From contig JACPPF010000089.1 of NCBI GenBank assembly GCA_016191165.1, forward strand, positions 1 through 64,000: DNA of 64,000 nt, given 5' to 3'. Each line of letters starts with the position of its first letter. Position 1 is the stretch's first letter. The notes under the pieces are model-generated. The model saw nothing but the letters and a program-made list of their open reading frames with translations, did not search any database and was not told where the DNA came from. Origin of the DNA: Planctomycetota bacterium (lineage in GTDB: Bacteria; Planctomycetota; Planctomycetia; Gemmatales; Gemmataceae). Below, piece by piece: positions 1 to 64,000 of the stretch. Made by a program: the position numbers and the translations under genes.

Positions 1-55
1 CCCGAGCCTCGGTTTCGGTCAAGCTCGGTCCCAGCGATGTATCCAGCGCCGTAAT
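1..55 (-). CDS. Possible N-terminal fragment of a gene running off the left edge (ATT start)
   Basis: On the minus strand a full Shine-Dalgarno sequence AAGGAGG (positions 70-64) is followed after 8 bases by ATT at 55-53, which opens a frame that stays open to the window edge (ITALDTSLGPSLTETEAR). No ATG, GTG or TTG starts this frame after the ribosome site, and the TTG touching it meets a stop quickly. The 'SLGPSLTETEA' stretch loosely recalls N-termini of IS66-type transposases from memory, but this is weak. Only 18 codons are visible, so both coding status and product are uncertain. Confidence 0.3.
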   Translation of the reverse strand, partial: MTALDTSLGPSLTETEAR

Positions 56-168
56 GGGAGCAACCTCCTTGTGTCGTACAAGAAGTACCCAAAACGACGT
101 TTTTTTCAAAGATGAACTTCATACGGCTAAAGAGTTACGAAAATCGTATTACCAAAAAGGGGGCTCTC

Positions 169-1149
169 ATGCGAATGGTCAAAGTGTTTCTGCTCGGTTT
201 GGCGGCACTCGCGCTATGCTTCAGCGTGCAAGCCACCGGGCAAGACAAGGGCAAGAAGAAGCAGCCCAAGAAACAGGCCAACGTCTTCACCGACCCGGCC
301 AAGACGCCAATCGACTATAAAATCCAGGGCGAATACGCGGGAGGCATCCGAGCGGCACAGGTCGTCGCACGCGGCAACGGCAAGTTTGACGTTTACTTCT
401 TGAATGGCGGCCTGCCCGGCGCTGGCTGGGATCCCAAATCCAAGAAAATCAAAGTCGACGCCAAGCTTGACGCCGACAAAGGCGTCGCCCTCTTCAGCGG
501 CAGCGGCTTTCGCGTTGGCTTTATTGACGCCAACAAGAAAGTCCTCGTCGCTGAAACCGCCGATGGCAAGGGGGGCTTCGAACTGGCGCGCGTCGAACGC
601 AAAAGCCCAACCCTCGGCGCCAAACCGCCCGACGGCGCGATCATCCTCTTCGATGGCAAGAACGCCGACGCCTGGAAACCCGGCAAGATGGTCGGCGATC
701 TTCTCGGCGTACCCAACACCACCAAAAAATCGTTCACGAACTTCAAACTCCACATCGAATTCCGCACGCCGTTCCAGCCCACCGCCGGCGGACAGGGGCG
801 AGGCAACTCCGGCGTCTACGTTTGTGGCCGCGAGGTGCAGGTGCTCGATAGCTTTGGTTTGAAAGGCAACAACAACGAATGCGGCGGCCTCTACGGCCAG
901 CGCGCCCCGAACGTCAACATGTGCTTCCCGCCGCTCGTGTGGCAGACCTTTGAGATCGAGCACCGCGCCGGCAAGGTCGATCCGGACACGAAGAAGCAAG
1001 GCTCGCCGCGCATCACGGTCCACCACAACGGCGTCCTCGTTCACGACAACATCGAACTCAAGGGCGCATCCAGCAAGGGCAACATCAACCTGCAAAACCA
1101 CGGCAACCCAGTGGTTTATCGCAACGTGTGGCTGGTGGAGTTGAAGTGA
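169..1149 (+). CDS. Secreted DUF1080 (3-keto-disaccharide hydrolase-like) protein
   Basis: A 326-residue protein. The start chosen is the ATG of MRMVKVFLL, preceded by a purine-rich AAAAGGGGG; an upstream in-frame ATG at 112 would put a charged stretch before the signal peptide. Residues 1-24 form a signal peptide, followed by a Lys-rich linker. Residues about 45-145 form a beta-rich N-terminal region often seen in planctomycete members. From about 150 the DUF1080 concanavalin-like domain begins (ILFDGKNADAWKP) and includes the typical GNSGVYV and a C-terminal GNPVVYRNVWLVEL. Members are thought to bind or hydrolyse sugars outside the cytoplasm; the substrate is unknown here. A GC-rich hairpin follows the stop. 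Confidence 0.85.
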   Translation: MRMVKVFLLGLAALALCFSVQATGQDKGKKKQPKKQANVFTDPAKTPIDYKIQGEYAGGIRAAQVVARGNGKFDVYFLNGGLPGAGWDPKSKKIKVDAKLDADKGVALFSGSGFRVGFIDANKKVLVAETADGKGGFELARVERKSPTLGAKPPDGAIILFDGKNADAWKPGKMVGDLLGVPNTTKKSFTNFKLHIEFRTPFQPTAGGQGRGNSGVYVCGREVQVLDSFGLKGNNNECGGLYGQRAPNVNMCFPPLVWQTFEIEHRAGKVDPDTKKQGSPRITVHHNGVLVHDNIELKGASSKGNINLQNHGNPVVYRNVWLVELK

Positions 1150-1161
1150 AAAGCGGCCGAG

Positions 1162-1182
1162 CCCCCCCGCGTAAGCGGGGGG
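1162..1182 (+). terminator. GC hairpin just after the DUF1080 gene
   Basis: CCCCCCGC and GCGGGGGG pair around a GTAA loop, 13 bases after the stop codon. No T-run follows, so it is at best a partial terminator or a small repeat. Confidence 0.35.
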
Positions 1183-1243
1183 AGGACCCCGCGCAAAACC
1201 AGTAGATCTAGCGAGGTTTCCACCTCAGACCAAAGCAACCCAC

Positions 1244-1316
1244 GCATACTAGCCCGAAGCGTAAGCGAGGGATCGCTTGCAACGGAAAACCTCGCTAACG
1301 CTTCGGGCTAGTATGC
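1244..1316. repeat. Inverted repeat, 27-bp arms
   Basis: The arms 1244-1270 and 1290-1316 are inverted copies (GCATACTAGCCCGAAGCG...) with a single mismatch and a 19-bp loop. They lie between the convergent DUF1080 and DUF1501 genes. They could act as a bidirectional terminator, but the length and exactness look like a dispersed palindromic element. Confidence 0.8.
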
Positions 1317-1369
1317 AAACTTGACTCAATCGCCATGAGTTTCGCCATGAGTTTCGCGGTTCAAGAACA

Positions 1370-2728
1370 CTAGCGAAGCAACCCCGCCACCGCTTGCCCG
1401 TGCAGCGCCACGACCGGGCGGTCATCGCGCGTGCGCACGATCGTTTCGGGGTCGAGCCCCATGGCGGCGAGCAAGGTGGCGGCCAGGTCGGCGACTGTCA
1501 TCGGATCGCGCGTGATGGAAGACGCCGTCGCATCGGTCGCGCCATACACGATGCCACGCCGGGACAGACCGCCGGTGAGGATGCCGCTGAAACAGTTCGG
1601 ATAATGATCGCGCCCGTCCGGCGTCGCGCCAGCGGTGCTGAAGATCTGCCCCACCCGCGGCGTGCGGCCAAACTCGCCGCCCAGGTAGACGACCGTGTCA
1701 TCCAATAGGCCGCGCGCCAGCAAATCCTCTAAAAGTGCCGTATAAGCGAGATCGAGCCGGGGCAGCAATTCGTCGCGCAGCTTTTTGAAGTTGCTGTTGT
1801 GCGTGTCCCAGTCGTGATAGCCTTCGAGCGTGCAGTCGTGGACCGTGACGACGCGCGCCCCCGCCTCGATCAAGCGGCGGGCGAGCAGACAGCCCTGGCC
1901 AAAAGTCGTGCGGCCATAGCGATCGCGCACGGACGCCGGCTCGAGAGTGAGATTGAACGCCGACTGCGCGCGATTGCTCGCGATGAGGTCAAACGCTTGC
2001 TGTTGAAACTCATTCATCGCCGCTGGCGCCGCCTCCTTGCCGAGAGCACCAGGGTTCAGCGTCTGCAATAGAGCGCGGCGCTGGCGCAAGCGGTGGTTGC
2101 CCAGGTCGGGATGGCGCGCAAAGCCTTCGACGTGAAAGTCCGGCGCGGCCGGGTCCTGGACGATCACCATCGGATCGTAACCGCGCCCGAGCCAGCCGCC
2201 CGCCTGGCCTTGCGCGAGCGTGTTCTGATCGTTGATGCGATTGGGCAGCATCACGAACGGCGGCACCGCGGCGTCGCGCACCGGCGCCAGCCGCACCGCC
2301 AGCGAGCCCAGCGCCGGCGCATCGTTGGGCGTGGGCCGAAGCTGGGCGGTGTTGTCGTTTTGCGGATTCGTTCCCGTCAGCATCCAACAGGCCGCCGGTT
2401 GATGATTGCGGTTGACGTGATGCAGCGACCGGATGACGCTGAAATGCCGGGCCATCCGCGCCATGCGGGGCAACAACTCCACCATCTCAAGGCCGGGGAC
2501 CGTGGTCTGCGTGGGCTGAAACTCGCCGCGGAAGTCGCTCGGGGCATCGGGCTTCATGTCCCAGATGTCGATATGGCTCGGGCCCCCATAAAGGAACAGA
2601 AAGATCATCGACTTCGCCCGCGCGCGCCCGCCGGCGATCGCCTTCGCGTCAAGACGCAGTAACGACGGCAGCGACAGACCCAGGGCGCCGAGCGTGGTGG
2701 TTTTCAGGAACTGGCGGCGCGGCAGCAT
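1370..2728 (-). CDS. DUF1501 family protein with Tat signal
   Basis: A 452-residue protein. The N-terminus MLPRRQFLKTTTLGALGLSL is a twin-arginine export signal, so it is exported folded. DUF1501 proteins belong to the alkaline phosphatase/sulfatase-like superfamily. Visible family features are FLYGGPSHIDIWDMKPDAP near residue 45 and LGGEFGRTPRVG near residue 350, followed by the C-terminal HYPNCFSGILTGGL. Planctomycetes often pair DUF1501 genes with a PSD1 cytochrome gene, but this copy stands alone, convergent with the DUF1080 gene. The true reaction of the family is not established. Confidence 0.88.
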   Translation of the reverse strand: MLPRRQFLKTTTLGALGLSLPSLLRLDAKAIAGGRARAKSMIFLFLYGGPSHIDIWDMKPDAPSDFRGEFQPTQTTVPGLEMVELLPRMARMARHFSVIRSLHHVNRNHQPAACWMLTGTNPQNDNTAQLRPTPNDAPALGSLAVRLAPVRDAAVPPFVMLPNRINDQNTLAQGQAGGWLGRGYDPMVIVQDPAAPDFHVEGFARHPDLGNHRLRQRRALLQTLNPGALGKEAAPAAMNEFQQQAFDLIASNRAQSAFNLTLEPASVRDRYGRTTFGQGCLLARRLIEAGARVVTVHDCTLEGYHDWDTHNSNFKKLRDELLPRLDLAYTALLEDLLARGLLDDTVVYLGGEFGRTPRVGQIFSTAGATPDGRDHYPNCFSGILTGGLSRRGIVYGATDATASSITRDPMTVADLAATLLAAMGLDPETIVRTRDDRPVVALHGQAVAGLLR

Positions 2729-2957
2729 GATGCGATTATTTTACCAACAGCGATGAAGGCACGCGAATGGTTTTTTTCGCCTCGCTCGCTCAATTCCTCC
2801 TGGAGGCTACCTCCAACCACTCGAAGGCACTCAGTTCGTCCTGCTCCGGGCGGCAGTAGGAAAGATAGCCGCCGCAAAATCCCGAAATGGCGGGGAATTG
2901 TAAACGATTTTCCTTACAATGGCTCCGGTTTTCAGATTCCTGGAAATGAGGTCGCCG

Positions 2958-5051
2958 ATGGGCCAGCGATTTTTCGTATTCGTCATGGTGTTGTTTTTGG
3001 GCTTGGGCGCCTCCGTCTCGGGGCAGGAGGTTCGCTGGTGGGACCAGGAAGTCGAACACGCGCTCAAGCAATCCGGGTCCAATCGCCCGGAACTTGAGAA
3101 AGCACTCCACCAGGCGCCGCGACCGCAGCGCCCGGGCATTGCCTTTCTGATCGCGAACATGCCCGCCAAGGATTTGACTGCTCTCAAGGCCGACTTCCTC
3201 TTGAAGAATCTCGATCTCGCCTATCAAGCGCGGGCCAAGATGCCCTGGAGTAAGGATGTCCCCCAGGCGCTTTTTCTCAACGACGTGCTTCCCTACGCCA
3301 GCGTCACGGAAACGCGCGAGGCGTGGCGGCAAGCCATGATGGCGCGCTGCCTGCCGATGGTGAAGGACTGCAAGTCGATCACCGAGGCCGCTCAGGCCCT
3401 GAACGCGGGGTTGTTCGCCAAGGTCCAGGTGCGCTATTCCACCAAGCGCCATCGGCCTGATCAAAGCCCGGGCGAGAGCATCAAGATCGGCATGGCGAGC
3501 TGCACGGGCCTGTCGATTCTGCTGGTGGATGCTTGCCGCAGCGTCGGCATTCCGGCGCGCGTTGTCGGAATTCCGAAGTGGGCGCACAAGCCGGGCAATC
3601 ATACCTGGGTCGAAATCTGGGACGGCGCCTGGCGCTTCACCGGCGCGTGCGAACATGACAAGAACGGACTCAACCGCGCCTGGTTCGCCGGTGAGGCGAA
3701 GCTGGCGAAGAAGGACTCCATCGAAAGCGCGATCTATGCCGCCAGCTTCAAACGCACCACGACGCGGTTTCCCCTTCCGTGGGCGCCGCGGACCACCGAG
3801 GTCTTCGCCGAAAACGTTACCGACCGATACACCGGCGCCACGCAAAAGCCCGATAGGGTCCCCACGGGAAAGTCCCTCTCCAACGAGCAGCGCACGCGCG
3901 TCTTCGAGGCGGCCCGCGATTTCTTCGACAACAACAAAAAACTCGATACGAATCTCGATGAGGTCTTGCGCCTCAACGAGGACGCCGTCCGGCAAGCCGT
4001 CTGGCAGGCTTACGCCGGGTCGAAGCGGCACGCTGATCTCAAGGCCGACTTCGCCAAGAAACAGGTCAAGACCGAAAATCGTCTCAGCCCGTATTCGGTC
4101 AAACACGTCGGCAAGAGGCCAAAGGCTGGCTGGCCCTTATTCATTGCGATGCACGGCGGCGGCGGGGTTCCCAAAAAGTTCAACGATAGCCAGTGGAACG
4201 TCATGAAGATCTATTACCGCGATCAGCCCTCGGTCGAGGGATATACCTACGTCGCGCTGCGGGCGCCCAACGATGTCTGGAATGGCTTCTACGACGACCC
4301 GATGTGCCCGCTCATCATCAACCTCATCCGCCAGTTCACGCTATTTGGCGACGTCGATCCCAACAAGGTCTTCATCATGGGCTATTCGCACGGCGGCTAC
4401 GGAGCGTTCTTCATCGGGCCGAAGATTCCGGATCGCTTCGCCGCCATCCACGCCAGCGCCGCCGCCCAGACGCCTGGCACCATCTCCGCGAAGAGTCTGC
4501 GCAATACGCGCTTCACGTTCATGATCGGCGAAAACGACAACGCCTACGGCCGCCGGGCTGGATGTCAGCAATTCGCCAAGCTGATCGAGGAGTTGCGCAA
4601 AGCGAACCCGGGCGACTATCCGGTGGAGATGGAGTTCAAGAAGGGCCTGGGCCACGGCGGGTTGCCCGACCGCGACAAGATCAAGGAGATGTACCGCTTT
4701 GAACGCAACGCCGTGCCCAGGCGCCTGACCTGGGAGCCGACCGATCCGTTCCTCAAGGACTTCTTTTGGCTCACCGTTGCGAAACCGGCCCGCGGTCAGA
4801 CGATCGACGTGAAGGTCGCCGGCAACGACATTCGCATCGCCGCGGAAAAAGTGGAACAGCTGTCGTTGTGGCTCGATCACCGCCTGGTGAAAACGAACCG
4901 GCCGTTGAAGCTCACCGTCAACGGCACGACGACTTCGCACAAGTTGACGCCGGCGCTGGCCACGCTCTGCGAATCGCTTGTGCGGCGAGGCGACATCCAC
5001 CTGGCGGCGAGCTGTCGGGTGGACGTGAATCCGGAGCCTGGGAAAAAATGA
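2958..5051 (+). CDS. Secreted transglutaminase-like / alpha-beta hydrolase fusion
   Basis: A 697-residue protein; ATG 2958 gives a clean signal peptide (MGQRFFVFVMVLFLGLGASV) and follows GAAATGAGG. The first half holds a transglutaminase-like core: Cys in ASCTGLSILLVDACRS, His in GNHTWVEIWDG and an acidic position near ACEHDKNG. The second half (from about residue 390) is an esterase/PHB-depolymerase-like hydrolase with oxyanion-type AMHGGGG, nucleophile elbow GYSHGGYGAFF, acid GENDNAYG and His in GLGHGGLPDR. A beta-rich tail of about 90 residues follows. Both active sites look complete. It may cut or rearrange peptide and ester bonds in the periplasm; substrates are unknown. A long palindrome begins 5 bases after the stop. 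Confidence 0.85.
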   Translation: MGQRFFVFVMVLFLGLGASVSGQEVRWWDQEVEHALKQSGSNRPELEKALHQAPRPQRPGIAFLIANMPAKDLTALKADFLLKNLDLAYQARAKMPWSKDVPQALFLNDVLPYASVTETREAWRQAMMARCLPMVKDCKSITEAAQALNAGLFAKVQVRYSTKRHRPDQSPGESIKIGMASCTGLSILLVDACRSVGIPARVVGIPKWAHKPGNHTWVEIWDGAWRFTGACEHDKNGLNRAWFAGEAKLAKKDSIESAIYAASFKRTTTRFPLPWAPRTTEVFAENVTDRYTGATQKPDRVPTGKSLSNEQRTRVFEAARDFFDNNKKLDTNLDEVLRLNEDAVRQAVWQAYAGSKRHADLKADFAKKQVKTENRLSPYSVKHVGKRPKAGWPLFIAMHGGGGVPKKFNDSQWNVMKIYYRDQPSVEGYTYVALRAPNDVWNGFYDDPMCPLIINLIRQFTLFGDVDPNKVFIMGYSHGGYGAFFIGPKIPDRFAAIHASAAAQTPGTISAKSLRNTRFTFMIGENDNAYGRRAGCQQFAKLIEELRKANPGDYPVEMEFKKGLGHGGLPDRDKIKEMYRFERNAVPRRLTWEPTDPFLKDFFWLTVAKPARGQTIDVKVAGNDIRIAAEKVEQLSLWLDHRLVKTNRPLKLTVNGTTTSHKLTPALATLCESLVRRGDIHLAASCRVDVNPEPGKK

Positions 5052-5056
5052 AAGCC

Positions 5057-5116
5057 AACGAGCCGCGACCGTGAGGGAGCGGAAATGACAACGCTCCCTC
5101 ACGGTCGCGGCTCGTT
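5057..5116. repeat. Palindromic repeat, family 'GCGACCGTCAGGGAGCG', copy 1
   Basis: Perfect 25-bp arms at 5057-5081 and 5092-5116 around a 10-bp loop. The core GCGACCGTGAGGGAGCG recurs with small changes at 40493, 52830 and 61361. It sits directly behind the preceding stop codon and could also stop transcription, although no T-tract follows. Confidence 0.85.
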
Positions 5117-5316
5117 TACGAGATTGTCGCCGCCGCATTTTGCGATTTTGCGCTTGCTTTTCGCGCGCCTTCGCGATGAAATAGCTCTTATGCTTTGATC
5201 GCCTCGTACCCCCCTGCCGATTTTCGGGTCTTGCCGCGCTTCCTACTAACCTTGACTGACCCCTGGCAACGTGTAACCATACATAGCAGCCCCCGTGTCT
5301 CTTGAGGAATGAACTC

Positions 5317-6378
5317 GTGCGATTCGTGCGGCCCGTTTTTGTTTTGTGCTCGCTGGTTCTGTTCGCATTCACCGGGTGCAAGCCGGACGATGAGATCAGG
5401 GTGCGCGAGGTCACGCATCCGGATCGGGAGCATCTGCGATTGCGCGTGGCCGTGGTCAAGCGTGCGCCGGATGTCTGGTTCTTCCGCATCTCCGGGCCGA
5501 CGGAAGCGGTTCAGGCGCACGAGAAGGAATTCGAGAAGCTGGTCGCATCGGCGCGCTTCGATGACAAGAAGGATCCGCCGCTGGCCGTGACCGATCCCAA
5601 GGGCTGGAAAAAGGACCCCGCCGGACCGCATGGCGGAATGCGTTTCGCGAATTACCGCATCGAGGCGAAGCCGAAGGAAATCGAGGTGACCATCACGAAG
5701 CTGGCAGCCGACGGATTCGAGTTGTTGCCCAATATGCGCCGCTGGGAAAAACAAGTCAACCTGCCGAGGACGGAGGATGCCGACGAGCTGGAGCGAAAAA
5801 TCAAGCGTGAAAAGCTCGGCGCCCAGGATCAGGAAGTGGTCTGGGTGAGCCTCGATGGCGACGGCGTTCACACGCCCAGCAGGCCGGTGGAATTGCTGGC
5901 GGCCAACGACAAGAAATTCCGACCCGGGATCGGGCTGCCCAAGGCCAACCGGGGGAGCGGCTTGCCGTTCACGTTCACGGCGCCAAAGGACTGGGTGCGG
6001 AAGCCGCCGCGGCAGTTTGTGCTTGACGCCTATGAGATCGCCGAGGGCGGGCAGAAGGCCGAGGTGACCCTGAGTTCCGCCGGCGGCTCGATCGGGGGCA
6101 ACATCAACCGCTGGCGCGCTGAGCAGGTCGGCTTGCCCCGGCTTGACGATCGCGAAGCGGAACGCTCCGCGGTCGTGAAGCTGGTGGCGGGAGTGAAGGC
6201 CTACTACGTCGATCTCGCCCGCCCCGGCGCCGCCCAGAGCAAGCGTATCCTGGGCGTCATCATCCCGGCCGGGCAGACCAGCTGGTTCGTAAAAATGACC
6301 GGCCCCCACGACCTGGTGGGCCAGCACAAGAACGCCTTTGAGTTCTTTGTCGATTCATTCAAAAAAGCCGCCAGATAG
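5317..6378 (+). CDS. Putative lipoprotein of unknown function upstream of the cytochrome c assembly genes
   Basis: With the GTG at 5317 the product is 353 residues; GAGG lies 9 bases upstream. A TTG at 5302 in the same frame is the alternative. The N-terminus MRFVRPVFVLCSLVLFAFTGC is a lipoprotein signal with lipobox FTGC, so the mature protein should be tethered by Cys. The rest consists of two similar beta-type segments (WFFRISGPTEAVQAHEKEF near 60 and WFVKMTGPHDLVGQHKNAF near the end) suggesting an internal duplication. ResB starts 13 bases downstream, so it is probably co-transcribed with ResB and CcsA, but no cytochrome-assembly motif is visible in it. Confidence 0.8.
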   Translation: MRFVRPVFVLCSLVLFAFTGCKPDDEIRVREVTHPDREHLRLRVAVVKRAPDVWFFRISGPTEAVQAHEKEFEKLVASARFDDKKDPPLAVTDPKGWKKDPAGPHGGMRFANYRIEAKPKEIEVTITKLAADGFELLPNMRRWEKQVNLPRTEDADELERKIKREKLGAQDQEVVWVSLDGDGVHTPSRPVELLAANDKKFRPGIGLPKANRGSGLPFTFTAPKDWVRKPPRQFVLDAYEIAEGGQKAEVTLSSAGGSIGGNINRWRAEQVGLPRLDDREAERSAVVKLVAGVKAYYVDLARPGAAQSKRILGVIIPAGQTSWFVKMTGPHDLVGQHKNAFEFFVDSFKKAAR

Positions 6379-6390
6379 GTAAGAATACTC

Positions 6391-7716
6391 ATGGACCACA
6401 CAGCCATACAGCCGGGCGTGCCCGCGGCGAAGGTCGCCGAGACGGCCATTCAGGACGGGGCGCCCCCCGGCAGTCCGCTGCACCCGGATGCGCACGCCTC
6501 GCCGCGGCGCGCGCCCAGGCATCCCATCGTCCAGGCGCTGATGCTCCTGGCCGATCTGCGCCTCACCGTCGTACTTTTTGCGCTGGCGATGCTCATCGTC
6601 TTCTGGGGCACGCTGGCGCAGACCGATGCCGGGGTCTGGACGGTTGTGAATAAATATTTCCGCTGCGCCTTTGTCTGGGTGCCGCTGAAGGTCGTCTGCT
6701 TCAACGCGATCGACAACACCGTCGATGCGATCCCGTTCCCGGGCGGCTGGCTGATCGGCGGCGTCATGCTCGTCAACCTGCTCGCCGCCCATGCGATGCG
6801 CTTCAAGCTCACGTGGAACCGCTCGGGTATCTTTTTGATTCATGCCGGCCTGATCGTCATGATGCTCGGCGAAGTCATCACGGGCACCTACCAGATCGAA
6901 GGACAGATGGTCATCCGCGAAGGCCAAAGTTCCAATACGGTCATTCACCCGGGACAAACCGAACTGGCGATCATCCAGCGCGACAAGGACGATGTGGCCA
7001 AGGATCACGTCGTCACCATTCCCGCTCGCATGCTTCAAACGCCAGGGGCGACCATCGAAGACAGCCAGGTGCCGTTCATCATCGAAGTCGTCGAGTACAT
7101 GGTCAACCACAAGTTGAAATTCAATCGCCGCCCCGGCAAGGATCAACGCGGCCTCGCCCGGGAATTCGAGGCGCTGCCACAACCCGAGGTCAGCGGCGTC
7201 GATCCCAACCAGAAATTCGATCTCCCCGCCATGTACGTGAAGTTGTCCACGCCCGAAGGTAAAAAGCTCGGCACCTGGCTGTTCTCGAGCGATCTGGGCG
7301 ACAGCCAGTGGATCACGATCAAGGACAAACAATACCAGGTCCGGCTGCGCTTCAAGGAGTTGGCCCGCCCGTACACGTTCCACCTGAAGAAATTCACCCA
7401 CGATGTCTTTCCGGGAACGAACACGCCCAAGGACTTCCACAGCTACATCCGCCTGATCGACACCAAAAACGGCGTCGATCGCGACGATGTCGAAATCTAC
7501 ATGAACGCGCCGCTTTACTATGAAGGCGAGACATTCTATCAGTCGTCCTGGACCACCGACCCGATCACCCACAAGGCGAACGGGACCGTCTTGCAGGTCG
7601 TCCGCAATCCCGGCTGGCTGATGCCGTACATCTCGTGCGCCATCGTCGGCATCGGCATGTTGATCCACTTTGGGCACACCCTGTACCGCTTCGTGGATCG
7701 GAGGATGGTGCGATGA
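6391..7716 (+). CDS. resB: ResB/Ccs1-like cytochrome c biogenesis protein
   Basis: A 441-residue membrane protein. Transmembrane segments are visible near residues 58-75 (LTVVLFALAMLIVFWGTLAQ), 115-130, 145-160 and at the C-terminus (WLMPYISCAIVGIGMLIHFGHTLYRF), with a large extracytoplasmic domain in between. This is the layout of ResB (Ccs1), which works with CcsA in System II to deliver haem to apocytochrome c on the outer face of the membrane. The His in the last segment (MLIHFGH) fits the expected haem ligand. Its stop overlaps the start of the next gene as ATGA, supporting translational coupling with CcsA. Confidence 0.88.
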   Translation: MDHTAIQPGVPAAKVAETAIQDGAPPGSPLHPDAHASPRRAPRHPIVQALMLLADLRLTVVLFALAMLIVFWGTLAQTDAGVWTVVNKYFRCAFVWVPLKVVCFNAIDNTVDAIPFPGGWLIGGVMLVNLLAAHAMRFKLTWNRSGIFLIHAGLIVMMLGEVITGTYQIEGQMVIREGQSSNTVIHPGQTELAIIQRDKDDVAKDHVVTIPARMLQTPGATIEDSQVPFIIEVVEYMVNHKLKFNRRPGKDQRGLAREFEALPQPEVSGVDPNQKFDLPAMYVKLSTPEGKKLGTWLFSSDLGDSQWITIKDKQYQVRLRFKELARPYTFHLKKFTHDVFPGTNTPKDFHSYIRLIDTKNGVDRDDVEIYMNAPLYYEGETFYQSSWTTDPITHKANGTVLQVVRNPGWLMPYISCAIVGIGMLIHFGHTLYRFVDRRMVR

Positions 7717-9554
7717 ACAAGACCAGGCTTCAGCAATACCTTCCCGCGCTGATCGCGGTCGGTGTTACCGCCATTTATTTCGGCATCAACATGCGGCCGC
7801 GCTCGGATGCGAGCGGAGAGTTCCAGTATGCGAAGTTCGGCCGATTGGCGGTGATCGACGGCGGCCGGCTCAAGCCGATGCAGACCGTGGCGCAAACCAA
7901 ACTGATGATCGTCACGCACCGCTCGGCCCTGTCTGAAAAGGAAGGGACGTTCCCGGCGGCCAAGTGGTTGCTGGATTGCATGACGACGCCCTTGCCCGGC
8001 GACCCGATTTTTTCCGCCATGTTCCCCGACGGCGCCGAAGCGGCGGTGGCCTTCAAGCAGGAGGTTTTCCGCATCGAGAACGATCAGGTCCTGCGCCTGC
8101 TCAAGTTGACGCCGCGATCGGGTTACCGGTATTCGATCGTTGACATTGCTCCCCGTTATCCCGAACTGGAACAGGCGGTCAAGGAGGTTCTTGGCGACGA
8201 AACCCGCGGCATCCCCGCGAAAGATCCCAAAAACTACAAGCTCTACGATGCCAAGGTCGCCGAATTGTGGCAGCACTTGAACTTGTACATGAAGGCCGCT
8301 CATCATGGCACGTTGCTGGTCATTCCCAATCCGGACGGCAGCGACCAGTGGACGACGTTCCGCGATGCCCACGCCAAGTTTGGCGACGCCTTCGATCAAG
8401 ATCAACTGCCCGATGCGCCCGACGCCAAGGCCTATGGCTTTTACCGCACCCTGCTCGTCGCCTATCAAAGCAAGGACAAGGCCGGCTTCAACCGGGCTCT
8501 GGATTCCTATCTCGCCACCTCTCAAGGCGGCGGCCTGATCAACCCAACGAAGATCGGGGTTGAGATCTTCTTTAACAACTTCGCGCCGTTTTATCTCTGT
8601 CTGGTCGTTTACGGCTTTGTTGCCGTGATCGCCGGCTTTTCCTGGCTGGCGCCGGCCTGGACCCGGCAGATTCAGCAGGGCTGCTACGCCGCCATGGCCC
8701 TGGCGTTTGTCGTTCACATTTCGGGCCTGGTGTTACGCATGTACTTGCAGGATCGCCTGTTTGTCTTTGTCACGAACCTTTACTCCTCGGCCGTGTTTAT
8801 TGGCCTGGGTTGCGTGTTCTTCTGCCTGATCGCGGAGGTTTTCTACAAGAACGGCATCGCCATCGTGGTCGGCACGACGACTGGATTTTGCACGTTGATC
8901 ATCGCGCACATGCTCAGCCTGTCGGGCGACACGATGGAGATGATGCAGGCGGTGCTCGACACGAACTTCTGGCTCGCCACGCACGTGACGATTATCACGC
9001 TGGGATACACCTCGGCGTTTGTCGCGGGATTCATGGGGATCGCGTACATCTTCCTGGGGCTGTTCACGAACATGCTTCGCAAGGAGGGCTCGGCGGAACT
9101 GACGCGCATGACCTACGGCGTCCTGTGCGCCGGAATGTTTCTCAGCTTTGTCGGCACCGTGCTCGGTGGGTTGTGGGCCGACTATTCCTGGGGCCGCTTT
9201 TGGGGCTGGGACCCGAAGGAAAACGGCGCGCTGCTCATCGTGATCTGGATCGCGCTCATCCTGCACGCGCGCTGGGGCGGCATGGTGAAACAGCGCGGCA
9301 TTGCCGTCTTGAGCGTCCTGGGCATCGTGGTCACGTCCTGGTCGTGGTTCGGGACCAACTTCCTGGGCGTGGGGCTGCATTCCTATGGCTTCCGTCAGGG
9401 CGCCATGATGACGCTGATTCTGATCGATCTCGGCTTCATCGCCATCGCCGGGCTGGGGTTGATCCCCCTGGAACACTGGACGAGTTTCCGCCCGCATGAG
9501 CCGACGCCGTTCAAGCCCACCGGGGGCGCCAGGCCGAAACCGGCGGGAGTATGA
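7713..9554 (+). CDS. ccsA: CcsA-type cytochrome c assembly protein (haem handling)
   Basis: A 613-residue protein starting at the ATG that overlaps the ResB stop. After a first membrane anchor comes a soluble region of about 250 residues, then a block of at least eight transmembrane helices. The tryptophan-rich haem-handling motif WGWDPKENGALL at about residues 496-507 is the signature of the CcmC/CcmF/CcsA family. CcsA and ResB form the System II cytochrome c synthetase. The N-terminal soluble domain makes this protein longer than typical CcsA (about 300-400 residues). The need for c-type cytochromes fits the CxxCH-containing PSD1 protein encoded at 14786. Confidence 0.9.
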   Translation: MNKTRLQQYLPALIAVGVTAIYFGINMRPRSDASGEFQYAKFGRLAVIDGGRLKPMQTVAQTKLMIVTHRSALSEKEGTFPAAKWLLDCMTTPLPGDPIFSAMFPDGAEAAVAFKQEVFRIENDQVLRLLKLTPRSGYRYSIVDIAPRYPELEQAVKEVLGDETRGIPAKDPKNYKLYDAKVAELWQHLNLYMKAAHHGTLLVIPNPDGSDQWTTFRDAHAKFGDAFDQDQLPDAPDAKAYGFYRTLLVAYQSKDKAGFNRALDSYLATSQGGGLINPTKIGVEIFFNNFAPFYLCLVVYGFVAVIAGFSWLAPAWTRQIQQGCYAAMALAFVVHISGLVLRMYLQDRLFVFVTNLYSSAVFIGLGCVFFCLIAEVFYKNGIAIVVGTTTGFCTLIIAHMLSLSGDTMEMMQAVLDTNFWLATHVTIITLGYTSAFVAGFMGIAYIFLGLFTNMLRKEGSAELTRMTYGVLCAGMFLSFVGTVLGGLWADYSWGRFWGWDPKENGALLIVIWIALILHARWGGMVKQRGIAVLSVLGIVVTSWSWFGTNFLGVGLHSYGFRQGAMMTLILIDLGFIAIAGLGLIPLEHWTSFRPHEPTPFKPTGGARPKPAGV

Positions 9555-9677
9555 CATTCAACCCACGCCCCAGGATGAACACCGCGATTCCTGGGGGGTT
9601 TGCCTGCGCGCAATTCTCGGTTACAATGGTGTAAGTCGTTGCCCTGTTCCCATCGTTCGCTTTTTGCGGTAGCCGAT

Positions 9678-10610
9678 ATGCCTGTCTCCGTCACCTGCCA
9701 ATGCGGCGCAAAGCTGGAGATTGACGAGAAATTTCTCGGCAAGGAGGTGCTGTGTCCGGACTGCCAGCGCCCGTTGCCGACGAAGGCCCCCGCCGCGCCT
9801 CCCCCGTTGGAGCTGCCCGACCATAAGCGTACGAGCGGCCTGGCGGTGTTGAGTCTTTCGCTTTCGCTCGTCGGTGCATTTCTGGGCGGCGGGATCGCGG
9901 GAATTGTGGTCGGGCTTTTCGCCATCAAGGAGATTGCCGCGAAACCGGGCAAGCTGCAAGGCCTCAATCTCGCCCGGGCGGGCATCATCACGGGCGCGGT
10001 CGGAACCTTCTTGCTGCTGGCGTCGCTGGTCTCTCCTTACGTCTTTGGCGTGGACGAATTCCTGCGCCTGCTCACCTACGGCCGGGGCGTGAATCGCAAC
10101 CTCAAGGATCCGATCGTGGTGCCGGTGGGCAATGGCGAGATCAGCCTCAAGCGGCCATCGTCGGGTCGCTGGGGCATCTACACACCGCCGATCCGGCAGA
10201 ATACGGCGTTTCAGAGCGATCCGCTCCTGTTGATCAACACGGCCGACGACGCGTTCATCGCCTGTCAGGACATCGATATCAACCTGGACGACCGCAACGA
10301 GGCGACGTTGATGGCCAAGGTGCTGGACCGCGTTCGCAAGTCAGCGCTCTTGAACATCGTGGGCGGGCTGGGCCGCAACGAGGCGCCCGAGCCGACCGTG
10401 GTCGAGAAGAAGGCGTTGACGCCCGAGGGACTGCAAGAAATCATTCTGGACATTCGCCTGGGTGGGCACGAGCGCCGGTTGCTGGTGCAATATTCGACGA
10501 AGGATCGCATCAAGGCGTTCATTCGCGTCGGCTGTGCCCGGCGTAGTCTGTTCGAGCGCGTCGAGAAAGACTTTCGCGAGGCGTTCGCGGAATTTCGAGC
10601 GATGATATGA
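9678..10610 (+). CDS. Zinc-ribbon membrane protein with DUF4190-like segment
   Basis: A 310-residue protein starting MPVSVTCQCGAKLEIDEKF. Residues 7-27 carry a zinc ribbon of CxC...CPDC type. Two hydrophobic segments (about 55-85 with LAVLSLSLSLVGAFLGGGIAGIVVGLFAI, and 100-122) resemble the DUF4190 membrane hairpin. The C-terminal 190 residues are predicted soluble, beta-rich and unrecognised. The stop overlaps the next start (ATGA). An upstream in-frame GTG/ATG extension was not used because it would place 26 unrelated residues before the ribbon. Confidence 0.8.
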   Translation: MPVSVTCQCGAKLEIDEKFLGKEVLCPDCQRPLPTKAPAAPPPLELPDHKRTSGLAVLSLSLSLVGAFLGGGIAGIVVGLFAIKEIAAKPGKLQGLNLARAGIITGAVGTFLLLASLVSPYVFGVDEFLRLLTYGRGVNRNLKDPIVVPVGNGEISLKRPSSGRWGIYTPPIRQNTAFQSDPLLLINTADDAFIACQDIDINLDDRNEATLMAKVLDRVRKSALLNIVGGLGRNEAPEPTVVEKKALTPEGLQEIILDIRLGGHERRLLVQYSTKDRIKAFIRVGCARRSLFERVEKDFREAFAEFRAMI

Positions 10611-11371
10611 TCTGGTTCACCTGCAAAAAGTGCAACAAGACGCACAGCCGAACGGAGAGTTCGGCGGGAACGATGATTTTCTGCGATTGCGGGCAGGGGT
10701 TGACGGTGCCGTGGGAGAGCACGGCAGCGCCGCCGCCGACGCCCGCGGTGGTGGACGTGCCCAGGGTACCCGACCTGGCGCCGATCCAGTTCGACCCGGT
10801 GCCGATCACGACGCCCAACGCGCCGCCGCGTTCGAGCACGGGCAGCAGCTATCCGAGCAAGCCGCCGCCGATCGACGACGAGCGCCCCTATCGGCGTGGG
10901 CGCAACGAGAAGCGCGATCCGGATTTTTGCTTTAACCACCAGCGCCGGCCCAAGGTGCAGACGTGCGCCGAATGCGAAGAGGCGTTTTGTGCCGATTGCG
11001 TTTCGCGATTTCAGGGCGCGCTGCTGTGCGGGCCGTGCAAGAACTTCCGAGCGCGCCGGCAGGAGTTGCCCCCGAACGCGTCGACGATGGCCAACGCCAG
11101 TCTGATTATTCCCCTGATTACCGCGCCGCTCATGATGTGTTGGCTTTTGTATCAGCCCGGGCACGATGCGATGCGCGTCTTGAGTTTCCTGTCGCTGTTG
11201 CCTCAACTCCTGGCGCTTGGCCTGGGCGCCTGGGCCCTTTACGACGCGGAGCGCGAACGCAAGGGGGGCGGGCAGTGGGTCGCCATCAGCGGCGTGACCA
11301 CGGCCACGCTGACCTGCGTGCTGATGCTGCTGATCAACCTGGCGGCCACGCGCCTGGCGGCGCCAGCCTGA
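10607..11371 (+). CDS. Zinc-binding membrane protein (zinc ribbon plus B-box-like finger)
   Basis: A 254-residue protein translationally coupled to the preceding gene. It has two metal-binding regions. The first is an N-terminal ribbon, CKKCNKTHSRTESSAGTMIF followed by CDCG. The second is a B-box-like finger near residues 105-150, with FCFNHQRRP, CAECEEAFCADCVSRF and LCGPC. Three hydrophobic helices follow (from about 165 to the end). It resembles its two neighbours in architecture and is likely to act with them at the membrane. No enzymatic motif is visible. Confidence 0.8.
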   Translation: MIWFTCKKCNKTHSRTESSAGTMIFCDCGQGLTVPWESTAAPPPTPAVVDVPRVPDLAPIQFDPVPITTPNAPPRSSTGSSYPSKPPPIDDERPYRRGRNEKRDPDFCFNHQRRPKVQTCAECEEAFCADCVSRFQGALLCGPCKNFRARRQELPPNASTMANASLIIPLITAPLMMCWLLYQPGHDAMRVLSFLSLLPQLLALGLGAWALYDAERERKGGGQWVAISGVTTATLTCVLMLLINLAATRLAAPA

Positions 11372-11372
11372 T

Positions 11373-11432
11373 AAGCCGCTTGCGGCTTAGCGTTCGCACG
11401 GCGCCGCACGAACGCAAAGCCGCAAGCGGCTT
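11373..11432. repeat. Inverted repeat, 29-bp arms, between two zinc-finger genes
   Basis: Arms 11373-11401 and 11404-11432 (AAGCCGCTTGCGG...) pair with about one mismatch and almost no loop. The element begins one base after the upstream stop codon. Similar 'GCTTGCGG...CCGCAAGC' arms occur at 40781-40824. Confidence 0.8.
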
Positions 11433-11445
11433 GGGTAGTATTACG

Positions 11446-12045
11446 ATGATCGAATGCCCCTACTGCTACCGTGTCTTCCGCCAGCCGCCGGAGAAGCTCG
11501 GCGCGCGCTGCCCGAAATGCAAGATGCCTCTTTACGAAGACCCGGCCAAGCGCAAGAAGAATCCTGAGAAGGACTACGGCCCCTGCGTTCAGCATCCGGA
11601 GGCGCAGAGCGTGGCGCGGTGCAGCCGTTGCGATACGCCGATGTGCCAGACCTGCCGGACGCGCTGGCACGAGGAGCCGGTGTGCCCGCGCTGCGTCGAT
11701 GAGTCGATTGCCGACGACGAGCCCAGCCCGCGCGAGGCCCAGCTCCAGACCAAGCACGCCTGGACCGGCGTGATCCTGGCCTTCACCGGCTGGATGCTCC
11801 TGCTGTTGACCCTGGCGCCGCTATCGATGTTCAACCCCGGCCCGGTCAAGCCGATCATTTTGTTCTCGACCTATTTCCTTGCTCTGGGCAGCTTCCTGCC
11901 CGCCATCTTCGGCCTTGGCTACGCCGCCTCGGCGATTCGGTTGCGCGGCGATCATGGCAAACTCGCAACCATCGGCCTGGCCAGCGCGGGTTCACAACTC
12001 GGGCTGGCCCTCGGTATTTTCGTGCTGAATGTCTGGCACAATTAG
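11446..12045 (+). CDS. Zinc-finger membrane protein, third of the set
   Basis: The 199-residue product begins MIECPYCYRVFRQPPEKLGA. It has an N-terminal ribbon CPYC...CPKC, a B-box-like finger (CVQHPEAQSVARCSRCDTP, CQTCRTRWHEEPVCPRC) and two C-terminal hydrophobic segments (LAFTGWMLLLLTLAPLSMF; LFSTYFLALGSFLPAIFGLG). The middle finger is clearly related to that of the preceding gene. The reading frame is open well upstream, but the palindrome at 11373-11432 lies in that extension, so the ATG at 11446 is preferred. Function unknown. Confidence 0.78.
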   Translation: MIECPYCYRVFRQPPEKLGARCPKCKMPLYEDPAKRKKNPEKDYGPCVQHPEAQSVARCSRCDTPMCQTCRTRWHEEPVCPRCVDESIADDEPSPREAQLQTKHAWTGVILAFTGWMLLLLTLAPLSMFNPGPVKPIILFSTYFLALGSFLPAIFGLGYAASAIRLRGDHGKLATIGLASAGSQLGLALGIFVLNVWHN

Positions 12046-12055
12046 GGCCGTTCCC

Positions 12056-12829
12056 ATGGCGAACCCATTTCCTGGCATGGACCCCTATCTCGAAGGCGAT
12101 TTGTGGATGTCCGTCCACACCGACCTGTGCGGGGAGATCGCCCGGCAACTGGCACCGAAGGTCCGGCCCAAGTATGTCGTCCTGAGCACCCGACGTGTCG
12201 TTCTGGCGCCACCCGATGAAAACGAGCAAACGTACGGCAATCGCTTTCCGGATGTTGGCGTGTTGACCACAGCCCCACCGGCGACGCCACCGACAGGGTT
12301 GGCCGCGGCCCCGTTGATACTGCCCGCCGAGTTTCCGGAACCAATACCGCATATCAGCGTCGAGATTCGCGACGTTGCCCAGCGTCGCCTCGTGGCTTGC
12401 ATCGAAGTGCTTTCACCGACGAATAAAGTCGGACCTGGACGTGAAGAGTACGCGGGCAAGCGGTTGCAAATCTTGTCCGGCTCGGCTCACCTGTTAGAAA
12501 TCGATCTACTTCGGTCCGGAACGCGGTTCCCAACAGGAAAGCCTCTGCCAGCCTCCCCGTACTTCGTGTTTCTGAGCCGGGCCGAGCGACGTAAGGACGT
12601 GGAGGTCTGGCCAATCTCGCTAAAAGCACCGCTGCCCGAGGTTGCCGTGCCTTTGTTGGCGGGCGATGCGGACGCCAGGCTCGATTTGCAGCAGGCGCTC
12701 AAGACCGTGTACGACATTCTTGGCTACGACGAGTTGATCGACTACCGCCAACCTCCGCCAGGGTCCTGGAGCGAAGCCGATTTGCAATGGCTGGATCAAC
12801 AGTTGCGAACCAAGAACCGGCGAGTCTAA
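12056..12829 (+). CDS. DUF4058 family protein
   Basis: A 257-residue protein with the family's N-terminal signature MANPFPGMDPYLEG. Further family-like stretches are IPHISVEIRD, LVACIEVLSPTNKVGPGREEY and a C-terminal YDELIDYRQPPPGSW. Genes of this family are common and multicopy in planctomycetes and cyanobacteria; their function is not established. It starts 11 bases after the zinc-finger gene and its stop overlaps that of the convergent sialidase-like gene by four bases. A second DUF4058 gene starts at 63736. Confidence 0.88.
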   Translation: MANPFPGMDPYLEGDLWMSVHTDLCGEIARQLAPKVRPKYVVLSTRRVVLAPPDENEQTYGNRFPDVGVLTTAPPATPPTGLAAAPLILPAEFPEPIPHISVEIRDVAQRRLVACIEVLSPTNKVGPGREEYAGKRLQILSGSAHLLEIDLLRSGTRFPTGKPLPASPYFVFLSRAERRKDVEVWPISLKAPLPEVAVPLLAGDADARLDLQQALKTVYDILGYDELIDYRQPPPGSWSEADLQWLDQQLRTKNRRV

Positions 12830-13956
12830 AACTTCCGCGCCAGCCGATCCAACTCCTCCAACTTCAGACGCACGCTCACGATGTATGGCATCTCGCCCTT
12901 CGTCCAGTGGCCGTAGGTGGTGGTCACGATCGTGTCGTCCGGCAAGACTTCAACACCTGGGTAGGCGCAGTCGTAACCCTTGTAGTTTTTCATCAGGCGG
13001 ACGCGGTACTGCCCCTCGCGATTTTTGACGATGTCGTCATACCTGCCAACCCACGCGACCCAGTCTCCCTTGGTTTTACTTTCCAGGGTCGTGTCGCGAA
13101 AGCTGATGAAGAGTCGGCCATCCTTCGTGTAACGGCCCTGGTGGCGATCGCCCGTGAGCGAGCCGGGCAGTTCGCGCGGCTTCGTCCAGGTGACGCCTTC
13201 ATCGTTGGAAAAAATGACGTGCGAATTGAGCTTGCGGCTATTTTCTCGCATCAGCACGGCCATTTGCTTGCCGTCGGGCGAGCGGATGAGGCCGGGTTCG
13301 CACAGCCAGGCGCCGGGCTTCTCGGCGATGGCGACGGGCGGCCCCCAGGTGAGACCGCCGTCCTTGGAGAGCGTCTTGTAGATGCGGTATTCTCTGGGGT
13401 TGCGTTTCTTGCCATCGAGACCGAAGGCGCCGGTGTGAAAGAGCGCCATGTAGTCGCCGTTTTTGAGGCGGGTAACGCTGGACATGGCGACGATGCCGCC
13501 GAAATCGCCGATCGCTTTCAACGCGCTCCAGGTCCTGCCGTCGTCGGCCGAGTGAGCCATGCGAATGGGGTAGATGCCGGAAAAGATGACGAGATGTTTG
13601 TGCCCCCTGGGATCGATGGTGCGATAGAGAGTCGGTGTTTCCTTGGAGGTCGCCCAGTTCGCGGGCGTCGGCAGACGTTGGCTCCAGGTCAGGCCGCCGT
13701 CGCTGGAACGCTTCATGACGATGGCGCCTTTGCCGTGGCCCTTCGGGTAGACGATCAGCATCGACTTGCCGTCCTCGAAGAGAAAGGTTGTGGGATGCCC
13801 GAGGTACTGGCCCTTCTCGCGATCGACGATCACCTGACGCTGCGTCTGATTCGCCAGATCGAGCAGCGGGATGGCGTAACCGCGGGAGATTTTCGTTTGC
13901 CCTTCCACCGCCAGCAACGGCGTGAGAGCGATGGCGAGGGCAAAGACGTATCGCAT
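12826..13956 (-). CDS. Secreted sialidase/neuraminidase-like BNR repeat protein
   Basis: A 376-residue protein. The start chosen (MRYVFALAIALTPLLAVEG) has a strong AAGGAGGT 5 bases upstream and a signal peptide; an upstream in-frame start would overlap the mazF coding region. At least four Asp-box (BNR) turns are visible: SSDGGLTWSQ, SADDGRTWSAL, SKDGGLTWGPP and SNDEGVTWTKP, the pattern of a six-bladed sialidase-like propeller. It likely binds or cleaves sugars outside the cell; whether catalytic Arg/Glu/Tyr residues are conserved was not resolved. It begins 23 bases after the mazF stop on the same strand, so it may be read from the mazEF promoter. Confidence 0.82.
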   Translation of the reverse strand: MRYVFALAIALTPLLAVEGQTKISRGYAIPLLDLANQTQRQVIVDREKGQYLGHPTTFLFEDGKSMLIVYPKGHGKGAIVMKRSSDGGLTWSQRLPTPANWATSKETPTLYRTIDPRGHKHLVIFSGIYPIRMAHSADDGRTWSALKAIGDFGGIVAMSSVTRLKNGDYMALFHTGAFGLDGKKRNPREYRIYKTLSKDGGLTWGPPVAIAEKPGAWLCEPGLIRSPDGKQMAVLMRENSRKLNSHVIFSNDEGVTWTKPRELPGSLTGDRHQGRYTKDGRLFISFRDTTLESKTKGDWVAWVGRYDDIVKNREGQYRVRLMKNYKGYDCAYPGVEVLPDDTIVTTTYGHWTKGEMPYIVSVRLKLEELDRLARKF

Positions 13957-13979
13957 GGGAACCTCCTTTGGGTCAAGAA

Positions 13980-14357
13980 TCAGAACTCGCCACCTTCGTC
14001 CGCTTCCGGATCGATCAGCGTCAGTAATTTTTCGATCACGTCGTCCAAAACCTCTCCCGGCATGTGACAGAGCAGGGTTGCGCGACGAGGTTTCCATGCC
14101 AGGTTCTTCAATTGATCGGCGAGGACCACTCCGCTCACCTGAAGGCCCTCGGGGATATCAACTTTGTAGGGACAACCTTTGGCCTGACTCGTGATGGGGC
14201 AAACCAAGGCCAGGCCGGAGGGACGATTGTAGACGCTGGGCGAGAGGACGAGAGCGGGTCGCCGTCCGGCCTGTTCGTGGCCCGTCTGCGGGTCGAAATC
14301 CAGCCACACCACGTCTCCGCGATCCGGAATGTACCCTTTGGTGGGTTTGCTTACCGT
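13980..14357 (-). CDS. mazF: MazF/PemK-type endoribonuclease toxin, apparent ACG start
   Basis: MazF toxins cut mRNA at short motifs and are neutralised by MazE. From the first conventional start (GTG at 14312) the protein has 110 residues and begins inside the fold at VVWLDFDPQTGHEQAGRRPA. The same frame continues upstream for 15 codons as VSKPTKGYIPDRGD, which matches the start of known MazF proteins (E. coli: MVSRYVPDMGD). The codon where ATG is expected is ACG (14357-14355), six bases after a perfect GGAGG. The antitoxin stop TAA overlaps this start region, the usual mazEF layout. The toxin core (RRPALVLSPSVYN, LVCPITSQ, VVLADQLKNLAW) looks intact. Reduced initiation at ACG would lower toxin output relative to antitoxin. 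Confidence 0.85.
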   Translation of the reverse strand, partial: TVSKPTKGYIPDRGDVVWLDFDPQTGHEQAGRRPALVLSPSVYNRPSGLALVCPITSQAKGCPYKVDIPEGLQVSGVVLADQLKNLAWKPRRATLLCHMPGEVLDDVIEKLLTLIDPEADEGGEF

Positions 14358-14581
14358 ACCTCGCCTCCGACCGGCTTGCCCGTGCTGACTTCTGCATGGC
14401 GGTTTTTCTTGGTAATTCCCGCGACCAGCTGCTTCAGGGAATACTTTCGCTTGAGTCGGCCCACCTTACGAATATGAATCTCCTCCGGCCCAACCCGCTC
14501 CATCGTCACGGTGCAACCGGCGAAATCGGCAAACAGGGTGGTGCGAGCCTTGATGTCCACTTTTCGAATTCGTTTTTGCAT
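14351..14581 (-). CDS. mazE: MazE/AbrB-type antitoxin
   Basis: A 76-residue protein starting MQKRIRKVDIKARTT, with GGAG 8 bases upstream. The C-terminal half (RKYSLKQLVAGITKKNRHAEVSTGKPVGGEV) matches the toxin-binding tail of MazE proteins, which reads roughly 'YTLEELLAGITPENRHEEVDTGPPVGKE'. The N-terminal half should be a swapped-hairpin DNA-binding domain that represses the operon and appears diverged. It overlaps the start of mazF by 7 bases. The frame is open further upstream to 14668, but that extension lacks a good ribosome site. Confidence 0.82.
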   Translation of the reverse strand: MQKRIRKVDIKARTTLFADFAGCTVTMERVGPEEIHIRKVGRLKRKYSLKQLVAGITKKNRHAEVSTGKPVGGEVR

Positions 14582-14785
14582 CGAATGTACTCCGGCCCTT
14601 GGAATTTGCCCACCATGAACACTTACCCGAAAGCGACGGGTTATCAAGAGGGATTTCCCCTTTCCCACCGGGAGGGACCGTTTGCTGATTTCGTCTGTCG
14701 AGCCAGGAATTCCGCTTTCACTTCACGCCAACTCCATTAAAATCGATAACAACGCCGCTCTTCAAACTCGAGAGATGGTCCTGCC

Positions 14786-17710
14786 ATGATTATGACTCCA
14801 CATCCTTTTGCGCGCGTAATCGTTACAGCAACGTTGTTCGTACTGGTTGCGAGCGCCAGCCTCGCTCAAACGGCGCGCCCGCTGGAATTCAACCGCGACG
14901 TCCGGCCCATTCTCTCCGATGCCTGTTTTCAATGTCACGGTCCCGACAAGCAAAAACGCAAGGCGAAGCTGCATTTCGATACCGAAGAGGGCGCTCGCGA
15001 ATCCCTGGTGGCCGGGAAGCCCGACGAAAGCGAATTGATCAAGCGGATCACGCATTCCGACAAGGCGAAGCGTATGCCTCCACCGTCGGCCGCGATCACG
15101 CTGACGGCCAAGCAAATCGACACGCTCAAGGCCTGGATTAAGCAAGGGGCGAAGTGGCAGAAACACTGGTCGCTCATCCCGCCAGCGCGTTCGCCGTTGC
15201 CAGGCGTCAAGAACAAGGCCTGGCCGAAGAATGCGCTTGACTACTTCGTGCTGGCGCGACTCGAGGCGGAAGGGTTGGCGCCATCGCCGGAGGCCGATCC
15301 GGTGACGTTGATTCGCCGGCTGTCGCTCGATCTGACGGGGTTGCCGGCGACACCCACCGAGGTTGACGCGTTTACGAAGGCCTGGCACGCGGCGGGGGCT
15401 AAACGGGAAACGGTTTATGGTGCGCTCGTCGAGCGACTCTTGGCGTCGCCGCGCTACGGGGAACGCATGGCCCTGCCGTGGCTGAACGCGGCTCGTTACG
15501 CTGACACCAATGGCTATCAGAACGACGGCCCGCGCACCATGTGGCGCTGGCGCGACTGGGTGATTGACGCCTTTAACAACAACATGGCGTTCGATCGCTT
15601 CACCGTCGAACAACTCGCCGGCGACTTGCTCCCCAAACCGACCCTGGAGCAACGCATCGCGACGGGCTTCAATCGCAACCATCGCGGCAACTCCGAGGGG
15701 GGTGTTATCCCGGAGGAATATGCCGTCGAGTATGTGGTCGATCGCGTCGATACGACGGCGACCGTCTGGCTCGGATTGAGCGCCGGTTGTGCCCGCTGTC
15801 ACGATCACAAGTACGATCCGATCAGTCAGAAAGAGTTCTATCAGCTTTATGCCTACTTCAACAATATTCCCGAGCGCGGCAAGACGATCAAATACGGCAA
15901 CTCGCCGCCGTACATCAAATCGCCGACGCCCGATCAGGCGAAGAAACTCGCCGAGTTGACGCGCGTTGCCAGGGAGAAGGAAACCGCCTTCCGTAAACTT
16001 GCCGGCGAAGTGCGGCAGGCGCAGGCGGCGTGGGAAAAGAAAGTTGCGCCACTCGTTCAAATCGACTGGGCCTACCAACGCGGGCTGCAACAACATTTGC
16101 CCCTCATGGATGGACTGAACCAGCTCAGCAACGTCATCCATTCCGGTCCGCTGCGCCATCACAGCAATCGCGTCCCTCGCTACTTTGACGGCGAACGCGT
16201 CTTCGACGCCGGCAACGTCGGCGATTTCGGCTTCTTCGACAAGTTTTCCATCGGCGTGTGGATCCGCGCCCTTGGAAAAAAGGGCGGCACGATCCTCTCC
16301 CGCATGGTGGACGCCGACCGCGCCGACGGCTACAGCCTCGTCCTCGAAGACGGAAAACTCCATGTGAACCTGATCAAACGCTGGCTCGATGACGCCATTC
16401 GCGTCGAAACCGCGCAGGCGCTCAAGCTCGATCAGTGGAACCACATCCTGTTCTCGTATGACGGAACACGCGTTGCCGCCGGCATCAAGGTCTACGTCAA
16501 TGGCCAACCCGCAAGACTCAAGGTCAATCTCGACGATCTCAATCAATCCTTTCGCACCAAGGAACCATTCCGCATCGGTGGCGGCGGCGGGAAGGACAAA
16601 CGTTTCGTCGGCAGCATCGCCGAGCTGCGCGTTTACGATCACGTTCTGGACGCCCAGGACGTGGCTGCCCTTGGCAATGCCAATCCCCTCGAACGGATCG
16701 TCCGGATCCCCGCCGCGAAGCGAACACCGGCGCAGGCGCACAAGGTGTATTCCTACTTCCTCGATCAAAAAGCCCCGGCCACTATCCGCAAGGCGTTCGC
16801 GGAAATGTTGGCATCGCGCGACGAGATGGTGCGCTTCGATGAGAGCTTGCCCACGACGATGGTGATGCAGGAGATGCCCACGCCACGCCCGGCGTTCATC
16901 CTTTTACGGGGCGAGTATGACAAGAAGGGCAAACAGGTCGGGCGCGCCGTCCCCGCGGCATTCCCGCCTGTGCCGAACGGTGAGCCGAACAATCGCCTCG
17001 GCCTCGCGAAATGGTTGATCTCCAAGGAAAATCCGCTGACCGCCCGCGTCGCCGTCAATCGCTATTGGCAGCTGCTTTTTGGCGCTGGCATTGTCAGGAC
17101 GGTGGAAGATTTCGGCGCCCAGGGCGATTGGCCCAGCCATCCGGAGTTGCTCGATTGGCTCGCGGTCGAATTCATGGAGCCGTTTAGCCGCCCGCCTCTG
17201 GCGGGAGAGAAAGTTGCGGTCGCCAAAGGCGAGCGGGTAAACTCGTGGGACGTGAAGCGCCTGTTGAAATTGATCGTCACCAGCGCCACCTATCGGCAGG
17301 CATCGCGCGTCACGCCCGCCCTCGTGCAGCGTGATCCCGACAACCGCCTGCTCGCGCGTGGCCCGCGCATTCGCCTTTCGGCGGACATGATCCGCGATCA
17401 AGCGCTGTTCGCCAGCGGTCTGTTGATCGAAAGGCTTGGCGGCGAATCGGTGAGGCCGTATCAGCCCAAGGGCCTCGTCAGGGAGTTGACCGGCACCGAG
17501 GAATACGAGCAAGATCACGGCGAGAAGCTTTATCGCCGCAGCTTGTACACGCACTGGCGGCGCACGATTCCACCGCCGGCGATGATGAACCTCGACGCCG
17601 CCAATCGCGAAACGTGCGTGGTGCGCGAGACGCGCACGAACACGCCCTTGCAGGCGCTCAACCTGATGAACGATGTGACGTTCGTCGAGGCGGCGCGCGT
17701 CCTGGCCTAG
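14786..17710 (+). CDS. PSD1 / planctomycete cytochrome C protein (DUF1549, LamG, DUF1553), cut short by an in-frame TAG
   Basis: A 974-residue secreted protein. The signal peptide is residues 1-27. A planctomycete cytochrome c domain follows, with haem-binding CFQCH near residue 49. DUF1549 (about 140-370) has a second CxxCH in SAGCARCHDHKYDP. A LamG-like lectin domain is inserted at about 450-640 (FDKFSIGVWIRALGKKGGTI; GSIAELRVYDHVL). DUF1553 covers about 700 to the end (NRYWQLLFGAGIVRT). The usual C-terminus is missing: the frame stops at TAG 17708-17710 after FVEAARVLA, but the same frame continues immediately with the expected ending. Family members sit next to DUF1501 genes; here the DUF1501 partner begins 2.4 kb downstream. 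Confidence 0.9.
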   Translation: MIMTPHPFARVIVTATLFVLVASASLAQTARPLEFNRDVRPILSDACFQCHGPDKQKRKAKLHFDTEEGARESLVAGKPDESELIKRITHSDKAKRMPPPSAAITLTAKQIDTLKAWIKQGAKWQKHWSLIPPARSPLPGVKNKAWPKNALDYFVLARLEAEGLAPSPEADPVTLIRRLSLDLTGLPATPTEVDAFTKAWHAAGAKRETVYGALVERLLASPRYGERMALPWLNAARYADTNGYQNDGPRTMWRWRDWVIDAFNNNMAFDRFTVEQLAGDLLPKPTLEQRIATGFNRNHRGNSEGGVIPEEYAVEYVVDRVDTTATVWLGLSAGCARCHDHKYDPISQKEFYQLYAYFNNIPERGKTIKYGNSPPYIKSPTPDQAKKLAELTRVAREKETAFRKLAGEVRQAQAAWEKKVAPLVQIDWAYQRGLQQHLPLMDGLNQLSNVIHSGPLRHHSNRVPRYFDGERVFDAGNVGDFGFFDKFSIGVWIRALGKKGGTILSRMVDADRADGYSLVLEDGKLHVNLIKRWLDDAIRVETAQALKLDQWNHILFSYDGTRVAAGIKVYVNGQPARLKVNLDDLNQSFRTKEPFRIGGGGGKDKRFVGSIAELRVYDHVLDAQDVAALGNANPLERIVRIPAAKRTPAQAHKVYSYFLDQKAPATIRKAFAEMLASRDEMVRFDESLPTTMVMQEMPTPRPAFILLRGEYDKKGKQVGRAVPAAFPPVPNGEPNNRLGLAKWLISKENPLTARVAVNRYWQLLFGAGIVRTVEDFGAQGDWPSHPELLDWLAVEFMEPFSRPPLAGEKVAVAKGERVNSWDVKRLLKLIVTSATYRQASRVTPALVQRDPDNRLLARGPRIRLSADMIRDQALFASGLLIERLGGESVRPYQPKGLVRELTGTEEYEQDHGEKLYRRSLYTHWRRTIPPPAMMNLDAANRETCVVRETRTNTPLQALNLMNDVTFVEAARVLA

Positions 17711-17986
17711 CGCATCATGAAATTGGAAACGAAGCCTGGTCTTCGTTTAGCGCTCGCGTGGCGCCTGGCAAGCGCGCGGCGCCCCAGTCCACCGGAGTTG
17801 AAAATCCTGCAAACCGCCCTCGCGAACCACCACGCCCACTACCGAATGAACCGCGCCGCCGCGCTGAAGCTCATCAGCGCCGGTGAAGCGCCACGCGATC
17901 AAAAACTCGACCCCGCCGAACACGCGGCGTACACGGCGGTGTGCAATTTGATTTTGAATCTGGATGAGGTGATTACGAAGGAGTGA
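17711..17986 (+). pseudogene. Separated C-terminal end of the PSD1 protein after the in-frame TAG
   Basis: In the same frame as the upstream gene, 91 further codons read RIMKLETKPGLRLALAWRLA and end LNLDEVITKE, the standard DUF1553 terminus. The sequence expected at the stop is ARVLAERIMK, so one GAG to TAG change explains the break. The downstream part shows no decay, suggesting a recent mutation, a sequencing error, or readthrough. Its stop TGA overlaps the next start (GTGA), as for an intact coupled gene. Confidence 0.85.
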
Positions 17987-18429
17987 TTGTCTTGCCCAAG
18001 GAACTGAAAGAGGAAACAGACCTGTTGGCCCAGATCGCTGCCAATATGCCCGCGCTGGAAGAGCTACTCGAAAATTGCAACGATCACTGGGGCTACGAGG
18101 ATCCGATCTATCGGTTTTATCACCAGAGTTTCAAGGTTTTCTGGCTCCAGGGCCAAACCGAGAGAATCGTCGCCCAGCTTCAAGCGTTGGCGCCGACTCG
18201 GCCGCTCAATGCGACATTCATAGAGATCATCAAAGCCGGAACCGGAAAGAGCTTCAAGAACGAAGCCAACGCGACATGGACTCAAACCACACGAGCGATC
18301 CTGGAAGCGTTCTTCCATGCCCGGTTCTTTCTGGAGATGGTTTGCCGGTATGGCAAAGACTTGAAGTCGCCGCCCCAGGAGCTTCCAAGCGGCTGGGCGG
18401 CGGTGTTGTATCTGTATGGGTTGCGGTGA
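17983..18429 (+). CDS. Hypothetical protein, mostly helical
   Basis: A 148-residue protein from GTG 17983, which overlaps the PSD1 stop; a TTG at 17992 has better spacing from AGGAG and would give MPKELKEETD. The product looks soluble and alpha-helical (EETDLLAQIAANMPALEELL, TRAILEAFFHARFFLEMVCR) with aromatic-rich stretches (YEDPIYRFYHQSFKVFWLQG). No known motif was recognised. It lies between the PSD1 gene and a DUF1501 remnant, where planctomycete clusters usually have the DUF1501 gene directly, so it may be part of an inserted segment. Confidence 0.65.
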   Translation: MIVLPKELKEETDLLAQIAANMPALEELLENCNDHWGYEDPIYRFYHQSFKVFWLQGQTERIVAQLQALAPTRPLNATFIEIIKAGTGKSFKNEANATWTQTTRAILEAFFHARFFLEMVCRYGKDLKSPPQELPSGWAAVLYLYGLR

Positions 18430-18435
18430 TCGTGG

Positions 18436-18588
18436 ATGCCTGGCGAGCGACCGTGCTATTTAGGCGCCTTGAAGCGGTTTGAATCCCGCCGCTCCTTCCT
18501 CCAGCGCACCGGCGTCGGTCTCGGCGTGGCACGGCGCAATCGGCCTACGCCCCGTGATTGTTCCTCCTCGTCAAATCGGTACGCTTGA
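18436..18588 (+). pseudogene. Remnant of a DUF1501 5' end (Tat motif only)
   Basis: The frame from ATG 18436 reads through [16 protein letters not shown], a DUF1501 twin-arginine start, and then departs from the family and stops at 18588. About 55 bases (18478-18534) match the start of the intact DUF1501 gene (20151-20207) with only a few differences. The similarity ends abruptly inside the minus-strand ATPase gene's 3' flank. It is best read as a displaced or duplicated gene end. Confidence 0.6.
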
Positions 18589-19786
18589 TCATCCCGTGAG
18601 CCAGGCCTTCCATGATAACGAACGGCTGCAAGAGGGGATTGCGGAAGCGGAAGCGATAACGGCGCGGCAGGCCGATGCGCTCCAGCACCGGGCCACGCTC
18701 GGCATTGCAGAAATCCGCGAGGTGGCGCGAGAACGCCGCGATCTCATACGGTTTTTTCATGATGCGGCTCATCGGCGTGCGCACGTCGCCTGCCGCGAAA
18801 TAGCCGAGCTGATCGGCATCGGCCAAGGCGCACGCCAGGAGCGCCTGTTTGTACAGGTTGTCGCTGCGCGGGCTGATGGTCGCCTGATGATACGCGCGCT
18901 GCAAGGTTTGCTGCGCCCCCGCGATGGCTTTGCGGATGGCTCCTTCCACGTGCTTCACGCGTACCGTTTTCTCATTGTTGTCGATGGCCAGACGCGAGGA
19001 ATGCAGACCCAGAAGGTGGGTGTAATGCGGCAGCCCTTGCGAGAGCGTCGCGATGAACCCATTCGCCTCGGCCTGGATGGTCATTCCCAGGGCATGTAGG
19101 CCGTTACGCACGATCTGCACGAGTTCCGCGCGCGACATGCGCGGCATGCGCACTTGCACCAGGGCCCGCTCGACGGATTGATGCTCGGCGATCAACTGTT
19201 CGACAGTGTCAGCCACTCCCACGAGGACGATCGTCGTCGCGGGGGATTGATCGGACAAGGCCTTGATGGTGTCGGTGAAAAGCTGGGTGACTTCCTTGCC
19301 CGCGAGTCGATCGAACTCATCGATGATCGGGATGAACAGGTTCTTGCGCGCCAGGGCATGGGCGATGGTCAAGACGACGTCGGGCGTTATCTCGCCGTCC
19401 AGGTCTTGGCCGAGCGAGGTGACGGTTTTCTTGGCCTCGCCGCGAAAACCGAATGCCGGCGTTTCATCGACCAGGGGGATTTGTTTGAAGATTTTCCTCC
19501 AGATGCTGGCGAAGTCGTCCTTGCCGTCGCAATTGATGTGGGGAGCGATGACATGGGTCTTGCCCTTGGGGGCCAGGAAGGGTTCCAGGACGTTGGCGAG
19601 CGAGGTCTTGCCGACGCCGCGTTCGCCATAGATCAGGACATGCTGGCCTTTTTGGTGGATGGCGTCGATCACGGAGCGGAGCTGGTCGGTGCGACCGGCG
19701 AATACGTCTCGTTCGCGGATCGGCGCCGCCGGGCTGAAGACACCGCCAGCGCGCAGGGCCAATGCTTGCTTCTCGACCGTCTTCAT
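18545..19786 (-). CDS. ORC1/Cdc6-like AAA+ ATPase with C-terminal winged helix
   Basis: A 413-residue protein starting MKTVEKQALALRAGG after GGGGGTGG. Residues about 25-45 (PIRERDVFAGRTDQLRSVID) lead into Walker A GERGVGKTSLAN; Walker B is IPIIDEFDRL; a sensor-like VLVGVADTVEQL and an arginine-containing lid follow. The C-terminal third (LGYFAAGDVRTPMSRIMKKP to FRFRNPLLQPFVIMEGL) has the helix-turn-wing layout of ORC/Cdc6 proteins. In archaea such proteins bind origins; bacterial relatives are mostly of unknown role. It lies opposite to its neighbours, between a DUF1501 remnant and an intact DUF1501 gene. Three promoter-like 68-bp repeats lie upstream. TniB/TnsC-type transposon ATPases are an alternative, but no transposase is present. 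Confidence 0.82.
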   Translation of the reverse strand: MKTVEKQALALRAGGVFSPAAPIRERDVFAGRTDQLRSVIDAIHQKGQHVLIYGERGVGKTSLANVLEPFLAPKGKTHVIAPHINCDGKDDFASIWRKIFKQIPLVDETPAFGFRGEAKKTVTSLGQDLDGEITPDVVLTIAHALARKNLFIPIIDEFDRLAGKEVTQLFTDTIKALSDQSPATTIVLVGVADTVEQLIAEHQSVERALVQVRMPRMSRAELVQIVRNGLHALGMTIQAEANGFIATLSQGLPHYTHLLGLHSSRLAIDNNEKTVRVKHVEGAIRKAIAGAQQTLQRAYHQATISPRSDNLYKQALLACALADADQLGYFAAGDVRTPMSRIMKKPYEIAAFSRHLADFCNAERGPVLERIGLPRRYRFRFRNPLLQPFVIMEGLAHGMIKRTDLTRRNNHGA

Positions 19787-19813
19787 GCGCCACCCCCGCA
19801 CGATGCTATTGCT

Positions 19814-20005
19814 ATCTACAACTGAGTATAAGTAACTGGGCAAAACGCGGCAAGACACGAAGATGTTACGACGGCGTGGTCATCTACAACTGAGTATAAG
19901 TAATACTGCGAACGCTGTCACGCCGCTGCGCGTCGCCGGCCGGGTCCTTATCTTTAACTGAGTATAAGTATAACCGCAAACGCTGTCACGCCGCTGTGGT
20001 GGCCA
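19814..20005. repeat. Three tandem 68-bp units upstream of the ATPase gene
   Basis: Units begin at 19814, 19882 and 19950, an exact 68-bp period. Each contains ACTGAGTATAAGTA; units 2 and 3 also share ACGCTGTCACGCCGCTG, while the matching part of unit 1 has diverged. The spacing and proximity to an ORC-like gene recall replication iterons, but every core also reads as a -10 box toward the ATPase. The stretch 20006-20126 holds no further repeat; only the ribosome site of the DUF1501 gene is seen there. Confidence 0.85.
19825..19853 (-). promoter_or_regulatory. Promoter candidate for the ATPase gene
   Basis: Read on the minus strand: TTGCCG (19853-19848), 17-bp spacer, TATACT (19830-19825), then about 38 bases to the ATG. 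Equivalent boxes (GTGACA, 17 bp, TATACT) lie exactly 68 and 136 bp further upstream. Confidence 0.6.
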
Positions 20006-20126
20006 GAAAAACGGCTTTCAATCCGGTGGGTGAATGATACCATCAACGATGTACGAGTAACTCGCGCCAGGGAGCGAAATCTGTCCGCACCGGCACAAAC
20101 ATCCAGTACAAACCTGAGGCTCACTC

Positions 20127-21587
20127 ATGTTGGTTCCTCCGTTCGAGGTTGGCTTGGAATCCCGCCGCTCCTTCCTCCAGCACACCGGCGTCGGCCTCGG
20201 CGCGGCCGCGCTGGCGTGTCTGTTGAATGACGACGCGGTCGGACAGCCTGACGCGCTCGCCTCCGGCTCGCGGCTAAACGGGTTGCCGCACTTCCCGGCG
20301 ACCGCCAAACGCGTCATCTATCTCCTCCAGTCCGGCGCTCCGTCCCAGCTCGATCTTTTCGACTACAAGCCTCGCCTCGCTTCCATGTTCAACCAGGACC
20401 TTCCCGACTCCGTGCGGCGCGGTCAGCGGCTCACCGGCATGACCGCGACGCAAGATCGCTTTCCGATCGCGCCGTCCAAATATCGCTTCGCCCGGCATGG
20501 TCGATCCGGCGCCTGGATCAGCGAGTTAATGCCGCACCTGTCAACCGTTGCGGACGACCTCTGCTTCATCAAGTCGATGCACACCGAGGCGATTAATCAC
20601 GATCCCGCGATTACGTTTTTCCAGAGCGGCGCGCAACTCGCGGGCCGGCCGAGCATGGGAGCGTGGCTCGCCTATGGCCTGGGGAGCGAGAACCGCGATC
20701 TGCCTGCCTTCGTCGTCATGATCTCGCAAGGGTCCGGCAACCCGGCCGATCAGCCGCTCTACGATCGTCTGTGGGGCAGCGGCTTTTTGCCCTCGCAATA
20801 CCAGGGCGTCAAGTTCCGCTCGACCGGCGATCCGGTGTTATTCCTCAACAACCCCGACGGCGTCGATGCCGCCACGCGCCGCCGTATGTTGGACGACCTT
20901 GGCCGACTGAACCAGATGCGGCTCGAACAATCAGGCGACCCGGAAATCCGCACGCGCATCGCCCAGTACGAGATGGCCTACCGCATGCAAACGTCGGTCC
21001 CCGATCTCATCGACATCTCGCGCGAGCCTCGCCACGTCCTCGACATGTACGGCCCCGAGGTGCGCCGGCCCGGTAGCTACGCGTTCAACTGCCTGCTCGC
21101 GCGCCGGCTCACCGAGCGCGGCGTCCGCTTCGTGCAACTTTTCCACCGCGGCTGGGATCAGCACGTCAACCTGCCCCGCCAGATCGAGGGACAGGCGCGC
21201 GATACCGATCAACCATCGGCAGCGCTCCTCCGCGACCTGAAAAATCGCGGCCTTTTGGACGATACCCTCGTCATCTGGGGCGGCGAGTTTGGCCGCACGG
21301 TCTACTGTCAAGGTACGTTGACCCACGACAATTATGGCCGCGATCATCACCCGCGCTGCTTCACGTTCTGGCTCGCGGGCGGCGGCATCAAGCCGGGCAT
21401 GAGCCACGGGCAAACCGACGACTTCAGCTACAACATCGACGAAAACCCGGTCCACGTCCACGACCTGCACGCCACGATGCTGCACTGCCTGGGTATCGAT
21501 CATCGCCGCCTGACGTATCGCTACCAGGGCCGCAATCATCGGCTGACCGATGTGCATGGGAACGTGGTGCGAGAGGTTTTGCGATGA
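20127..21587 (+). CDS. DUF1501 family protein (PSD1 partner)
   Basis: A 486-residue protein; GAGG lies 7 bases before the ATG. The Tat-type signal [20 protein letters not shown] starts near residue 11, giving export in folded form. Family landmarks are [20 protein letters not shown] near 65, the central [20 protein letters not shown], and near the C-terminus [16 protein letters not shown] and [24 protein letters not shown]1501 proteins have an alkaline phosphatase-like fold and are normally encoded next to PSD1 proteins, as here, though separated by 2.4 kb that includes the ATPase. Its 5' end is duplicated at 18478-18534. Confidence 0.9.
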
Positions 21588-21644
21588 GTCCGCGGCGAAA
21601 CTCGGCTATAATACCGATGAAAATTCCGAGGAAGGAGGTTGTCC

Positions 21645-21965
21645 GTGCCAACAATTCGGGAAATCAACCAGACCTTGGCGAACAAGTTGTACGAGGAGGC
21701 GCAGCGCGACCCGTTATCGCCTTATGCGGGTAAAAAAGTTGGCTTTGCCAACGGGCAGATTGTTGTTGTAGCCGATGCCTGGCGCGACGTTACCAACGCT
21801 TTGAACAAGATTGAGCCCGTGGCGGCCAATACTTTCTGCATCGACATGGCACAAGACTACAAGACGGTTCAGGAGATCTGGGAGGTCTGCGTCGCTTCGC
21901 TTCAACGCAACCGCTTCACCTATGGCAACTTCGGCAACGCTGGCGAGTTCGCGCTGGAATGCTGA
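21645..21965 (+). CDS. Hypothetical small protein
   Basis: A 106-residue protein from GTG 21645, with AAGGAGG 6 bases upstream; a TTG at 21639 in the same frame touches the ribosome site and is less likely. It reads MPTIREINQTLANKLYEEAQ and includes DPLSPYAGKKVGFANGQIVV and DMAQDYKTVQEIWEVCVASL. It is soluble, without a signal peptide or known motif. It resembles small planctomycete proteins annotated as hypothetical. It follows the DUF1501 gene by 57 bases and may be co-transcribed. Confidence 0.7.
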   Translation: MPTIREINQTLANKLYEEAQRDPLSPYAGKKVGFANGQIVVVADAWRDVTNALNKIEPVAANTFCIDMAQDYKTVQEIWEVCVASLQRNRFTYGNFGNAGEFALEC

Positions 21966-22060
21966 CCAACAGAGGAAGTGCCCCTTCCCATACTCCCCAC
22001 TCGCCTCTTCCGTATTATCTTGATTGAAACGCTGCCGAATCACCCCAGGGGCCTCTCACC

Positions 22061-23398
22061 ATGCCGCGCACGCTCCGCTCGCTTCTCGCCGTCGCACTTA
22101 GCCTGGCCATCCTGTCCGGCGCCATCGCCTGGCATAACGTGGGCACCAGGCAGACCGAACCACCCCTGGCACTCGTCCAGCCCGCTGGGCCGAAATACTG
22201 GAAGGGCAACCTGCACACCCATTCGCTCTGGTCCGATGGCGACGACTTTCCCGAAATGATCGCCGACTGGTACAAACGCCACGGCTATCACTTCCTCACC
22301 ATCTCCGACCACAACGTTCTCTCCGATGGCCAGCGCTGGATCGATGTCACCACCGGAAAGAATAGCCGACAGCTCGCCCTGAAGAAATACATCGCTCGCT
22401 TCGGCTCCGCCTGGGTCGAGCGGCGCATGAAGGAGGCCAAGAAAGGCAAGAAGGCCGCCGCGACCGAGCAGGTCCGCCTCAAGCCGCTCGCGGAGTTTCG
22501 CAGCCTGCTGGAAGAGCCAGGCAAATACCTGTTGATCCCCGGCGAGGAGATCACGCACCGTTTCGCCAAGAACCCCGTCCACATGAACGCGATCAACCTG
22601 CGCGATGTGATCATCCCCACCGATGGCGCGTCCGTTTCCGAAACCATCGTCGTCAACCTGCGCGCCGTCGAAGAACAACGCAAGAAGCAGGGCTGGAAGA
22701 CGATCACGTTCCTCAATCACCCCAACTTCGTCTGGGGTGTCAAGGCGGAGGATATGCTCACCGAGGAACTGAAGTTCTTTGAAATCTACAACGGCCATCC
22801 CGCCGTACACAACTACGGCGACGCAACCCACGTCAGCACGGAAAAGATGTGGGACATCACCCTCGCCCTGCGCCTGGGCAAGCACAAGCTGCCCCTCCTC
22901 TACGGCATGGCGACCGACGACGCCCATCGCTACCACGAATTCGGCGTCGGCAAGGTCAACCCAGGCCGCGGCTGGATCATGGTCAAAGCCCCGTTCCTGA
23001 CCGCCGAATCGATCACCAACGCCATCGACGCCGGCGATTATTACTGCTCCACCGGCGTCGTCCTGAAGTCGGTCGAGCGGACTTCCCGCCAGCTCGCGCT
23101 GGTCATCAACGCGGAACCGGGCGTCAAATACAAGACGCAGTTCATCGCCACGATGAAGGATGCTGCGCTCACCTCCGAGGCACGCAAGGACAAGAACGGC
23201 AAGGCGCTCGACGTGACGCGAACCTATTCCGCGGAAGTCGGCAAGGTGATCGCGGAAAGCGATTCGCTGGAACCGAGCTACCGCCTGACGGGTAAAGAGC
23301 TGTACGTTCGCGCCACGGTGATCTCGACGAAGGCCCACCCAAACCCGTACGCAAAAGGCGACCGGGAAATCGCCTGGACGCAACCGGCGACGCCGTGA
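22061..23398 (+). CDS. Secreted PHP-domain phosphoesterase-like protein
   Basis: A 445-residue protein with a signal anchor (residues 5-25, SLLAVALSLAILSGAIAWH). The PHP metal-binding motif NLHTHSLWSDG is at about residue 50, followed by LTISDHNVLSDG near 87, GEEITHRF near 168 and ATDDAHRYHEFG near 288. Together these give the His/Asp/Glu ligands of the polymerase-histidinol-phosphatase fold. PHP enzymes hydrolyse phosphoesters using a metal cluster; an exported form could act on extracellular nucleic acid or sugar phosphates. The substrate is unknown. Confidence 0.82.
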   Translation: MPRTLRSLLAVALSLAILSGAIAWHNVGTRQTEPPLALVQPAGPKYWKGNLHTHSLWSDGDDFPEMIADWYKRHGYHFLTISDHNVLSDGQRWIDVTTGKNSRQLALKKYIARFGSAWVERRMKEAKKGKKAAATEQVRLKPLAEFRSLLEEPGKYLLIPGEEITHRFAKNPVHMNAINLRDVIIPTDGASVSETIVVNLRAVEEQRKKQGWKTITFLNHPNFVWGVKAEDMLTEELKFFEIYNGHPAVHNYGDATHVSTEKMWDITLALRLGKHKLPLLYGMATDDAHRYHEFGVGKVNPGRGWIMVKAPFLTAESITNAIDAGDYYCSTGVVLKSVERTSRQLALVINAEPGVKYKTQFIATMKDAALTSEARKDKNGKALDVTRTYSAEVGKVIAESDSLEPSYRLTGKELYVRATVISTKAHPNPYAKGDREIAWTQPATP

Positions 23399-23473
23399 GT
23401 GACATTCAGTTGTTCCCGACGGAAAAAGTTCAATCACCCGCTTCAATGGAAGGGTCGTTGCTTGGGAGATTCC

Positions 23474-23617
23474 GTGGCAAATATTCTTCGCTGGCTGCGC
23501 GGATTTGTACGATTAGTAGAATGGGGTACGCCGCGCCGACGCCTGCCCCTGGACGCCTGGGGACTGCTTCATAAACTATCCGCGTTCCACAGGCACCCGC
23601 GAAGGAGCGCCACCTAA
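23474..23617 (+). CDS. Possible 47-residue basic leader protein coupled to the J-like gene
   Basis: From GTG 23474 (GGGAG 5 bases upstream) a short frame reads MANILRWLRGFVRLVEWGTP and continues with basic residues, ending in TAATG, where the stop overlaps the next ATG. The N-terminal 18 residues could form an amphipathic helix. It may be a real small membrane-associated protein or only a translational coupler. Confidence 0.4.
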   Translation: MANILRWLRGFVRLVEWGTPRRRLPLDAWGLLHKLSAFHRHPRRSAT

Positions 23618-23910
23618 TGACCGATCCCTATGCCGTGTTCGGCCTGCCGGCGGATGCCGACGACGAGACGATTCGGCGTCGCTATCTGGAGCTGGTCAGG
23701 CAGTTTTCGCCGGAACGCCACCCCGAGAAATTCGCCGCCATTCGCCAGGCGTATGAGCGCTTGCGCGATCTGGATACGCGTTTGCGCTATCGGCTCTTCG
23801 AGGCAGGCAAGAACGAAAGCATCGATTCCCTACTTGAGGAACTGGCATGTCGGACGTCGCGTCGGCGGTTGACCTTGCAGGCCCTGGTGCAGTCGGTGCA
23901 GAAGCCGTGA
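23617..23910 (+). CDS. J-domain-like protein lacking the HPD motif
   Basis: A 97-residue protein. Residues 1-65 align with a J domain: DPYAVFGLPADADDETIRRRYLELVRQ forms helices I and II, and EKFAAIRQAYERLRD forms helix III. In classical J proteins the loop has HPD, which triggers Hsp70 ATP hydrolysis; here the aligned triplet is SPE (QFSPERHPEKF). The 30-residue tail is basic and helical. The gene precedes a GrpE-like gene (overlap 64 bases) and dnaK, so a chaperone role is likely, but by a route other than the standard HPD-DnaK contact. It may be regulatory, like other J-like proteins. Confidence 0.78.
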   Translation: MTDPYAVFGLPADADDETIRRRYLELVRQFSPERHPEKFAAIRQAYERLRDLDTRLRYRLFEAGKNESIDSLLEELACRTSRRRLTLQALVQSVQKP

Positions 23911-24734
23911 ACGAAGAAGCCATCGAATCGATCCTGGCCGACTTTCGCGCCTGGCTACTGGAAGCGCCGGACGTGCCGTCGCTTGAGCCGGTCGAAAGCC
24001 TGGAGGTCGCGACTGTTATTCAGCACTTCATCGCCCTGCGGCAAGAAGTCAACCTGCAAACCAAGGCCGCCCGGGCGCAGCAAGAGCAAAGCTCACAGGC
24101 CGCCATGCAGTTGCAGCAGGCATTGGACGTGATCCAGCGCCGCGAACAGCAAGCCCGCGATTGCGAAAGGAACGCGCAAGACGAACTGGTCCGCCCGTTG
24201 CTCAAGGCGCTGATCGACGCCCACGATGGTCTGTGGCTGGCGGAGCGTGAGGTGGTACGGATGCTAGACAATCCGCCCGATCTGCGCGCGGGCGTCCAAC
24301 CGCTGCCGCCCTCGCCGCACGCGCCGCCGATCATCAAGCTGCGCCTGCCGCATTGGACCCGCTGGATGGGACTGGACGCATCCGTGGAAACGCAGCTCGC
24401 CCCGCTCTTTGCGTGGTATGCGAGCCACGGCGGTGCACCCATCGCGCCCGCGCCGGAAACGGACGAATCGGCCGACCGTCTCAAGGAAATCCTCGAGGCC
24501 CTCCTCGTGGGATACCGCATGAGCTTGCAGCGCTTGCAGCGGGCCATGGATCAACAGGGCCTGGAGACGGTCGCCTGCGTCGGCGAGCCGTTTGATCCAG
24601 AAACGATGGAAGTCGCCGAAGTTGTCCGCGAAGAAGGCCGGGAAAGCACCGAAGTCCTCGACGAGATCCGTCGTGGCTACCTCTGGCGCGGGCGACTGTT
24701 TCGCTACGCCCAGGTCCGAGTAATTAGTGGATAG
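23847..24734 (+). CDS. grpE: Long GrpE-like nucleotide exchange factor
   Basis: A 295-residue protein. The ATG at 23847 has GAGG 7 bases upstream and overlaps the J-like gene by 64 bases; GTG 23907, which overlaps the stop as GTGA, is the alternative. A long helical region (about 50-130, rich in Gln/Glu/Arg) fits the GrpE coiled coil. The C-terminal region has the GrpE head signature: VGEPFDPETMEVAEVV, then IRRGYLWRGRLFRYAQVRV. An insert of about 70 residues (LDNPPDLRAGVQPLPPSPHA to FAWYASHGG) makes it longer than usual GrpE (about 200). GrpE releases ADP from DnaK, and the dnaK gene lies next. Confidence 0.8.
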   Translation: MSDVASAVDLAGPGAVGAEAVNEEAIESILADFRAWLLEAPDVPSLEPVESLEVATVIQHFIALRQEVNLQTKAARAQQEQSSQAAMQLQQALDVIQRREQQARDCERNAQDELVRPLLKALIDAHDGLWLAEREVVRMLDNPPDLRAGVQPLPPSPHAPPIIKLRLPHWTRWMGLDASVETQLAPLFAWYASHGGAPIAPAPETDESADRLKEILEALLVGYRMSLQRLQRAMDQQGLETVACVGEPFDPETMEVAEVVREEGRESTEVLDEIRRGYLWRGRLFRYAQVRVISG

Positions 24735-24916
24735 TGGATAGTGGATAGTGGTTAGTGGACAGTGACCAGTGGATAGGTGTAGGTGTATCGGGTTTAGTTT
24801 ATCGTTATTTGGTGTCTCGCGCTGAGGGCTGAGTAGCGCTCAGAAGCAGTCGCAACGCGGCTTACAATCACTATCCACTATCCACTATCCACTATCCACT
24901 AACCACTAACCACTAT
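24725..24916. repeat. Heptamer tandem repeats in inverted orientation between grpE-like and dnaK
   Basis: About five to six copies of a TAGTGGA-like heptamer run from 24725 to 24775. The reverse-complement array (CACTATCCACTATCCACTA...) runs from about 24868 to 24916. The two can form a long hairpin around a loop of some 95 bases. No gene is seen in the loop. Confidence 0.85.
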
Positions 24917-24952
24917 TCATATTCACCGACCCAAGCGGAAGGAGCCTGTCTC

Positions 24953-26773
24953 ATGTCCGAACCGATCCTTGGCATTGACCTGGGCACGACCAACAGCGAA
25001 GTCGCGATCATCCAGGACGGCAAGCCGCGGGTTATCGAGGAGGACGGCGACCCGATCCTGCCGTCCTTTGTCGGTCTTTCCGAGGACGGCAAATTGCTCG
25101 TCGGCAAGGCGGCGCGAAACCAGTGGGTCGTCGCACCCGAACGCACCATCCGCTCCATCAAGCGCAAGATGGGCCAGGACGTCAAGGTTACCCTTGGCGA
25201 CCAGGAGTACCGCCCGCAGGAAATCTCCGCCATGATCCTGCGCGGCCTCAAGGATCGGGCGGCCGCTCTCCTCGGGACGACCGTGAAGAAGGCCGTCATC
25301 ACCGTGCCGGCCTACTTCAACGATGATCAGCGCAATGCGACTCGTGAAGCCGGCGAACTCGCGGGGCTCGAAGTCGTCCGCATCCTCAACGAACCCACGG
25401 CTGCCTCGTTGACCTATGACCCCAAGAATACCGAGCTTCATCGCATCCTCGTCTACGATCTCGGCGGCGGCACGTTTGACGTCTCCATCGTTCAGGCTCA
25501 GGAAGGCGTCATCGAGGTCCTTTCCAGCCACGGCGACACGCAGCTTGGCGGCGACGACTTCGACGAACTTCTCTTCAAGCACGTCGTCCTGAAATTCCAG
25601 AGTGAACACGGCATCGACCTGTCCGCCAACGTCGTGTCGCGGGCGCGCGTCCTGCGCGCCGTTGAGAATGCGAAGAAAGAGCTGTCGTATCACCCGTTCG
25701 TGCGCCTGGAGGAGGAATTCATCGCGGAAAAGGACGGCCAGGCGTTGCATCTGCAAATGGAAATCGACCGCAACGACTACGAGGAATTAATCCGCCCGCT
25801 GCTCAATCGCACGATGGATTGCGTGCAGCGCGCCCTGGAAGACGCCAAGCTGGCGCCGTCGTCGCTTGACAAGGTCGTTCTCGTGGGCGGCAGTACGCGC
25901 ACGCCGCTGGTGTCGCGCCTGCTCGAGGAACGCCTGGGGCAGCCGGCGCATCAGGAGGTGAACCCGGATCTGTGTGTCGCGATGGGCGCCGCCATCCAGG
26001 CAGCTCTCATCGCCGGCGATGACGTCGGCGCCGTCCTGGTGGACATCACGCCGCACACGCTGGGCATCCGCTGTCTCGATTACATGCACGGCATCGATTT
26101 CCCATTCCGCTTCGCGCCGATCGTGCGCCGCAACACGCCGCTGCCGACCTCGCGCAGCGAAATGTTCGCCACCGTGGCCGACAGTCAGAAGGAGGTCGAA
26201 ATCGAGGTTTACCAGGGCGAGCATGACGATGTGCGATTTAACCACAAGCTCGGCAACTTTCGCATCACGGGGCTGGCGCAGGTTCCGGCGGGCAATCAAC
26301 TGACGGTGCAATGCGACCTCAACCTCGACGGCATCCTGAAGGTCACCGCCAGGGAGAAAGCGACCGGGCTGCAAAAGAACGTCACCATCGAGAACGCCCT
26401 GTCGCGCTTCGAGGGCGCGGAGATCACCGAGGCCCGCGACCGTCTTGACCGCCTGTGGGAACAGTCGGCGTCACCTGACGCAGCCGACCTGGAAGAGGAA
26501 GGCGAGGAATACGAAAACGACTTCGCCGAGGACGACGACGGCATGCCCGAGCTCGTCCCCGCTCCGCGCGAAGGACAGCGCGAAACCGTACAGGCCCGCG
26601 CACTCCTGGAGAAGGCGGAGCGTTTGCTCGAAAAAGTCCCCCCCGAGGACAAGGTCGAACTGGAGCGTATGCTCAAGGCCGTGCGCAATGCCGTCACCGA
26701 CCGCCAATGGGACGTTGTGACGAAGGCGTGCAATGAATTAAGCGACGTGTTGTTCTATCTTGAGGACGCCTAA
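24953..26773 (+). CDS. dnaK: Hsp70 chaperone (DnaK family)
   Basis: A 606-residue protein with AAGGAG before the ATG. Nucleotide-binding signatures are visible: ILGIDLGTTNSEVAII at 5-20, VITVPAYFNDDQRNATREAG near 120, VYDLGGGTFDVSIVQ near 165 and VVLVGGSTRTPLVSRLLEE near 307. The substrate-binding beta domain is present (TLGIRCLDYMHG; RNTPLPTSRSE; EVYQGEHDDV; LTVQCDLNLDGILKVTAREK). The lid is short, with an acidic run near 515-525, and the tail YLEDA lacks the usual DnaK ending. With the atypical J-like and GrpE-like proteins it forms a dedicated set and is probably not the housekeeping dnaK. Confidence 0.93.
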   Translation: MSEPILGIDLGTTNSEVAIIQDGKPRVIEEDGDPILPSFVGLSEDGKLLVGKAARNQWVVAPERTIRSIKRKMGQDVKVTLGDQEYRPQEISAMILRGLKDRAAALLGTTVKKAVITVPAYFNDDQRNATREAGELAGLEVVRILNEPTAASLTYDPKNTELHRILVYDLGGGTFDVSIVQAQEGVIEVLSSHGDTQLGGDDFDELLFKHVVLKFQSEHGIDLSANVVSRARVLRAVENAKKELSYHPFVRLEEEFIAEKDGQALHLQMEIDRNDYEELIRPLLNRTMDCVQRALEDAKLAPSSLDKVVLVGGSTRTPLVSRLLEERLGQPAHQEVNPDLCVAMGAAIQAALIAGDDVGAVLVDITPHTLGIRCLDYMHGIDFPFRFAPIVRRNTPLPTSRSEMFATVADSQKEVEIEVYQGEHDDVRFNHKLGNFRITGLAQVPAGNQLTVQCDLNLDGILKVTAREKATGLQKNVTIENALSRFEGAEITEARDRLDRLWEQSASPDAADLEEEGEEYENDFAEDDDGMPELVPAPREGQRETVQARALLEKAERLLEKVPPEDKVELERMLKAVRNAVTDRQWDVVTKACNELSDVLFYLEDA

Positions 26774-26788
26774 AGCCCGGGTGGTTTC

Positions 26789-26854
26789 GTTTGGCCGCTC
26801 GCCTGGGGCGAGCGGGTACGGGGTCCACCGCTCGCCCCAGGCGAGCGGCTAAAC
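26789..26854. repeat. Nested palindrome between dnaK and the small zinc-ribbon gene
   Basis: CCGCTCGCCTGGGGCGAGCGG (26795-26815) is itself a palindrome and is repeated inverted at 26828-26848. Outer bases GTTTGG/CTAAAC extend the arms. The right end GCGGCTAAACAATT also ends the elements at 52950 and 56884. Confidence 0.8.
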
Positions 26855-26876
26855 AATTAAGAGATCGATCAAATCC

Positions 26877-27158
26877 ATGCGTTGCCCCGTGTGCAAGGCC
26901 GAGAATGCGCTGGACGTGACCTGCCGTCGCTGCAAGGCGGATTTGTCGCTTTTGGTGACGCTGGAGGATTCGCGGGCGTATGCGCTTGCCGAGGCGGCCC
27001 AGGCCGCGGCTGCCGGGGACGCGGGGCAGACCCTGGTCCACGCCGAGGCCGCCCATCGCCTCCGCGCCGACGCGGAAAGTTGGCGCTGGCTTGCTGTCGG
27101 TAGCTTGCTGGCGCGCGACTTCAACCTGGCGCTGGCGTGCTGGCGGGCGGCCCAATAA
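26877..27158 (+). CDS. Small zinc-ribbon protein with TPR-like helices
   Basis: A 93-residue protein. Residues 3-22 form a CxxC...CxxC zinc ribbon (CPVCKAENALDVTCRRCKAD). The rest is Ala-rich helical (YALAEAAQAAAAGDAGQTLV; AHRLRADAESWRWLAVGSLL; FNLALACWRAAQ) and resembles one and a half TPR hairpins. It follows dnaK on the same strand after 103 bases and is likely the last gene of the Hsp70 operon. It may help deliver clients; this is inference. Confidence 0.7.
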   Translation: MRCPVCKAENALDVTCRRCKADLSLLVTLEDSRAYALAEAAQAAAAGDAGQTLVHAEAAHRLRADAESWRWLAVGSLLARDFNLALACWRAAQ

Positions 27159-27208
27159 CCTGAACCGTCAACGTGAATTCGCCCTTCGCTCGCGCTCAGG
27201 CTCGGATG

Positions 27209-28195
27209 TCACGGCTCCACGCTCGCCTCGATGACTAGCGGCGTGCTCTCGGCGCCGAGATCGGTGTGAATCATCAACGTTTTCCGCAATTCGCCGGGTT
27301 GTTTTGGATTCACCGTCACGGTGAGGACGACGGTCATGTCCTGGCGTTCGGGGATCGCGACGCTTACGCCATCGGCCTGCCCTTCCACCTTCGTGACGCG
27401 AAACGGCTTCGAGGCGCGGACAATCACTTTCCTGGTCTGCGCTTCGCCGACCTTCAGACCCTTCAGGACAACTGGGCTGGGCGAAACGGTCAGGCCCGCC
27501 TGCACGTTGCCGACGATTTGAAACGTCAGCACCGGATTGATCGGATCGTTGGTTTTCAGCAGCACGTCTTGTTTGAATGCGCCGGTGGCCGGGCCGGGCT
27601 TGATGGTCGCGAACACCCGAAACCCCCGGCCTGGCACGGCGCCGGGCAGCGGTTCGACCTTGAGCTCAAACGGGGCGTTGGCGTTCTTCACGATCTCGGT
27701 CACCCGCCAGTTCACCATGCTCCCCTTGTACTCGAAGCTGAACGCCTTGGTCGGCGTTTCGCCGCGGTGAAGGTTGCCAAAGTCGAGATCGTTGGGCGTG
27801 AAGACGACATCACCCGACGCGTTGGCGGACACGATCAGCGTGGCGGTCGAGATGTATTTCGGGCCAACGGTGACGTAAACGCGAATGGTCTTCGGCCCAT
27901 TGAATTTTCGGCCATCCATGTGAACATGGAGGAGGCCGGTTTCATTGGGTTGCAGCAGCTTGGTGCTGGGGGTGGCGGTCAAACAGCCGCAGGAGACGCG
28001 GACATCGGTGATCTGGAGCGGCACCTTCCAGATATTGGTCATCTTGAAGTCGTACTTGAGCTGGGATCCGCGCGCGACGCTGCCGAAATCGTGCGTCTTG
28101 TCGGCGCCAAAGAGTTTGTCCGCCCAGGCCGACTGGGCATGGAGGTTGGCGGAGGAAAGCAACACCAAAGCAAGAGCGAAACCGAGCCTGCGCAT
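27209..28195 (-). CDS. Secreted DUF1573 protein
   Basis: A 328-residue protein; the start MRRLGFALALVLLSSANLHA has AGAGGAG 5 bases upstream and a signal peptide. The DUF1573 module (HDFGSVARGSQLKYDFKMTN, ITDVRVSCGCLTATPST) spans about residues 35-130; the conserved C-G-C follows the family pattern. Two further Ig-like/MSP-like beta domains follow (DLDFGNLHRGETPTKAFSFEYKG truncated to the family core, and a C-terminal one near PKQPGELRKTLMIHTDLG). DUF1573 proteins are exported beta proteins of unknown role. It is convergent with the Hsp70 operon and divergent from the ABC transporter. Confidence 0.82.
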   Translation of the reverse strand: MRRLGFALALVLLSSANLHAQSAWADKLFGADKTHDFGSVARGSQLKYDFKMTNIWKVPLQITDVRVSCGCLTATPSTKLLQPNETGLLHVHMDGRKFNGPKTIRVYVTVGPKYISTATLIVSANASGDVVFTPNDLDFGNLHRGETPTKAFSFEYKGSMVNWRVTEIVKNANAPFELKVEPLPGAVPGRGFRVFATIKPGPATGAFKQDVLLKTNDPINPVLTFQIVGNVQAGLTVSPSPVVLKGLKVGEAQTRKVIVRASKPFRVTKVEGQADGVSVAIPERQDMTVVLTVTVNPKQPGELRKTLMIHTDLGAESTPLVIEASVEP

Positions 28196-28504
28196 GGCAA
28201 CTCCTCTTCCGGGCAAGATCGCATAGGTTCCAGGAGGAGCAAGCATAACGCAAATTGCCAAAACAGAAAAGGCGGAATGCGGCAGGAACCGGATCAAGGT
28301 TTACCTCAGCGTGCCATCTTGCCCGGTTCCGCGCGAAGGCATGGGCGAGGGGCGCGGAGTCGGCATACATGTCATCAGGGTGTGTTCAGGGGCGACGCCC
28401 CTCGGTTCTTTGGAACGATTTCGTAAAATATGAAACGCCCCCAACGAAATGCTGGTAGTTCCTCAACGGACTCGCTCGCTTCAATGAAGGATTGGCCAAC
28501 CGCC
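28196..28504. other. Divergent intergenic region, no gene recognised
   Basis: The region separates the DUF1573 gene from the ABC transporter and should hold both promoters. Short frames inside lack ribosome sites and family features. No strong -35/-10 pair or repeat was identified by eye. Confidence 0.5.
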
Positions 28505-29215
28505 ATGATGGAAGCCAAGGGCGTCACGAAACATTACCCCCAGGGGGCACGCATCGTCAAGGCTCTGCAGGGGGTGAGCCTGCGCATCGACGCGGGCGAA
28601 TTCATCTCGATCATGGGGCCAAGCGGGTCGGGCAAATCGACGCTCATGCACCTTCTGGGCGCACTCGATACGCCAACGTCAGGCGAAATCTACTTTTTTG
28701 AACGTGCCTTGCACACGATGTCCGATCGCGAGCTCGCGGCGTTGCGCCGGGAGCGGATCGGTTTTGTCTTTCAGTTTTTCAATCTGCTGCCCACACTCAA
28801 AGCCGTGGAAAATGTCGCGCTGCCGTTGTTGCTGGCCGGGACGAGTCGAGCGAAGGCGCTGATCCCGGCCTACGCGGGGCTGGAGCGCGTCGGTCTGCGC
28901 GATCGGGCGGAGCACTTCCCCGATGAAATGTCCGGCGGCGAGATGCAGCGCGTTGCCATCGCGCGGGCGCTCGTCAGCAATCCCGAGGCGGTGCTGTGCG
29001 ATGAACCGACCGGGAACCTCGATTCCGCGACCAGCGAAGAAATCCTGAAACTGTTGCGCAGCCTGCCCGAACCGGGGAAACGCTCGGTGGTCATGGTGAC
29101 CCACGATGCACACGCGGCCACTTATGGCGACCGGATCGTCAACATTCGCGATGGGCGTGTCGATTCCGAGGAGCGAGTCAAGGACAAGGGTCTGTTCACA
29201 ATCGCCGCGCATTAG
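28505..29215 (+). CDS. ABC transporter ATP-binding protein, LolD/MacB type
   Basis: A 236-residue ATPase. Walker [14 protein letters not shown]-loop [13 protein letters not shown], signature [15 protein letters not shown], Walker [13 protein letters not shown] and switch His in VMVTHDAHA are all present. Start choice is uncertain: ATG 28505 begins [11 protein letters not shown], while ATG 28484 adds MKDWPTA; neither has an ideal ribosome site. The next gene encodes an FtsX-type permease, so together they form a MacB/LolCDE-like mechanotransmission ABC system acting on envelope lipoproteins or exported substrates rather than classic import. Confidence 0.9.
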
Positions 29216-29218
29216 CAA

Positions 29219-29296
29219 GCCCAGGGGTGAGCGCAGCGAACCCCTGGGATCTTTGGCGGCAGCCATCCCAGGGGTTCGCTGCGCTCACCCCTGGGC
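29219..29296. repeat. Perfect 32-bp inverted repeat between the two ABC genes
   Basis: Arms 29219-29250 and 29265-29296 (GCCCAGGGGTGAGCGCAGCG...) are exact inverted copies with a 14-bp loop. Each arm also contains an internal CCCAGGGG/CCCCTGGG palindrome. It starts 3 bases after the ATPase stop and ends 14 bases before the permease ATG. Confidence 0.9.
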
Positions 29297-29310
29297 TTTA
29301 GCGCTTCATC

Positions 29311-32025
29311 ATGCTTTCGTTGTTTCGAACTCTCAGTTTGCGTTATCTGTCGCGGCGCTGGTTTCGCGCGGCGTTGGTGGTCGCCAGCATCATGCTGGGG
29401 GTCGCCACTTTGGTTGCGACCCAGGCGCTCTCGGACACCATGGCCAAGGCGACGCTCGCCGCCGGGAATCCGCTGGCGGGCACGCTCGATTTCATCGTCG
29501 CCAACGGGGAACAGCTCGTCGATCGCGACCTCGCCACGGAAATCGCCAGCATCCCCGGCGTCAAGAGCGTGCAACCACGCATTTTCGGGCAGGCCAAGGT
29601 GTTGATTGGCAAGGAAAAGCAGGCCGTCCTGGTGCTCGGCATCGAATTGAGCGCCGCCGCACCGGAAGCCGATGATCTGGAAGGGCAGTTTGATTTCGAT
29701 CCCGAAACGCGACGCATGCTTGACGCCCTGGCCAAACCACAAGGCCCTGAACGCCCGGACGAAAAGGCGGATCCCAAGTTACTCAAGGTCTATTTCGATT
29801 CCAATGTCCTGGGCAACATGCCGGCGATTCTTGGCAAGGAACTTGACCAGATCGTCAAGAGCGACCCCGATCCCGTGACGCTCGCCACGTTGAAGTTCTT
29901 GAAGCTGGATGACAACCTCAAGTTCTTTCAGGTGGAAAAAGGCCCGAAGAAGCATCAACTCGTGCGCGTCGCCTCGATTGCGCCGAAACAGGACGGCGAA
30001 CTGGCGGCCCTGGGCGGATACGTGATTATTCTTGGTCTGAAAAACGCCGCCACCGTCCTCGGCATGCCCGCGGGCAAGGTGCGCCGGCTTGATGTCGCCC
30101 TGCACCCTGGAACGGACGCCAAGCAGGCGCGGCGGGCCATCGAGAAAAAACTCGCCGGCCGGGCCGAGGTGCAGACGCTGGACGAGCAGAATCAATCTCT
30201 GCAAAGCGCCTCGGTCGGCATGAAAACCGGGTTCTCGATGTGCGGCGTGGCGGCGCTGATCGTGGGCATGTTCCTCGTCTACAACGCCCTGTCGGTCAGC
30301 GTCGCGGAACGCCGGCATGAGATCGGCATCCTGCTCGCGCTGGGCGCGACCCGCGCGCAAGTCTGGCGACTCTTCGCAGGCGAGGCCTTCTTTCTCGGCG
30401 TCGTTGGCGCCGCGCTCGGAATCCCGCTGGGCCGCGGCTTCGCGCTCATTGGCCTTGAGCCCATGCAAGACGCCATCGGCGAAATCTTTGCCACGATGAA
30501 CTTGCAACAGGTTGAGTTGAGCTGGGAATTGATCGCTCTGGGTTTCGGCGTCGGCATTGCGTCGGCGGTGGTGGCGTCGCTCGTGCCAGCGGTGCAGGCG
30601 GCCTACGAAAAGCCAGCGGAGGCGGTTCGGCGCGTGCCCAAGGAGCCACCGGTCTCGCACTTGCTCGCCCACATCACCGCCACCTGCGCATTGATCCTGG
30701 CAGGGCTGAGCATGATCCTGGTGCGCGATTTCATCCCCAGGCGCTGGGGAACCTACGGCGGCCTCAGCCTGGTCATGATCGGCGCCCTCCTGGCGGCGCC
30801 GCTGTTCGCGCAAGTGGCGGCGCGCCTGCTGATGCCAATCTCGCGCCGTCTTTTCCCAATTGAGTGGCGCATCGCCGCCGACAACCTGATCCGCGCGCCA
30901 GGCCGCACCGGCATGGTCATCGGCGCCCTGGCCGCGGGGGTCTGCCTCATCGTCGAAACCGCCGGCATCATCCACTCCAACCGCGAGGCCATTCGCGACT
31001 GGGTGCAAACGTCCATGGTGTCCGACATCATCGTCACCGCGGGAAGCCCCGTCGGCTCGGGCGGGCAGAACGAGGCAATGCAGGAAAGTCTACGCGACGA
31101 ACTGCAAAAAATCGACCTCGTCGAAGAACATGGCGTGGTTCCGAATCGGCAAACCTTCGACATCGTCTACGGCAGCGACCGCATCGGGCTGATCGCCATC
31201 GATGTCGATCGCTCGCTTGCGCTCGAGTCCACTCGCGCTCTCAAAAAAGATCACCTCCCGTTCTACGAGGCGATGATTCGAGAGAAAAACACCGTCCTGA
31301 TCTCGCACAATTTTGAAGCCCTCCACCACGTTCACAGGGGCGATTTCATCACCCTGAAATCGCCCGGCGGGTTCGTGAAACTGCGCGTCATCGGCACCGT
31401 CGTCGATTACACCTGGAACCGTGGCTCCATCATCATGAATCGCCGCGACTATATCGAACACTGGCAGGACACCACGGTCAATTACTTTGAGGTCTACCTC
31501 AAGCCCGGCGTCGAACCGAAGGCGGCCAAGGCTCAGATCGCCGCCAAGCTCGCGCAGTTCGATCTCCATCCCTTGACACGCGTCGAATTGCAGGAACGCA
31601 TCGATCACATGATCGAGCGGCTCTACCGCATCGCCCTGGGACAGGAAATCGTCGTGGTCCTGATCGCGGCCCTGGGAGTGATCACGGCGCTGTTGATCTC
31701 GGTGCTGCAGCGCAAGCGCGAGATGGGACTCCTGCGCGCCATCGGCGCGTCGCGCGCCCAGGTCGTCTATCTCGTTTTGGCCGAGGCGTTCCTGATGGGC
31801 GTCTTTGGATGCATTCTCGGCGTGGTCTTCGCGATCCCGCTGCAGTGGTACGCGCTGCGGGTCATCTTTCGCGAGGAAACGGGGTATAGCTTTGCCGTCT
31901 ACATTCCCTGGGCCGCCACGGCGCTGATCGCGCTGGCGGCTCTGGTCATCGCCACGCTGGCGGGTGTCGGCCCGGCACTGTACGCAGTGCGCGAACGCAT
32001 TCCCGATGCGATTGCCTATGAATGA
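29311..32025 (+). CDS. FtsX-family ABC transporter permease, long form
   Basis: A 904-residue membrane protein. The first helix (FRAALVVASIMLGVATLVAT) is followed by an extracytoplasmic MacB-like periplasmic domain of about 270 residues. Then comes a three-helix FtsX block (about 310-440, with VAERRHEIGILLALGATRAQV), a central pair of helices (about 455-500) and a second FtsX-type cycle with its own soluble domain and C-terminal helices (about 780-900, with QRKREMGLLRAIGASRAQV). This double organisation is typical of large FtsX-like permeases that partner a LolD-type ATPase, encoded just upstream. The substrate is not predictable. Confidence 0.88.
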   Translation: MLSLFRTLSLRYLSRRWFRAALVVASIMLGVATLVATQALSDTMAKATLAAGNPLAGTLDFIVANGEQLVDRDLATEIASIPGVKSVQPRIFGQAKVLIGKEKQAVLVLGIELSAAAPEADDLEGQFDFDPETRRMLDALAKPQGPERPDEKADPKLLKVYFDSNVLGNMPAILGKELDQIVKSDPDPVTLATLKFLKLDDNLKFFQVEKGPKKHQLVRVASIAPKQDGELAALGGYVIILGLKNAATVLGMPAGKVRRLDVALHPGTDAKQARRAIEKKLAGRAEVQTLDEQNQSLQSASVGMKTGFSMCGVAALIVGMFLVYNALSVSVAERRHEIGILLALGATRAQVWRLFAGEAFFLGVVGAALGIPLGRGFALIGLEPMQDAIGEIFATMNLQQVELSWELIALGFGVGIASAVVASLVPAVQAAYEKPAEAVRRVPKEPPVSHLLAHITATCALILAGLSMILVRDFIPRRWGTYGGLSLVMIGALLAAPLFAQVAARLLMPISRRLFPIEWRIAADNLIRAPGRTGMVIGALAAGVCLIVETAGIIHSNREAIRDWVQTSMVSDIIVTAGSPVGSGGQNEAMQESLRDELQKIDLVEEHGVVPNRQTFDIVYGSDRIGLIAIDVDRSLALESTRALKKDHLPFYEAMIREKNTVLISHNFEALHHVHRGDFITLKSPGGFVKLRVIGTVVDYTWNRGSIIMNRRDYIEHWQDTTVNYFEVYLKPGVEPKAAKAQIAAKLAQFDLHPLTRVELQERIDHMIERLYRIALGQEIVVVLIAALGVITALLISVLQRKREMGLLRAIGASRAQVVYLVLAEAFLMGVFGCILGVVFAIPLQWYALRVIFREETGYSFAVYIPWAATALIALAALVIATLAGVGPALYAVRERIPDAIAYE

Positions 32026-32046
32026 CGACCTGAGAGTCGACTTGAC

Positions 32047-32310
32047 TCATGGTTCAGGTGGTCCGCCCGGCGCGCCTTCTCCGTTGTGGTGGCGTTTTCC
32101 TTCCTTTGCTTCCTGCACATGCTGAACCTGCGGCTCAACCGCTTTTTGCAACGCGACCATGCACCCGGCCGCACTGCTCTCCGGCCTGCGGTGCCAATAG
32201 TACAGGTGCCCACGAGCTTCAAGCCAGAGGCAAAAACGATGCACCCCGTAGAGCGCCGGCAAGGCAGCAAGACCAAGAGCACACCAACCAGTTATGGCCC
32301 AGTAACTCAT
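32047..32310 (-). CDS. Small single-span membrane protein
   Basis: An 87-residue protein starting MSYWAITGWCALGLAALPAL, with GAGG 6 bases before the ATG. Residues 3-24 form one transmembrane helix; the remainder is polar and basic, with His/Tyr/Trp-rich GHLYYWHRRPESS and a Gly/Pro/Glu tail. No family recognised, but composition, ribosome site and position opposite to the permease gene support a real gene. Confidence 0.65.
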   Translation of the reverse strand: MSYWAITGWCALGLAALPALYGVHRFCLWLEARGHLYYWHRRPESSAAGCMVALQKAVEPQVQHVQEAKEGKRHHNGEGAPGGPPEP

Positions 32311-32435
32311 GCCCTACCTCTTTCGTTCTCGTAGCCGTCTCTATTACATCGCGATACGCCGGCATCCAACTCCAGTTCAACATCCAGCGCCGCGGCGTCA
32401 ATCCCCATTGCCCGCAACGGACGCCAGGACGGCAC
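32307..32435 (-). CDS. Possible short upstream frame coupled to the small membrane protein
   Basis: A 42-codon frame from GTG 32435 (or ATG 32408, MGIDAAALDVELELDAGVSR) ends in TGA overlapping the next ATG as ATGA. Its amino-acid make-up is plausible but it has no strong ribosome site and no recognised relative. The rest of the gap (32436-32610) contains nothing else convincing. Confidence 0.25.
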   Translation of the reverse strand: MPSWRPLRAMGIDAAALDVELELDAGVSRCNRDGYENERGRA

Positions 32436-32610
32436 GATCTCGCCGACGATGAGTCAGCCCGGTTACCCACCGAGGACCGGCAGATGGTCTCGCTCCAGTA
32501 TGTCCCAGAGAATCAGGTTTCCATGCGCCTGCTGAGCTTGTCGCGGGCCCGTTTTTCGGGCACAATGGAAAAGCCCCTTCAGCGACGTTGTTGACATCGA
32601 GGTTGCTGCC

Positions 32611-35600
32611 ATGAGAACGCTACGCTGGTCCGTTGTGGTTCTGCTGACCTTTGTGGCCGGCGCGCGCGCGGACGACTGGCCGGTGGCGCGCGGGCCGTCG
32701 CGCGAGCCCCTGCCCTACCGCTACGATGCCAGGGTTCTCAAGACCATCCCCAGGGACGTTCTCGACGATTCCGCCGCGTGCGTACTCTATTCCGGCACCA
32801 CGCACCTGCTGGAACCGGATGGGACGGATGTTGGGATTTCCCATGAGGTCACTCGGCTCAATAGCCGAAAGGGCATCGATCGTTACGGCGAATATCGTTC
32901 GATCATCTTTGATCCGATGTACGACAAGTTGACGCTCAACGAGGCCCGCATCATCAAGGCCGATGGGAAGATCGTGCCGATCGAGGCGAAGCATGTGCAT
33001 CTGCGCGATGTGGTCACCGATTTTCAGGTTTACAATCAGGACAAGCAGCTGGTCATCTCGTTCCCCAACCTCCAGGTCGGCGATATCTACGAGGTCAAAT
33101 GGACGGTGCGCAACAAAACGCCGGAGTTCGCGGGGCATTTCTATTCGCGCTACACCTTCGGGGACGACAGCGTTTTCGTCTTGCGCGACGAATACCGCGT
33201 GCGCCTTCCAAAAAATAAAGTGCTCAAGCACAAGGTCATCAACGGCAGCGTCAACCTGGTCGTCACCGAAAAGGATGGCGAAAAGCTCTATCACTGGAGC
33301 ACGACCCATCGCCGGCGGCTCCCGCGGGAGGAGGAGAGGCCTTCGCGCGAGGAAGTGCGTTTGCAGCTGATGGTGTCCACGTTCCCGTCGTGGGAGGCAA
33401 TCGGGAAATGGAAGCAGACGCTGCGCAAGGACTGCTGGAAATGCACGCCGGAGATCAGCCGGGTGGTCGAGGAAGTCACGCGCGGCAAGCAGGCGCCGAT
33501 CGAGAAAGCGAAGGCGCTGACCTACTGGGTGCGGCAGAACGTGCGTTATCTTTCGCGGGCGCACGGCGGGCTGGGCTATACCCCGCACCAGCCGCATCAA
33601 GTGCTGGCCAACCGTTACGGCGACTGCAAGGACCAGGTACAGCTTCTGGCGGTGATGATGCGCGAAATCGGCCTGCCCGCCTGGCTGGTGACGCTGGGCA
33701 CGCAGGACGACGGACAGGTCGAGCCCGACGTCCCCTCGCCCTGGGGCTCGCACGCCATTCTGTGGACGCACATTGACGGGAAGGACTACTGGATCGACAC
33801 GACCGTCGCGCTGGCCGCCTGGGATTTTCTGCCGCGCGCCGACCGCGATCGCCAGACCTATTTGACAAAAGACGCCGAGGTGCGGCTCGTGAAGACACCC
33901 GCCTTCACGGCGGACGACTATCGCATCGAGCAGACCACCCGGGTCGCCATTCAACCCGACGGCACGTCGCGGTGCCAGCGGCGGGCCACGTATCACGGCT
34001 CGGCGGCCTGGACGCGGCGCGACAAATGGTATGACGTTCCAGCCGGCGAACGCCGGCGCAGTGTGACGGCGGAACTACAGGACGCGCATGGCAAGGCCCG
34101 GCTGCTCAACCTCAAGATCGATGAAAAGCGGTTGCTCGATTTCGATCGGCCCGTGCGCGCCGACATCGAGTTCGAAGTGCCCAAGCAATTCACCGGCGAA
34201 GCAACCCGCGAAGGCAGCCTCACGGACAGTCCGGTTTTCACCTGGTTTCTCGGTTACAACATCGACCTGGAGCGCCGGCTGGCGTATCAACTGCCGATGC
34301 CGTTTGAATCCATCCATCACTACATCGTGGAGTTGTCCCCGGCGCTGCGGCTGGATGTCGCGCCAGAGTCGCAGGAGGTGAAAAGCCGCTGGGGTTCGTT
34401 CAAGCTCAAGGTGGCTCAGGACGAGAAAAACCCGCGCCGGCTGGACTTACACATGCACATGCGCCTGGAGAAGACGCGCATCGAAAGGCCGGATTTCGCG
34501 GAGTTTCAGCGCTTTCAGGAAAAGGTGGCAGGCGCCTACCGCGTCTGGCTGGGGTTGAAGCCGACGGCGGATCTCGCCGACGCGCCCGCCCTGGAAAAGC
34601 TGTTGACGCGGGAGGGGACGCGCGATCCCGAGCTGGTGCGCATCCTCGCCCGGCTGTATCTGGATAACGAACGCCCGGCGGACGCGCGGCGCGTTCTTGC
34701 CAGGGCGTCCCCGCGTTTTCCGAAGGATCGCGCCCTCTGGGAAATGCGCGTCAGCGCGGCGGAGAACAACGCGGAAGAGGAGAGCCTCTACCGGGTCATG
34801 GTACGGCAATTTCCCGATGACCCCAAGTACGCCATCGCCCTCGGCGCCGCCTGTGTTCGCCGCAAGGACTTCGGTGAAGCCGCGAGAATCCTCACGCCCC
34901 TCACCAAGCACCGACTCGCACCGGTGCGCGGCATGGCGCACTATCAACTGGCCCGCAACGCCGATCGGCAGGATAACCCCAAACAAGCGTTGAAGCATTT
35001 GCAAAGCGCGCTGGTCACCGATTCCGCGTCCCTGGCATCGCTCGACGCGCTTCACCTCAAGGCGCGGGTCCACAAGAAATTGGGCCAGGTCAAGGAAGCC
35101 CTGGCCTCGCTTCAGGCCGCCGTCGAGGCTGACCCGAACGATCGCCTGGCCCTGGAATCAATGATCCAGCTCGAAATGAAAAACGGCATGACCGCGGAGG
35201 CGCTTAACCACCTCCGGCAATTCACCGTGGCGGCTCAGAAGGATTCGTCGAGTCTGGCCAGGGCGGCGGACCTGCACCTGCAAATGCGCCGGCTCGACGA
35301 CGCCTTCGAACTGGCGACACGCGCCTGTAGTTTCGGTTTCCACGCCAACGGGCATCGCGTGCTGGGCCTGGTGCATCTGGAAAAACGCCAATATGCCCAG
35401 GCGGTGTTCAACCTCGATCGCGGCCACCTCGACGGACCAGCGTTGACCGGGTTGATCCGGGCGCACCTGCGCCAGGGCAACCTCGACGCCGCGCTTCGGC
35501 GCGCCCAAGAGATCGGCAAAATCGAAAACCCCGACGCGACCCTGCTCGCCCTCAAAAAAACCGTCACGGCGCAGGCGCGCGAAGGCGAGCGGTTGGTCAA

Positions 35601-36123
35601 GGAGTGGCATCCAGCGAAGGAGCAGGCCGCACGGGCGCATCGCGCGGTCGGCCGCTATCTCTGCGCCACGCTCGGCCTTGAGGAGCACTGGCCGCGCGAA
35701 GAAGTGGAACACCTGGCGCTGGCCGACGAAGGCGCCGATTTCGCGCCGGTGCTGGCCCTGCAAGGTCTCATCCTTCTGGAGAAAGGGCAGCTACGCACGG
35801 CGCTGGCGCGCGCGAATGCGGCCATCAAGCTGCAAAAGACGGAAGCACGTGGGTTTTTTGTTCGCGGCCGGGTGCAACTGGAACAGGGCAAAAGCGCGGC
35901 GGCCGTGACAACGTTGCGCCGCGCCACGCAACTCACGCAGAGCAAGGACGCGCTGGTCTTGCACTGGCTTGCCGCCGCTCTCCTGGAGGAAGGCCGGACC
36001 AGGGAAGCCATCGAGACGCAACGTCTCGCGACGCTGCTGCGCCCGGACGACGCCCAAATGCGCGAGCAGCTCCGCAGAATGGAAAAACGGCTCTCGAGCG
36101 TTGAGAACGAGAAGACACGCTGA
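32611..36123 (+). CDS. Secreted DUF3857 / transglutaminase-like / TPR protein
   Basis: A 1170-residue protein with a signal peptide (residues 1-20). DUF3857 spans about 50-230 (GTDVGISHEVTRLNSRKGID; FPNLQVGDIYEVKWTVRNKT). A transglutaminase-like domain follows at about 290-400, with Cys in YGDCKDQVQLL, His in GSHAILWTHIDG and Asp in DYWIDTTVALA, so the triad looks complete. A DUF3858-like beta domain spans about 430-640. From about 660 onward there are at least ten TPR-like helical hairpins (ALASLQAAVEADPNDRLALE; GFFVRGRVQLEQGKSAAAVT). Proteins of this plan act outside the cytoplasm with unknown substrates; the TPRs should bind partners. Confidence 0.88.
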   Translation: MRTLRWSVVVLLTFVAGARADDWPVARGPSREPLPYRYDARVLKTIPRDVLDDSAACVLYSGTTHLLEPDGTDVGISHEVTRLNSRKGIDRYGEYRSIIFDPMYDKLTLNEARIIKADGKIVPIEAKHVHLRDVVTDFQVYNQDKQLVISFPNLQVGDIYEVKWTVRNKTPEFAGHFYSRYTFGDDSVFVLRDEYRVRLPKNKVLKHKVINGSVNLVVTEKDGEKLYHWSTTHRRRLPREEERPSREEVRLQLMVSTFPSWEAIGKWKQTLRKDCWKCTPEISRVVEEVTRGKQAPIEKAKALTYWVRQNVRYLSRAHGGLGYTPHQPHQVLANRYGDCKDQVQLLAVMMREIGLPAWLVTLGTQDDGQVEPDVPSPWGSHAILWTHIDGKDYWIDTTVALAAWDFLPRADRDRQTYLTKDAEVRLVKTPAFTADDYRIEQTTRVAIQPDGTSRCQRRATYHGSAAWTRRDKWYDVPAGERRRSVTAELQDAHGKARLLNLKIDEKRLLDFDRPVRADIEFEVPKQFTGEATREGSLTDSPVFTWFLGYNIDLERRLAYQLPMPFESIHHYIVELSPALRLDVAPESQEVKSRWGSFKLKVAQDEKNPRRLDLHMHMRLEKTRIERPDFAEFQRFQEKVAGAYRVWLGLKPTADLADAPALEKLLTREGTRDPELVRILARLYLDNERPADARRVLARASPRFPKDRALWEMRVSAAENNAEEESLYRVMVRQFPDDPKYAIALGAACVRRKDFGEAARILTPLTKHRLAPVRGMAHYQLARNADRQDNPKQALKHLQSALVTDSASLASLDALHLKARVHKKLGQVKEALASLQAAVEADPNDRLALESMIQLEMKNGMTAEALNHLRQFTVAAQKDSSSLARAADLHLQMRRLDDAFELATRACSFGFHANGHRVLGLVHLEKRQYAQAVFNLDRGHLDGPALTGLIRAHLRQGNLDAALRRAQEIGKIENPDATLLALKKTVTAQAREGERLVKEWHPAKEQAARAHRAVGRYLCATLGLEEHWPREEVEHLALADEGADFAPVLALQGLILLEKGQLRTALARANAAIKLQKTEARGFFVRGRVQLEQGKSAAAVTTLRRATQLTQSKDALVLHWLAAALLEEGRTREAIETQRLATLLRPDDAQMREQLRRMEKRLSSVENEKTR

Positions 36124-36169
36124 CGCCTCGAAAGACCTACCGTCGCTTACGCTTCAGGCTCGTACAACC

Positions 36170-37273
36170 TCACGTTGCTGTCGCATATCGGTGCGTCGGC
36201 GTCGGCCGGCCAGGGCGGAAGCTCTGCGTCTTGGCGTCGGCCGCGGTTGCCCCGTATTTCGTGCAAATTGCCCGCACCGTTTGTTCGACGTGTTGCCGCA
36301 GGATGGCCGGGTCCATGGCGACTCGGGCGTTGACGATCAAGTCGGTCTCCTTCACCTGGCAGCGCGACGGCAGCGAAAGCGTCGCTTCCCCATCGCTGCT
36401 GACCAGATTGGCAACGCCGAAGAAGCCTTCCCACAAACCGATCGCCTTCAGATGGGCCACTTCCGCGCCGGCGCCTTGGAGCGACTGTTGCAGGTCGCTC
36501 AAAACGTCCATCAGAAACGAATCCAGGGCGAACGGCTGTGCCGCCGTGACGCGCACGCTGCTGTTCAGCCAGCCCAGCTCGGCCTCGCCCTCGGCGTAAG
36601 TGTCGTAGTCGATGTCAAGAATCTTGCGGCCAAAGGCGCCTTGTTGATTGAGCAGCTCATGCACAGCGTCAAAGCCATGCCCGGTCTTGGCGGAGACGCG
36701 CAGAACGGGAACGCCCGGGTACTGTTGATTGACCAGGCCCGCGATTTCGTCGATTTGCGCCGCGGCGAGTTCGTCGATGCGATTGAGCAAGATGGCGTCG
36801 GCCTCTTCGAGTTGCTTGCGAAAAATATACGCCGCTTTCGGTGAGAAACCGCGGCCGGTTTCGTTGCGAAGGATTTTCAGTCCATGACTCGGCTTGAACA
36901 AGACGGGGTAAGGCGCCACGCTGAAGCGGGCGCCATAGAGGTCCTTGAGCGGTTGCACGACGGTTGCCACCAGGTCGGTGCAACTGCCAACGGGTTCGGC
37001 GAGAATGACATCCGGGCGTTGCACATTTTCCAGGGCGCCGACCTTGTCGATGAGGTCGGTGAATTTGCAGCAGAAACAGGCGCCGGCGACCTCCTCGACC
37101 GAGAAACCCTGCTCGCGCAACGTGTGCGTATCGACCAGGTCGTCGGCCTGATCATTGGTGACGATGCCCACGCGCTGGCCTTGACTCATGAAGTGCTGCG
37201 CCAGCCGGCCCAGGGCGGTGGTTTTACCCGCGCCAAGAAAGCCGCCGAGCATGATGAAACGGATCGTGGTCAT
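36170..37273 (-). CDS. CobW/COG0523-type GTPase (metal chaperone family)
   Basis: A 367-residue protein starting [20 protein letters not shown]. The P-loop [10 protein letters not shown] is at about 10-19, the metal-binding GACFCC (CxCC motif) near 65, [14 protein letters not shown] gives the switch region near 90, and [10 protein letters not shown] the NKxD-like base-recognition motif near 165 (NRID instead of NKxD). The C-terminal half has a CobW_C-like region. COG0523 GTPases deliver zinc, cobalt or other metals. It is convergent with the TPR gene and divergent from the zinc-ribbon protein; no metal enzyme is adjacent. Confidence 0.85.
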
Positions 37274-37534
37274 GGTGATGATATCCTCGATTGGCTCCGG
37301 GCCCGAGCGCCAGCAAACGGCGATCAGCGATCTCACGCGGCCCTTCGCTGGCGCTCAGGCTCGGATCGGGGCCCGCGCACTCGTCCTTCCATTCTATGGA
37401 TCAAGCCGGCCGCCCGAAAAAAACCAGCGCCGCGGACTGGCCAAGCAGGCCGCATTTGGGGTAAACTGTTGGAGAACGCCCACGAGCGGTCGGCCTTACA
37501 CAAAATCAATTCTCGGCGTGCGGAGCAATCGGCA

Positions 37535-40456
37535 ATGGCTATCTCCATGAACTGTCCCAATTGCATGGCCCAGTTTCACCTCGACGAAGAATTGCTCGGG
37601 AAGAAGGTGAAGTGCCAAAAGTGCGCGGCGGTTTTCACGGTGTCGCAGCCGAGCGCGCCCGAGCCGACGGCGCCGGCGGCGCTGACGCCCGAAGAGGAGA
37701 GCATCGTCCCCAAGCTGGAGCTGGACGATCCGCCCGCGGCGCCGACGCCCGGGACGGAGGTCTCGTCCACGCCCTTGCCGAAAACGCCGGCATGGGGGGA
37801 TGACGACGAGGAAAAAGATCGCGACCGGAAAGAGCCGCCGAAGCCGCCGCCCGCGCGAAAGCGGAGCGACCCATCGCGAGGGCCCCGGCGGGATGCGCCT
37901 GAAAAATCAGGCTCGGGCATGATGGTCGTCGTGCTGTTGCTGGTGGGCGTCGGCCTGCTTTCGTGCCTGGGCTGCGTCGGTGTCGGCGCAGTCTGGTTCG
38001 TCATGGAACGCCACCACGATGGTGGTTTTGACAACCCGCCCCGCGTCAACCCCCCGATCGCCGTCGCCGACAAAAGGGACGGCTTCGTCAAGGATGGCGT
38101 CAACAACAAGGGCCAGGCGCCGGCCGTCAACGTTGACTTTGGTGTCAACGGCGTTTTCACGGCAAATCACCGCATCGAGTTCACCGATCAACCGGCCCCC
38201 ATTGGCCTGTTCAACCACAAACGTCACCGCGTTTACCTTGCGCAAATGGAAGCAGGGCAAACCTACCAGATCGACATGAGCGCGGACTTCTTTTTCGACG
38301 CCTACCTCTACGTCATGGAAAACAACAACATCCTGGTCCAGGACGACGACGGCGGCGGCAACCACAACGCGCGCATCGTGTTTCGGCCCACGCGCACCGG
38401 GCAGTACCGCATCATTGCCACCTCGCTGGGCGGAAACGCGACGGGCCCATTCACGCTGACGGTGCGCCGCAACGATCCGAGCAAAGACCCGGCCATGAAT
38501 CCGCCCCTGTTCGCGCTAAATGATCTTTCTTATCGTGTTTACACCTACAAGTTCAACGAGACCCCCGTCGCCGACGCGGTCTGGGCCCGCGACGGCAAGC
38601 ACTTCTTCATCCTGGGCCGCACCGGACTGCTCCAACGCGTCAACGCCGAAACCGGCAAGACCGAGAAGATGACCCTCCTGGAAGGGCAGTTCAACGATAG
38701 CGCCATCATGCAGATGTCCTCCGCCGGCCTGGTCGTTGCCACGCCGATGGAAAATCGGGTCCGCGTGTACGATCCGAACAATCCGGCCGTGGTCAAGAAA
38801 AACTTGTTCGTGCAGAACGTGCGCCGCCTCACCTCGGGGCCCGGCGCCAGCGTCGCCGTCGTGCAGGTCTTCGAGTTCGGGGCCACCAACCTGCGTGTCC
38901 TCGACCTCGAGCGCGGCATCGTCGGGTTGCCGATCCGCTGGAATACCGCCAGTCCCTGGATCACGCTGTCGCCCGATGGGAAATTCCTGTTCCACACCGA
39001 TGCCGGCAAACTCCAGCGGCATCGCATTAACGGGCTCACCCTGGCCTTCGAGGAAAGCAGCCCGCAGGTTGTACAGTTTGGCGACGGCATCCATGTCAGC
39101 GCCGATAGCCAGTTCGTCTGCCTGTCCGGGCCGCCGACGTTCGCGCAACCGTTTGGCCATCCAACGCGCGGGCTTTACGTCTATCCCGCCGCCGCCTTGC
39201 AGAAACCTGCGGTGACCATCACGGGCAACCAGCCTCGGCACGTTGGCATTGACCCGAAGGCCGGCTGGTTTCTCGGCACTGACTCCATTCGCGCCCTGGT
39301 CCTTTACAAGCAGGACGGCATCTATTTCTCACAGCCCAGCATCCCCGGCGTATTCGCCTTCTCCGTCCGCGGCGTCACCGTCTCCCCCCTCGGCGGCGAA
39401 GCGCTGCTACGCACCGGCGATCGCGTCGCCTACCTTCGCCTGAAAAACAAAAACTCACCCATCGTAAAAATCGACGCCCCCCCCGCGAAAAAGGAAGATC
39501 GCTCGGTCGTCGGTACCGTTACCCGGACCGGCGGCTTCATGTTCAAGAATCTCAACCTGCGGCCCATCGGGGGTTTCGGCAGCCTCGGCGCCGACCCGTG
39601 CTGGGACGCGCAGGGAAAATACCTGTTCCATATCGATTCCGGCACAACCCTCATGAAAATCAACACCGATTTCAAGGTGGAGTCCAGCACGGATCTCGGC
39701 CAAACCTGCCGGTACCAGGCGCTGTCCGCCGAAGGTCTGGTGGTCATTCCCAGCAACGTGACGGAGCTTTGGCTGTACGATGCCCAGACCCTGGCCCGGC
39801 GAAAAACCATCACCCTGCAGCAGACAGCCTCACGACTGGCATCAGCGCCGAATACCCCCTACGCGTTCGTGGCGGCCCCGAATCTGATGAGGGTCGATCT
39901 AAAGGCGGGCACCGTCAACGCCGCGCAGGTCGAAGGCAAGCCATTCGGTTTCCAGGGCGTCAAGAACATCGCCGTGTCCCCCGATGGCAAGTACCTTTTC
40001 CTGCAAGCGTCCGACTTCTGGCTGCACCGCATTCGCATCGACGGCGCCCGCCTCGTCCACGAGTCGGCCAAGGAGCCGATTGTCCGTTCCACGGCATCCT
40101 TCGCGATATCGCAGGACAGCAAGCAGATGGCGGTCTGTTATCTGACAGCCCTGAAAGGCTCGGCCGCCAAGCTAACCCAGACAAACATATACGCAATCGA
40201 CAACTGGGGCGTGCCCGCGTACACCCTGCAAATGCGAATCCGCAGCATCGCTTTTGCCGACGGTGGGGCGATCTTCGCCGATGTCCTCAAGGGAGGCGTT
40301 CGCCATTACCCGAACCCCGCCAAGGCTGAATTCAACTACAATTCCTGGTCGCCGATCTCCCTGGGGCGCCGCATCATCGGTCGGCCCGGCAGCAACGGAT
40401 GCCTGGTTCTCACCACCGGTTCGACGCAATGGGTGGAGCCGATACCGAAGAACTAA
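37535..40456 (+). CDS. Zinc-ribbon, membrane-anchored protein with PPC-like and beta-propeller domains
   Basis: A 973-residue protein from ATG 37535 (MAISMNCPNCMAQFHLDEEL); the frame is open upstream but lacks the family-like start. Residues 7-33 form an MJ0042-like ribbon (CPNC...CQKC). A Pro/Asp/Lys-rich linker leads to one transmembrane helix near 130-155 (MMVVVLLLVGVGLLSCLGCV). Next is a prepeptidase C-terminal-like beta domain (HRVYLAQMEAGQTYQIDMSA, DAYLYVMENNNILVQDDDGG). From about 330 there are repeated blades of a WD40/YVTN-type propeller (ITLSPDGKFLFHTDAGKL; NIAVSPDGKYLFLQASDF). The ribbon would be cytoplasmic and the propeller outside. Confidence 0.82.
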   Translation: MAISMNCPNCMAQFHLDEELLGKKVKCQKCAAVFTVSQPSAPEPTAPAALTPEEESIVPKLELDDPPAAPTPGTEVSSTPLPKTPAWGDDDEEKDRDRKEPPKPPPARKRSDPSRGPRRDAPEKSGSGMMVVVLLLVGVGLLSCLGCVGVGAVWFVMERHHDGGFDNPPRVNPPIAVADKRDGFVKDGVNNKGQAPAVNVDFGVNGVFTANHRIEFTDQPAPIGLFNHKRHRVYLAQMEAGQTYQIDMSADFFFDAYLYVMENNNILVQDDDGGGNHNARIVFRPTRTGQYRIIATSLGGNATGPFTLTVRRNDPSKDPAMNPPLFALNDLSYRVYTYKFNETPVADAVWARDGKHFFILGRTGLLQRVNAETGKTEKMTLLEGQFNDSAIMQMSSAGLVVATPMENRVRVYDPNNPAVVKKNLFVQNVRRLTSGPGASVAVVQVFEFGATNLRVLDLERGIVGLPIRWNTASPWITLSPDGKFLFHTDAGKLQRHRINGLTLAFEESSPQVVQFGDGIHVSADSQFVCLSGPPTFAQPFGHPTRGLYVYPAAALQKPAVTITGNQPRHVGIDPKAGWFLGTDSIRALVLYKQDGIYFSQPSIPGVFAFSVRGVTVSPLGGEALLRTGDRVAYLRLKNKNSPIVKIDAPPAKKEDRSVVGTVTRTGGFMFKNLNLRPIGGFGSLGADPCWDAQGKYLFHIDSGTTLMKINTDFKVESSTDLGQTCRYQALSAEGLVVIPSNVTELWLYDAQTLARRKTITLQQTASRLASAPNTPYAFVAAPNLMRVDLKAGTVNAAQVEGKPFGFQGVKNIAVSPDGKYLFLQASDFWLHRIRIDGARLVHESAKEPIVRSTASFAISQDSKQMAVCYLTALKGSAAKLTQTNIYAIDNWGVPAYTLQMRIRSIAFADGGAIFADVLKGGVRHYPNPAKAEFNYNSWSPISLGRRIIGRPGSNGCLVLTTGSTQWVEPIPKN

Positions 40457-40492
40457 GCGGCGCCGGCGACATAATTTCCCGGTTTGTCTTTC

Positions 40493-40550
40493 ACGAGCCG
40501 CGACCGTCAGGGAGCGGGAAGCCTGTACCGCCAACCGCTCCCTGACGGTC
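40493..40550. repeat. Palindromic repeat, family 'GCGACCGTCAGGGAGCG', copy 2 (right arm truncated)
   Basis: The left arm 40493-40517 is complete. The right arm 40535-40550 stops after GACGGTC, where CACAGAACTT replaces the expected GCGGCTCGT. It follows the propeller gene by 36 bases. Confidence 0.8.
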
Positions 40551-40563
40551 CACAGAACTTGAG

Positions 40564-40691
40564 TTCTCGCAAAGGCGCCAAGGACGCAAAGGCATTCAAT
40601 CCGAGGGAATCGCCTGTAATTGGCCCCTCTCCCTTTGTGCTCCTCTTTCGTTCTCTTGTCTTTCTTTGCGTCCTTGGCGTCTTTGCGAGAA
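40564..40691. repeat. Inverted repeat, 28-bp arms of 'TTCTCGCAAAG...' type
   Basis: Arms 40564-40591 and 40664-40691 pair with one mismatch around a 72-bp loop. Repeats beginning TTCTCGCAAAG and containing GCCAAGGACGCAAAG occur in many unrelated bacterial genomes. The gene-free stretch 40457-40837 consists mainly of this element and the two neighbouring palindromes. Confidence 0.8.
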
Positions 40692-40780
40692 ACAAAGACG
40701 GGATGTCGGCTGCCTCAAAAGTTCTTCGCATCGAGCGCAGAAGCCGAGAAGTGAGAATCTAATCGACCTGCCGGCCCACC

Positions 40781-40824
40781 CGCTTGCGGTTGCGCGGCGG
40801 GAATGGCGCCGCGCAACCGCAAGC
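40781..40824. repeat. Short palindrome upstream of the CitG-like gene
   Basis: Arms 40781-40799 (CGCTTGCGGTTGCGCGGCG) and 40807-40824 pair almost completely with a 7-bp loop. It ends 13 bases before the CitG-like start and would hide part of the leader. It resembles the arms at 11373. Confidence 0.75.
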
Positions 40825-40837
40825 AGTTGAATTCAAC

Positions 40838-41728
40838 ATGTCCAGTTCCGCGCACACCCTGGGAGACGTCGCACAGCTCGCCTGCACCTGGGAAGTCCTG
40901 GCACGCAAGGCGGGCAACGTGTGCCCCGGGCGCGAGTTTCCCGACCTCACCGTCAATGATTTTCTCGCCAGCGCCGCCGCCAGCGCGCCGATTCTGGATG
41001 ACGCCACGGGCCATCCGCTCGGCATCACGATTCTGCGCGCCATCGAGGCCACCCGCCGCGCGGTGAACACGAACACCAACCTCGGCATCGTGCTGCTGCT
41101 GGCGCCGCTGGCGGCGGTCCCTCTCGATCAGCCGTTGCAGCCTGCCCTGGACCGCATCTTGAAAAACACGACCGTGGCGGACTCTCGCAACGTCTACGCC
41201 GCGATTCGCCTGGCAAAACCCGGCGGGCTTGGAACGACCAGCGAGCAAGACCTTGCGAACGAGCCCACGCTCCCGCTGCGCGACGTGATGACGCTTGCCC
41301 GTCAGCACGACTTGATCGCGGCACAGTATGCCAGCGCCTTCGACCTGGTCCTTGCCTGGATGACCCCCGAACTGGTCGCGCGAACGCAACGACATGGGAA
41401 TATCGAACAGGCGATTGTCGCGGTCCAACTGGAATCCCTGGCCAGCCGGGGCGATAGCCTCGTCGCGCGAAAATGCGGCAACGCGGGCGAACTCGAAGTG
41501 CGTAAGCGGGCACAAGCGATTCTTGCGCTCGGCGGGTGGACCACGCCGGCGGGGTGTCAGGCGTATCTCGAATTCGACGCGTTCCTTCGTTCGCACAACC
41601 ATGTCCGCAACCCCGGTACGACGGCGGATCTGATCGCGGCCGCCCTGTTCGTCGCGCTGCGCGAAAAACGGATTGCTCCCGACATGCCGTTCACGTGGCA
41701 CGCTCATCCATTTTCGCGAACACCTTGA
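40838..41728 (+). CDS. CitG-like (triphosphoribosyl-dephospho-CoA synthase family) protein
   Basis: A 296-residue, all-helical soluble protein (MSSSAHTLGDVAQLACTWEV). The family-like features are the N-terminal ALACTWEVLA-type helix, VNDFLASAAASAPIL, NTNLGIVLLLAPLAAV (CitG consensus is NTHKGLIFLLGPLAAA or similar) and DVMTLARQHDLIAAQYAS. CitG proper makes the citrate-lyase cofactor precursor, but no citrate lyase is here. Related genes accompany C1-carrier (H4MPT/methanofuran) genes in methylotrophs and planctomycetes. Two ATP-grasp ligases follow on the same strand, suggesting a cofactor-building role. The position of H in the NTH motif is replaced here by N. Confidence 0.75.
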   Translation: MSSSAHTLGDVAQLACTWEVLARKAGNVCPGREFPDLTVNDFLASAAASAPILDDATGHPLGITILRAIEATRRAVNTNTNLGIVLLLAPLAAVPLDQPLQPALDRILKNTTVADSRNVYAAIRLAKPGGLGTTSEQDLANEPTLPLRDVMTLARQHDLIAAQYASAFDLVLAWMTPELVARTQRHGNIEQAIVAVQLESLASRGDSLVARKCGNAGELEVRKRAQAILALGGWTTPAGCQAYLEFDAFLRSHNHVRNPGTTADLIAAALFVALREKRIAPDMPFTWHAHPFSRTP

Positions 41729-41803
41729 AGGCGCTTTTCACGGCGTGGCGTTCGCGCGGCGGCGTGCGAGCGTTTCGCCGCAAGCGGCGGCGCGTCGAGC
41801 CCA

Positions 41804-41809
41804 TATAAT
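41804..41809 (+). promoter_or_regulatory. TATAAT box immediately before an ATG
   Basis: A perfect TATAAT lies 7 bases before the ATG at 41817, which itself has no ribosome-binding site. A start of transcription at or next to the ATG would give a leaderless mRNA. No good -35 box is visible. Confidence 0.4.
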
Positions 41810-41816
41810 CAAACCC

Positions 41817-42806
41817 ATGAAGATCGGCATCACCTACGACCTGAAATCAACCTTGCCGCGCAGCGCGGACATGGCCGACGACGCGGATGAGGAGTTCGAC
41901 AGCCCGCACACCATCGAGGCGATCGCCAGGGTGCTGGGCCAACTTGGCCACGCCGTGGTTCTTCTGGGCGATGGACGCGAGTTTCTGGAAAAGGTGCTGG
42001 CGGACCGGCCCGACCTGGTCTTCAACTTCGCCGAGGGGCATGGCGTAAGCCGATCGCGCGAGGCACGCGTTCCCGCCGTGCTCGACATGCTTGGCATTCC
42101 CTATACCGGGTCCGACCCGTTCACGATGGCCGTCACGCTCGACAAGGATTGCGCCAAGAAGCTCGCGGCGTTGGCGGGCGTCGCGGTTCCTGCCAGCTTC
42201 GCGCTGGAGCCGGGCATGCCGATGGAATCAGTCCCCTTGTCAGCGCTCAAGTTTCCCCTGGTGGTCAAGCCGGCGTGGGAGGGCTCCAGCAAGGGGATTC
42301 GCAGCAAATGCCTGGTGCACGCGGCCAGTGAGTTGCCCGGCGTCATGGCGCTGCTTCGTGAGGGGCATCCGCAAACCATCCTGCTCGAAGAATACATCGA
42401 CGGCGACGAGTTGACGGTCGGCTTGCTGGGCAACGGCACGCCGGAAATTTTGGGCATCATGCGCGTCGTGCCGAATTTCGCGACGGAGCGGTTCATCTAC
42501 AGCCTGGAGATCAAGCGCGATTATCGCAGGCTGGTGAAGTATGAATGCCCGCCCCTGCTGCCGGCCGAGACGCTAAAGCGCGCCAGCGACGCGGCGCGTA
42601 CGGTCTTTCGCACCCTGGGCTGCCGGGATGTGGCGCGAATCGACTTCCGCGTGCGCGATGGCGTGCCGCATTTCTTGGAAGTGAACCCGCTGCCGGGCCT
42701 GAATCCCGATGACAGCGACCTGGTCATCATGGCGGGGCTGGTTGGTTGGCCGTACGATCGCCTGGTCGGCGCGATCGTCACGGCGGCGCTCAAACGACTT
42801 GGGTAG
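41817..42806 (+). CDS. ATP-grasp ligase (D-Ala-D-Ala ligase-like), first of two
   Basis: A 329-residue protein (MKIGITYDLKSTLPRSADMA). The N-domain ends with LVFNFAEGHGVSRSREARVP and GIPYTGSDPFTMAVTLDKDC, as in D-Ala-D-Ala ligases. The ATP-grasp core has FPLVVKPAWEGSSKGIRSKC, ILLEEYIDGDELTVGLLG and the metal-binding C-terminal DVARIDFRVRDGVPHFLEVN followed by PLPGLNP. The catalytic scaffold looks complete. It is not in a cell-wall cluster; pairing with another ATP-grasp gene and CitG suggests addition of an amino acid to a small cofactor. It has no ribosome site and a TATAAT just upstream. Confidence 0.85.
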   Translation: MKIGITYDLKSTLPRSADMADDADEEFDSPHTIEAIARVLGQLGHAVVLLGDGREFLEKVLADRPDLVFNFAEGHGVSRSREARVPAVLDMLGIPYTGSDPFTMAVTLDKDCAKKLAALAGVAVPASFALEPGMPMESVPLSALKFPLVVKPAWEGSSKGIRSKCLVHAASELPGVMALLREGHPQTILLEEYIDGDELTVGLLGNGTPEILGIMRVVPNFATERFIYSLEIKRDYRRLVKYECPPLLPAETLKRASDAARTVFRTLGCRDVARIDFRVRDGVPHFLEVNPLPGLNPDDSDLVIMAGLVGWPYDRLVGAIVTAALKRLG

Positions 42807-42839
42807 CCGACGGCAAGCCAACGGAGGAGGAGGGGTGTC

Positions 42840-43877
42840 ATGGCGAAACCGACGGTGCTGGTGTTGTACAACCTCCCGCTCCTGCCCAAGGGCCATCCCG
42901 ATTCCGATCAAGAAACCACGTTGAGTTTTGTCGTGACCGAGGTGAAAAACACGTTGACCCAGGCGGGCTACAGCGTGGGCGAACTGGCGATAGGCCCGGA
43001 GCCGACGCAGCTCTGGGCCGAGCTGAAACAGCGCCGCCCCGGCGTGGTGGTGAATCTGTTCGAGGGTAGTCTTGATCAACCCGAGTCCGAGTCGTATGTC
43101 GCCGGCATTCTGGAATGGTCCGGTGTCCCGTTCACGGGTTCGCCGGCGCCGGCGCTGTCGCTGGCCCGCGCCAAACATACGGCAAAAACCCTACTCCGGG
43201 GCGCGGACCTGCCAACGGCCGATTTCTTCGTGGTCGATGCCCTGCCGGCGCCGAAATGTTCGCTCGCCTATCCCGTCATCGTCAAGCCGGCTTTGCAAGA
43301 CGGCAGCGTCGGCATGGACCACGCCAGCGTGTGCGTCAATGCCCGACAGTTCCGGGAACGCGTGCAATACCTTCTCACCACCTACGGCCCGCCGGTCATC
43401 GTCGAGGAATATATCGATGGCCGGGAATTCAACGTCGCCCTGGTGGACCTGAAGGACATGCGCGAATTTCTACTGAGTGAGATCGCCCTGCCCGACGCGC
43501 GGCCTGGGGTTTGGCCTATCATCACCTACACGGGAAAGTGGGAGCCGGCCCGGTTCGAAAAAGACTGGGCCCCGTGGTATCCGAAGGACCTGGCCCGCGC
43601 GACCGTGCGCCGCATCGAACAATTCGCCTGGAAGGCGTTCCGCCTGCTCGGCTGCCGTGATTACGGGCGTGTTGATTTTCGCATGAACTCGGCAGGCGAA
43701 CTCTTCGTGATCGAAGTCAATCCAAACCCCGAAGTCAGCGAGGCCGCGGGGTTTTCCAACTACCTGGACGAGTCGCTTTTTTCCTATGACGATTTCCTGG
43801 TCAACCTGATCGAAAACGCACGCGCACGCCAGAACGCCCCCAGGCCGACTTTCGCCCCCAGGCCACACCCGCGGTAA
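42840..43877 (+). CDS. ATP-grasp ligase (D-Ala-D-Ala ligase-like), second of two
   Basis: A 345-residue protein with a strong GGAGGAGGAGG before the ATG. Motifs: VVNLFEGSLDQPESESYVAG, GVPFTGSPAPALSLARAKHT, YPVIVKPALQDGSVGMDHAS, VIVEEYIDGREFNVALVD and DYGRVDFRMNSAGELFVIEV with NPNPEVSEAAGF. All metal- and ATP-binding segments are present. It shares its plan with the gene 33 bases upstream but is clearly diverged, so the pair probably performs two successive ligations. The acceptor is unknown. Confidence 0.87.
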   Translation: MAKPTVLVLYNLPLLPKGHPDSDQETTLSFVVTEVKNTLTQAGYSVGELAIGPEPTQLWAELKQRRPGVVVNLFEGSLDQPESESYVAGILEWSGVPFTGSPAPALSLARAKHTAKTLLRGADLPTADFFVVDALPAPKCSLAYPVIVKPALQDGSVGMDHASVCVNARQFRERVQYLLTTYGPPVIVEEYIDGREFNVALVDLKDMREFLLSEIALPDARPGVWPIITYTGKWEPARFEKDWAPWYPKDLARATVRRIEQFAWKAFRLLGCRDYGRVDFRMNSAGELFVIEVNPNPEVSEAAGFSNYLDESLFSYDDFLVNLIENARARQNAPRPTFAPRPHPR

Positions 43878-43949
43878 AGGCGGCTGCCCCACATGATGGC
43901 CAGCCGCTCCCCTCGTGAGAGCCCGGGCACCTGAAGCCAATCTCCGTTC

Positions 43950-45425
43950 CTACTCAGCCTGCTCCAGGAACCGCGGCGGGATCGCGTTGAGCAGCACGTC
44001 GCGTGGCGTTGGCTTGCCGGTCAAGGTTTTCGCTTGCAATTCCAGAAGGTCCAGCGTGAGGTCCAGCGGCACGACCGTGTCGCAGCCGCGTGAGCTGGCG
44101 TCGCGCAGGAGCTGCGTGGACCGGGCGCCGGCGGTCAAGTCGGCGACGATCATGCCAGGCTTGAGGTAGCCCGCGTGGATGGTCCCGACCTTGCCCAGCT
44201 TTTCGTCGGTCTCGTCGGCGCAATAAACGAGCACGTCGTGAAGAGTGACGTAGAGCGCTTCCAAAGCGATGTATCGGCAACCGGCTTCCTGGGCGAACGC
44301 CTGGCCGCGCTTCTTGTCGCTCGAAGCGATGATGGCGTTGCCCCCCTGGCGCTGCACTTCGCGGGCGATCACCTTGGCGGCGCCGGACAGCCCGGCGCAC
44401 AACACGAAGCGATCCTTGAACGGATCGTTCGGGAAGCGTTTCTTGAGGGCATTCTTGAGCGCGTTGACCCAGGCGTGGCCTGACATGTGCATCGCATGCC
44501 AGCCGTCGCTCTTGTGGATGAGGACATCGGCAGCCTGCGTTTCCTTGGCCAGGCCGTGCACCTCCGGACTGATCTCCATGATCTCGGCCTGGTGTTCCGG
44601 GTCGATGACCGCGCCAGCGAGCTTGACCGCCTCCATGATCTTGCGAAACACCTTGATGTTCCCGACCGGCATCGGCAGGCAGCGAAAAGCCATCTCATGG
44701 TGCGCGAACGCGGCATTCAAGGCGGCCGCCGCGATCTGCTCGCGCTCGCCCAGACCGGTGACGCCGATCAGGCGGGTGCCTTTCTGAATGTCCTTGAAGC
44801 GATAGATGGTGTCCAGGTCTTCAACCGTCGTTTGCCCCGGATAGGCTTCCAGTCCGCGTTCGAGAGCGGCGTAAATCCACGGCGCGCCGAGTTTCTTGCT
44901 CAAAAGCGACAGCATGATGCCCGGTCTGCCCAGGCCGACGATGACGGTCGGCACGACGGCCTTGGCCAGAATCTGTACGAGCGGCCAGGCCTCCTCGGGC
45001 GTTCGCGCCAGCGTCATCAGCTTGATCACGTCCGCCCGTTTCTCCTTCATCTCCTCGTAGATGTTGAGAATGTCGATCGGCGTTTCGCTCAGGTTCGTGT
45101 AGGAGATGACGCGCTTGCTGGGGGGGAACGGGCGAATATCGTCAGCCACGTCCAGTTCGATCTCGACGTAGTCCGCCTTGCTGATGATGCATTGCCGCAG
45201 GATAGCCAGACGCTCTTGCTCGGTGCCATCGAACGAACCGCCGTCCTCGGGTCGCTTGCAAACCATGATCATCGGTTTGGGTCGGGCGGCGATCATCTCG
45301 CCAATGTCGGGCGACTTCCCGAACCGGTCGAGGCGCAGCTCGAGCACATCGCCGAACAGCTTGGCGTTGACCATGTCCGCCAGCGCGAAACGGCGGGATT
45401 CCTGATTGATGGAAATGCAGATCAT
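43950..45425 (-). CDS. AroD-AroE-like fusion (type I dehydroquinase + shikimate dehydrogenase-like) with altered active sites
   Basis: A 491-residue protein starting MICISINQESRRFALADMVN. The first 220 residues resemble type I 3-dehydroquinase: VLELRLDRF, then ADVIKLMTLA with the Schiff-base Lys, and EAYPGQTTVEDL near the end. Where the family has the catalytic His (SNHDF/SYHDF) this protein has ISYTNLSETP, and the substrate Arg (GVISR) aligns with GIMLS. The second half resembles shikimate dehydrogenase (GVTGLGEREQIAAAALNAAF; VLCAGLSGAAKVIAREVQRQ), but the SKS, NVTxPxK and NTD motifs are not recognisable. It could be a divergent shikimate enzyme or a protein with a new role. Confidence 0.75.
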   Translation of the reverse strand: MICISINQESRRFALADMVNAKLFGDVLELRLDRFGKSPDIGEMIAARPKPMIMVCKRPEDGGSFDGTEQERLAILRQCIISKADYVEIELDVADDIRPFPPSKRVISYTNLSETPIDILNIYEEMKEKRADVIKLMTLARTPEEAWPLVQILAKAVVPTVIVGLGRPGIMLSLLSKKLGAPWIYAALERGLEAYPGQTTVEDLDTIYRFKDIQKGTRLIGVTGLGEREQIAAAALNAAFAHHEMAFRCLPMPVGNIKVFRKIMEAVKLAGAVIDPEHQAEIMEISPEVHGLAKETQAADVLIHKSDGWHAMHMSGHAWVNALKNALKKRFPNDPFKDRFVLCAGLSGAAKVIAREVQRQGGNAIIASSDKKRGQAFAQEAGCRYIALEALYVTLHDVLVYCADETDEKLGKVGTIHAGYLKPGMIVADLTAGARSTQLLRDASSRGCDTVVPLDLTLDLLELQAKTLTGKPTPRDVLLNAIPPRFLEQAE

Positions 45426-45573
45426 GACGGCACTCGATACGACGATGCAGACGACATGGGCCCGAAGAGGCCAGTTTGACAGCCCTGCGCGGGAAAGGCA
45501 AGAACGAATCAGACCAAAAACCAGCAAAGCCCGGGGACCGTCATCCTCGGGCTTGGGCAGCGGCATCGGAAGG

Positions 45574-45783
45574 TCAGCGGGTGGCGACGGGTTCGCTCAA
45601 GGGGGGCCATTCGTTGTCCACGCCCTCATCCTCGATGGCCCGCAGCTGTTCCTCGCTGATGGCGTATTGTTCGGTCACCATTTCATACGATTTGCGCACA
45701 TTCGCGATCTGGTCTTGCGTGGCGACGAGGTTCGAGAAGATTTCCTTCTTTTCCTCGGTGGAAAGACGTTTGCCGTTGGACAT
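45574..45783 (-). CDS. Small acidic hypothetical protein
   Basis: A 69-residue protein (MSNGKRLSTEEKKEIFSNLV) with AAAGGTG 7 bases before the ATG. It is helical and acidic with a likely coiled coil (ATQDQIANVRKSYEMVTEQY) and no Cys or signal. It lies 148 bases upstream of the AroDE-like gene on the same strand and could be co-transcribed. No family recognised. Confidence 0.6.
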   Translation of the reverse strand: MSNGKRLSTEEKKEIFSNLVATQDQIANVRKSYEMVTEQYAISEEQLRAIEDEGVDNEWPPLSEPVATR

Positions 45784-45859
45784 GTTAGCACCTTTCAAAG
45801 TAACAATCCTTGCCAAGACCCGGTTGGATCGTAACAGTGGATCCGGATCCCAATCTGGT

Positions 45860-45960
45860 TCCCAGGCTCTGCCCGGGAAACCCCAAACCTGCAGGCTCAG
45901 CCTGCAGAGTTAACTCCATTTCGCTTTCGGAGCCTGCGGTGCCTGGCAGCAAAGCCAGGG
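45860..45960. repeat. Cluster of short palindromes upstream of the small protein and downstream of vapD
   Basis: CTGCAGGCTCAGCCTGCAG (45889-45907) and CCTGGCAGCAAAGCCAGG (45942-45959) are small stem-loops in tandem, with a further CCCAGGCTCTGCCCGGG at about 45861-45877. The last lies directly behind the vapD stop codon. The type is commonly found as a dispersed repeat in this lineage. Confidence 0.6.
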
Positions 45961-45961
45961 A

Positions 45962-46336
45962 TTAAACGCCACTGGCTTGCTGGACCGCGGGCATCAGGTC
46001 GTTGATTTCCTCGATCCGCAACATGCGAATGTCACGCACTGATGAAGCGAACCAGGGCAATGACTGAGCCAAGTCGATTGCCGCCATGACACAGGTCACC
46101 GAGGACACCGCGTCGCCCCCGAAATACATGCTTCCCTGTTGCCAGGCGAAACCATGCCGTTGCAGAATTTTGCGAATTTCCACGTACGCATTGTTGTACG
46201 GATCGCCATAGTTGGCCCGCAGTTGCTCGATGTCCATGTCAAAAGCGATGGCATACACGGTTCCCGCCCTTCGGACCGCCCTGGGCAATGCCTGGCGAAT
46301 TTGCGGCTCAGATACCGTTGCAAGGCCTGATGCCAT
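45962..46336 (-). CDS. vapD: VapD-family endoribonuclease with N-terminal extension
   Basis: A 124-residue protein; GGGAGGG lies 6 bases before the ATG. From residue 28 it matches VapD closely: VYAIAFDMDIEQLRANYGDP, YNNAYVEIRKILQRHGFAWQ, QQGSMYFGGDAVSSVTCVMA and SVRDIRMLRIEEINDLMP. VapD is a small Cas2-like ferredoxin-fold RNase, normally about 95 residues and beginning at VYAIAFD. Here 27 extra residues precede it (MASGLATVSEPQIRQALPRA). No VapX-like or other antitoxin gene is recognisable next to it. Confidence 0.87.
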   Translation of the reverse strand: MASGLATVSEPQIRQALPRAVRRAGTVYAIAFDMDIEQLRANYGDPYNNAYVEIRKILQRHGFAWQQGSMYFGGDAVSSVTCVMAAIDLAQSLPWFASSVRDIRMLRIEEINDLMPAVQQASGV

Positions 46337-46540
46337 CGAGAACCCTCCCTTGCGCGAGCAAGCGCTGGCGATGCCACCGGGGCCCAAATGCCGCTCCGCG
46401 TCTCACTTTTTCAATTATACGGGCCGACGCGAATTCTCCCCGAAAAAAAACTGGATTTTTCCGACCTCACTGCCCTATCCTTTACGATGCCGCCCGCAAT
46501 GGAACACGACAACGAAACCAACCTCGCGAAAGGATCCCTC

Positions 46541-47890
46541 ATGCGCTTCTCAATTCTTCTTGCCAACCTGATGGTGCTGCTGGCGCCCGCGGGCGTGCAG
46601 GCCCAGAAGTCCGGCCCGTTTGCCTACGATCTGGTGAAACGCCAGGCCCTCGTCCTGGGCCAGCTCGATGCCGAACTCAAGAGTCTCGACACGCTTTACA
46701 AATACCTGCATTCCCATCCGGAACTGTCCTACGAAGAAGAAAAGACGGCAGCGCGTCTGGCCAAGGAATTGCGTACGCTCGGCTTCACGGTCACCGAGAA
46801 AGTGGGCGGGCACGGCATCGTGGGCGTCCTGAAAAACGGGGCCGGCCCGACCGTGCTCATCCGCACCGACATGGATGCGCTGCCCATCGTCGAAAAGACC
46901 GGCGTCGCCTACGCCAGCAAGATCCGCACCCGCGACAAGGAAGGCCGCGACGTCGGCATCATGCACGCCTGCGGGCACGACATGCACATGACCTGCTGGG
47001 TCGGCACGGCCCGGGTGCTTGCCAACCTCAAGAAGCACTGGCGCGGCACGCTCGTCTTCATCGGCCAGCCCGCCGAAGAGGTCGGCGCCGGCGCCCGCAT
47101 GATGCTCCAGGACGGGCTGTTCAAACGCTTCCCCCGTCCCGACTACTGCCTCGGCCTGCACTGCGATTCCAGATTGCCGCACGGGCACGTCGGCTACACC
47201 GAAGGCCTGTCGCTCGTCAACGTCGATAGCGTGGACATTCTCGTCAAGGGCAAGGGCGGCCACGGCTCGGCCCCGCACACGACCATCGATCCGATCGTGA
47301 TTTCCGCGCGCATCATCCTCGATTTGCAGACGCTCGTGAGCCGGGAGAACAACCCGCTCGACCCGGCCGTGGTGACGGTGGGTTCAATCCACGGCGGCAC
47401 GAAGCACAACATCATTCCGGCGGAGGTGAAGATGCAATTGACGGTGCGTTCGACGCGCGACGATGTGCGCGCCCGGTTGCTGGAAGGCATCCAGCGCATC
47501 ACGAAAGCCGCTGCCTTTGCCGCCAAGGCGCCGGAACCGGTGGTGCGCATCGAGCAGGATAACTTCACGCCGGCGCTTTACAACACGGTGGAGGTGGCCA
47601 AGAAGACGAGCAAGGTGTTCCGCGCCGTGCTGGGCGACGACAAGGTCCACGAGCAAAAGCCCCTGATGGGAGGCGAAGATTTTTCGCGCTACATTCGCGA
47701 GGGGGTGCCGGGATTCTTTTTCTTCCTGGGCACACTGCCCCCGGAGCGCGTCGAGGCAATGCGCATGGGGAAAGCGCCGCCGATCTCGTTGCATTCGGAT
47801 TTGTACTACCCGGTCCCGGAACCATCGATGCGCACGGGCGTAATGAGCATGAGCATGGCGGCGCTGAATTTGTTGAAGACGGCGCCATGA
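46541..47890 (+). CDS. Secreted M20-family amidohydrolase/peptidase
   Basis: A 449-residue protein; AAAGGA lies 7 bases before the ATG and residues 1-22 form a signal peptide. M20 motifs are present: TVLIRTDMDALPIVEKTGVA, MHACGHDMHMTC, FIGQPAEEVGAGARMMLQDG, GLHCDSRLPHGHVGY, GKGGHGSAPHTTIDPIV, and a C-terminal MGGEDFSRY. This is the IAA-amino-acid hydrolase/carboxypeptidase Ss1 subgroup, which cleaves N-acyl or aminoacyl amide bonds with a metal centre. Its export suggests scavenging of peptides or acyl amino acids. Confidence 0.92.
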   Translation: MRFSILLANLMVLLAPAGVQAQKSGPFAYDLVKRQALVLGQLDAELKSLDTLYKYLHSHPELSYEEEKTAARLAKELRTLGFTVTEKVGGHGIVGVLKNGAGPTVLIRTDMDALPIVEKTGVAYASKIRTRDKEGRDVGIMHACGHDMHMTCWVGTARVLANLKKHWRGTLVFIGQPAEEVGAGARMMLQDGLFKRFPRPDYCLGLHCDSRLPHGHVGYTEGLSLVNVDSVDILVKGKGGHGSAPHTTIDPIVISARIILDLQTLVSRENNPLDPAVVTVGSIHGGTKHNIIPAEVKMQLTVRSTRDDVRARLLEGIQRITKAAAFAAKAPEPVVRIEQDNFTPALYNTVEVAKKTSKVFRAVLGDDKVHEQKPLMGGEDFSRYIREGVPGFFFFLGTLPPERVEAMRMGKAPPISLHSDLYYPVPEPSMRTGVMSMSMAALNLLKTAP

Positions 47891-47892
47891 GG

Positions 47893-47949
47893 CGGACCCT
47901 GAAGGGGTCCGAGACATTAGCCGGGGGTCGAGCGAAGCGAGACCCCCGG
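47893..47949. repeat. REP-like unit left of the transposase
   Basis: Two hairpins in tandem: GGACCCTGAAGGGGTCC, then GAGACATTAGC and CCGGGGGTCGAGCGAAGCGA followed by GACCCCCGG. The same unit, with few changes, appears at 48652-48702 on the other side of the transposase, in the same orientation. Confidence 0.85.
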
Positions 47950-47984
47950 AAACCCGGAAATCCAGAATCGAAAGCGAGGCCTCC

Positions 47985-48431
47985 ATGGGTTCCACCTACC
48001 TCAGCCTCCATTACCACATCGTCTTCTCCACCAAACATCGCGCCCCGTTGATCGTCGAATCGTGACGCGATCGCCTTCACGAATACCTCGGCGGCACCGT
48101 CCGCGGTCTTGAAGGCATCGCGGAGGCCGTCGGCGGCGTTGAAGATCACGTACATCTGCTCGTCGGACTCCGGGCCACGCACACGCTCGCCGATTTCATG
48201 CGCGAATTAAAAAAGGCCGGTACGGCGTGGGTCCGGCAAGAGATCGACGCGCCGACGTTCGCGTGGCAGGAAGGGTATGCGGCATTCACCGTCAGCCCCA
48301 AGGGGCGCGAGATGGTGCGCCGTTACATTCGCAATCAGGCGGAACATCATCGCCAGCGCGGGTTTTTGGAGGAGTTGAAGACATTCCTCGATGACGCAGG
48401 GGTCGTGTATGATCCGCGCTACCTCGATTGA
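47985..48431 (+). pseudogene. REP-associated tyrosine transposase (IS200/TnpA-like), interrupted by one TGA
   Basis: The frame from ATG 47985 reads MGSTYLSLHYHIVFSTKHRA, the start of Y1 transposases, then meets TGA at 48063-48065 (LIVES*RDRLHEYLGG). It continues in the same frame to 48431 for a total of 149 codons. The expected residue at the stop is Trp (TGG), so a single base change explains it. The HUH motif DHVHLLV and catalytic Tyr (VRRYIRNQAEHH) lie downstream and look intact. Such RAYT proteins act on REP hairpins; REP-like units flank the gene on both sides. Confidence 0.87.
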
Positions 48432-48439
48432 ACGGAGAA

Positions 48440-48706
48440 TCCTGCGACCCCTCCGGGGTCGTTGGTCGTGATGACTCCGATTCCGATTTCCGTTTCCGGT
48501 GGTCGTGCTACGCACGACCACCGGCTAATGTCGACGACCCCTCCGGGGTCGAGAAACGATTGGACCCCGAAGCGGTGGAAACACCCACGGCCCCTCGGGG
48601 TCGAGCGAAGCGAGGCCCCCGGATACCCGAGACCGCGACAACCGAAGCGCCGGACCCCGAAGGGGTCCGAGACATTAGCCGGGGGTCGAGAGACCCCCGG
48701 AACCCG
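48440..48706. repeat. REP-like repeat cluster right of the transposase
   Basis: The cluster contains CGACCCCTCCGGGGTCG twice (about 48443 and 48534), GTGGTCGTGCTACGCACGAC, a CCCCTCGGGGTCGAGCGAAG unit (about 48592-48630) and the full REP-like unit at 48652-48702. No gene is seen. The arrangement recalls BIME clusters around RAYT genes. Confidence 0.8.
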
Positions 48707-50905
48707 TTAGCGCCTCATTTCCAAAATCCCCCGCAGTTCGCGCACGCGTTCCAAATCCGCTCCGGCGGGCATCGCCTTCAGAAGATATTCGCAATCCGCC
48801 AGCGAACCGGCACGCTGACCCGCCTGAAAACGATAGACTGCGCGGGCCCAGCGTTCCTGATGCGCGTCCGCGTCGATCGCCACGATGCCGTCAAGATAGC
48901 GCAACATCGCGGCGCGATCGCGCTCGGATTCAGCCACGTTGATCAGGTTGTGCAACATGCGAATGACGATCGCCTTCTTGCTCGCCGGCGCGAAATCGTC
49001 CGCCGTCGGAGCGCGGCCCGTGACCTTTCTCACCTTCTCTTCCGCTTCCTTGCGCGAAACGGCCTTGCCATCGAAAACATCGACGTATTGCGCCTCCCCC
49101 TTTTTCGGCTCATGGCGCACGACGAAATGCCCCGGCAGCGGCACGCCGACCACGTTCAGCTTGAGCCGACGCGCGATCTCGAGGTAGAGAACCGAAAGCG
49201 TGATCGGCAAACCCTCGCGGTCGTCGATGACCTCGTTGAGGTAGCTGTTCGACCGCGAATAGTAGTCGCCGTGGCTGCCATGAAACCCGCGTTCCTTGAA
49301 CAAAAACTTGTTGAGCGCCGCCAGTGCCGCTTGCGGCTTCGCGTTCGCTGGAAGTTTTGCGGAAACCTGGCGTGCGAGACGATCAATCTCCTGGCGGTAG
49401 AAATCGACGTCGAGTTCCTCGTTGTCGAAACGGGCCACGAGCAGGGCGGCGCGGGCGAGATCGACCTGGGCGTCCGGCGCCTTGAAGACCTGGGCCAGCT
49501 CCGCCAGGCAGCGCTCGTGATGCACGCGCTGGGCAAGCTTGCGCAACTGCTCGGCCTGCCGATCCAGCTCGACCGCCCTGGCGCGCAGGAGCGCCTGGCT
49601 GTCCGCGGGAGAGTTGAGCAACGGCGCGAGATCCTTGGGAGTCGATTCCCGGTCGAGCGGGATCTTCGGGAGGGATTTCTCGAACGCCAAACGGACACCA
49701 GGACTGATCGCGCTGGTGGCGACCTTGGTCGCGGCCTGGAACTTCTTGAACTCCGCGATCGTGGTGCGGAACTTGGCCAGGCCGACCGTGGCGCCGTAAT
49801 ATTCGGGGTCCATCAGCTCGGTGATCTTTTCCTCGTTGATGTAGCAGGTGAATTTGTTCTTTTCGATGCGAACCTTGATGGTGTTCCAGTCGCCGGGGCG
49901 GTAGGCCTTCGTTTTTTCATCGTGGAGGATCTTCCACGAGAAGACGGTCGGCCCGTCGAAGCGCGTCAGGCGCACCTTGCCGCTGGTGGGGTAGAAGCCG
50001 TAGTGTTTGTCGGCGCCATCGCCGCCGAAGATGAGGCCCGCGGCGCCGGCCTCGTCGTCGAGTTTGACGGTGACGGTGATTTCGTAGGGGAACGCGGGCG
50101 GTTTGCGCTGGGACAGGCAGAGCGTGCGCCCGCCGAAGCCGGTGCCGGTCCCGCCGGCGAGGATGCGCCCCGCGCGTTGCCGCCAGCGCCCGCCGTGCAG
50201 GGTTTGCCATTCGGTCTTGTCCAGGGCGCCGATGGTGAGCCATTGCTCCATCGCGATTGGGTTGGGCCGGCTCAGGATTTTCTTGAGCGCGTTGATGGGA
50301 ATGGCGAAGCCGAGGTTGTTGGTGACGAGCGACTTCATGGTGACGATGCCGAGGACGCGCCCCTGGGCGTCGAGGATCGGGCCGCCCGAGTTGCCCTGCT
50401 CGATCGGGATGGCCAGTTGCAGCATCGACACGCCGTCAAAGTCGCGCTTGCCCGACAAAACGCCGGCGACCACGCTGTATTCCAGCCCGCGCGGATGGCC
50501 CAGCGCGACGATCGCCTGGCCTTGCTTGAGCTTCGTCGAATCGCCCAGAACCAGGGGCTTGAGCTTCTTCTTCGCGTCGATCTTGACGATGGCGAGATCG
50601 AGCTTGCGATCCGAAGCGTGGATCGTCGTCGCCTCGTGCCTGGAACCGTCGGCAAGCTGGACCGTGATGGGCCTCGCCTCGCCGATGACGTGAAAATTGG
50701 TGGCAATCAGCCCGTCCGCGCTGATGACGAAGCCGGTGCCCAGCCCCTGCTGCTTGCCGTCGCGCCCGGTGTAGAGGATGACCGCGACCGATTCCTTCGC
50801 CTGGACGGCGAGTTGCTCGACCGTCTTCTTTTCCTGGGGCAGCGCCAGTTTCGGCACGCATGCGATGATCAAACAGGCGACGGTGGACAAGCGAAAGCTA
50901 GGCAT
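48707..50905 (-). CDS. Trypsin-like protease / lectin-like / SirB1 transglutaminase-like fusion
   Basis: A 732-residue secreted protein (signal residues 1-23; GGGAG 7 bases upstream). Residues about 30-200 are a DegP/Trypsin_2 domain with a complete triad: His in GLIATNFHVIGEA, Asp in RKLDLAIVKID and Ser in EQGNSGGPILD. Residues about 230-390 are a concanavalin/DUF1080-like beta domain (FPYEITVTVKLDDEAGAAGL). From about 470 a SirB1-type transglutaminase core follows (GDYYSRSNSYLNEVIDDREG; LPITLSVLYLEIARRL; GVPLPGHFVVRH) with a C-terminal helical TPR-like region. Proteolysis, binding and transpeptidase-like chemistry are combined in one chain; targets are unknown. Confidence 0.85.
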   Translation of the reverse strand: MPSFRLSTVACLIIACVPKLALPQEKKTVEQLAVQAKESVAVILYTGRDGKQQGLGTGFVISADGLIATNFHVIGEARPITVQLADGSRHEATTIHASDRKLDLAIVKIDAKKKLKPLVLGDSTKLKQGQAIVALGHPRGLEYSVVAGVLSGKRDFDGVSMLQLAIPIEQGNSGGPILDAQGRVLGIVTMKSLVTNNLGFAIPINALKKILSRPNPIAMEQWLTIGALDKTEWQTLHGGRWRQRAGRILAGGTGTGFGGRTLCLSQRKPPAFPYEITVTVKLDDEAGAAGLIFGGDGADKHYGFYPTSGKVRLTRFDGPTVFSWKILHDEKTKAYRPGDWNTIKVRIEKNKFTCYINEEKITELMDPEYYGATVGLAKFRTTIAEFKKFQAATKVATSAISPGVRLAFEKSLPKIPLDRESTPKDLAPLLNSPADSQALLRARAVELDRQAEQLRKLAQRVHHERCLAELAQVFKAPDAQVDLARAALLVARFDNEELDVDFYRQEIDRLARQVSAKLPANAKPQAALAALNKFLFKERGFHGSHGDYYSRSNSYLNEVIDDREGLPITLSVLYLEIARRLKLNVVGVPLPGHFVVRHEPKKGEAQYVDVFDGKAVSRKEAEEKVRKVTGRAPTADDFAPASKKAIVIRMLHNLINVAESERDRAAMLRYLDGIVAIDADAHQERWARAVYRFQAGQRAGSLADCEYLLKAMPAGADLERVRELRGILEMRR

Positions 50906-50928
50906 GGTGGCTCTCCCAAGGTGTGCTC

Positions 50929-51056
50929 CCCTCTCCCTCTGGGAGAGGGGCCGGGGGTGAGGGCGCTGGGCCTACTGAAACTTCGATGAAGACTGCGCAG
51001 GCAACCAGCCAAACACCCTCACCCCCTACCCCTTTCCCATAGGGAAAGGGGAGAGA
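50929..51056. repeat. Pair of inverted 'CCCTCTCCC...GGGTGAGGG' REP-like elements
   Basis: CCCCTCTCCCTCTGGGAGAG plus GGGCCGGGGGTGAGGGC spans about 50929-50970. An inverted relative (CCCTCACCCCCTACCCCTTT ... AAAGGGGAGAG) spans 51018-51056. They sit between two minus-strand genes and could form a large hairpin. A related element lies inside a reading frame at 62428-62470. Confidence 0.75.
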
Positions 51057-51057
51057 A

Positions 51058-52776
51058 TCAATCCGGCTCCGGCGGGGGCATCGCTTTCAGGTCCGCCAGC
51101 GTCACGCTCATCTCGGCGCTCAGCGCACTCTGAACAGGCAGCTTCAGGACGAACTTGCTGCCCACGTTCACCTGGCTTTGCACGTCGATGTCGCCGCCAT
51201 GTTCACGCAGGATTTTTCGGCTCACCGGCAAACCGAGCCCGGTGCCGCGCGAACCCTTGCTGCTGCTGAACGGCTTGAATATCTCGCCCACGCGTTCCTT
51301 GGCAATCCCCGGTCCGTTGTCGAGGACGACAATGCGGACCCAGCCGGCCTCGCCGAGGCGGGTGCCGACCGTCACCTGCGGATCGGGCCGATCCTCCACG
51401 GCATCCAGCGCGTTGCCCACGATGTTGAGCAAGGCGCGATGAATCCCCTCCGGGTCGGCCTGAATGATCGGCAGGTTCTCGGTCAAATTCATCTCGAGCT
51501 TGACGTTCATTTCCTTCGCCCGCGGCGCCAGCAGCTCGTACACATCCTGAACGATCTCGTTGAGGTTCGTCGCCTCGACCGCGGGAACGCGCTCCTTGGA
51601 GTAACTGAGCATGTCCATGACGAGGTCGTAGATCTTGCCCTGGTTTTTCTCCGCCAGGCGCCAGCCCTGTTCGATGAGCTGTTCTTTTTTTTCCTTGAGC
51701 CCCATCTTGAGTATCTCGCTCCCCGAGCGCAGGCCCTGCAAGATGTTCTTGATATGATGCGACAGCGCGGCGATGGTCTGCCCGATGGCGGCGAGACGCT
51801 CGGCTTGCAGCATCGCGTGGTGGTAATGCGTCTCCTCGATCGCCAAAGCGGCCTGATGAGCAATCGCGATCGCCAGGGCCAGGTGGTCCTCGGTGAACTT
51901 GGCCGTGTGCTCCACGGCCTCGCGGCGCGGCGTCAGCGTGTCGAGATAGAGGACGCCGATCGATTCATGCCGGCCCTTCATCGGCACGCAAATGACCTCG
52001 CGAATGCCCAGTTGCAAAATACTCTGCCCGCTGGAAAACCGCTCGTCGCGCGCGGCGTCCGACGCCAGGAAGCCGATGCGTTCCTTGAGCGCGTGATCGA
52101 CAATCGTGCGCGACAGGGCGAATTTCTCCTGCTTATCCTCCGGCTTGCGCCAGCGCAACGCCTTGGGCTCCAGGGCCCCGGTTTCGGGATGCAACAGAAG
52201 AATGCACCCGCGGTCGGCGTCAATCGAGCGAAAGATCAACTCGAGGATGCGCTCGACCAGCTCATCGATGTCGAGAATATGACTGGTCGCCTGCCCCGCC
52301 TCGTACAGCACCGTGAGGTTGGCCAAAGCGCCTTGCAGCCAGGGAGAGTTTTTCTCCGGCTGCAACAGGAGCCTGCTCCCTTCAGCCTCGCCGATGGTCT
52401 TGATGATCGCGGAGGAAAGTTCCACGTCGGCGCGGGTGATTAGGTTGATCCTCTCGGCCAGATCGCTGGTGTGAGTCGTCGCGTCGTCGCGCCCCGTGCT
52501 GAACAGCAGCACGGTTTGACCTATGGCGAGGTGATCGCCCGCGTTCAAGTCGGCATGAGCCACCTTGGCATTGTTGACAAACGTGCCGTTGGCGCTGTGC
52601 AGATCAAAAACTTGATAGGCGCCGCCGAGGTGGCGGACCTCGGCATGACGGCGCGACACCTCGGTGTCGTGCAGCCGAATGTCGTTGGACGCATCACGCC
52701 CCAGCGAGACGACCGCCCCCGTCAGGTCGAACTGCTTGCCCTCATCAGCCCCTTTGATCACCAGCAGACGCGGCAC
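51058..52776 (-). CDS. Sensor histidine kinase with FHA and GAF domains
   Basis: The GTG at 52776 (AAGGAGG 9 bases upstream) gives 572 residues; a TTG at 52797 overlaps the ribosome site. An FHA domain occupies about 1-95 (VVSLGRDASNDIRLHDTEVS, RRHAEVRHLG, VFDLHSANGTFVNNAKV) and should bind phospho-threonine. A GAF domain spans about 150-320 (RILELIFRSIDADRGCILLL; REVICVPMKGRHESIGVLYL). The kinase core has His in IAALSHHIKNILQGL, N-box NIVGNALDAVED, G1 VVLDNGPGIA and G2 GTGLGLPVSRKILREHGG. No membrane segment is present, so it is a soluble kinase. No response regulator gene is adjacent. Confidence 0.92.
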   Translation of the reverse strand: MPRLLVIKGADEGKQFDLTGAVVSLGRDASNDIRLHDTEVSRRHAEVRHLGGAYQVFDLHSANGTFVNNAKVAHADLNAGDHLAIGQTVLLFSTGRDDATTHTSDLAERINLITRADVELSSAIIKTIGEAEGSRLLLQPEKNSPWLQGALANLTVLYEAGQATSHILDIDELVERILELIFRSIDADRGCILLLHPETGALEPKALRWRKPEDKQEKFALSRTIVDHALKERIGFLASDAARDERFSSGQSILQLGIREVICVPMKGRHESIGVLYLDTLTPRREAVEHTAKFTEDHLALAIAIAHQAALAIEETHYHHAMLQAERLAAIGQTIAALSHHIKNILQGLRSGSEILKMGLKEKKEQLIEQGWRLAEKNQGKIYDLVMDMLSYSKERVPAVEATNLNEIVQDVYELLAPRAKEMNVKLEMNLTENLPIIQADPEGIHRALLNIVGNALDAVEDRPDPQVTVGTRLGEAGWVRIVVLDNGPGIAKERVGEIFKPFSSSKGSRGTGLGLPVSRKILREHGGDIDVQSQVNVGSKFVLKLPVQSALSAEMSVTLADLKAMPPPEPD

Positions 52777-52800
52777 GGACGGAATCCTCCTTGGCAACTA

Positions 52801-52942
52801 TGGGAAGAACAACTTCCCAATCTTGCATTACGAGCCACGACCCTCAGCGAGCGGAGCACCCGCCGCCGTCACCGCTCCCTGACGGTCGCGGCTCGTTTGC
52901 GAATTGTGAATTCGGGAAACTATTCTTCCCAACGTTGCTTAA
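52801..52942. repeat. Palindromic repeat, family 'GCGACCGTCAGGGAGCG', copy 3, with extended outer arms
   Basis: Inner arms are 52830-52854 (several changes) and 52872-52896 (consensus). Outer imperfect arms extend to TGGGAAGAA at 52801 and TTCTTCCCA near 52924-52932, giving a 130-bp MITE-like palindrome. GCGGCTAAACAAT follows at 52951. Confidence 0.8.
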
Positions 52943-52968
52943 CCCAAGCGGGCGGCTAAACAATCCTA

Positions 52969-53628
52969 TCACAACGGCCCCAGTTCCGCGACGATTTCCA
53001 GCAGTCCATCCAGCAATCGATCGGGCCTGGCGGCCACCAGGGCCGCGCGATCTTCCGACCCGGTCGCCACCGCCCAGACGCGCACGCCAGCGGCACGCGC
53101 GGTCTGAATATCGACGAGCATGTCGCCCACATAAAGCGTGCGCTCTTTCGCCACGGCGAAATGCTCGACGGCGCGCAGCAACATGTCGGGCGCCGGCTTC
53201 GGGTGCGGCACCTCCTCGGGCCCGAGCACCACGTCGAAGGCGGCTGCCAGTTTCAGGTACTCCAGCAACTCCTGCGAAAACAGCCGCGGCTTGTTGCTGC
53301 ACAGCCCGACCTTCACGCCGCGCTGATGCAACGCCAGCACCAGGGTTGCCGCACCGGGGAGCAGTTCGGTCATCGTCCGCATCACCGTGGGATGATGAAC
53401 ACGATAGCACGCCAAATCCTCGGCAAGGTTCCCGTTGGGAATGGTATGCGTGAGTAAGTATTCCGCCCCGCGGCCAACATGCTGCTTCACCTCGGCGACG
53501 CTCAGCTTTCCCAGTCCACGTTGCGCCCGCACGTGATTGACGCTGCTGGCAATGGCCGAATAGCTGTCAGCGAGCGTGCCATCGAAATCGAAGGCGACCG
53601 CGGCGTAGTGGTGAATGGTTTCGGACAT
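52969..53628 (-). CDS. HAD-family phosphatase, phosphoglycolate phosphatase-like
   Basis: A 219-residue protein starting MSETIHHYAAVAFDFDGTLA. HAD motif I is DFDGTLAD (residues 14-21), motif II GLCSNKP near 110, motif III HPKPAPDML near 145 and motif IV YVGDMLVDIQTARAAG near 170. The helical cap (residues 20-85, VKQHVGRGAEYLLTHTIPNG) is of the C1 type found in Gph. It probably removes phosphate from 2-phosphoglycolate or a similar small substrate. It is transcribed divergently from the zinc-ribbon cyclase-like gene. Confidence 0.87.
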   Translation of the reverse strand: MSETIHHYAAVAFDFDGTLADSYSAIASSVNHVRAQRGLGKLSVAEVKQHVGRGAEYLLTHTIPNGNLAEDLACYRVHHPTVMRTMTELLPGAATLVLALHQRGVKVGLCSNKPRLFSQELLEYLKLAAAFDVVLGPEEVPHPKPAPDMLLRAVEHFAVAKERTLYVGDMLVDIQTARAAGVRVWAVATGSEDRAALVAARPDRLLDGLLEIVAELGPL

Positions 53629-53840
53629 GCCGTGCTCGGTGCGGGTGGGAAGGAAGCGCTGTCGTCTCTTTTTATATGAACGCCCTCGTCGCGAGTGCAG
53701 GCGAAATCGGGCGAGCGGAACTCAGGCAGGCGACGACGAATCTCCTTGCGATTCCAGGATCGATTCGTTAAAAACAGGGACGATGCCGTATAGGCAGCAA
53801 GTTGGACTGTACTGGTCTCGGTCGAGGAAGGAGAGAATTT

Positions 53841-55331
53841 GTGCCCAGCTTCAAACCATGCCCGAAGTGCCATAATCCGCTGGAAATCCCGGACCCGCCG
53901 CAAGAGCAATTCCACTGCTCGCATTGCGGAGCGGCCATCGGCCGAAAGAAGGAACGGGCCGCTGCGCCATCGGAAGGCATCACGGCAATCCCGGCTGCGC
54001 CCGCCCCGGTCGCCGCACCAACCGGGGCGCCGGGGCCGTCGGTGGAGGTTCCCGCATCGGGCTCCGGGCGCGGCGTCTTGATCGCCCTCGGGCTGATCGG
54101 CGGCTTGATCCTGCTCGCCATGATTCCCGTGGCCTGCCTGGGAACGGCGTGGTTTTTTGACGGGGAAAGCAAAAAAACGCCCCACGAGGTTATGCCCAAA
54201 GAGATTGCCAACGACAACTCCACGCCCAAGAAAAAGGTAACACCGCCGGACCCGCGCATCAAGATCGTGCAGCCTTCCGTGGACAAGGGGGTCGCCTATC
54301 TCAAAAAACAGATCCCGAGCCTCCAGGCGTATCGCGGCGGCTACCTCGGCCTGATCGGCTTGACGCTGCTGGAATGCGGCGTGCCCCCGGACGACCCGGC
54401 GATTCTGAAGATTGCGGAGTACATTCGCAAAGGGGCGCCCGGCATGAGCCAGGTTTACGACCTGGCGGCTTCATTGTTCTTCTTGAACCGCTGGCACGAG
54501 CTTCGGCCCCTTGACGAAAAAGACGGCAAGATGGCCCGTGGTTTCGCGCTGCGCATCATTGCCGGTCAGGTAAATTCCGGCATCTGGGGCTATCAAGGCG
54601 TCGTGCTTGCGCCGGACCAAGAGGCCAAGCTGCTCACTTCCTTGCGCGCGGGGACCTACCAGCCGACCGGGGCGCGAGTGGTGTCGATGTCCAACACCCA
54701 GTTCGCCATGCTGGCGGTGTGGGGCGCGCGCAAGCACGGCGTGCCAGTCCGCGCGCCCCTCCTTGCGCTGGCGGCCTATTTCCACGCCAACCAGAATCCC
54801 GACGGTTCCTGGAATTATCCCAACCACAGCCTCAAGGCCACGAGCACCTGCGCCGGCCTGATTTCGCTGGCGATCGAGATGGCCCTTCTGGAGGACAAGG
54901 AATTCAACCCCACCCGGCGCGTGCCCGAGGTCACAAAAAAGAAGAAGCAAGCCGACGTGGAAAAGGCCTTCGCCTTCGTCGCCAAGACGATTGGCCGAAA
55001 GCTCAGTGACCCAGTCGCCCACCGCCAGTATGGCGGGCGCCTATTCAATGCCGACGCCGGCGGGGATCTCTATTTCCTGTGGACTCTCGAGCGCGTCGGC
55101 GTCATCTACTCGAAGGAAGTGATAGCCGGCAAGAACTGGTATGATTGGGGATATCCCATCGTGATGAAAGCGCAACAGCCCGATGGCAAATGGAACGAAG
55201 GGCACGGCGTGTTAAGCGGCGGCCCGCTCAGCGACACTCCCTTCGCCCTCCTCTTCCTCAAACGCGCCAATATCGCCAGGGACCTGACCGAATTCATCCG
55301 CACCCGCGGCGAAAGCATCATCGTGCCGTAG
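53841..55331 (+). CDS. Zinc-ribbon membrane protein with prenyltransferase/squalene-cyclase-like barrel
   Basis: A 496-residue protein from GTG 53841 (AAGGAGAG upstream). Residues 6-36 form a zinc ribbon (CPKC...CSHCG). A Pro/Ala linker leads to one transmembrane helix at about 75-103 (GVLIALGLIGGLILLAMIPV). The remaining 380 residues are an alpha/alpha barrel of the terpenoid cyclase/prenyltransferase type: VDKGVAYLKKQI, GGYLGLIGLTLLECG, NPDGSWNYPNHSLKATSTCA and QQPDGKWNEGHG are its repeats. The DxDD or DCTAE catalytic motifs of cyclases were not found, so it may be a non-catalytic binding barrel. Confidence 0.82.
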   Translation: MPSFKPCPKCHNPLEIPDPPQEQFHCSHCGAAIGRKKERAAAPSEGITAIPAAPAPVAAPTGAPGPSVEVPASGSGRGVLIALGLIGGLILLAMIPVACLGTAWFFDGESKKTPHEVMPKEIANDNSTPKKKVTPPDPRIKIVQPSVDKGVAYLKKQIPSLQAYRGGYLGLIGLTLLECGVPPDDPAILKIAEYIRKGAPGMSQVYDLAASLFFLNRWHELRPLDEKDGKMARGFALRIIAGQVNSGIWGYQGVVLAPDQEAKLLTSLRAGTYQPTGARVVSMSNTQFAMLAVWGARKHGVPVRAPLLALAAYFHANQNPDGSWNYPNHSLKATSTCAGLISLAIEMALLEDKEFNPTRRVPEVTKKKKQADVEKAFAFVAKTIGRKLSDPVAHRQYGGRLFNADAGGDLYFLWTLERVGVIYSKEVIAGKNWYDWGYPIVMKAQQPDGKWNEGHGVLSGGPLSDTPFALLFLKRANIARDLTEFIRTRGESIIVP

Positions 55332-55374
55332 GTTCCTGGGCGGCGCCCAAGGTGGTGCGAGCCCCGCGGCGAAA

Positions 55375-56784
55375 TCACTTCTTGGAAGGTGTCCGTGCTT
55401 TACGCCGTTCGCCTTGATGAACCATCGTGAATTGATCGAGCACGTCGCCATTCACGTCCACCTGCCAGCCGCGCAGGGTGCGGTCGTCGAATTCGAGCAC
55501 GAGACTGGACGGAATCGCCAGGCCACGGTTTTTTCCCTGGGCGGCCGGGAATGGAATCATGGCGGGATGGGTCAGCTCGCGTTTCTTGCGCGAACCGCCG
55601 CCGGTGCCCGAGACGATGTACATCGTGCCGCCGCCCGGCGCCGCGGGCTTAACCATCGGGACCGAGCGGCCATCACTCGAGTGCTTTACGTGTTTTTTCG
55701 GATCGAACGTTTTCGACGTCCCGAGGTGGCCGTGCAATAGGTAAGAACGCTGATAGGTGTGATCGTGCCCGGACACCGCCAGATCGACGCCGTGGCGATC
55801 GAACATCGGTACGAGCCGGGCACGCAACTGCTTGAGCGGACCGTTGGTGTCGCTGTTGTAATCGCCCTGACAATAGACCGGGAAATGCTGCACGACGACG
55901 ATCCACTCCTGACCGGTCGCGCCTAAATCCTTCTCGAACCAGGCCAGTTGCTTCTTCCACGGCAAATGGGCCTCGTCGGTGGTTTCTTCCAGCCAGCGTT
56001 TCCAGGGATCGAGAACGACCAGGTGCAAATTGGCGATGTCGGCCGAGTAGTAGAACATGCTCCCCGAGGGGGTGCCGCCGGCCTTGGCGCGCGCGTTGGT
56101 GGTGAAGAGGTACTTGTAGGCGTCGTCGAGGTCGTGGTTCCCGGTGCAAGGCCAAAGTGGGGTGTGGCGCAATTCGTCGGCATACACGTTGAAGAAGGAG
56201 GCCTGGTATTGTTCATCGGTTCCGGTGGGATAGCTGTTGTCGCCCAGCAGGATGATGCCGTCGAGCGGTTGTCCCTTGTTGAACTTGCGAAAACCGTTGC
56301 GAACGAGGATTGGATCCATCGGCGCCTTGGCGGCCAGCACGGTCTTCAGGTCATCGCTGCGCGGGCGATTGCTGCCGGAATCGCCGAGCAGCCAGAAACG
56401 CAGCTTGTGAGCCTTGCCGATCGGCGGCGCGGTGCGAAACCAGTGCTGTTCATCGGCGCCGCACAGGGTCGCCCGGTCCGCTTCGAGGGCGTAGTAATAT
56501 TTCGTATCGGGCTCCAGTTTGTCGATGGTCGCCTGCCAGTCGCGCACGCCGGGGAAGTGGCGCGGCAGTTCCCTGGCTTCGAGGGCGCTTTCGAGTTTAT
56601 CAGGCGATTTGCCAAAGCGCACGACGGAGGTGTAGCGCACGGAATCGTCGGTGCGCCAGCGGATCGTCATGCTGGTGGAGGTTGGCACCTGGAGGTAAGG
56701 CGCCCGCCGCAGTTCGGCTGATTGCGCCGTCAGAGCCGGAATGACAAAAAAGCAAACGATGGCGGAGCATTGGAATCGATTCAT
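55375..56784 (-). CDS. Secreted purple acid phosphatase-like metallophosphoesterase
   Basis: A 469-residue protein with a signal peptide (1-22). A fibronectin-III-like N-terminal domain (APYLQVPTSTSMTIRWRTDD) spans about 25-120. The metallophosphoesterase core then shows the five motif blocks: LLGDSGSNR, IILLGDNSYPTG, PCTGNHDLDD, WIVVVQHFPVYCQGD and VSGHDHTYQRS. This set provides the Asp, Asn, His and Tyr ligands of a two-metal centre. The enzyme likely removes phosphate from exogenous phosphoesters. It is convergent with the cyclase-like gene. Confidence 0.9.
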   Translation of the reverse strand: MNRFQCSAIVCFFVIPALTAQSAELRRAPYLQVPTSTSMTIRWRTDDSVRYTSVVRFGKSPDKLESALEARELPRHFPGVRDWQATIDKLEPDTKYYYALEADRATLCGADEQHWFRTAPPIGKAHKLRFWLLGDSGSNRPRSDDLKTVLAAKAPMDPILVRNGFRKFNKGQPLDGIILLGDNSYPTGTDEQYQASFFNVYADELRHTPLWPCTGNHDLDDAYKYLFTTNARAKAGGTPSGSMFYYSADIANLHLVVLDPWKRWLEETTDEAHLPWKKQLAWFEKDLGATGQEWIVVVQHFPVYCQGDYNSDTNGPLKQLRARLVPMFDRHGVDLAVSGHDHTYQRSYLLHGHLGTSKTFDPKKHVKHSSDGRSVPMVKPAAPGGGTMYIVSGTGGGSRKKRELTHPAMIPFPAAQGKNRGLAIPSSLVLEFDDRTLRGWQVDVNGDVLDQFTMVHQGERRKARTPSKK

Positions 56785-56803
56785 GGCGGGCTCCGTTTAA
56801 TGC

Positions 56804-56893
56804 GTTTAGCCGCGACCCGAAGGGGAGCGCTGGCGCTTTCCTTTCCGATGGCAAAATCGCCAGCACGCGCTCCCCTTCGGGTCGCGGCTAAAC
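56804..56893. repeat. Inverted repeat with GTTTAGCCGCG ... CGCGGCTAAAC ends
   Basis: Arms of about 30 bp (GTTTAGCCGCGACCCGAAGG..., 56804-56835 and 56859-56893) flank a 24-bp loop. The outer end CGGCTAAACAATT is shared with 26842-26856 and 52951; an isolated half copy is at 63637-63655. It lies between two minus-strand genes. Confidence 0.8.
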
Positions 56894-56913
56894 AATTGTA
56901 TTCGGCGATAAGC

Positions 56914-58122
56914 TTATTGTTTCGCCGGTCCTTGGCGTTGAAAGCGCACTAGCTCGACCGCGTAATCCTCGACGCCGACGTTCACCTGCCCGTTGGTTAT
57001 TGGCAATGCCATCCAGGCGCCCTTGGCGCGATCGTAGCCTTCCGCTTTCTTGATGCCGGCGTTCAACGAAAAGGTTACCTTCTGCGTTTCATACGGGTTG
57101 TGACAGGCCAGGATGAGCACGTCGCGCTTGCCGCCGTCCTTGCTCACGCCGATCAGTATTTCTCCTGATTTCACCTGGAACCACGAATCCTTGGGGATCG
57201 GCGTCAAGCCGCCCGGAATCACGGCAGCGGGTAGCGGCTTGTTTTTCGTGTCTCTGGTGATGGGCGTCGAGTAGACGGCGCTGGGCGTGCCGAGCTTCAT
57301 CAACTCCGCGCCGACCGAGGCGAATTTCGCGTTGACTTTTTGAACGTCCCTGCCCAGGGCGTCCAGTTCCATCTTGGCATTCACGATGCCGCCGGCGTAA
57401 TGATACATGTAACCCTTGAGGCCGAACGGAATCGAGGTGGCAATGGTATAGCCCGCGCGGTTGGGATTGCCCTTGCCGACGAGCCCCGGGTTGGCGGCAT
57501 CGTAGCGGAGAAACGGAACCTGGCGCGCCCTGGCGACGTTGAAGGCCTGGTTGAGATGTCCCCAGTGCCCGCCGCGGGTCCAGTGAAAATCGTAGTAGCC
57601 GAAGGCGTCCATGCCAATCACCTTGCTGACCTTGCTCATGCGATAGCTGCCGACGTAGGCGGGGTGGGTGCCGTCCCATTCTTGCACATTCTTGACATCG
57701 CGCGATCTCCCCGGCGCGGTGCCCGCGATGTTGTCGCTCCACAGGTGATAGCCATAGACGGTTGGATCGTTGCGCAGGCTGCCCAGGAGTTTCTTGCACG
57801 CATCGACGTTCTTGTAAACATGGTGCGGGGCGGCCACGAGATCGACGAAAATCTGGATGTCGTGTTTCTTGCAGATGGCGGCACGCTGGGGATCATAGAT
57901 GCCAAGGATCACGTTGAAGTTCGCCGCCTTGATCGTCTGGATCATCTTTTCGAACGCGGCCGGGTCTTTGGGGAAATGATCGCCGGCGTAGCCTTTATTG
58001 AAGATGATGGCGAAACGTTTCGGCTGCCGTTGTGATTTGCCGTCCTGAGCATGAAGGACGCCGCTGGTGGCGAGCGTGACAAGCAAGGCGAAAAAAGGGA
58101 GCCTGGCCAAATGATGACGCAT
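56914..58122 (-). CDS. Secreted TIM-barrel-like protein of unknown function
   Basis: A 402-residue protein with a signal peptide (MRHHLARLPFFALLVTLATS). Alternating strands and helices (FAIIFNKGYAGDHFPKDPAA; NFNVILGIYDPQ; IQIFVDLVAAPHH; GYHLWSDN; VIGMDAFGYYDFHW) suggest a glycoside-hydrolase-like TIM barrel, followed by a small beta domain at the C-terminus (KVTFSLNAGIKKAEGYDRAK). The catalytic residues are not identifiable by eye. It is the next gene after the purple acid phosphatase-like gene on the same strand, separated by a palindrome. It may act on an extracellular glycan. Confidence 0.75.
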   Translation of the reverse strand: MRHHLARLPFFALLVTLATSGVLHAQDGKSQRQPKRFAIIFNKGYAGDHFPKDPAAFEKMIQTIKAANFNVILGIYDPQRAAICKKHDIQIFVDLVAAPHHVYKNVDACKKLLGSLRNDPTVYGYHLWSDNIAGTAPGRSRDVKNVQEWDGTHPAYVGSYRMSKVSKVIGMDAFGYYDFHWTRGGHWGHLNQAFNVARARQVPFLRYDAANPGLVGKGNPNRAGYTIATSIPFGLKGYMYHYAGGIVNAKMELDALGRDVQKVNAKFASVGAELMKLGTPSAVYSTPITRDTKNKPLPAAVIPGGLTPIPKDSWFQVKSGEILIGVSKDGGKRDVLILACHNPYETQKVTFSLNAGIKKAEGYDRAKGAWMALPITNGQVNVGVEDYAVELVRFQRQGPAKQ

Positions 58123-58209
58123 CGAAGCAATCTCCGAGGGCGCGGGGGTGGGTCGTACGGGCAGCGTTTTTGAGGTTCATGTCATGCTATGGGAGAAATG
58201 GTCGCGCGG

Positions 58210-59019
58210 TCAGCGTCCCATCGGATTCGGCACGACGCCGGCCTTGGCTTGCTCGACGAAGCGGATGATTTCCTCGCCCCCACCGCCAGGCCAGACGAGC
58301 TCGCCGAGCTTGGCCAGCCATTCCATATCGATTGGATCGCGGCCCTCGTCGGTGGAATGTCGAGCCATGCCCATGAAATCGACCGCGTCCTGGGCTCGCT
58401 TGACGTGATCCCGATTGAGCGCAAGCATGGCCCCATATTTGTTGGCCAGGGCCGCTTCCAGGCGAGGAATGCGATACCGCAGGCCTTCGTTCTCAAGCCA
58501 GATTGCCGTCGCCAGGGTCTCCGCGATGTCGTGGCGATGAGGAAACGTGACATCGATGACCGACTCCCGTTCGCCGGGCACGACGAACGCCGCGACGCCG
58601 GTAAGGTTGTGAACCTCAAGCTCCGGGTACAGTTCGCGCAGCGCCTTGACGGCCCGGGCGTGATTGCGGCCGGATTTGACCAGGATGTCCACGTCTTTTG
58701 TTGAGCGCGGCCGGCCGGTCCAGGTCGCGATTCCGTGGGCGCCGGTCAACACGAAGGAGATTTTCTTCGCCTGCAAGGCTTTGACGATTTTCTTGAGGCT
58801 GATTTCGGGCATACCAAACCTCTTTCGGTATTCTTCGCTGAGGTAAGCGCATTCACGCACGGCGTCCGCGGGGCGCAGATTGCGCCGCGTCGCCTTCATC
58901 GCTTCCCATTCGGTCAAATCGACCAAGGACGGAGCGAGGCGGCGTGGCTTCTTTTTCACTGCGGTAGCGGCGGACACGGTCCGGCGTGGGGCTGGCATGG
59001 GGTCGCCTTTCTCATTCAT
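58210..59019 (-). CDS. Nucleotidyltransferase-like protein
   Basis: A 269-residue protein. The ATG at 59019 overlaps the upstream stop as ATGA; ATG 58998 (MPAPRRTVSA, AAAGG upstream) is an alternative. After a basic N-terminus, helices SLKKIVKALQAKKI lead to FVLTGAHGIATWTGRPRSTK followed by DVDILV, the GxHG...RxTxDxDxxV pattern of AbiEii/MNT-like nucleotidyltransferases. The remaining region (VIDVTFPHRHDIAETL; RYRIPRLEAALANKYGAMLA) fits the same fold. Such proteins are often toxins or tRNA-modifying enzymes. It is coupled to a MORN-type gene. Confidence 0.72.
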   Translation of the reverse strand: MNEKGDPMPAPRRTVSAATAVKKKPRRLAPSLVDLTEWEAMKATRRNLRPADAVRECAYLSEEYRKRFGMPEISLKKIVKALQAKKISFVLTGAHGIATWTGRPRSTKDVDILVKSGRNHARAVKALRELYPELEVHNLTGVAAFVVPGERESVIDVTFPHRHDIAETLATAIWLENEGLRYRIPRLEAALANKYGAMLALNRDHVKRAQDAVDFMGMARHSTDEGRDPIDMEWLAKLGELVWPGGGGEEIIRFVEQAKAGVVPNPMGR

Positions 59020-59360
59020 TCCGTTATGAGGTTACCGCGACGGTAGCGCTGCTCGGTGGTCTTGGTCCCGTCCTTGGCCCATTCGATGTACATTCCGTGC
59101 AACTCATCGGCGTGCATTTCACTGTAGAGCATGATCTGCCCGTTTGGATACCAGGCCGCGGTGACGCCGCTGGAGGTGCCCAGGACGTTGTGAATAATGC
59201 TTTGCAGCTTCCCGTCTGGATAGCGCTGCGAGCAAACGCCGGTGAAAGGTTCGCCCTGATGACAGTAGACGCCGATGTCTTGATCGAAATTCAGCTCGGC
59301 GAATGGGACTGACGGGATGTCACGATCGATCTGTTCCCGGTCGAGCCATTTGGTTTCCAT
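59016..59360 (-). CDS. MORN-like repeat protein (YwqK-type)
   Basis: A 114-residue protein with at least three MORN-variant repeats: PFTGVCSQRYPDGKLQSI, SGVTAAWYPNGQIMLYSEMH and HGMYIEWAKDGTKTTEQRYR. It starts METKWLDREQIDRDIPSVPF. YwqK-like MORN proteins are annotated as antitoxins or immunity proteins in some databases. Here its stop overlaps the start of a nucleotidyltransferase-like gene, compatible with but not proof of a toxin-antitoxin pair. Confidence 0.78.
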   Translation of the reverse strand: METKWLDREQIDRDIPSVPFAELNFDQDIGVYCHQGEPFTGVCSQRYPDGKLQSIIHNVLGTSSGVTAAWYPNGQIMLYSEMHADELHGMYIEWAKDGTKTTEQRYRRGNLITE

Positions 59361-59703
59361 CGCGGTTCTCTCGGTGTGTCAGGGCCAGAAATGGCGTTGT
59401 CAAATCTCGCGCGTGCATCCTTAATACACTGGCCGCGAACGGACGTCAATCAAAGAAAGGAATTCTTGGGCGGGCCTTTTTTTTATTCAAGGATTGCCCG
59501 AACGGGACCGCGGGGGGCCGATCGAGTGCCGCCCTCGCAACATCAACACCTTTCCGAAAATGGTTCTTTTTCGTATACTATCTCCGGACGTGAGGGCTGA
59601 CCGGGTGACCCTCACCGCCGCCGAGCGCCGAGTCACTTTCGTGTCCCCCGCTGCCGCGCTCCGCCTTCCTTCGGGTCGGCAACCCCGCGGAGACGCATCG
59701 TCA
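59361..59703. other. Divergent intergenic region upstream of the desaturase gene
   Basis: It holds a T-run at about 59479-59487 and a TATACT box at 59573-59578, about 125 bases before the desaturase start. The aligned -35 (TTTCCG, 17-bp spacer) is weak. The desaturase frame is open through part of this region but without a ribosome site or conserved residues. No other gene is seen. Confidence 0.4.
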
Positions 59704-60534
59704 ATGAATTCATTCACAAAACACGAGGATCCCATCATCCTCGAACGCACTTACCGACTATTTCGCGAATACTTCAAACTGGCGGAGAAAAAACGCCGCT
59801 GGTCGCTGGACGAGGACATTCCCTGGGACCAATGCAACCCGGCCCTGCACGGTGTCGTCGCGGATGTGGTGGAGACGTTCTGCTCGGTCGAGTTGTACCT
59901 ACCCGATTATCTCAGCAAGTTGATTCCGCAGGTCCGCACCAATCGGGGCCGGGCCTGGTTCCTGGCCAACTGGGGCTACGAGGAGAGCAAGCACTCGATG
60001 GCCCTGAGCGATTGGCTTTTGAAATCGCGTCAGCGCACCGACGAACAGATGACCGACCTCGACGCACGCGTTTCCGCCAACGAATTCATCTTGCCGTCGG
60101 ACAGCGCGCTCGGCATGTTGTGTTACGCAATGATGCAGGAACTCGCGACCTGGCTCAATTACGTGCAACTTCGCCGGGTCGTGAAGGACAAGGGAGGCGA
60201 CCCGGCCCTGGACACGGTCCTTCGCCTGATCAGTGTGGATGAGCGGGCCCACTACGACTTCTTTCGCAAGGTCGTCAGCATGTATCTGGAGCACGATCGG
60301 GAGGCGACCATTCAGCACCTTCGCGACATCATCTACAACTTTCAGATGCCCGCCGTGGACCTTCTCTCCGACGGTCGGCAACGCGTCGAACGGGTTCGGG
60401 CCTTGAAGATCTTTGACGAGGAAATCTTCTATTTCCAGGTCGTCGAGCCGGCCTTGGCCGCGCTGGGGCTCACCAAGGCCGATCTGAAACAGCGCAAGTT
60501 CAAGCGCGATGCGTCGCTGGCTGTCGCGTTCTGA
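59704..60534 (+). CDS. Acyl-ACP desaturase-like di-iron enzyme
   Basis: A 276-residue protein from ATG 59704 (MNSFTKHEDPIILERTYRLF). It is an all-helical ferritin-like protein. Iron-ligand motifs are WGYEESKHSMALSDWL (EExxH) near residue 97 and ISVDERAHYDFFRKVVSMYL (second E/DExxH pair, with Asp in the first place) near 180. A preceding Glu is in VETFCSVELYLPDY. This is the pattern of soluble stearoyl-ACP Delta9 desaturase (FA_desaturase_2), which uses ferredoxin and O2 to place a double bond in acyl-ACP. Genes of this type are known in plants and in some bacteria. No fatty-acid genes are adjacent. Confidence 0.85.
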   Translation: MNSFTKHEDPIILERTYRLFREYFKLAEKKRRWSLDEDIPWDQCNPALHGVVADVVETFCSVELYLPDYLSKLIPQVRTNRGRAWFLANWGYEESKHSMALSDWLLKSRQRTDEQMTDLDARVSANEFILPSDSALGMLCYAMMQELATWLNYVQLRRVVKDKGGDPALDTVLRLISVDERAHYDFFRKVVSMYLEHDREATIQHLRDIIYNFQMPAVDLLSDGRQRVERVRALKIFDEEIFYFQVVEPALAALGLTKADLKQRKFKRDASLAVAF

Positions 60535-60545
60535 TTCCCGCGTGT

Positions 60546-61103
60546 TTATTTGCTGGCCTGGCGCACGGCGGTGGGCAAGGTGACCGCCACGGCCTGCTGG
60601 CCGTCAAAGTTGACTCGCACCGAATGGCCTGCTCGCAGCAAGATCATCTTTTCCTGAATCAACAGCTGATTTCCGACCGCAAAAGCCGCTCGTAATTTGA
60701 CGGGGTATTCCTTTCCCGGCGCCAGCGGCTGCGTCGCGAGTTGGCGTGACTTGCCGTGCGAGCGGACCAGTTCGCCGTCGATGTAGATGATGCCGAACTG
60801 GTCCGGCATTTCCAGTTGCAGCGATGCGGGTTCGGAACCGGGCAGCGGGACGTTGTACGGGCTGTGCAACGCCGAGGGCAGCACAAAGCGCGTGACCACC
60901 GGGCCTACCGGCGTGCGCTCCGTCTGTTTGACCCGACGGCCGAACAAGATGCCGCCGATGGACAGGGTTGTCTGGCCGCCATCGCGCATGAAAACGATGC
61001 CGCCCAGTTGCTCGGTGGTGGTGCCGGGCGCCCAGAATACGTCCTGAGCAAAGGACGCGGGAGTGAAAGCGATGAGCGCGAAGATCGCGAATACTTGACG
61101 CAT
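60546..61103 (-). CDS. Secreted TIGR03000/PEGA-like protein
   Basis: A 185-residue protein with a signal peptide (MRQVFAIFALIAFTPASFAQ) and GGAG 6 bases before the ATG. The C-terminal half (FGIIYIDGELVRSHGKSRQL, PLAPGKEYPVKLRAAF, MILLRAGHSVRVNFDGQQAV) matches the planctomycete TIGR03000 repeat, which is related to PEGA domains and is thought to lie at the cell surface. The N-terminal part is unrecognised. The desaturase gene is convergent with it. Confidence 0.8.
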   Translation of the reverse strand: MRQVFAIFALIAFTPASFAQDVFWAPGTTTEQLGGIVFMRDGGQTTLSIGGILFGRRVKQTERTPVGPVVTRFVLPSALHSPYNVPLPGSEPASLQLEMPDQFGIIYIDGELVRSHGKSRQLATQPLAPGKEYPVKLRAAFAVGNQLLIQEKMILLRAGHSVRVNFDGQQAVAVTLPTAVRQASK

Positions 61104-61360
61104 GGAAGTCTCCGTGAAAAGACCGATCCATGGCCCGGGGGTTATCCGTCGCCGCAAGCGTAACCCGTCGACCTGGCAAGGCAACCCCCCGCTCGAGGAA
61201 GTTTGCCATTGGCCCGCCCCGTCAGCCCGCGCGGCATGAAAAAGCGGGAAAGGTTAACACATCGGCCAGCTCATGCAAAGGCGCGGACCTTGGTGAATGA
61301 AACCCGGGGGAGCGCAGGGTACACGGCCCGGCAGAGCCGCAACCACCGGCTCGGCCAACA

Positions 61361-61415
61361 GGCCGCGACCGTCAGGGAGCGGGATTTGCCCAAACCGCTC
61401 CCTGACGGTCGCGGC
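61361..61415. repeat. Palindromic repeat, family 'GCGACCGTCAGGGAGCG', copy 4
   Basis: Arms 61361-61382 and 61395-61415 pair around a 12-bp loop. It lies in a 466-bp gap (61104-61569) between divergent genes in which nothing else was recognised apart from the ribosome site of the next gene (GGAG at 61556-61559). Confidence 0.85.
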
Positions 61416-61569
61416 TCGTAATCCGGGTGCATTTCGCCCCTGTTCCCCATGCCCCCCGGTGATGCATTGGCTTGGGACAGGTGGCGTCCGATTGATAAAG
61501 TGCTTGCTTTTTCATTGGCGAACCTCGAAGATCGATTGGCCTTTGCCCGCTTGTTATTGGAGTTACCCC

Positions 61570-63468
61570 ATGCGTTTCATCGGCGCTTTGCTGATTGGTC
61601 TGCTGGCCCCCCGTTTCGCGTCCGGGCAGGGCGCCAAGACTTTCACGAACACGCTCGGCATGAAATTCGCGCGCATCGAGCCAGGCCGATTTATCATGGG
61701 AACGGGCGCTGAGGCGCCAAAATCGCGCGCGGAATGGAGCGAGCGCGACCATGACGAGGCGCCGGCTCATCCCGTCACGATCTCCAAGGGTTACTTCCTC
61801 GGCGCTCACGAAGTCACCAACGTTCAGTATGAGGCCTTCGATCCCGGACACAAGGCCTGGCGTGGCAAGCGCGGCAGTTCCAGAGCGGACGACGAACCCG
61901 TCGCCTACGTCAGCTGGCACGATGCCAACGCGTTCTGCAAATGGTTGGCCAAAAAGGAAGGCAAGCCCTACCGCCTGCCGACCGAAGCCGAATGGGAGAA
62001 TGCCTGCCGGGCCGGGACCGCCACCAGGTTCCATACGGGCGACAAGTTGACTCTGAGTGATGCCAACTTCAGCAACGTGCTCGCGAGCAAACCCCGAAAG
62101 GTCGGGAGTTTTCCGCCGAACGCCTGGGGTCTCTTCGACATGCATGGCAACGTCGCGGAGTGGTGCCTCGACTGGTACGGACCGTATGCAGCCGGCGCGC
62201 AAACGGACCCCGTTGGCCGGGCCGGCGGTTATGCGCGCGTGACGCGCGGCTGGAGTTTTTTGCGCGCCAATTTGAATCCGACGCGCTACGGCCGATCCGC
62301 CAATCGGGCCGGGCATCTGCCGGAGGATGCCAACGCCTATACGGGGTTTCGCGTAGTCCTGGGCGAGATGCCGAAGACGACGCCGCTACCGGTGGTGCTG
62401 GAGGCGTATCAGAAAAATGTCAAGCAGAATCACCCCCAACCCCTCTCCCGCGGGGGGGAGAGGGGAGAAGAGCCGTGGTTCATCAACTACGTCAAGGAAC
62501 GTAGACACCCCATCATCCCGAAGGACAGCTGGGGCCCGATCTTCAGCCAGCACAACCACTACTCGGCCATCGGTGTGTGCCCCAACGGCGATGTGCTGGC
62601 GTGCTGGTACACCTGCGTCAGCGAATCGGGTCGCGAGATGGCGCAGGCGTGCAGCCGCTTGCGCGCCGGCGCGGACAAGTGGGACGAGGCGTGCCTGTTC
62701 TTCGATGTGCCCGACGTCAACGATCACGCCCCGGTGTTGTTCTGCGATGGCAAGCGCATCTTCCACTTCTGCACGCAATCGCTCTTTGGCTGGGACAACG
62801 CGTCGAACATCGTGCGCTGGTCGGATGACAACGGCGTCACCTGGTCGCATCCGAGGATCATGGTGACGCGCGACGCCAAGGACCGCCTCAGCCAGCCCTG
62901 CTCTGCGTTTCAAGCCAGCGACGGCACGCTCGTGCTGGCGTGCGATGGCGATAACCATGTCGATGAACGTTTGATGATCTCCAAGGACCGAGGCCTGACC
63001 TGGAAAGTCGCCCGGGGGGACATGCGCAAAGCCTACGGCGGGAAATACGTCATCCATCCTGCAATCGTGCCGACGAAGGATGGCGCCATCCTCTCCTTCC
63101 TGCGCGGCCAACATCTGATGCCCGTGCTGACGTCAAAGGATTGGGGCGACACCTGGGCTGCCAGGACAACGCCCTTCCCAGGCATCGGCACGGGCCAAAA
63201 AATCGCCGCCCTGCGCCTCGCCAGCGGCGCCATCCTGTTGTGCGCGCACGATAACAAAAACACCCTCGTGGGCGGCGGCACCTATGCCGCGCTCTCGCTC
63301 GACGACGGCAAAACCTGGCCGCACGTTCGCAAGGTGGAAGGCGTCGGCGGCTACATGTCGGTCGCCCAGGCCCGAGACGCGAAAATCTACCTGTTCGGCA
63401 CGCGCATGGGTTGTGTCGCGTTTAACGAGGCATGGGTGCGCGAGGGAAAGGGCGTCGCGGAAAAATGA
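61570..63468 (+). CDS. FGE-sulfatase-type / sialidase-like fusion protein, secreted
   Basis: A 632-residue protein from ATG 61570 (GGAG 7 bases upstream) with a short signal peptide. Residues about 22-280 are an FGE-sulfatase (formylglycine-generating enzyme-like) domain: MKFARIEPGRFIMGTGAEAP, SWHDANAFCKWLAKKEGKPY, RLPTEAEWENACRAGT and GLFDMHGNVAEWCLDWYGPY. Whether catalytic Cys residues of true FGE are present was not shown. Residues about 310-632 form a sialidase-like propeller with Asp boxes SDDNGVTWSHP, SKDRGLTWKVA and LDDGKTWPHV. The linker (residues about 286-300, NHPQPLSRGGERGEE) is encoded by a REP-like palindrome. Confidence 0.87.
   Translation: MRFIGALLIGLLAPRFASGQGAKTFTNTLGMKFARIEPGRFIMGTGAEAPKSRAEWSERDHDEAPAHPVTISKGYFLGAHEVTNVQYEAFDPGHKAWRGKRGSSRADDEPVAYVSWHDANAFCKWLAKKEGKPYRLPTEAEWENACRAGTATRFHTGDKLTLSDANFSNVLASKPRKVGSFPPNAWGLFDMHGNVAEWCLDWYGPYAAGAQTDPVGRAGGYARVTRGWSFLRANLNPTRYGRSANRAGHLPEDANAYTGFRVVLGEMPKTTPLPVVLEAYQKNVKQNHPQPLSRGGERGEEPWFINYVKERRHPIIPKDSWGPIFSQHNHYSAIGVCPNGDVLACWYTCVSESGREMAQACSRLRAGADKWDEACLFFDVPDVNDHAPVLFCDGKRIFHFCTQSLFGWDNASNIVRWSDDNGVTWSHPRIMVTRDAKDRLSQPCSAFQASDGTLVLACDGDNHVDERLMISKDRGLTWKVARGDMRKAYGGKYVIHPAIVPTKDGAILSFLRGQHLMPVLTSKDWGDTWAARTTPFPGIGTGQKIAALRLASGAILLCAHDNKNTLVGGGTYAALSLDDGKTWPHVRKVEGVGGYMSVAQARDAKIYLFGTRMGCVAFNEAWVREGKGVAEK
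62428..62470. repeat. REP-like palindrome inside the FGE-sialidase reading frame
   Basis: The stretch from AATCACCCCC to GAGGGGAGAAG, containing CCCCTCTCCCGCGGGGGGGA, belongs to the same type as the intergenic repeats at 50929-51056. It keeps the frame open and encodes the linker between the two domains. Confidence 0.75.
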
Positions 63469-63479
63469 CCTACTGCGTC

Positions 63480-63626
63480 GTCCATGCTAAATCTTCGGGT
63501 TGAACTTGCGCGTTCAACGAAACCCGTGGCCGGGGTCGGTAATCCGACCCCGGATTCCCGCGGCGGCTTGCCGGGGTCGGATTACCGACCCCGGCCACGG
63601 TCAGAACCCGAAGATTTAGCGTGGAC
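63480..63626. repeat. 147-bp compound palindrome
   Basis: Outer arms 63480-63501 (GTCCATGCTAAATCTTCGGG...) and 63605-63626 are inverted copies with one mismatch. Inside lie two further inverted segments, CCGTGGCCGGGGTCGG with GTAATCCGACCCCGG and its counterpart to about 63600. The layout is MITE-like. The remainder of the gap (63627-63735) holds a half copy of the GTTTAGCCGCG element at 63637 and a ribosome site. Confidence 0.85.
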
Positions 63627-63735
63627 AAGGCACTACGTTTAGCCGCGGGCCGAAGGGAGCGCGGGGCAAAAGCCGATTCCCATGCCCCCGGTCGCCAGCT
63701 ATGATGAAAGGAAATCGCTTACCGAGGTAACTATC

Positions 63736-64000
63736 ATGGCCAGCCCGTTCCCCGGCATGGACCCCTATTTGGAAGACCCCGCGTTTTGGCCGGATTTCCA
63801 CCATCGATTCATCGAATGCTGGTGCGAGGCCGTCGCCGATCAATTGCCTGACCCTTACGATGCGCGGCTGGACGAGCGCGTCAATCTCGTGCAGTTGACG
63901 CCGGAAATCGTCAAGCTGATTTACCCCGACGTGGCCGTAAGCCGGGGCTCCAAGCGATCGCGCCCGAGCGGCGGCGCGGGAACGATGCTCCTGGAGCCAG
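63736..64000 (+). CDS. DUF4058 family protein, 5' part (runs off the window)
   Basis: From ATG 63736 (GAGG 8 bases upstream) 88 codons are visible: MASPFPGMDPYLEDPAFWPD, then HHRFIECWCEAVADQL and YPDVAVSRGS. The N-terminus is the DUF4058 signature and is shared with the gene at 12056, but the sequences are different paralogues, not a recent duplication. The gene continues beyond position 64000. Confidence 0.85.
   Translation, partial: MASPFPGMDPYLEDPAFWPDFHHRFIECWCEAVADQLPDPYDARLDERVNLVQLTPEIVKLIYPDVAVSRGSKRSRPSGGAGTMLLEP

What the first reader, a model, noticed from the sequence alone, without database searches (positions are those of the whole stretch)
19814..20005. Three 68-bp tandem promoter-like units in front of an ORC/Cdc6-like ATPase
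The core ACTGAGTATAAGTA recurs at an exact 68-bp period (19814, 19882, 19950). In the direction of the ATPase, each unit gives TATACT with a -35-like hexamer 17 bp upstream (TTGCCG, GTGACA, GTGACA). Three identical promoter arrays in phase are unusual. The alternative is an iteron-type binding array for the ORC-like protein itself, which would make this an autoregulated or origin-like unit. Repeats and spacing are read directly; their role is inferred.
Basis: partly seen in the sequence, partly recalled or inferred. Interest (0 to 1): 0.75.

Follow-up and report, generated by a model that had tools for sequence, protein, structure and literature searches.

The report
Triplicated promoter of a solo ORC-like ATPase
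In a planctomycete genome, three tandem copies of a 68-bp promoter-like unit sit in front of a stand-alone, horizontally spreading ATPase built like archaeal Orc1/Cdc6, and relatives of that gene in many phyla and in phages carry helically phased repeats of a short ACTTG/ACTTA word at the same place, which suggests that the protein controls its own gene.

Summary
An exact 15-mer recurs at 19820, 19888 and 19956 (period 68). It was not reproduced in 100 shuffles and is found nowhere else in the 7.2-Mb genome. Each unit reads as a sigma70-type promoter towards the ATPase gene (18545-19786, minus strand). A 22-bp core covering the -10 is 19-22/22 identical between copies, while the rest of the unit has decayed. 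A congener keeps a deleted remnant of the ATPase at the same site, with one unit whose -35 and 17-bp spacing are intact. Another congener shows the empty site. The array therefore belongs to the ATPase, not to the neighbouring DUF1501 gene. The ATPase is a solo AAA+ protein with a C-terminal winged helix (model pLDDT 94.9; best PDB matches include Cdc6/Orc1 on DNA), found in about 1-5% of genomes sampled and in phages and plasmids. Best reading: promoter-operator units, probably autoregulatory through the winged helix. The origin reading has no positive support. Binding is inferred, and the window's 68-bp spacing is atypical for the family.

The parts
18545..19786 (-). ORC/Cdc6-like AAA+ ATPase with C-terminal winged helix (413 aa, ATG at 19786, includes stop)
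   Evidence: Pfam AAA_16/AAA_22/nSTAND1; invariant Walker A/B and shared start in 84 relatives; model pLDDT 94.9 with AAA+ and winged helix; PDB matches Cdc6/Orc1
19801..19868 (-). 68-bp unit 1, nearest the gene: 22-bp core 19814-19835, -10 TATACT 19825-19830, -35-like TTGCCG 19848-19853
19869..19936 (-). 68-bp unit 2: 22-bp core 19882-19903, -10 TATACT 19893-19898, -35-like GTGACA 19916-19921
19937..20004 (-). 68-bp unit 3: 22-bp core 19950-19971 (three differences from copies 1 and 2), -10 TATACT 19961-19966 (a second TATACT starts 6 bp upstream), -35-like GTGACA 19984-19989
17983..20158 (.). Inserted stretch (148-aa ORF, ATPase and array); absent in congener G001, where window 17982 and 20159 are 36 bp apart
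   Evidence: blastn against L218;
18478..18530 (+). 53-bp duplicate (92%) of the 5' coding end of DUF1501, just past the ATPase stop codon; partner at 20154-20206

Best explanation
The array is three tandem sigma70-type promoter-operator units, arisen by repeated tandem duplication of one 68-bp unit, that transcribe a stand-alone, horizontally moving ATPase of Orc1/Cdc6-like architecture. Each unit carries the -35/-10 pair and, overlapping the -10 and the start region, a conserved 22-bp core TTACTTATACTCAGTTGTAGAT that most probably serves as operator. The likeliest ligand is the ATPase itself, through its C-terminal winged helix, giving autoregulation. Shown: repeats, promoter match, selective conservation, linkage to the ATPase, winged-helix fold, family-wide phased ACTT(G/A) words upstream. 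Inferred: transcription, binding, who binds, sign of regulation.
For: Exact 68-bp repetition; promoter-like sites 3 against 0.2 in shuffles. Core 19-22/22 identical between all pairs of units, against 11-24/33 and 4-7/13 for the flanks among the three window copies. The congener G004 keeps GTGACA, 17 bp and TATAGT plus CAGTTGTAGATAA beside a deleted ATPase. Array and ATPase are both absent at the orthologous DUF1501 site in G001, G002, G003, G005 and G006. No second copy of the core in the genome at up to 2 mismatches, so no regulon at that stringency. Family-wide: ACTT[GA] words in 150 bp upstream 73 against 26.4 +- 5.4 in shuffles, with spacings 21 (10 against 0.03), 42 (5 against 0.08) and 20 (3 against 0.03); TACTTG 16/85 against 4/256 other upstreams and 0/84 downstream (Fisher 1.4e-7). 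Structure with 84-row alignment pLDDT 94.9, winged helix at about 310-396; Cdc6/Orc1 on origin DNA among best matches; conserved basic R364, R370, R375, R378, R380 in the wing region. Precedent: archaeal Orc1-2, a non-initiator, binds a hexanucleotide on its own promoter, its wH domain playing the primary role in promoter binding (PMC9738581).
Against: No binding or transcription data. The window's 68-bp spacing (6.5 helical turns) is off the 20/21/42 phasing of relatives, and its link to the family motif rests on a 5-bp word (ACTTA). Only 43 of 86 relatives have any ACTT[GA] word upstream (22.5 expected). Covariation of motif with the winged helix is not significant (Mantel r 0.08, p 0.076). 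The paralog in the same genome lacks the array. Other genes' upstreams show a mild excess at lag 21 too (11.6 of 256, about 5 expected).
Confidence: 0.5

Rival explanations
1. Plain tandem promoters: a promoter unit was duplicated twice and raises expression; the conserved core only reflects RNA-polymerase contacts (extended -10 to start site), with no specific operator.
For: Promoter hexamers with correct spacing in all units; copies 2 and 3 80% alike, consistent with tandem duplication; congener relic keeps exactly -35, spacing and -10.
Against: The conserved 22-bp core extends well beyond the -10 on both sides, more than sigma70 needs; relatives show phased repeats not explained by promoter hexamers.
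Confidence: 0.3
2. Operator array for a different, host- or element-encoded regulator, not the ATPase.
For: The motif varies between relatives and does not covary significantly with the winged helix.
Against: The gene stands alone (15 of 95 have a co-directional downstream neighbour within 60 bp, neighbour strands are random) and is spread over many phyla and phages with the same phased word, so a shared external regulator is unlikely; the core is unique in the genome.
Confidence: 0.12
3. Iteron-type replication origin: the ATPase is an ORC-like initiator and the array its binding site, a relic of a minimal replicon that integrated.
For: Orc1/Cdc6-like fold; repeats next to the gene; relatives on plasmids and phages; copies flanked by host-sequence direct repeats in three planctomycete loci.
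Against: The units are promoters in the right place and orientation for the gene; Orc1/Cdc6 family cut-off not met (32 against 181.3 bits); in the phages the gene lies in the integrase/lysis region and not with replication genes; only 15 of 72,556 plasmid records match at all; genes sit solo in chromosomes.
Confidence: 0.05
4. Transposon end: the repeats are TnsB/TniA-like binding sites and the ATPase a TnsC/TniB relative.
For: TnsC and MuB among structural matches; weak TniB hit; some phage relatives hit a DNA transposition family weakly.
Against: No matching repeats on the other side of the gene (TACTTG 0/84 downstream); no transposase beside the gene in the window; TniB just below its Pfam cut-off (22.2 against 22.4).
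Confidence: 0.03

Closest known systems
Archaeal Orc1-2 (Saccharolobus islandicus), non-initiator Orc1 acting as transcription regulator (PMC9738581)
   Same: AAA+ plus C-terminal winged helix; short non-palindromic site on its own promoter (reported for Orc1-2, proposed here)
   Different: Sequence similarity very low; Orc1-2 is a core archaeal regulator of many DNA-damage genes, whereas here the core is unique in the genome and the gene is accessory and bacterial/phage-borne; binding is unproven here
Archaeal Orc1/Cdc6 replication initiators (PDB 2qby, 2v1u, 1fnn)
   Same: Overall fold, including winged helix (VIA Z 18-20)
   Different: About 14-18% identity; TIGR02928 cut-off not met; no origin evidence; different genomic setting
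Mycobacterium phage Kevin1 gene 30 AAA-ATPase (PHROG 6841, function unknown; PMC6544188)
   Same: Same protein family (43% identity; phrog_6841 E 7.6e-48); solo gene with ACTTGCAG[A/T]AGCCG twice at 42 bp upstream
   Different: Temperate phage, variable central region between integrase and lysis genes; one 42-bp pair instead of three 68-bp units
TniB/TnsC/MuB transposition ATPases
   Same: AAA+ core and structural similarity
   Different: No transposase partner beside the gene, no two-sided end repeats, Pfam TniB below cut-off

Membership tests
sigma70-type promoter | -35 and -10 hexamers at 16-18 bp | tested here: met
   three sites, 9-10 of 12 matches, 17-bp spacers, 0.2 expected
sigma70-type promoter | transcription starts there | not testable with these tools
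   no RNA data
Orc1/Cdc6 replication initiator family | sequence score above family cut-off (TIGR02928) | tested here: not met
   32 bits against cut-off 181.3
Orc1/Cdc6 replication initiator family | AAA+ ATPase followed by winged helix | tested here: met
   model pLDDT 94.9; matches 2qby, 2v1u, 1fnn
Orc1/Cdc6 replication initiator family | binds origin repeats and starts replication | not testable with these tools
   no experiment
PHROG 6841 (phage family of unknown function) | full-length profile match | tested here: met
   E 7.6e-48, residues 16-404, profile 23-426/470
TniB/TnsC transposition ATPase | TniB Pfam score above gathering cut-off | tested here: not met
   22.2 against 22.4 bits, a narrow miss
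TniB/TnsC transposition ATPase | element with transposase and paired end repeats | tested here: not met
   no matching repeats downstream of relatives; no transposase ORF adjoining the ATPase in the window; neighbouring ORFs of relatives not annotated one by one
Iteron replicon | tandem direct repeats next to the initiator gene | tested here: inconclusive
   repeats present but equally explained as operators
Iteron replicon | autonomous replication | not testable with these tools
   no experiment
Autoregulated Orc-like regulator (Orc1-2-like working mode) | protein binds a short site on its own promoter | not testable with these tools
   indirect only: upstream phased words, winged helix, unique core
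Known anti-phage defence families (PADLOC-DB) | strong match to a defence model | tested here: not met
   only weak AAA-level hits, best mad8 E 2.2e-5

The most novel reading that the evidence does not exclude
A widespread, mobile, single-gene bacterial and phage family of Orc1/Cdc6-like ATPases assembles cooperatively on helically phased ACTT(G/A) repeats at its own promoter, i.e. a bacterial counterpart of the archaeal Orc-type regulators, with the planctomycete copy having re-arranged its sites into three promoter-operator units.
Probability: 0.35. Interest if true: 0.7.

Novelty: new variant of a known kind. Interest (0 to 1): 0.5.

Why it matters
Orc1/Cdc6-like AAA+ plus winged-helix proteins are best known from archaeal and eukaryotic replication. 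A solo bacterial and phage family with that architecture and conserved, helically phased cis-sites at its own promoter would give a small, testable system for how such ATPases choose DNA and oligomerise on it, and a handle on a phage-borne gene family of unknown function that may be part of prophage-conferred traits.

Tried and rejected
Flanking host-sequence direct repeats as a general mark of a solo mobile element: found in only 3 planctomycete loci (window, L093=G017, L094) among about 100, so not a family feature. Search for the exact core elsewhere: 392 genomes of the phylum gave only scattered single near-matches; 60 single exact 15-mer matches in viral contigs, none with more than one match per stretch, taken as chance. 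Covariation between motif and winged helix: inconclusive. Independent members from three phyla: few close ones; L234 has ACTTG at 21 bp and L233 and L236 score 9/12 at lag 21, while distant members (E weaker than about 1e-62) show no pattern, so the array theme is limited to the nearer family. Defence family assignment: no strong hit. Rfam: no hit in the window. First structure prediction without alignment was poor (pLDDT 37) and was not used. Literature searches found no paper on this family beyond the Kevin1 announcement; subscription journals are not covered.

Full report
Observation. The three repeats are real. AACTGAGTATAAGTA is found without mismatch at 19820, 19888 and 19956; none of 100 dinucleotide shuffles of the window reached three matches, even allowing three mismatches. 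The repeat finder gives three 60-nt copies at spacing 68 and 68. Each unit has a sigma70-like promoter on the minus strand, pointing at the ATPase, with a 17-bp spacer; three were found against 0.2 in shuffles. In the whole 7.23-Mb genome the 15-mer has no further match at up to two mismatches.

Anatomy. Read towards the ATPase, the units align without gaps. A 22-bp core TTACTTATACTCAGTTGTAGAT (window 19814-19835, 19882-19903, 19950-19971) is 22/22 identical between units 1 and 2 and 19/22 to unit 3, whereas the 33 bp before it are 11-24/33 and the 13 bp after it 4-7/13 identical. This fits tandem duplication of a promoter unit, then decay of everything but the functional core. The core holds the -10 (TATACT) and continues to about the expected start site. 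The gene start at 19786 is supported by alignment of 84 relatives.

Linkage to the ATPase. The genus has seven genomes. In G004 the same site next to the DUF1501 gene carries only the last 62 residues of the ATPase (85% identical) joined by a deletion to a single unit. That unit keeps GTGACA, 17 bp, TATAGT, and CAGTTGTAGATAA downstream. In G001 the window positions 17982 and 20159 lie 36 bp apart: the ATPase, the array and a 148-aa ORF are missing together. In G002, G003, G005 and G006 the orthologous DUF1501 gene has neither the core nor the ATPase remnant upstream. The array therefore travels with the ATPase and does not serve DUF1501.

The protein. Pfam gives AAA_16, AAA_22 and nSTAND1; NCBIfam gives Orc1/Cdc6 TIGR02928 at 32 bits against a cut-off of 181.3; PHROGs gives family 6841 of unknown function at 7.6e-48. 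A structure predicted with an 84-row alignment has mean pLDDT 94.9: an AAA+ domain and a C-terminal winged helix (about 310-396). Foldseek and VIA rank archaeal Cdc6/Orc1 structures, two of them bound to DNA, and the archaeal ATPases 2qen and 2fna at the top. Walker A and B residues are invariant, and basic residues R364, R370, R375, R378 and R380 in the wing region are conserved. So the fold is Orc1/Cdc6-like, but family membership by sequence is not met.

Distribution. The family is sporadic: 4 of 396, 7 of 400 and 8 of 398 genomes in three other phyla at E 1e-40 or better and 5 of 95 genomes of the window's own family at E 0.001. It occurs in viral contigs, phages Kevin1 and Cashline and a few plasmids. 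In Kevin1 the gene lies between the integrase region and the lysis genes, in the variable region that its authors link to possible prophage-mediated defence (PMC6544188). It stands alone: neighbour strands are random, and a co-directional downstream neighbour within 60 bp is found in 15 of 95. In the window's genome a second copy (46% identical) sits between genes that look like squalene/hopanoid synthesis genes (identity of those neighbours from reading, not searched).

A family-wide cis-feature. The exact 68-bp array is not shared by relatives, but something related is. In 86 relatives, ACTT[GA] occurs 73 times in the 150 bp upstream against 26.4 +- 5.4 in dinucleotide shuffles, and the same-strand spacings that recur are 21 (10 times against 0.03), 42 (5 against 0.08) and 20 (3 against 0.03). 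An unsupervised lag statistic agrees: lag 21 is best in 17.4 of 85 upstreams and lag 20 in 8.1, with 1.7 expected each; upstreams of 256 other genes in the same loci reach 11.6 at lag 21 (about 5 expected), and the downstream sides show no peak at 21. TACTTG is in 16 of 85 upstreams, 4 of 256 control upstreams and 0 of 84 downstream regions. Examples: L119 (three ACTTG at 21 and 21), L050 (21, 21), L029 (10, 10, 20), Kevin1 (42), L142 plasmid (63). The control upstreams are richer in G+C (0.58 against 0.48), so the shuffle-based figures are the fairer measure. A small fresh sample agrees in part (L234 has ACTTG at 21 bp).

How it probably works. Step 1 (shown): three promoter-like units point at the ATPase. 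Step 2 (shown): the core is under selection. Step 3 (inferred): the core is an operator. Step 4 (inferred): the ATPase binds it by its winged helix. Two-turn spacing in relatives fits an AAA+ protein assembling along one face of DNA. A published precedent for an Orc-type protein acting on its own promoter exists: archaeal Orc1-2 footprints on an ANTTTC hexanucleotide in its own promoter, its wH domain plays the primary role in promoter binding, and binding is strong in the ATP-bound form (PMC9738581). The window's units are 68 bp apart, 6.5 helical turns, so they are not phased as in relatives; each unit is better seen as its own promoter with its own site. The covariation test between motif and winged helix was inconclusive.

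Alternatives. Plain tandem promoters remain possible. An origin is unlikely: the phage and chromosome settings are not those of replication genes, and the cut-off for initiators is not met. Transposon ends are unlikely because the repeats are one-sided and no transposase adjoins the gene in the window.

Verdict. The new element is the family-wide phased motif upstream of a solo Orc-like ATPase, which makes the autoregulation idea directly testable.

Noticed in passing
window 18478-18530 and 20154-20206; L006 1348-1457 and 2808-2917 (same locus as L093); L094: Three planctomycete copies of the ATPase gene are flanked by direct repeats of 46-110 bp; in the window and L006 they duplicate an end of the neighbouring host gene. 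It may reflect how the gene was inserted, but it is absent in about 100 other loci.
   Followed up: partly
window 17983-20158; L215, L216, L217, L218: The stretch upstream of this DUF1501 gene holds different sequence in each congener (empty in G001), so it looks like an insertion hotspot.
   Followed up: partly
window 24725-24776 and 24869-24916: Two heptamer arrays (TAGTGGA x7, CACTATC x7), roughly inverted to each other, stand just upstream of an Hsp70-like gene starting at 24953.
   Followed up: no
L008 (G000:C4): A second, 46% identical copy of the ATPase in the same genome lies between genes that look like squalene/hopanoid synthesis genes; its upstream has TAAGTCACTTG, an inverted pair, near the start codon.
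   Followed up: partly
L101 upstream of the ATPase: Some relatives have a different 20-21 bp repeated word (for example ATTAGATGAAC twice, plus an inverted copy), so the spacing may be kept while the word drifts by clade.
   Followed up: partly
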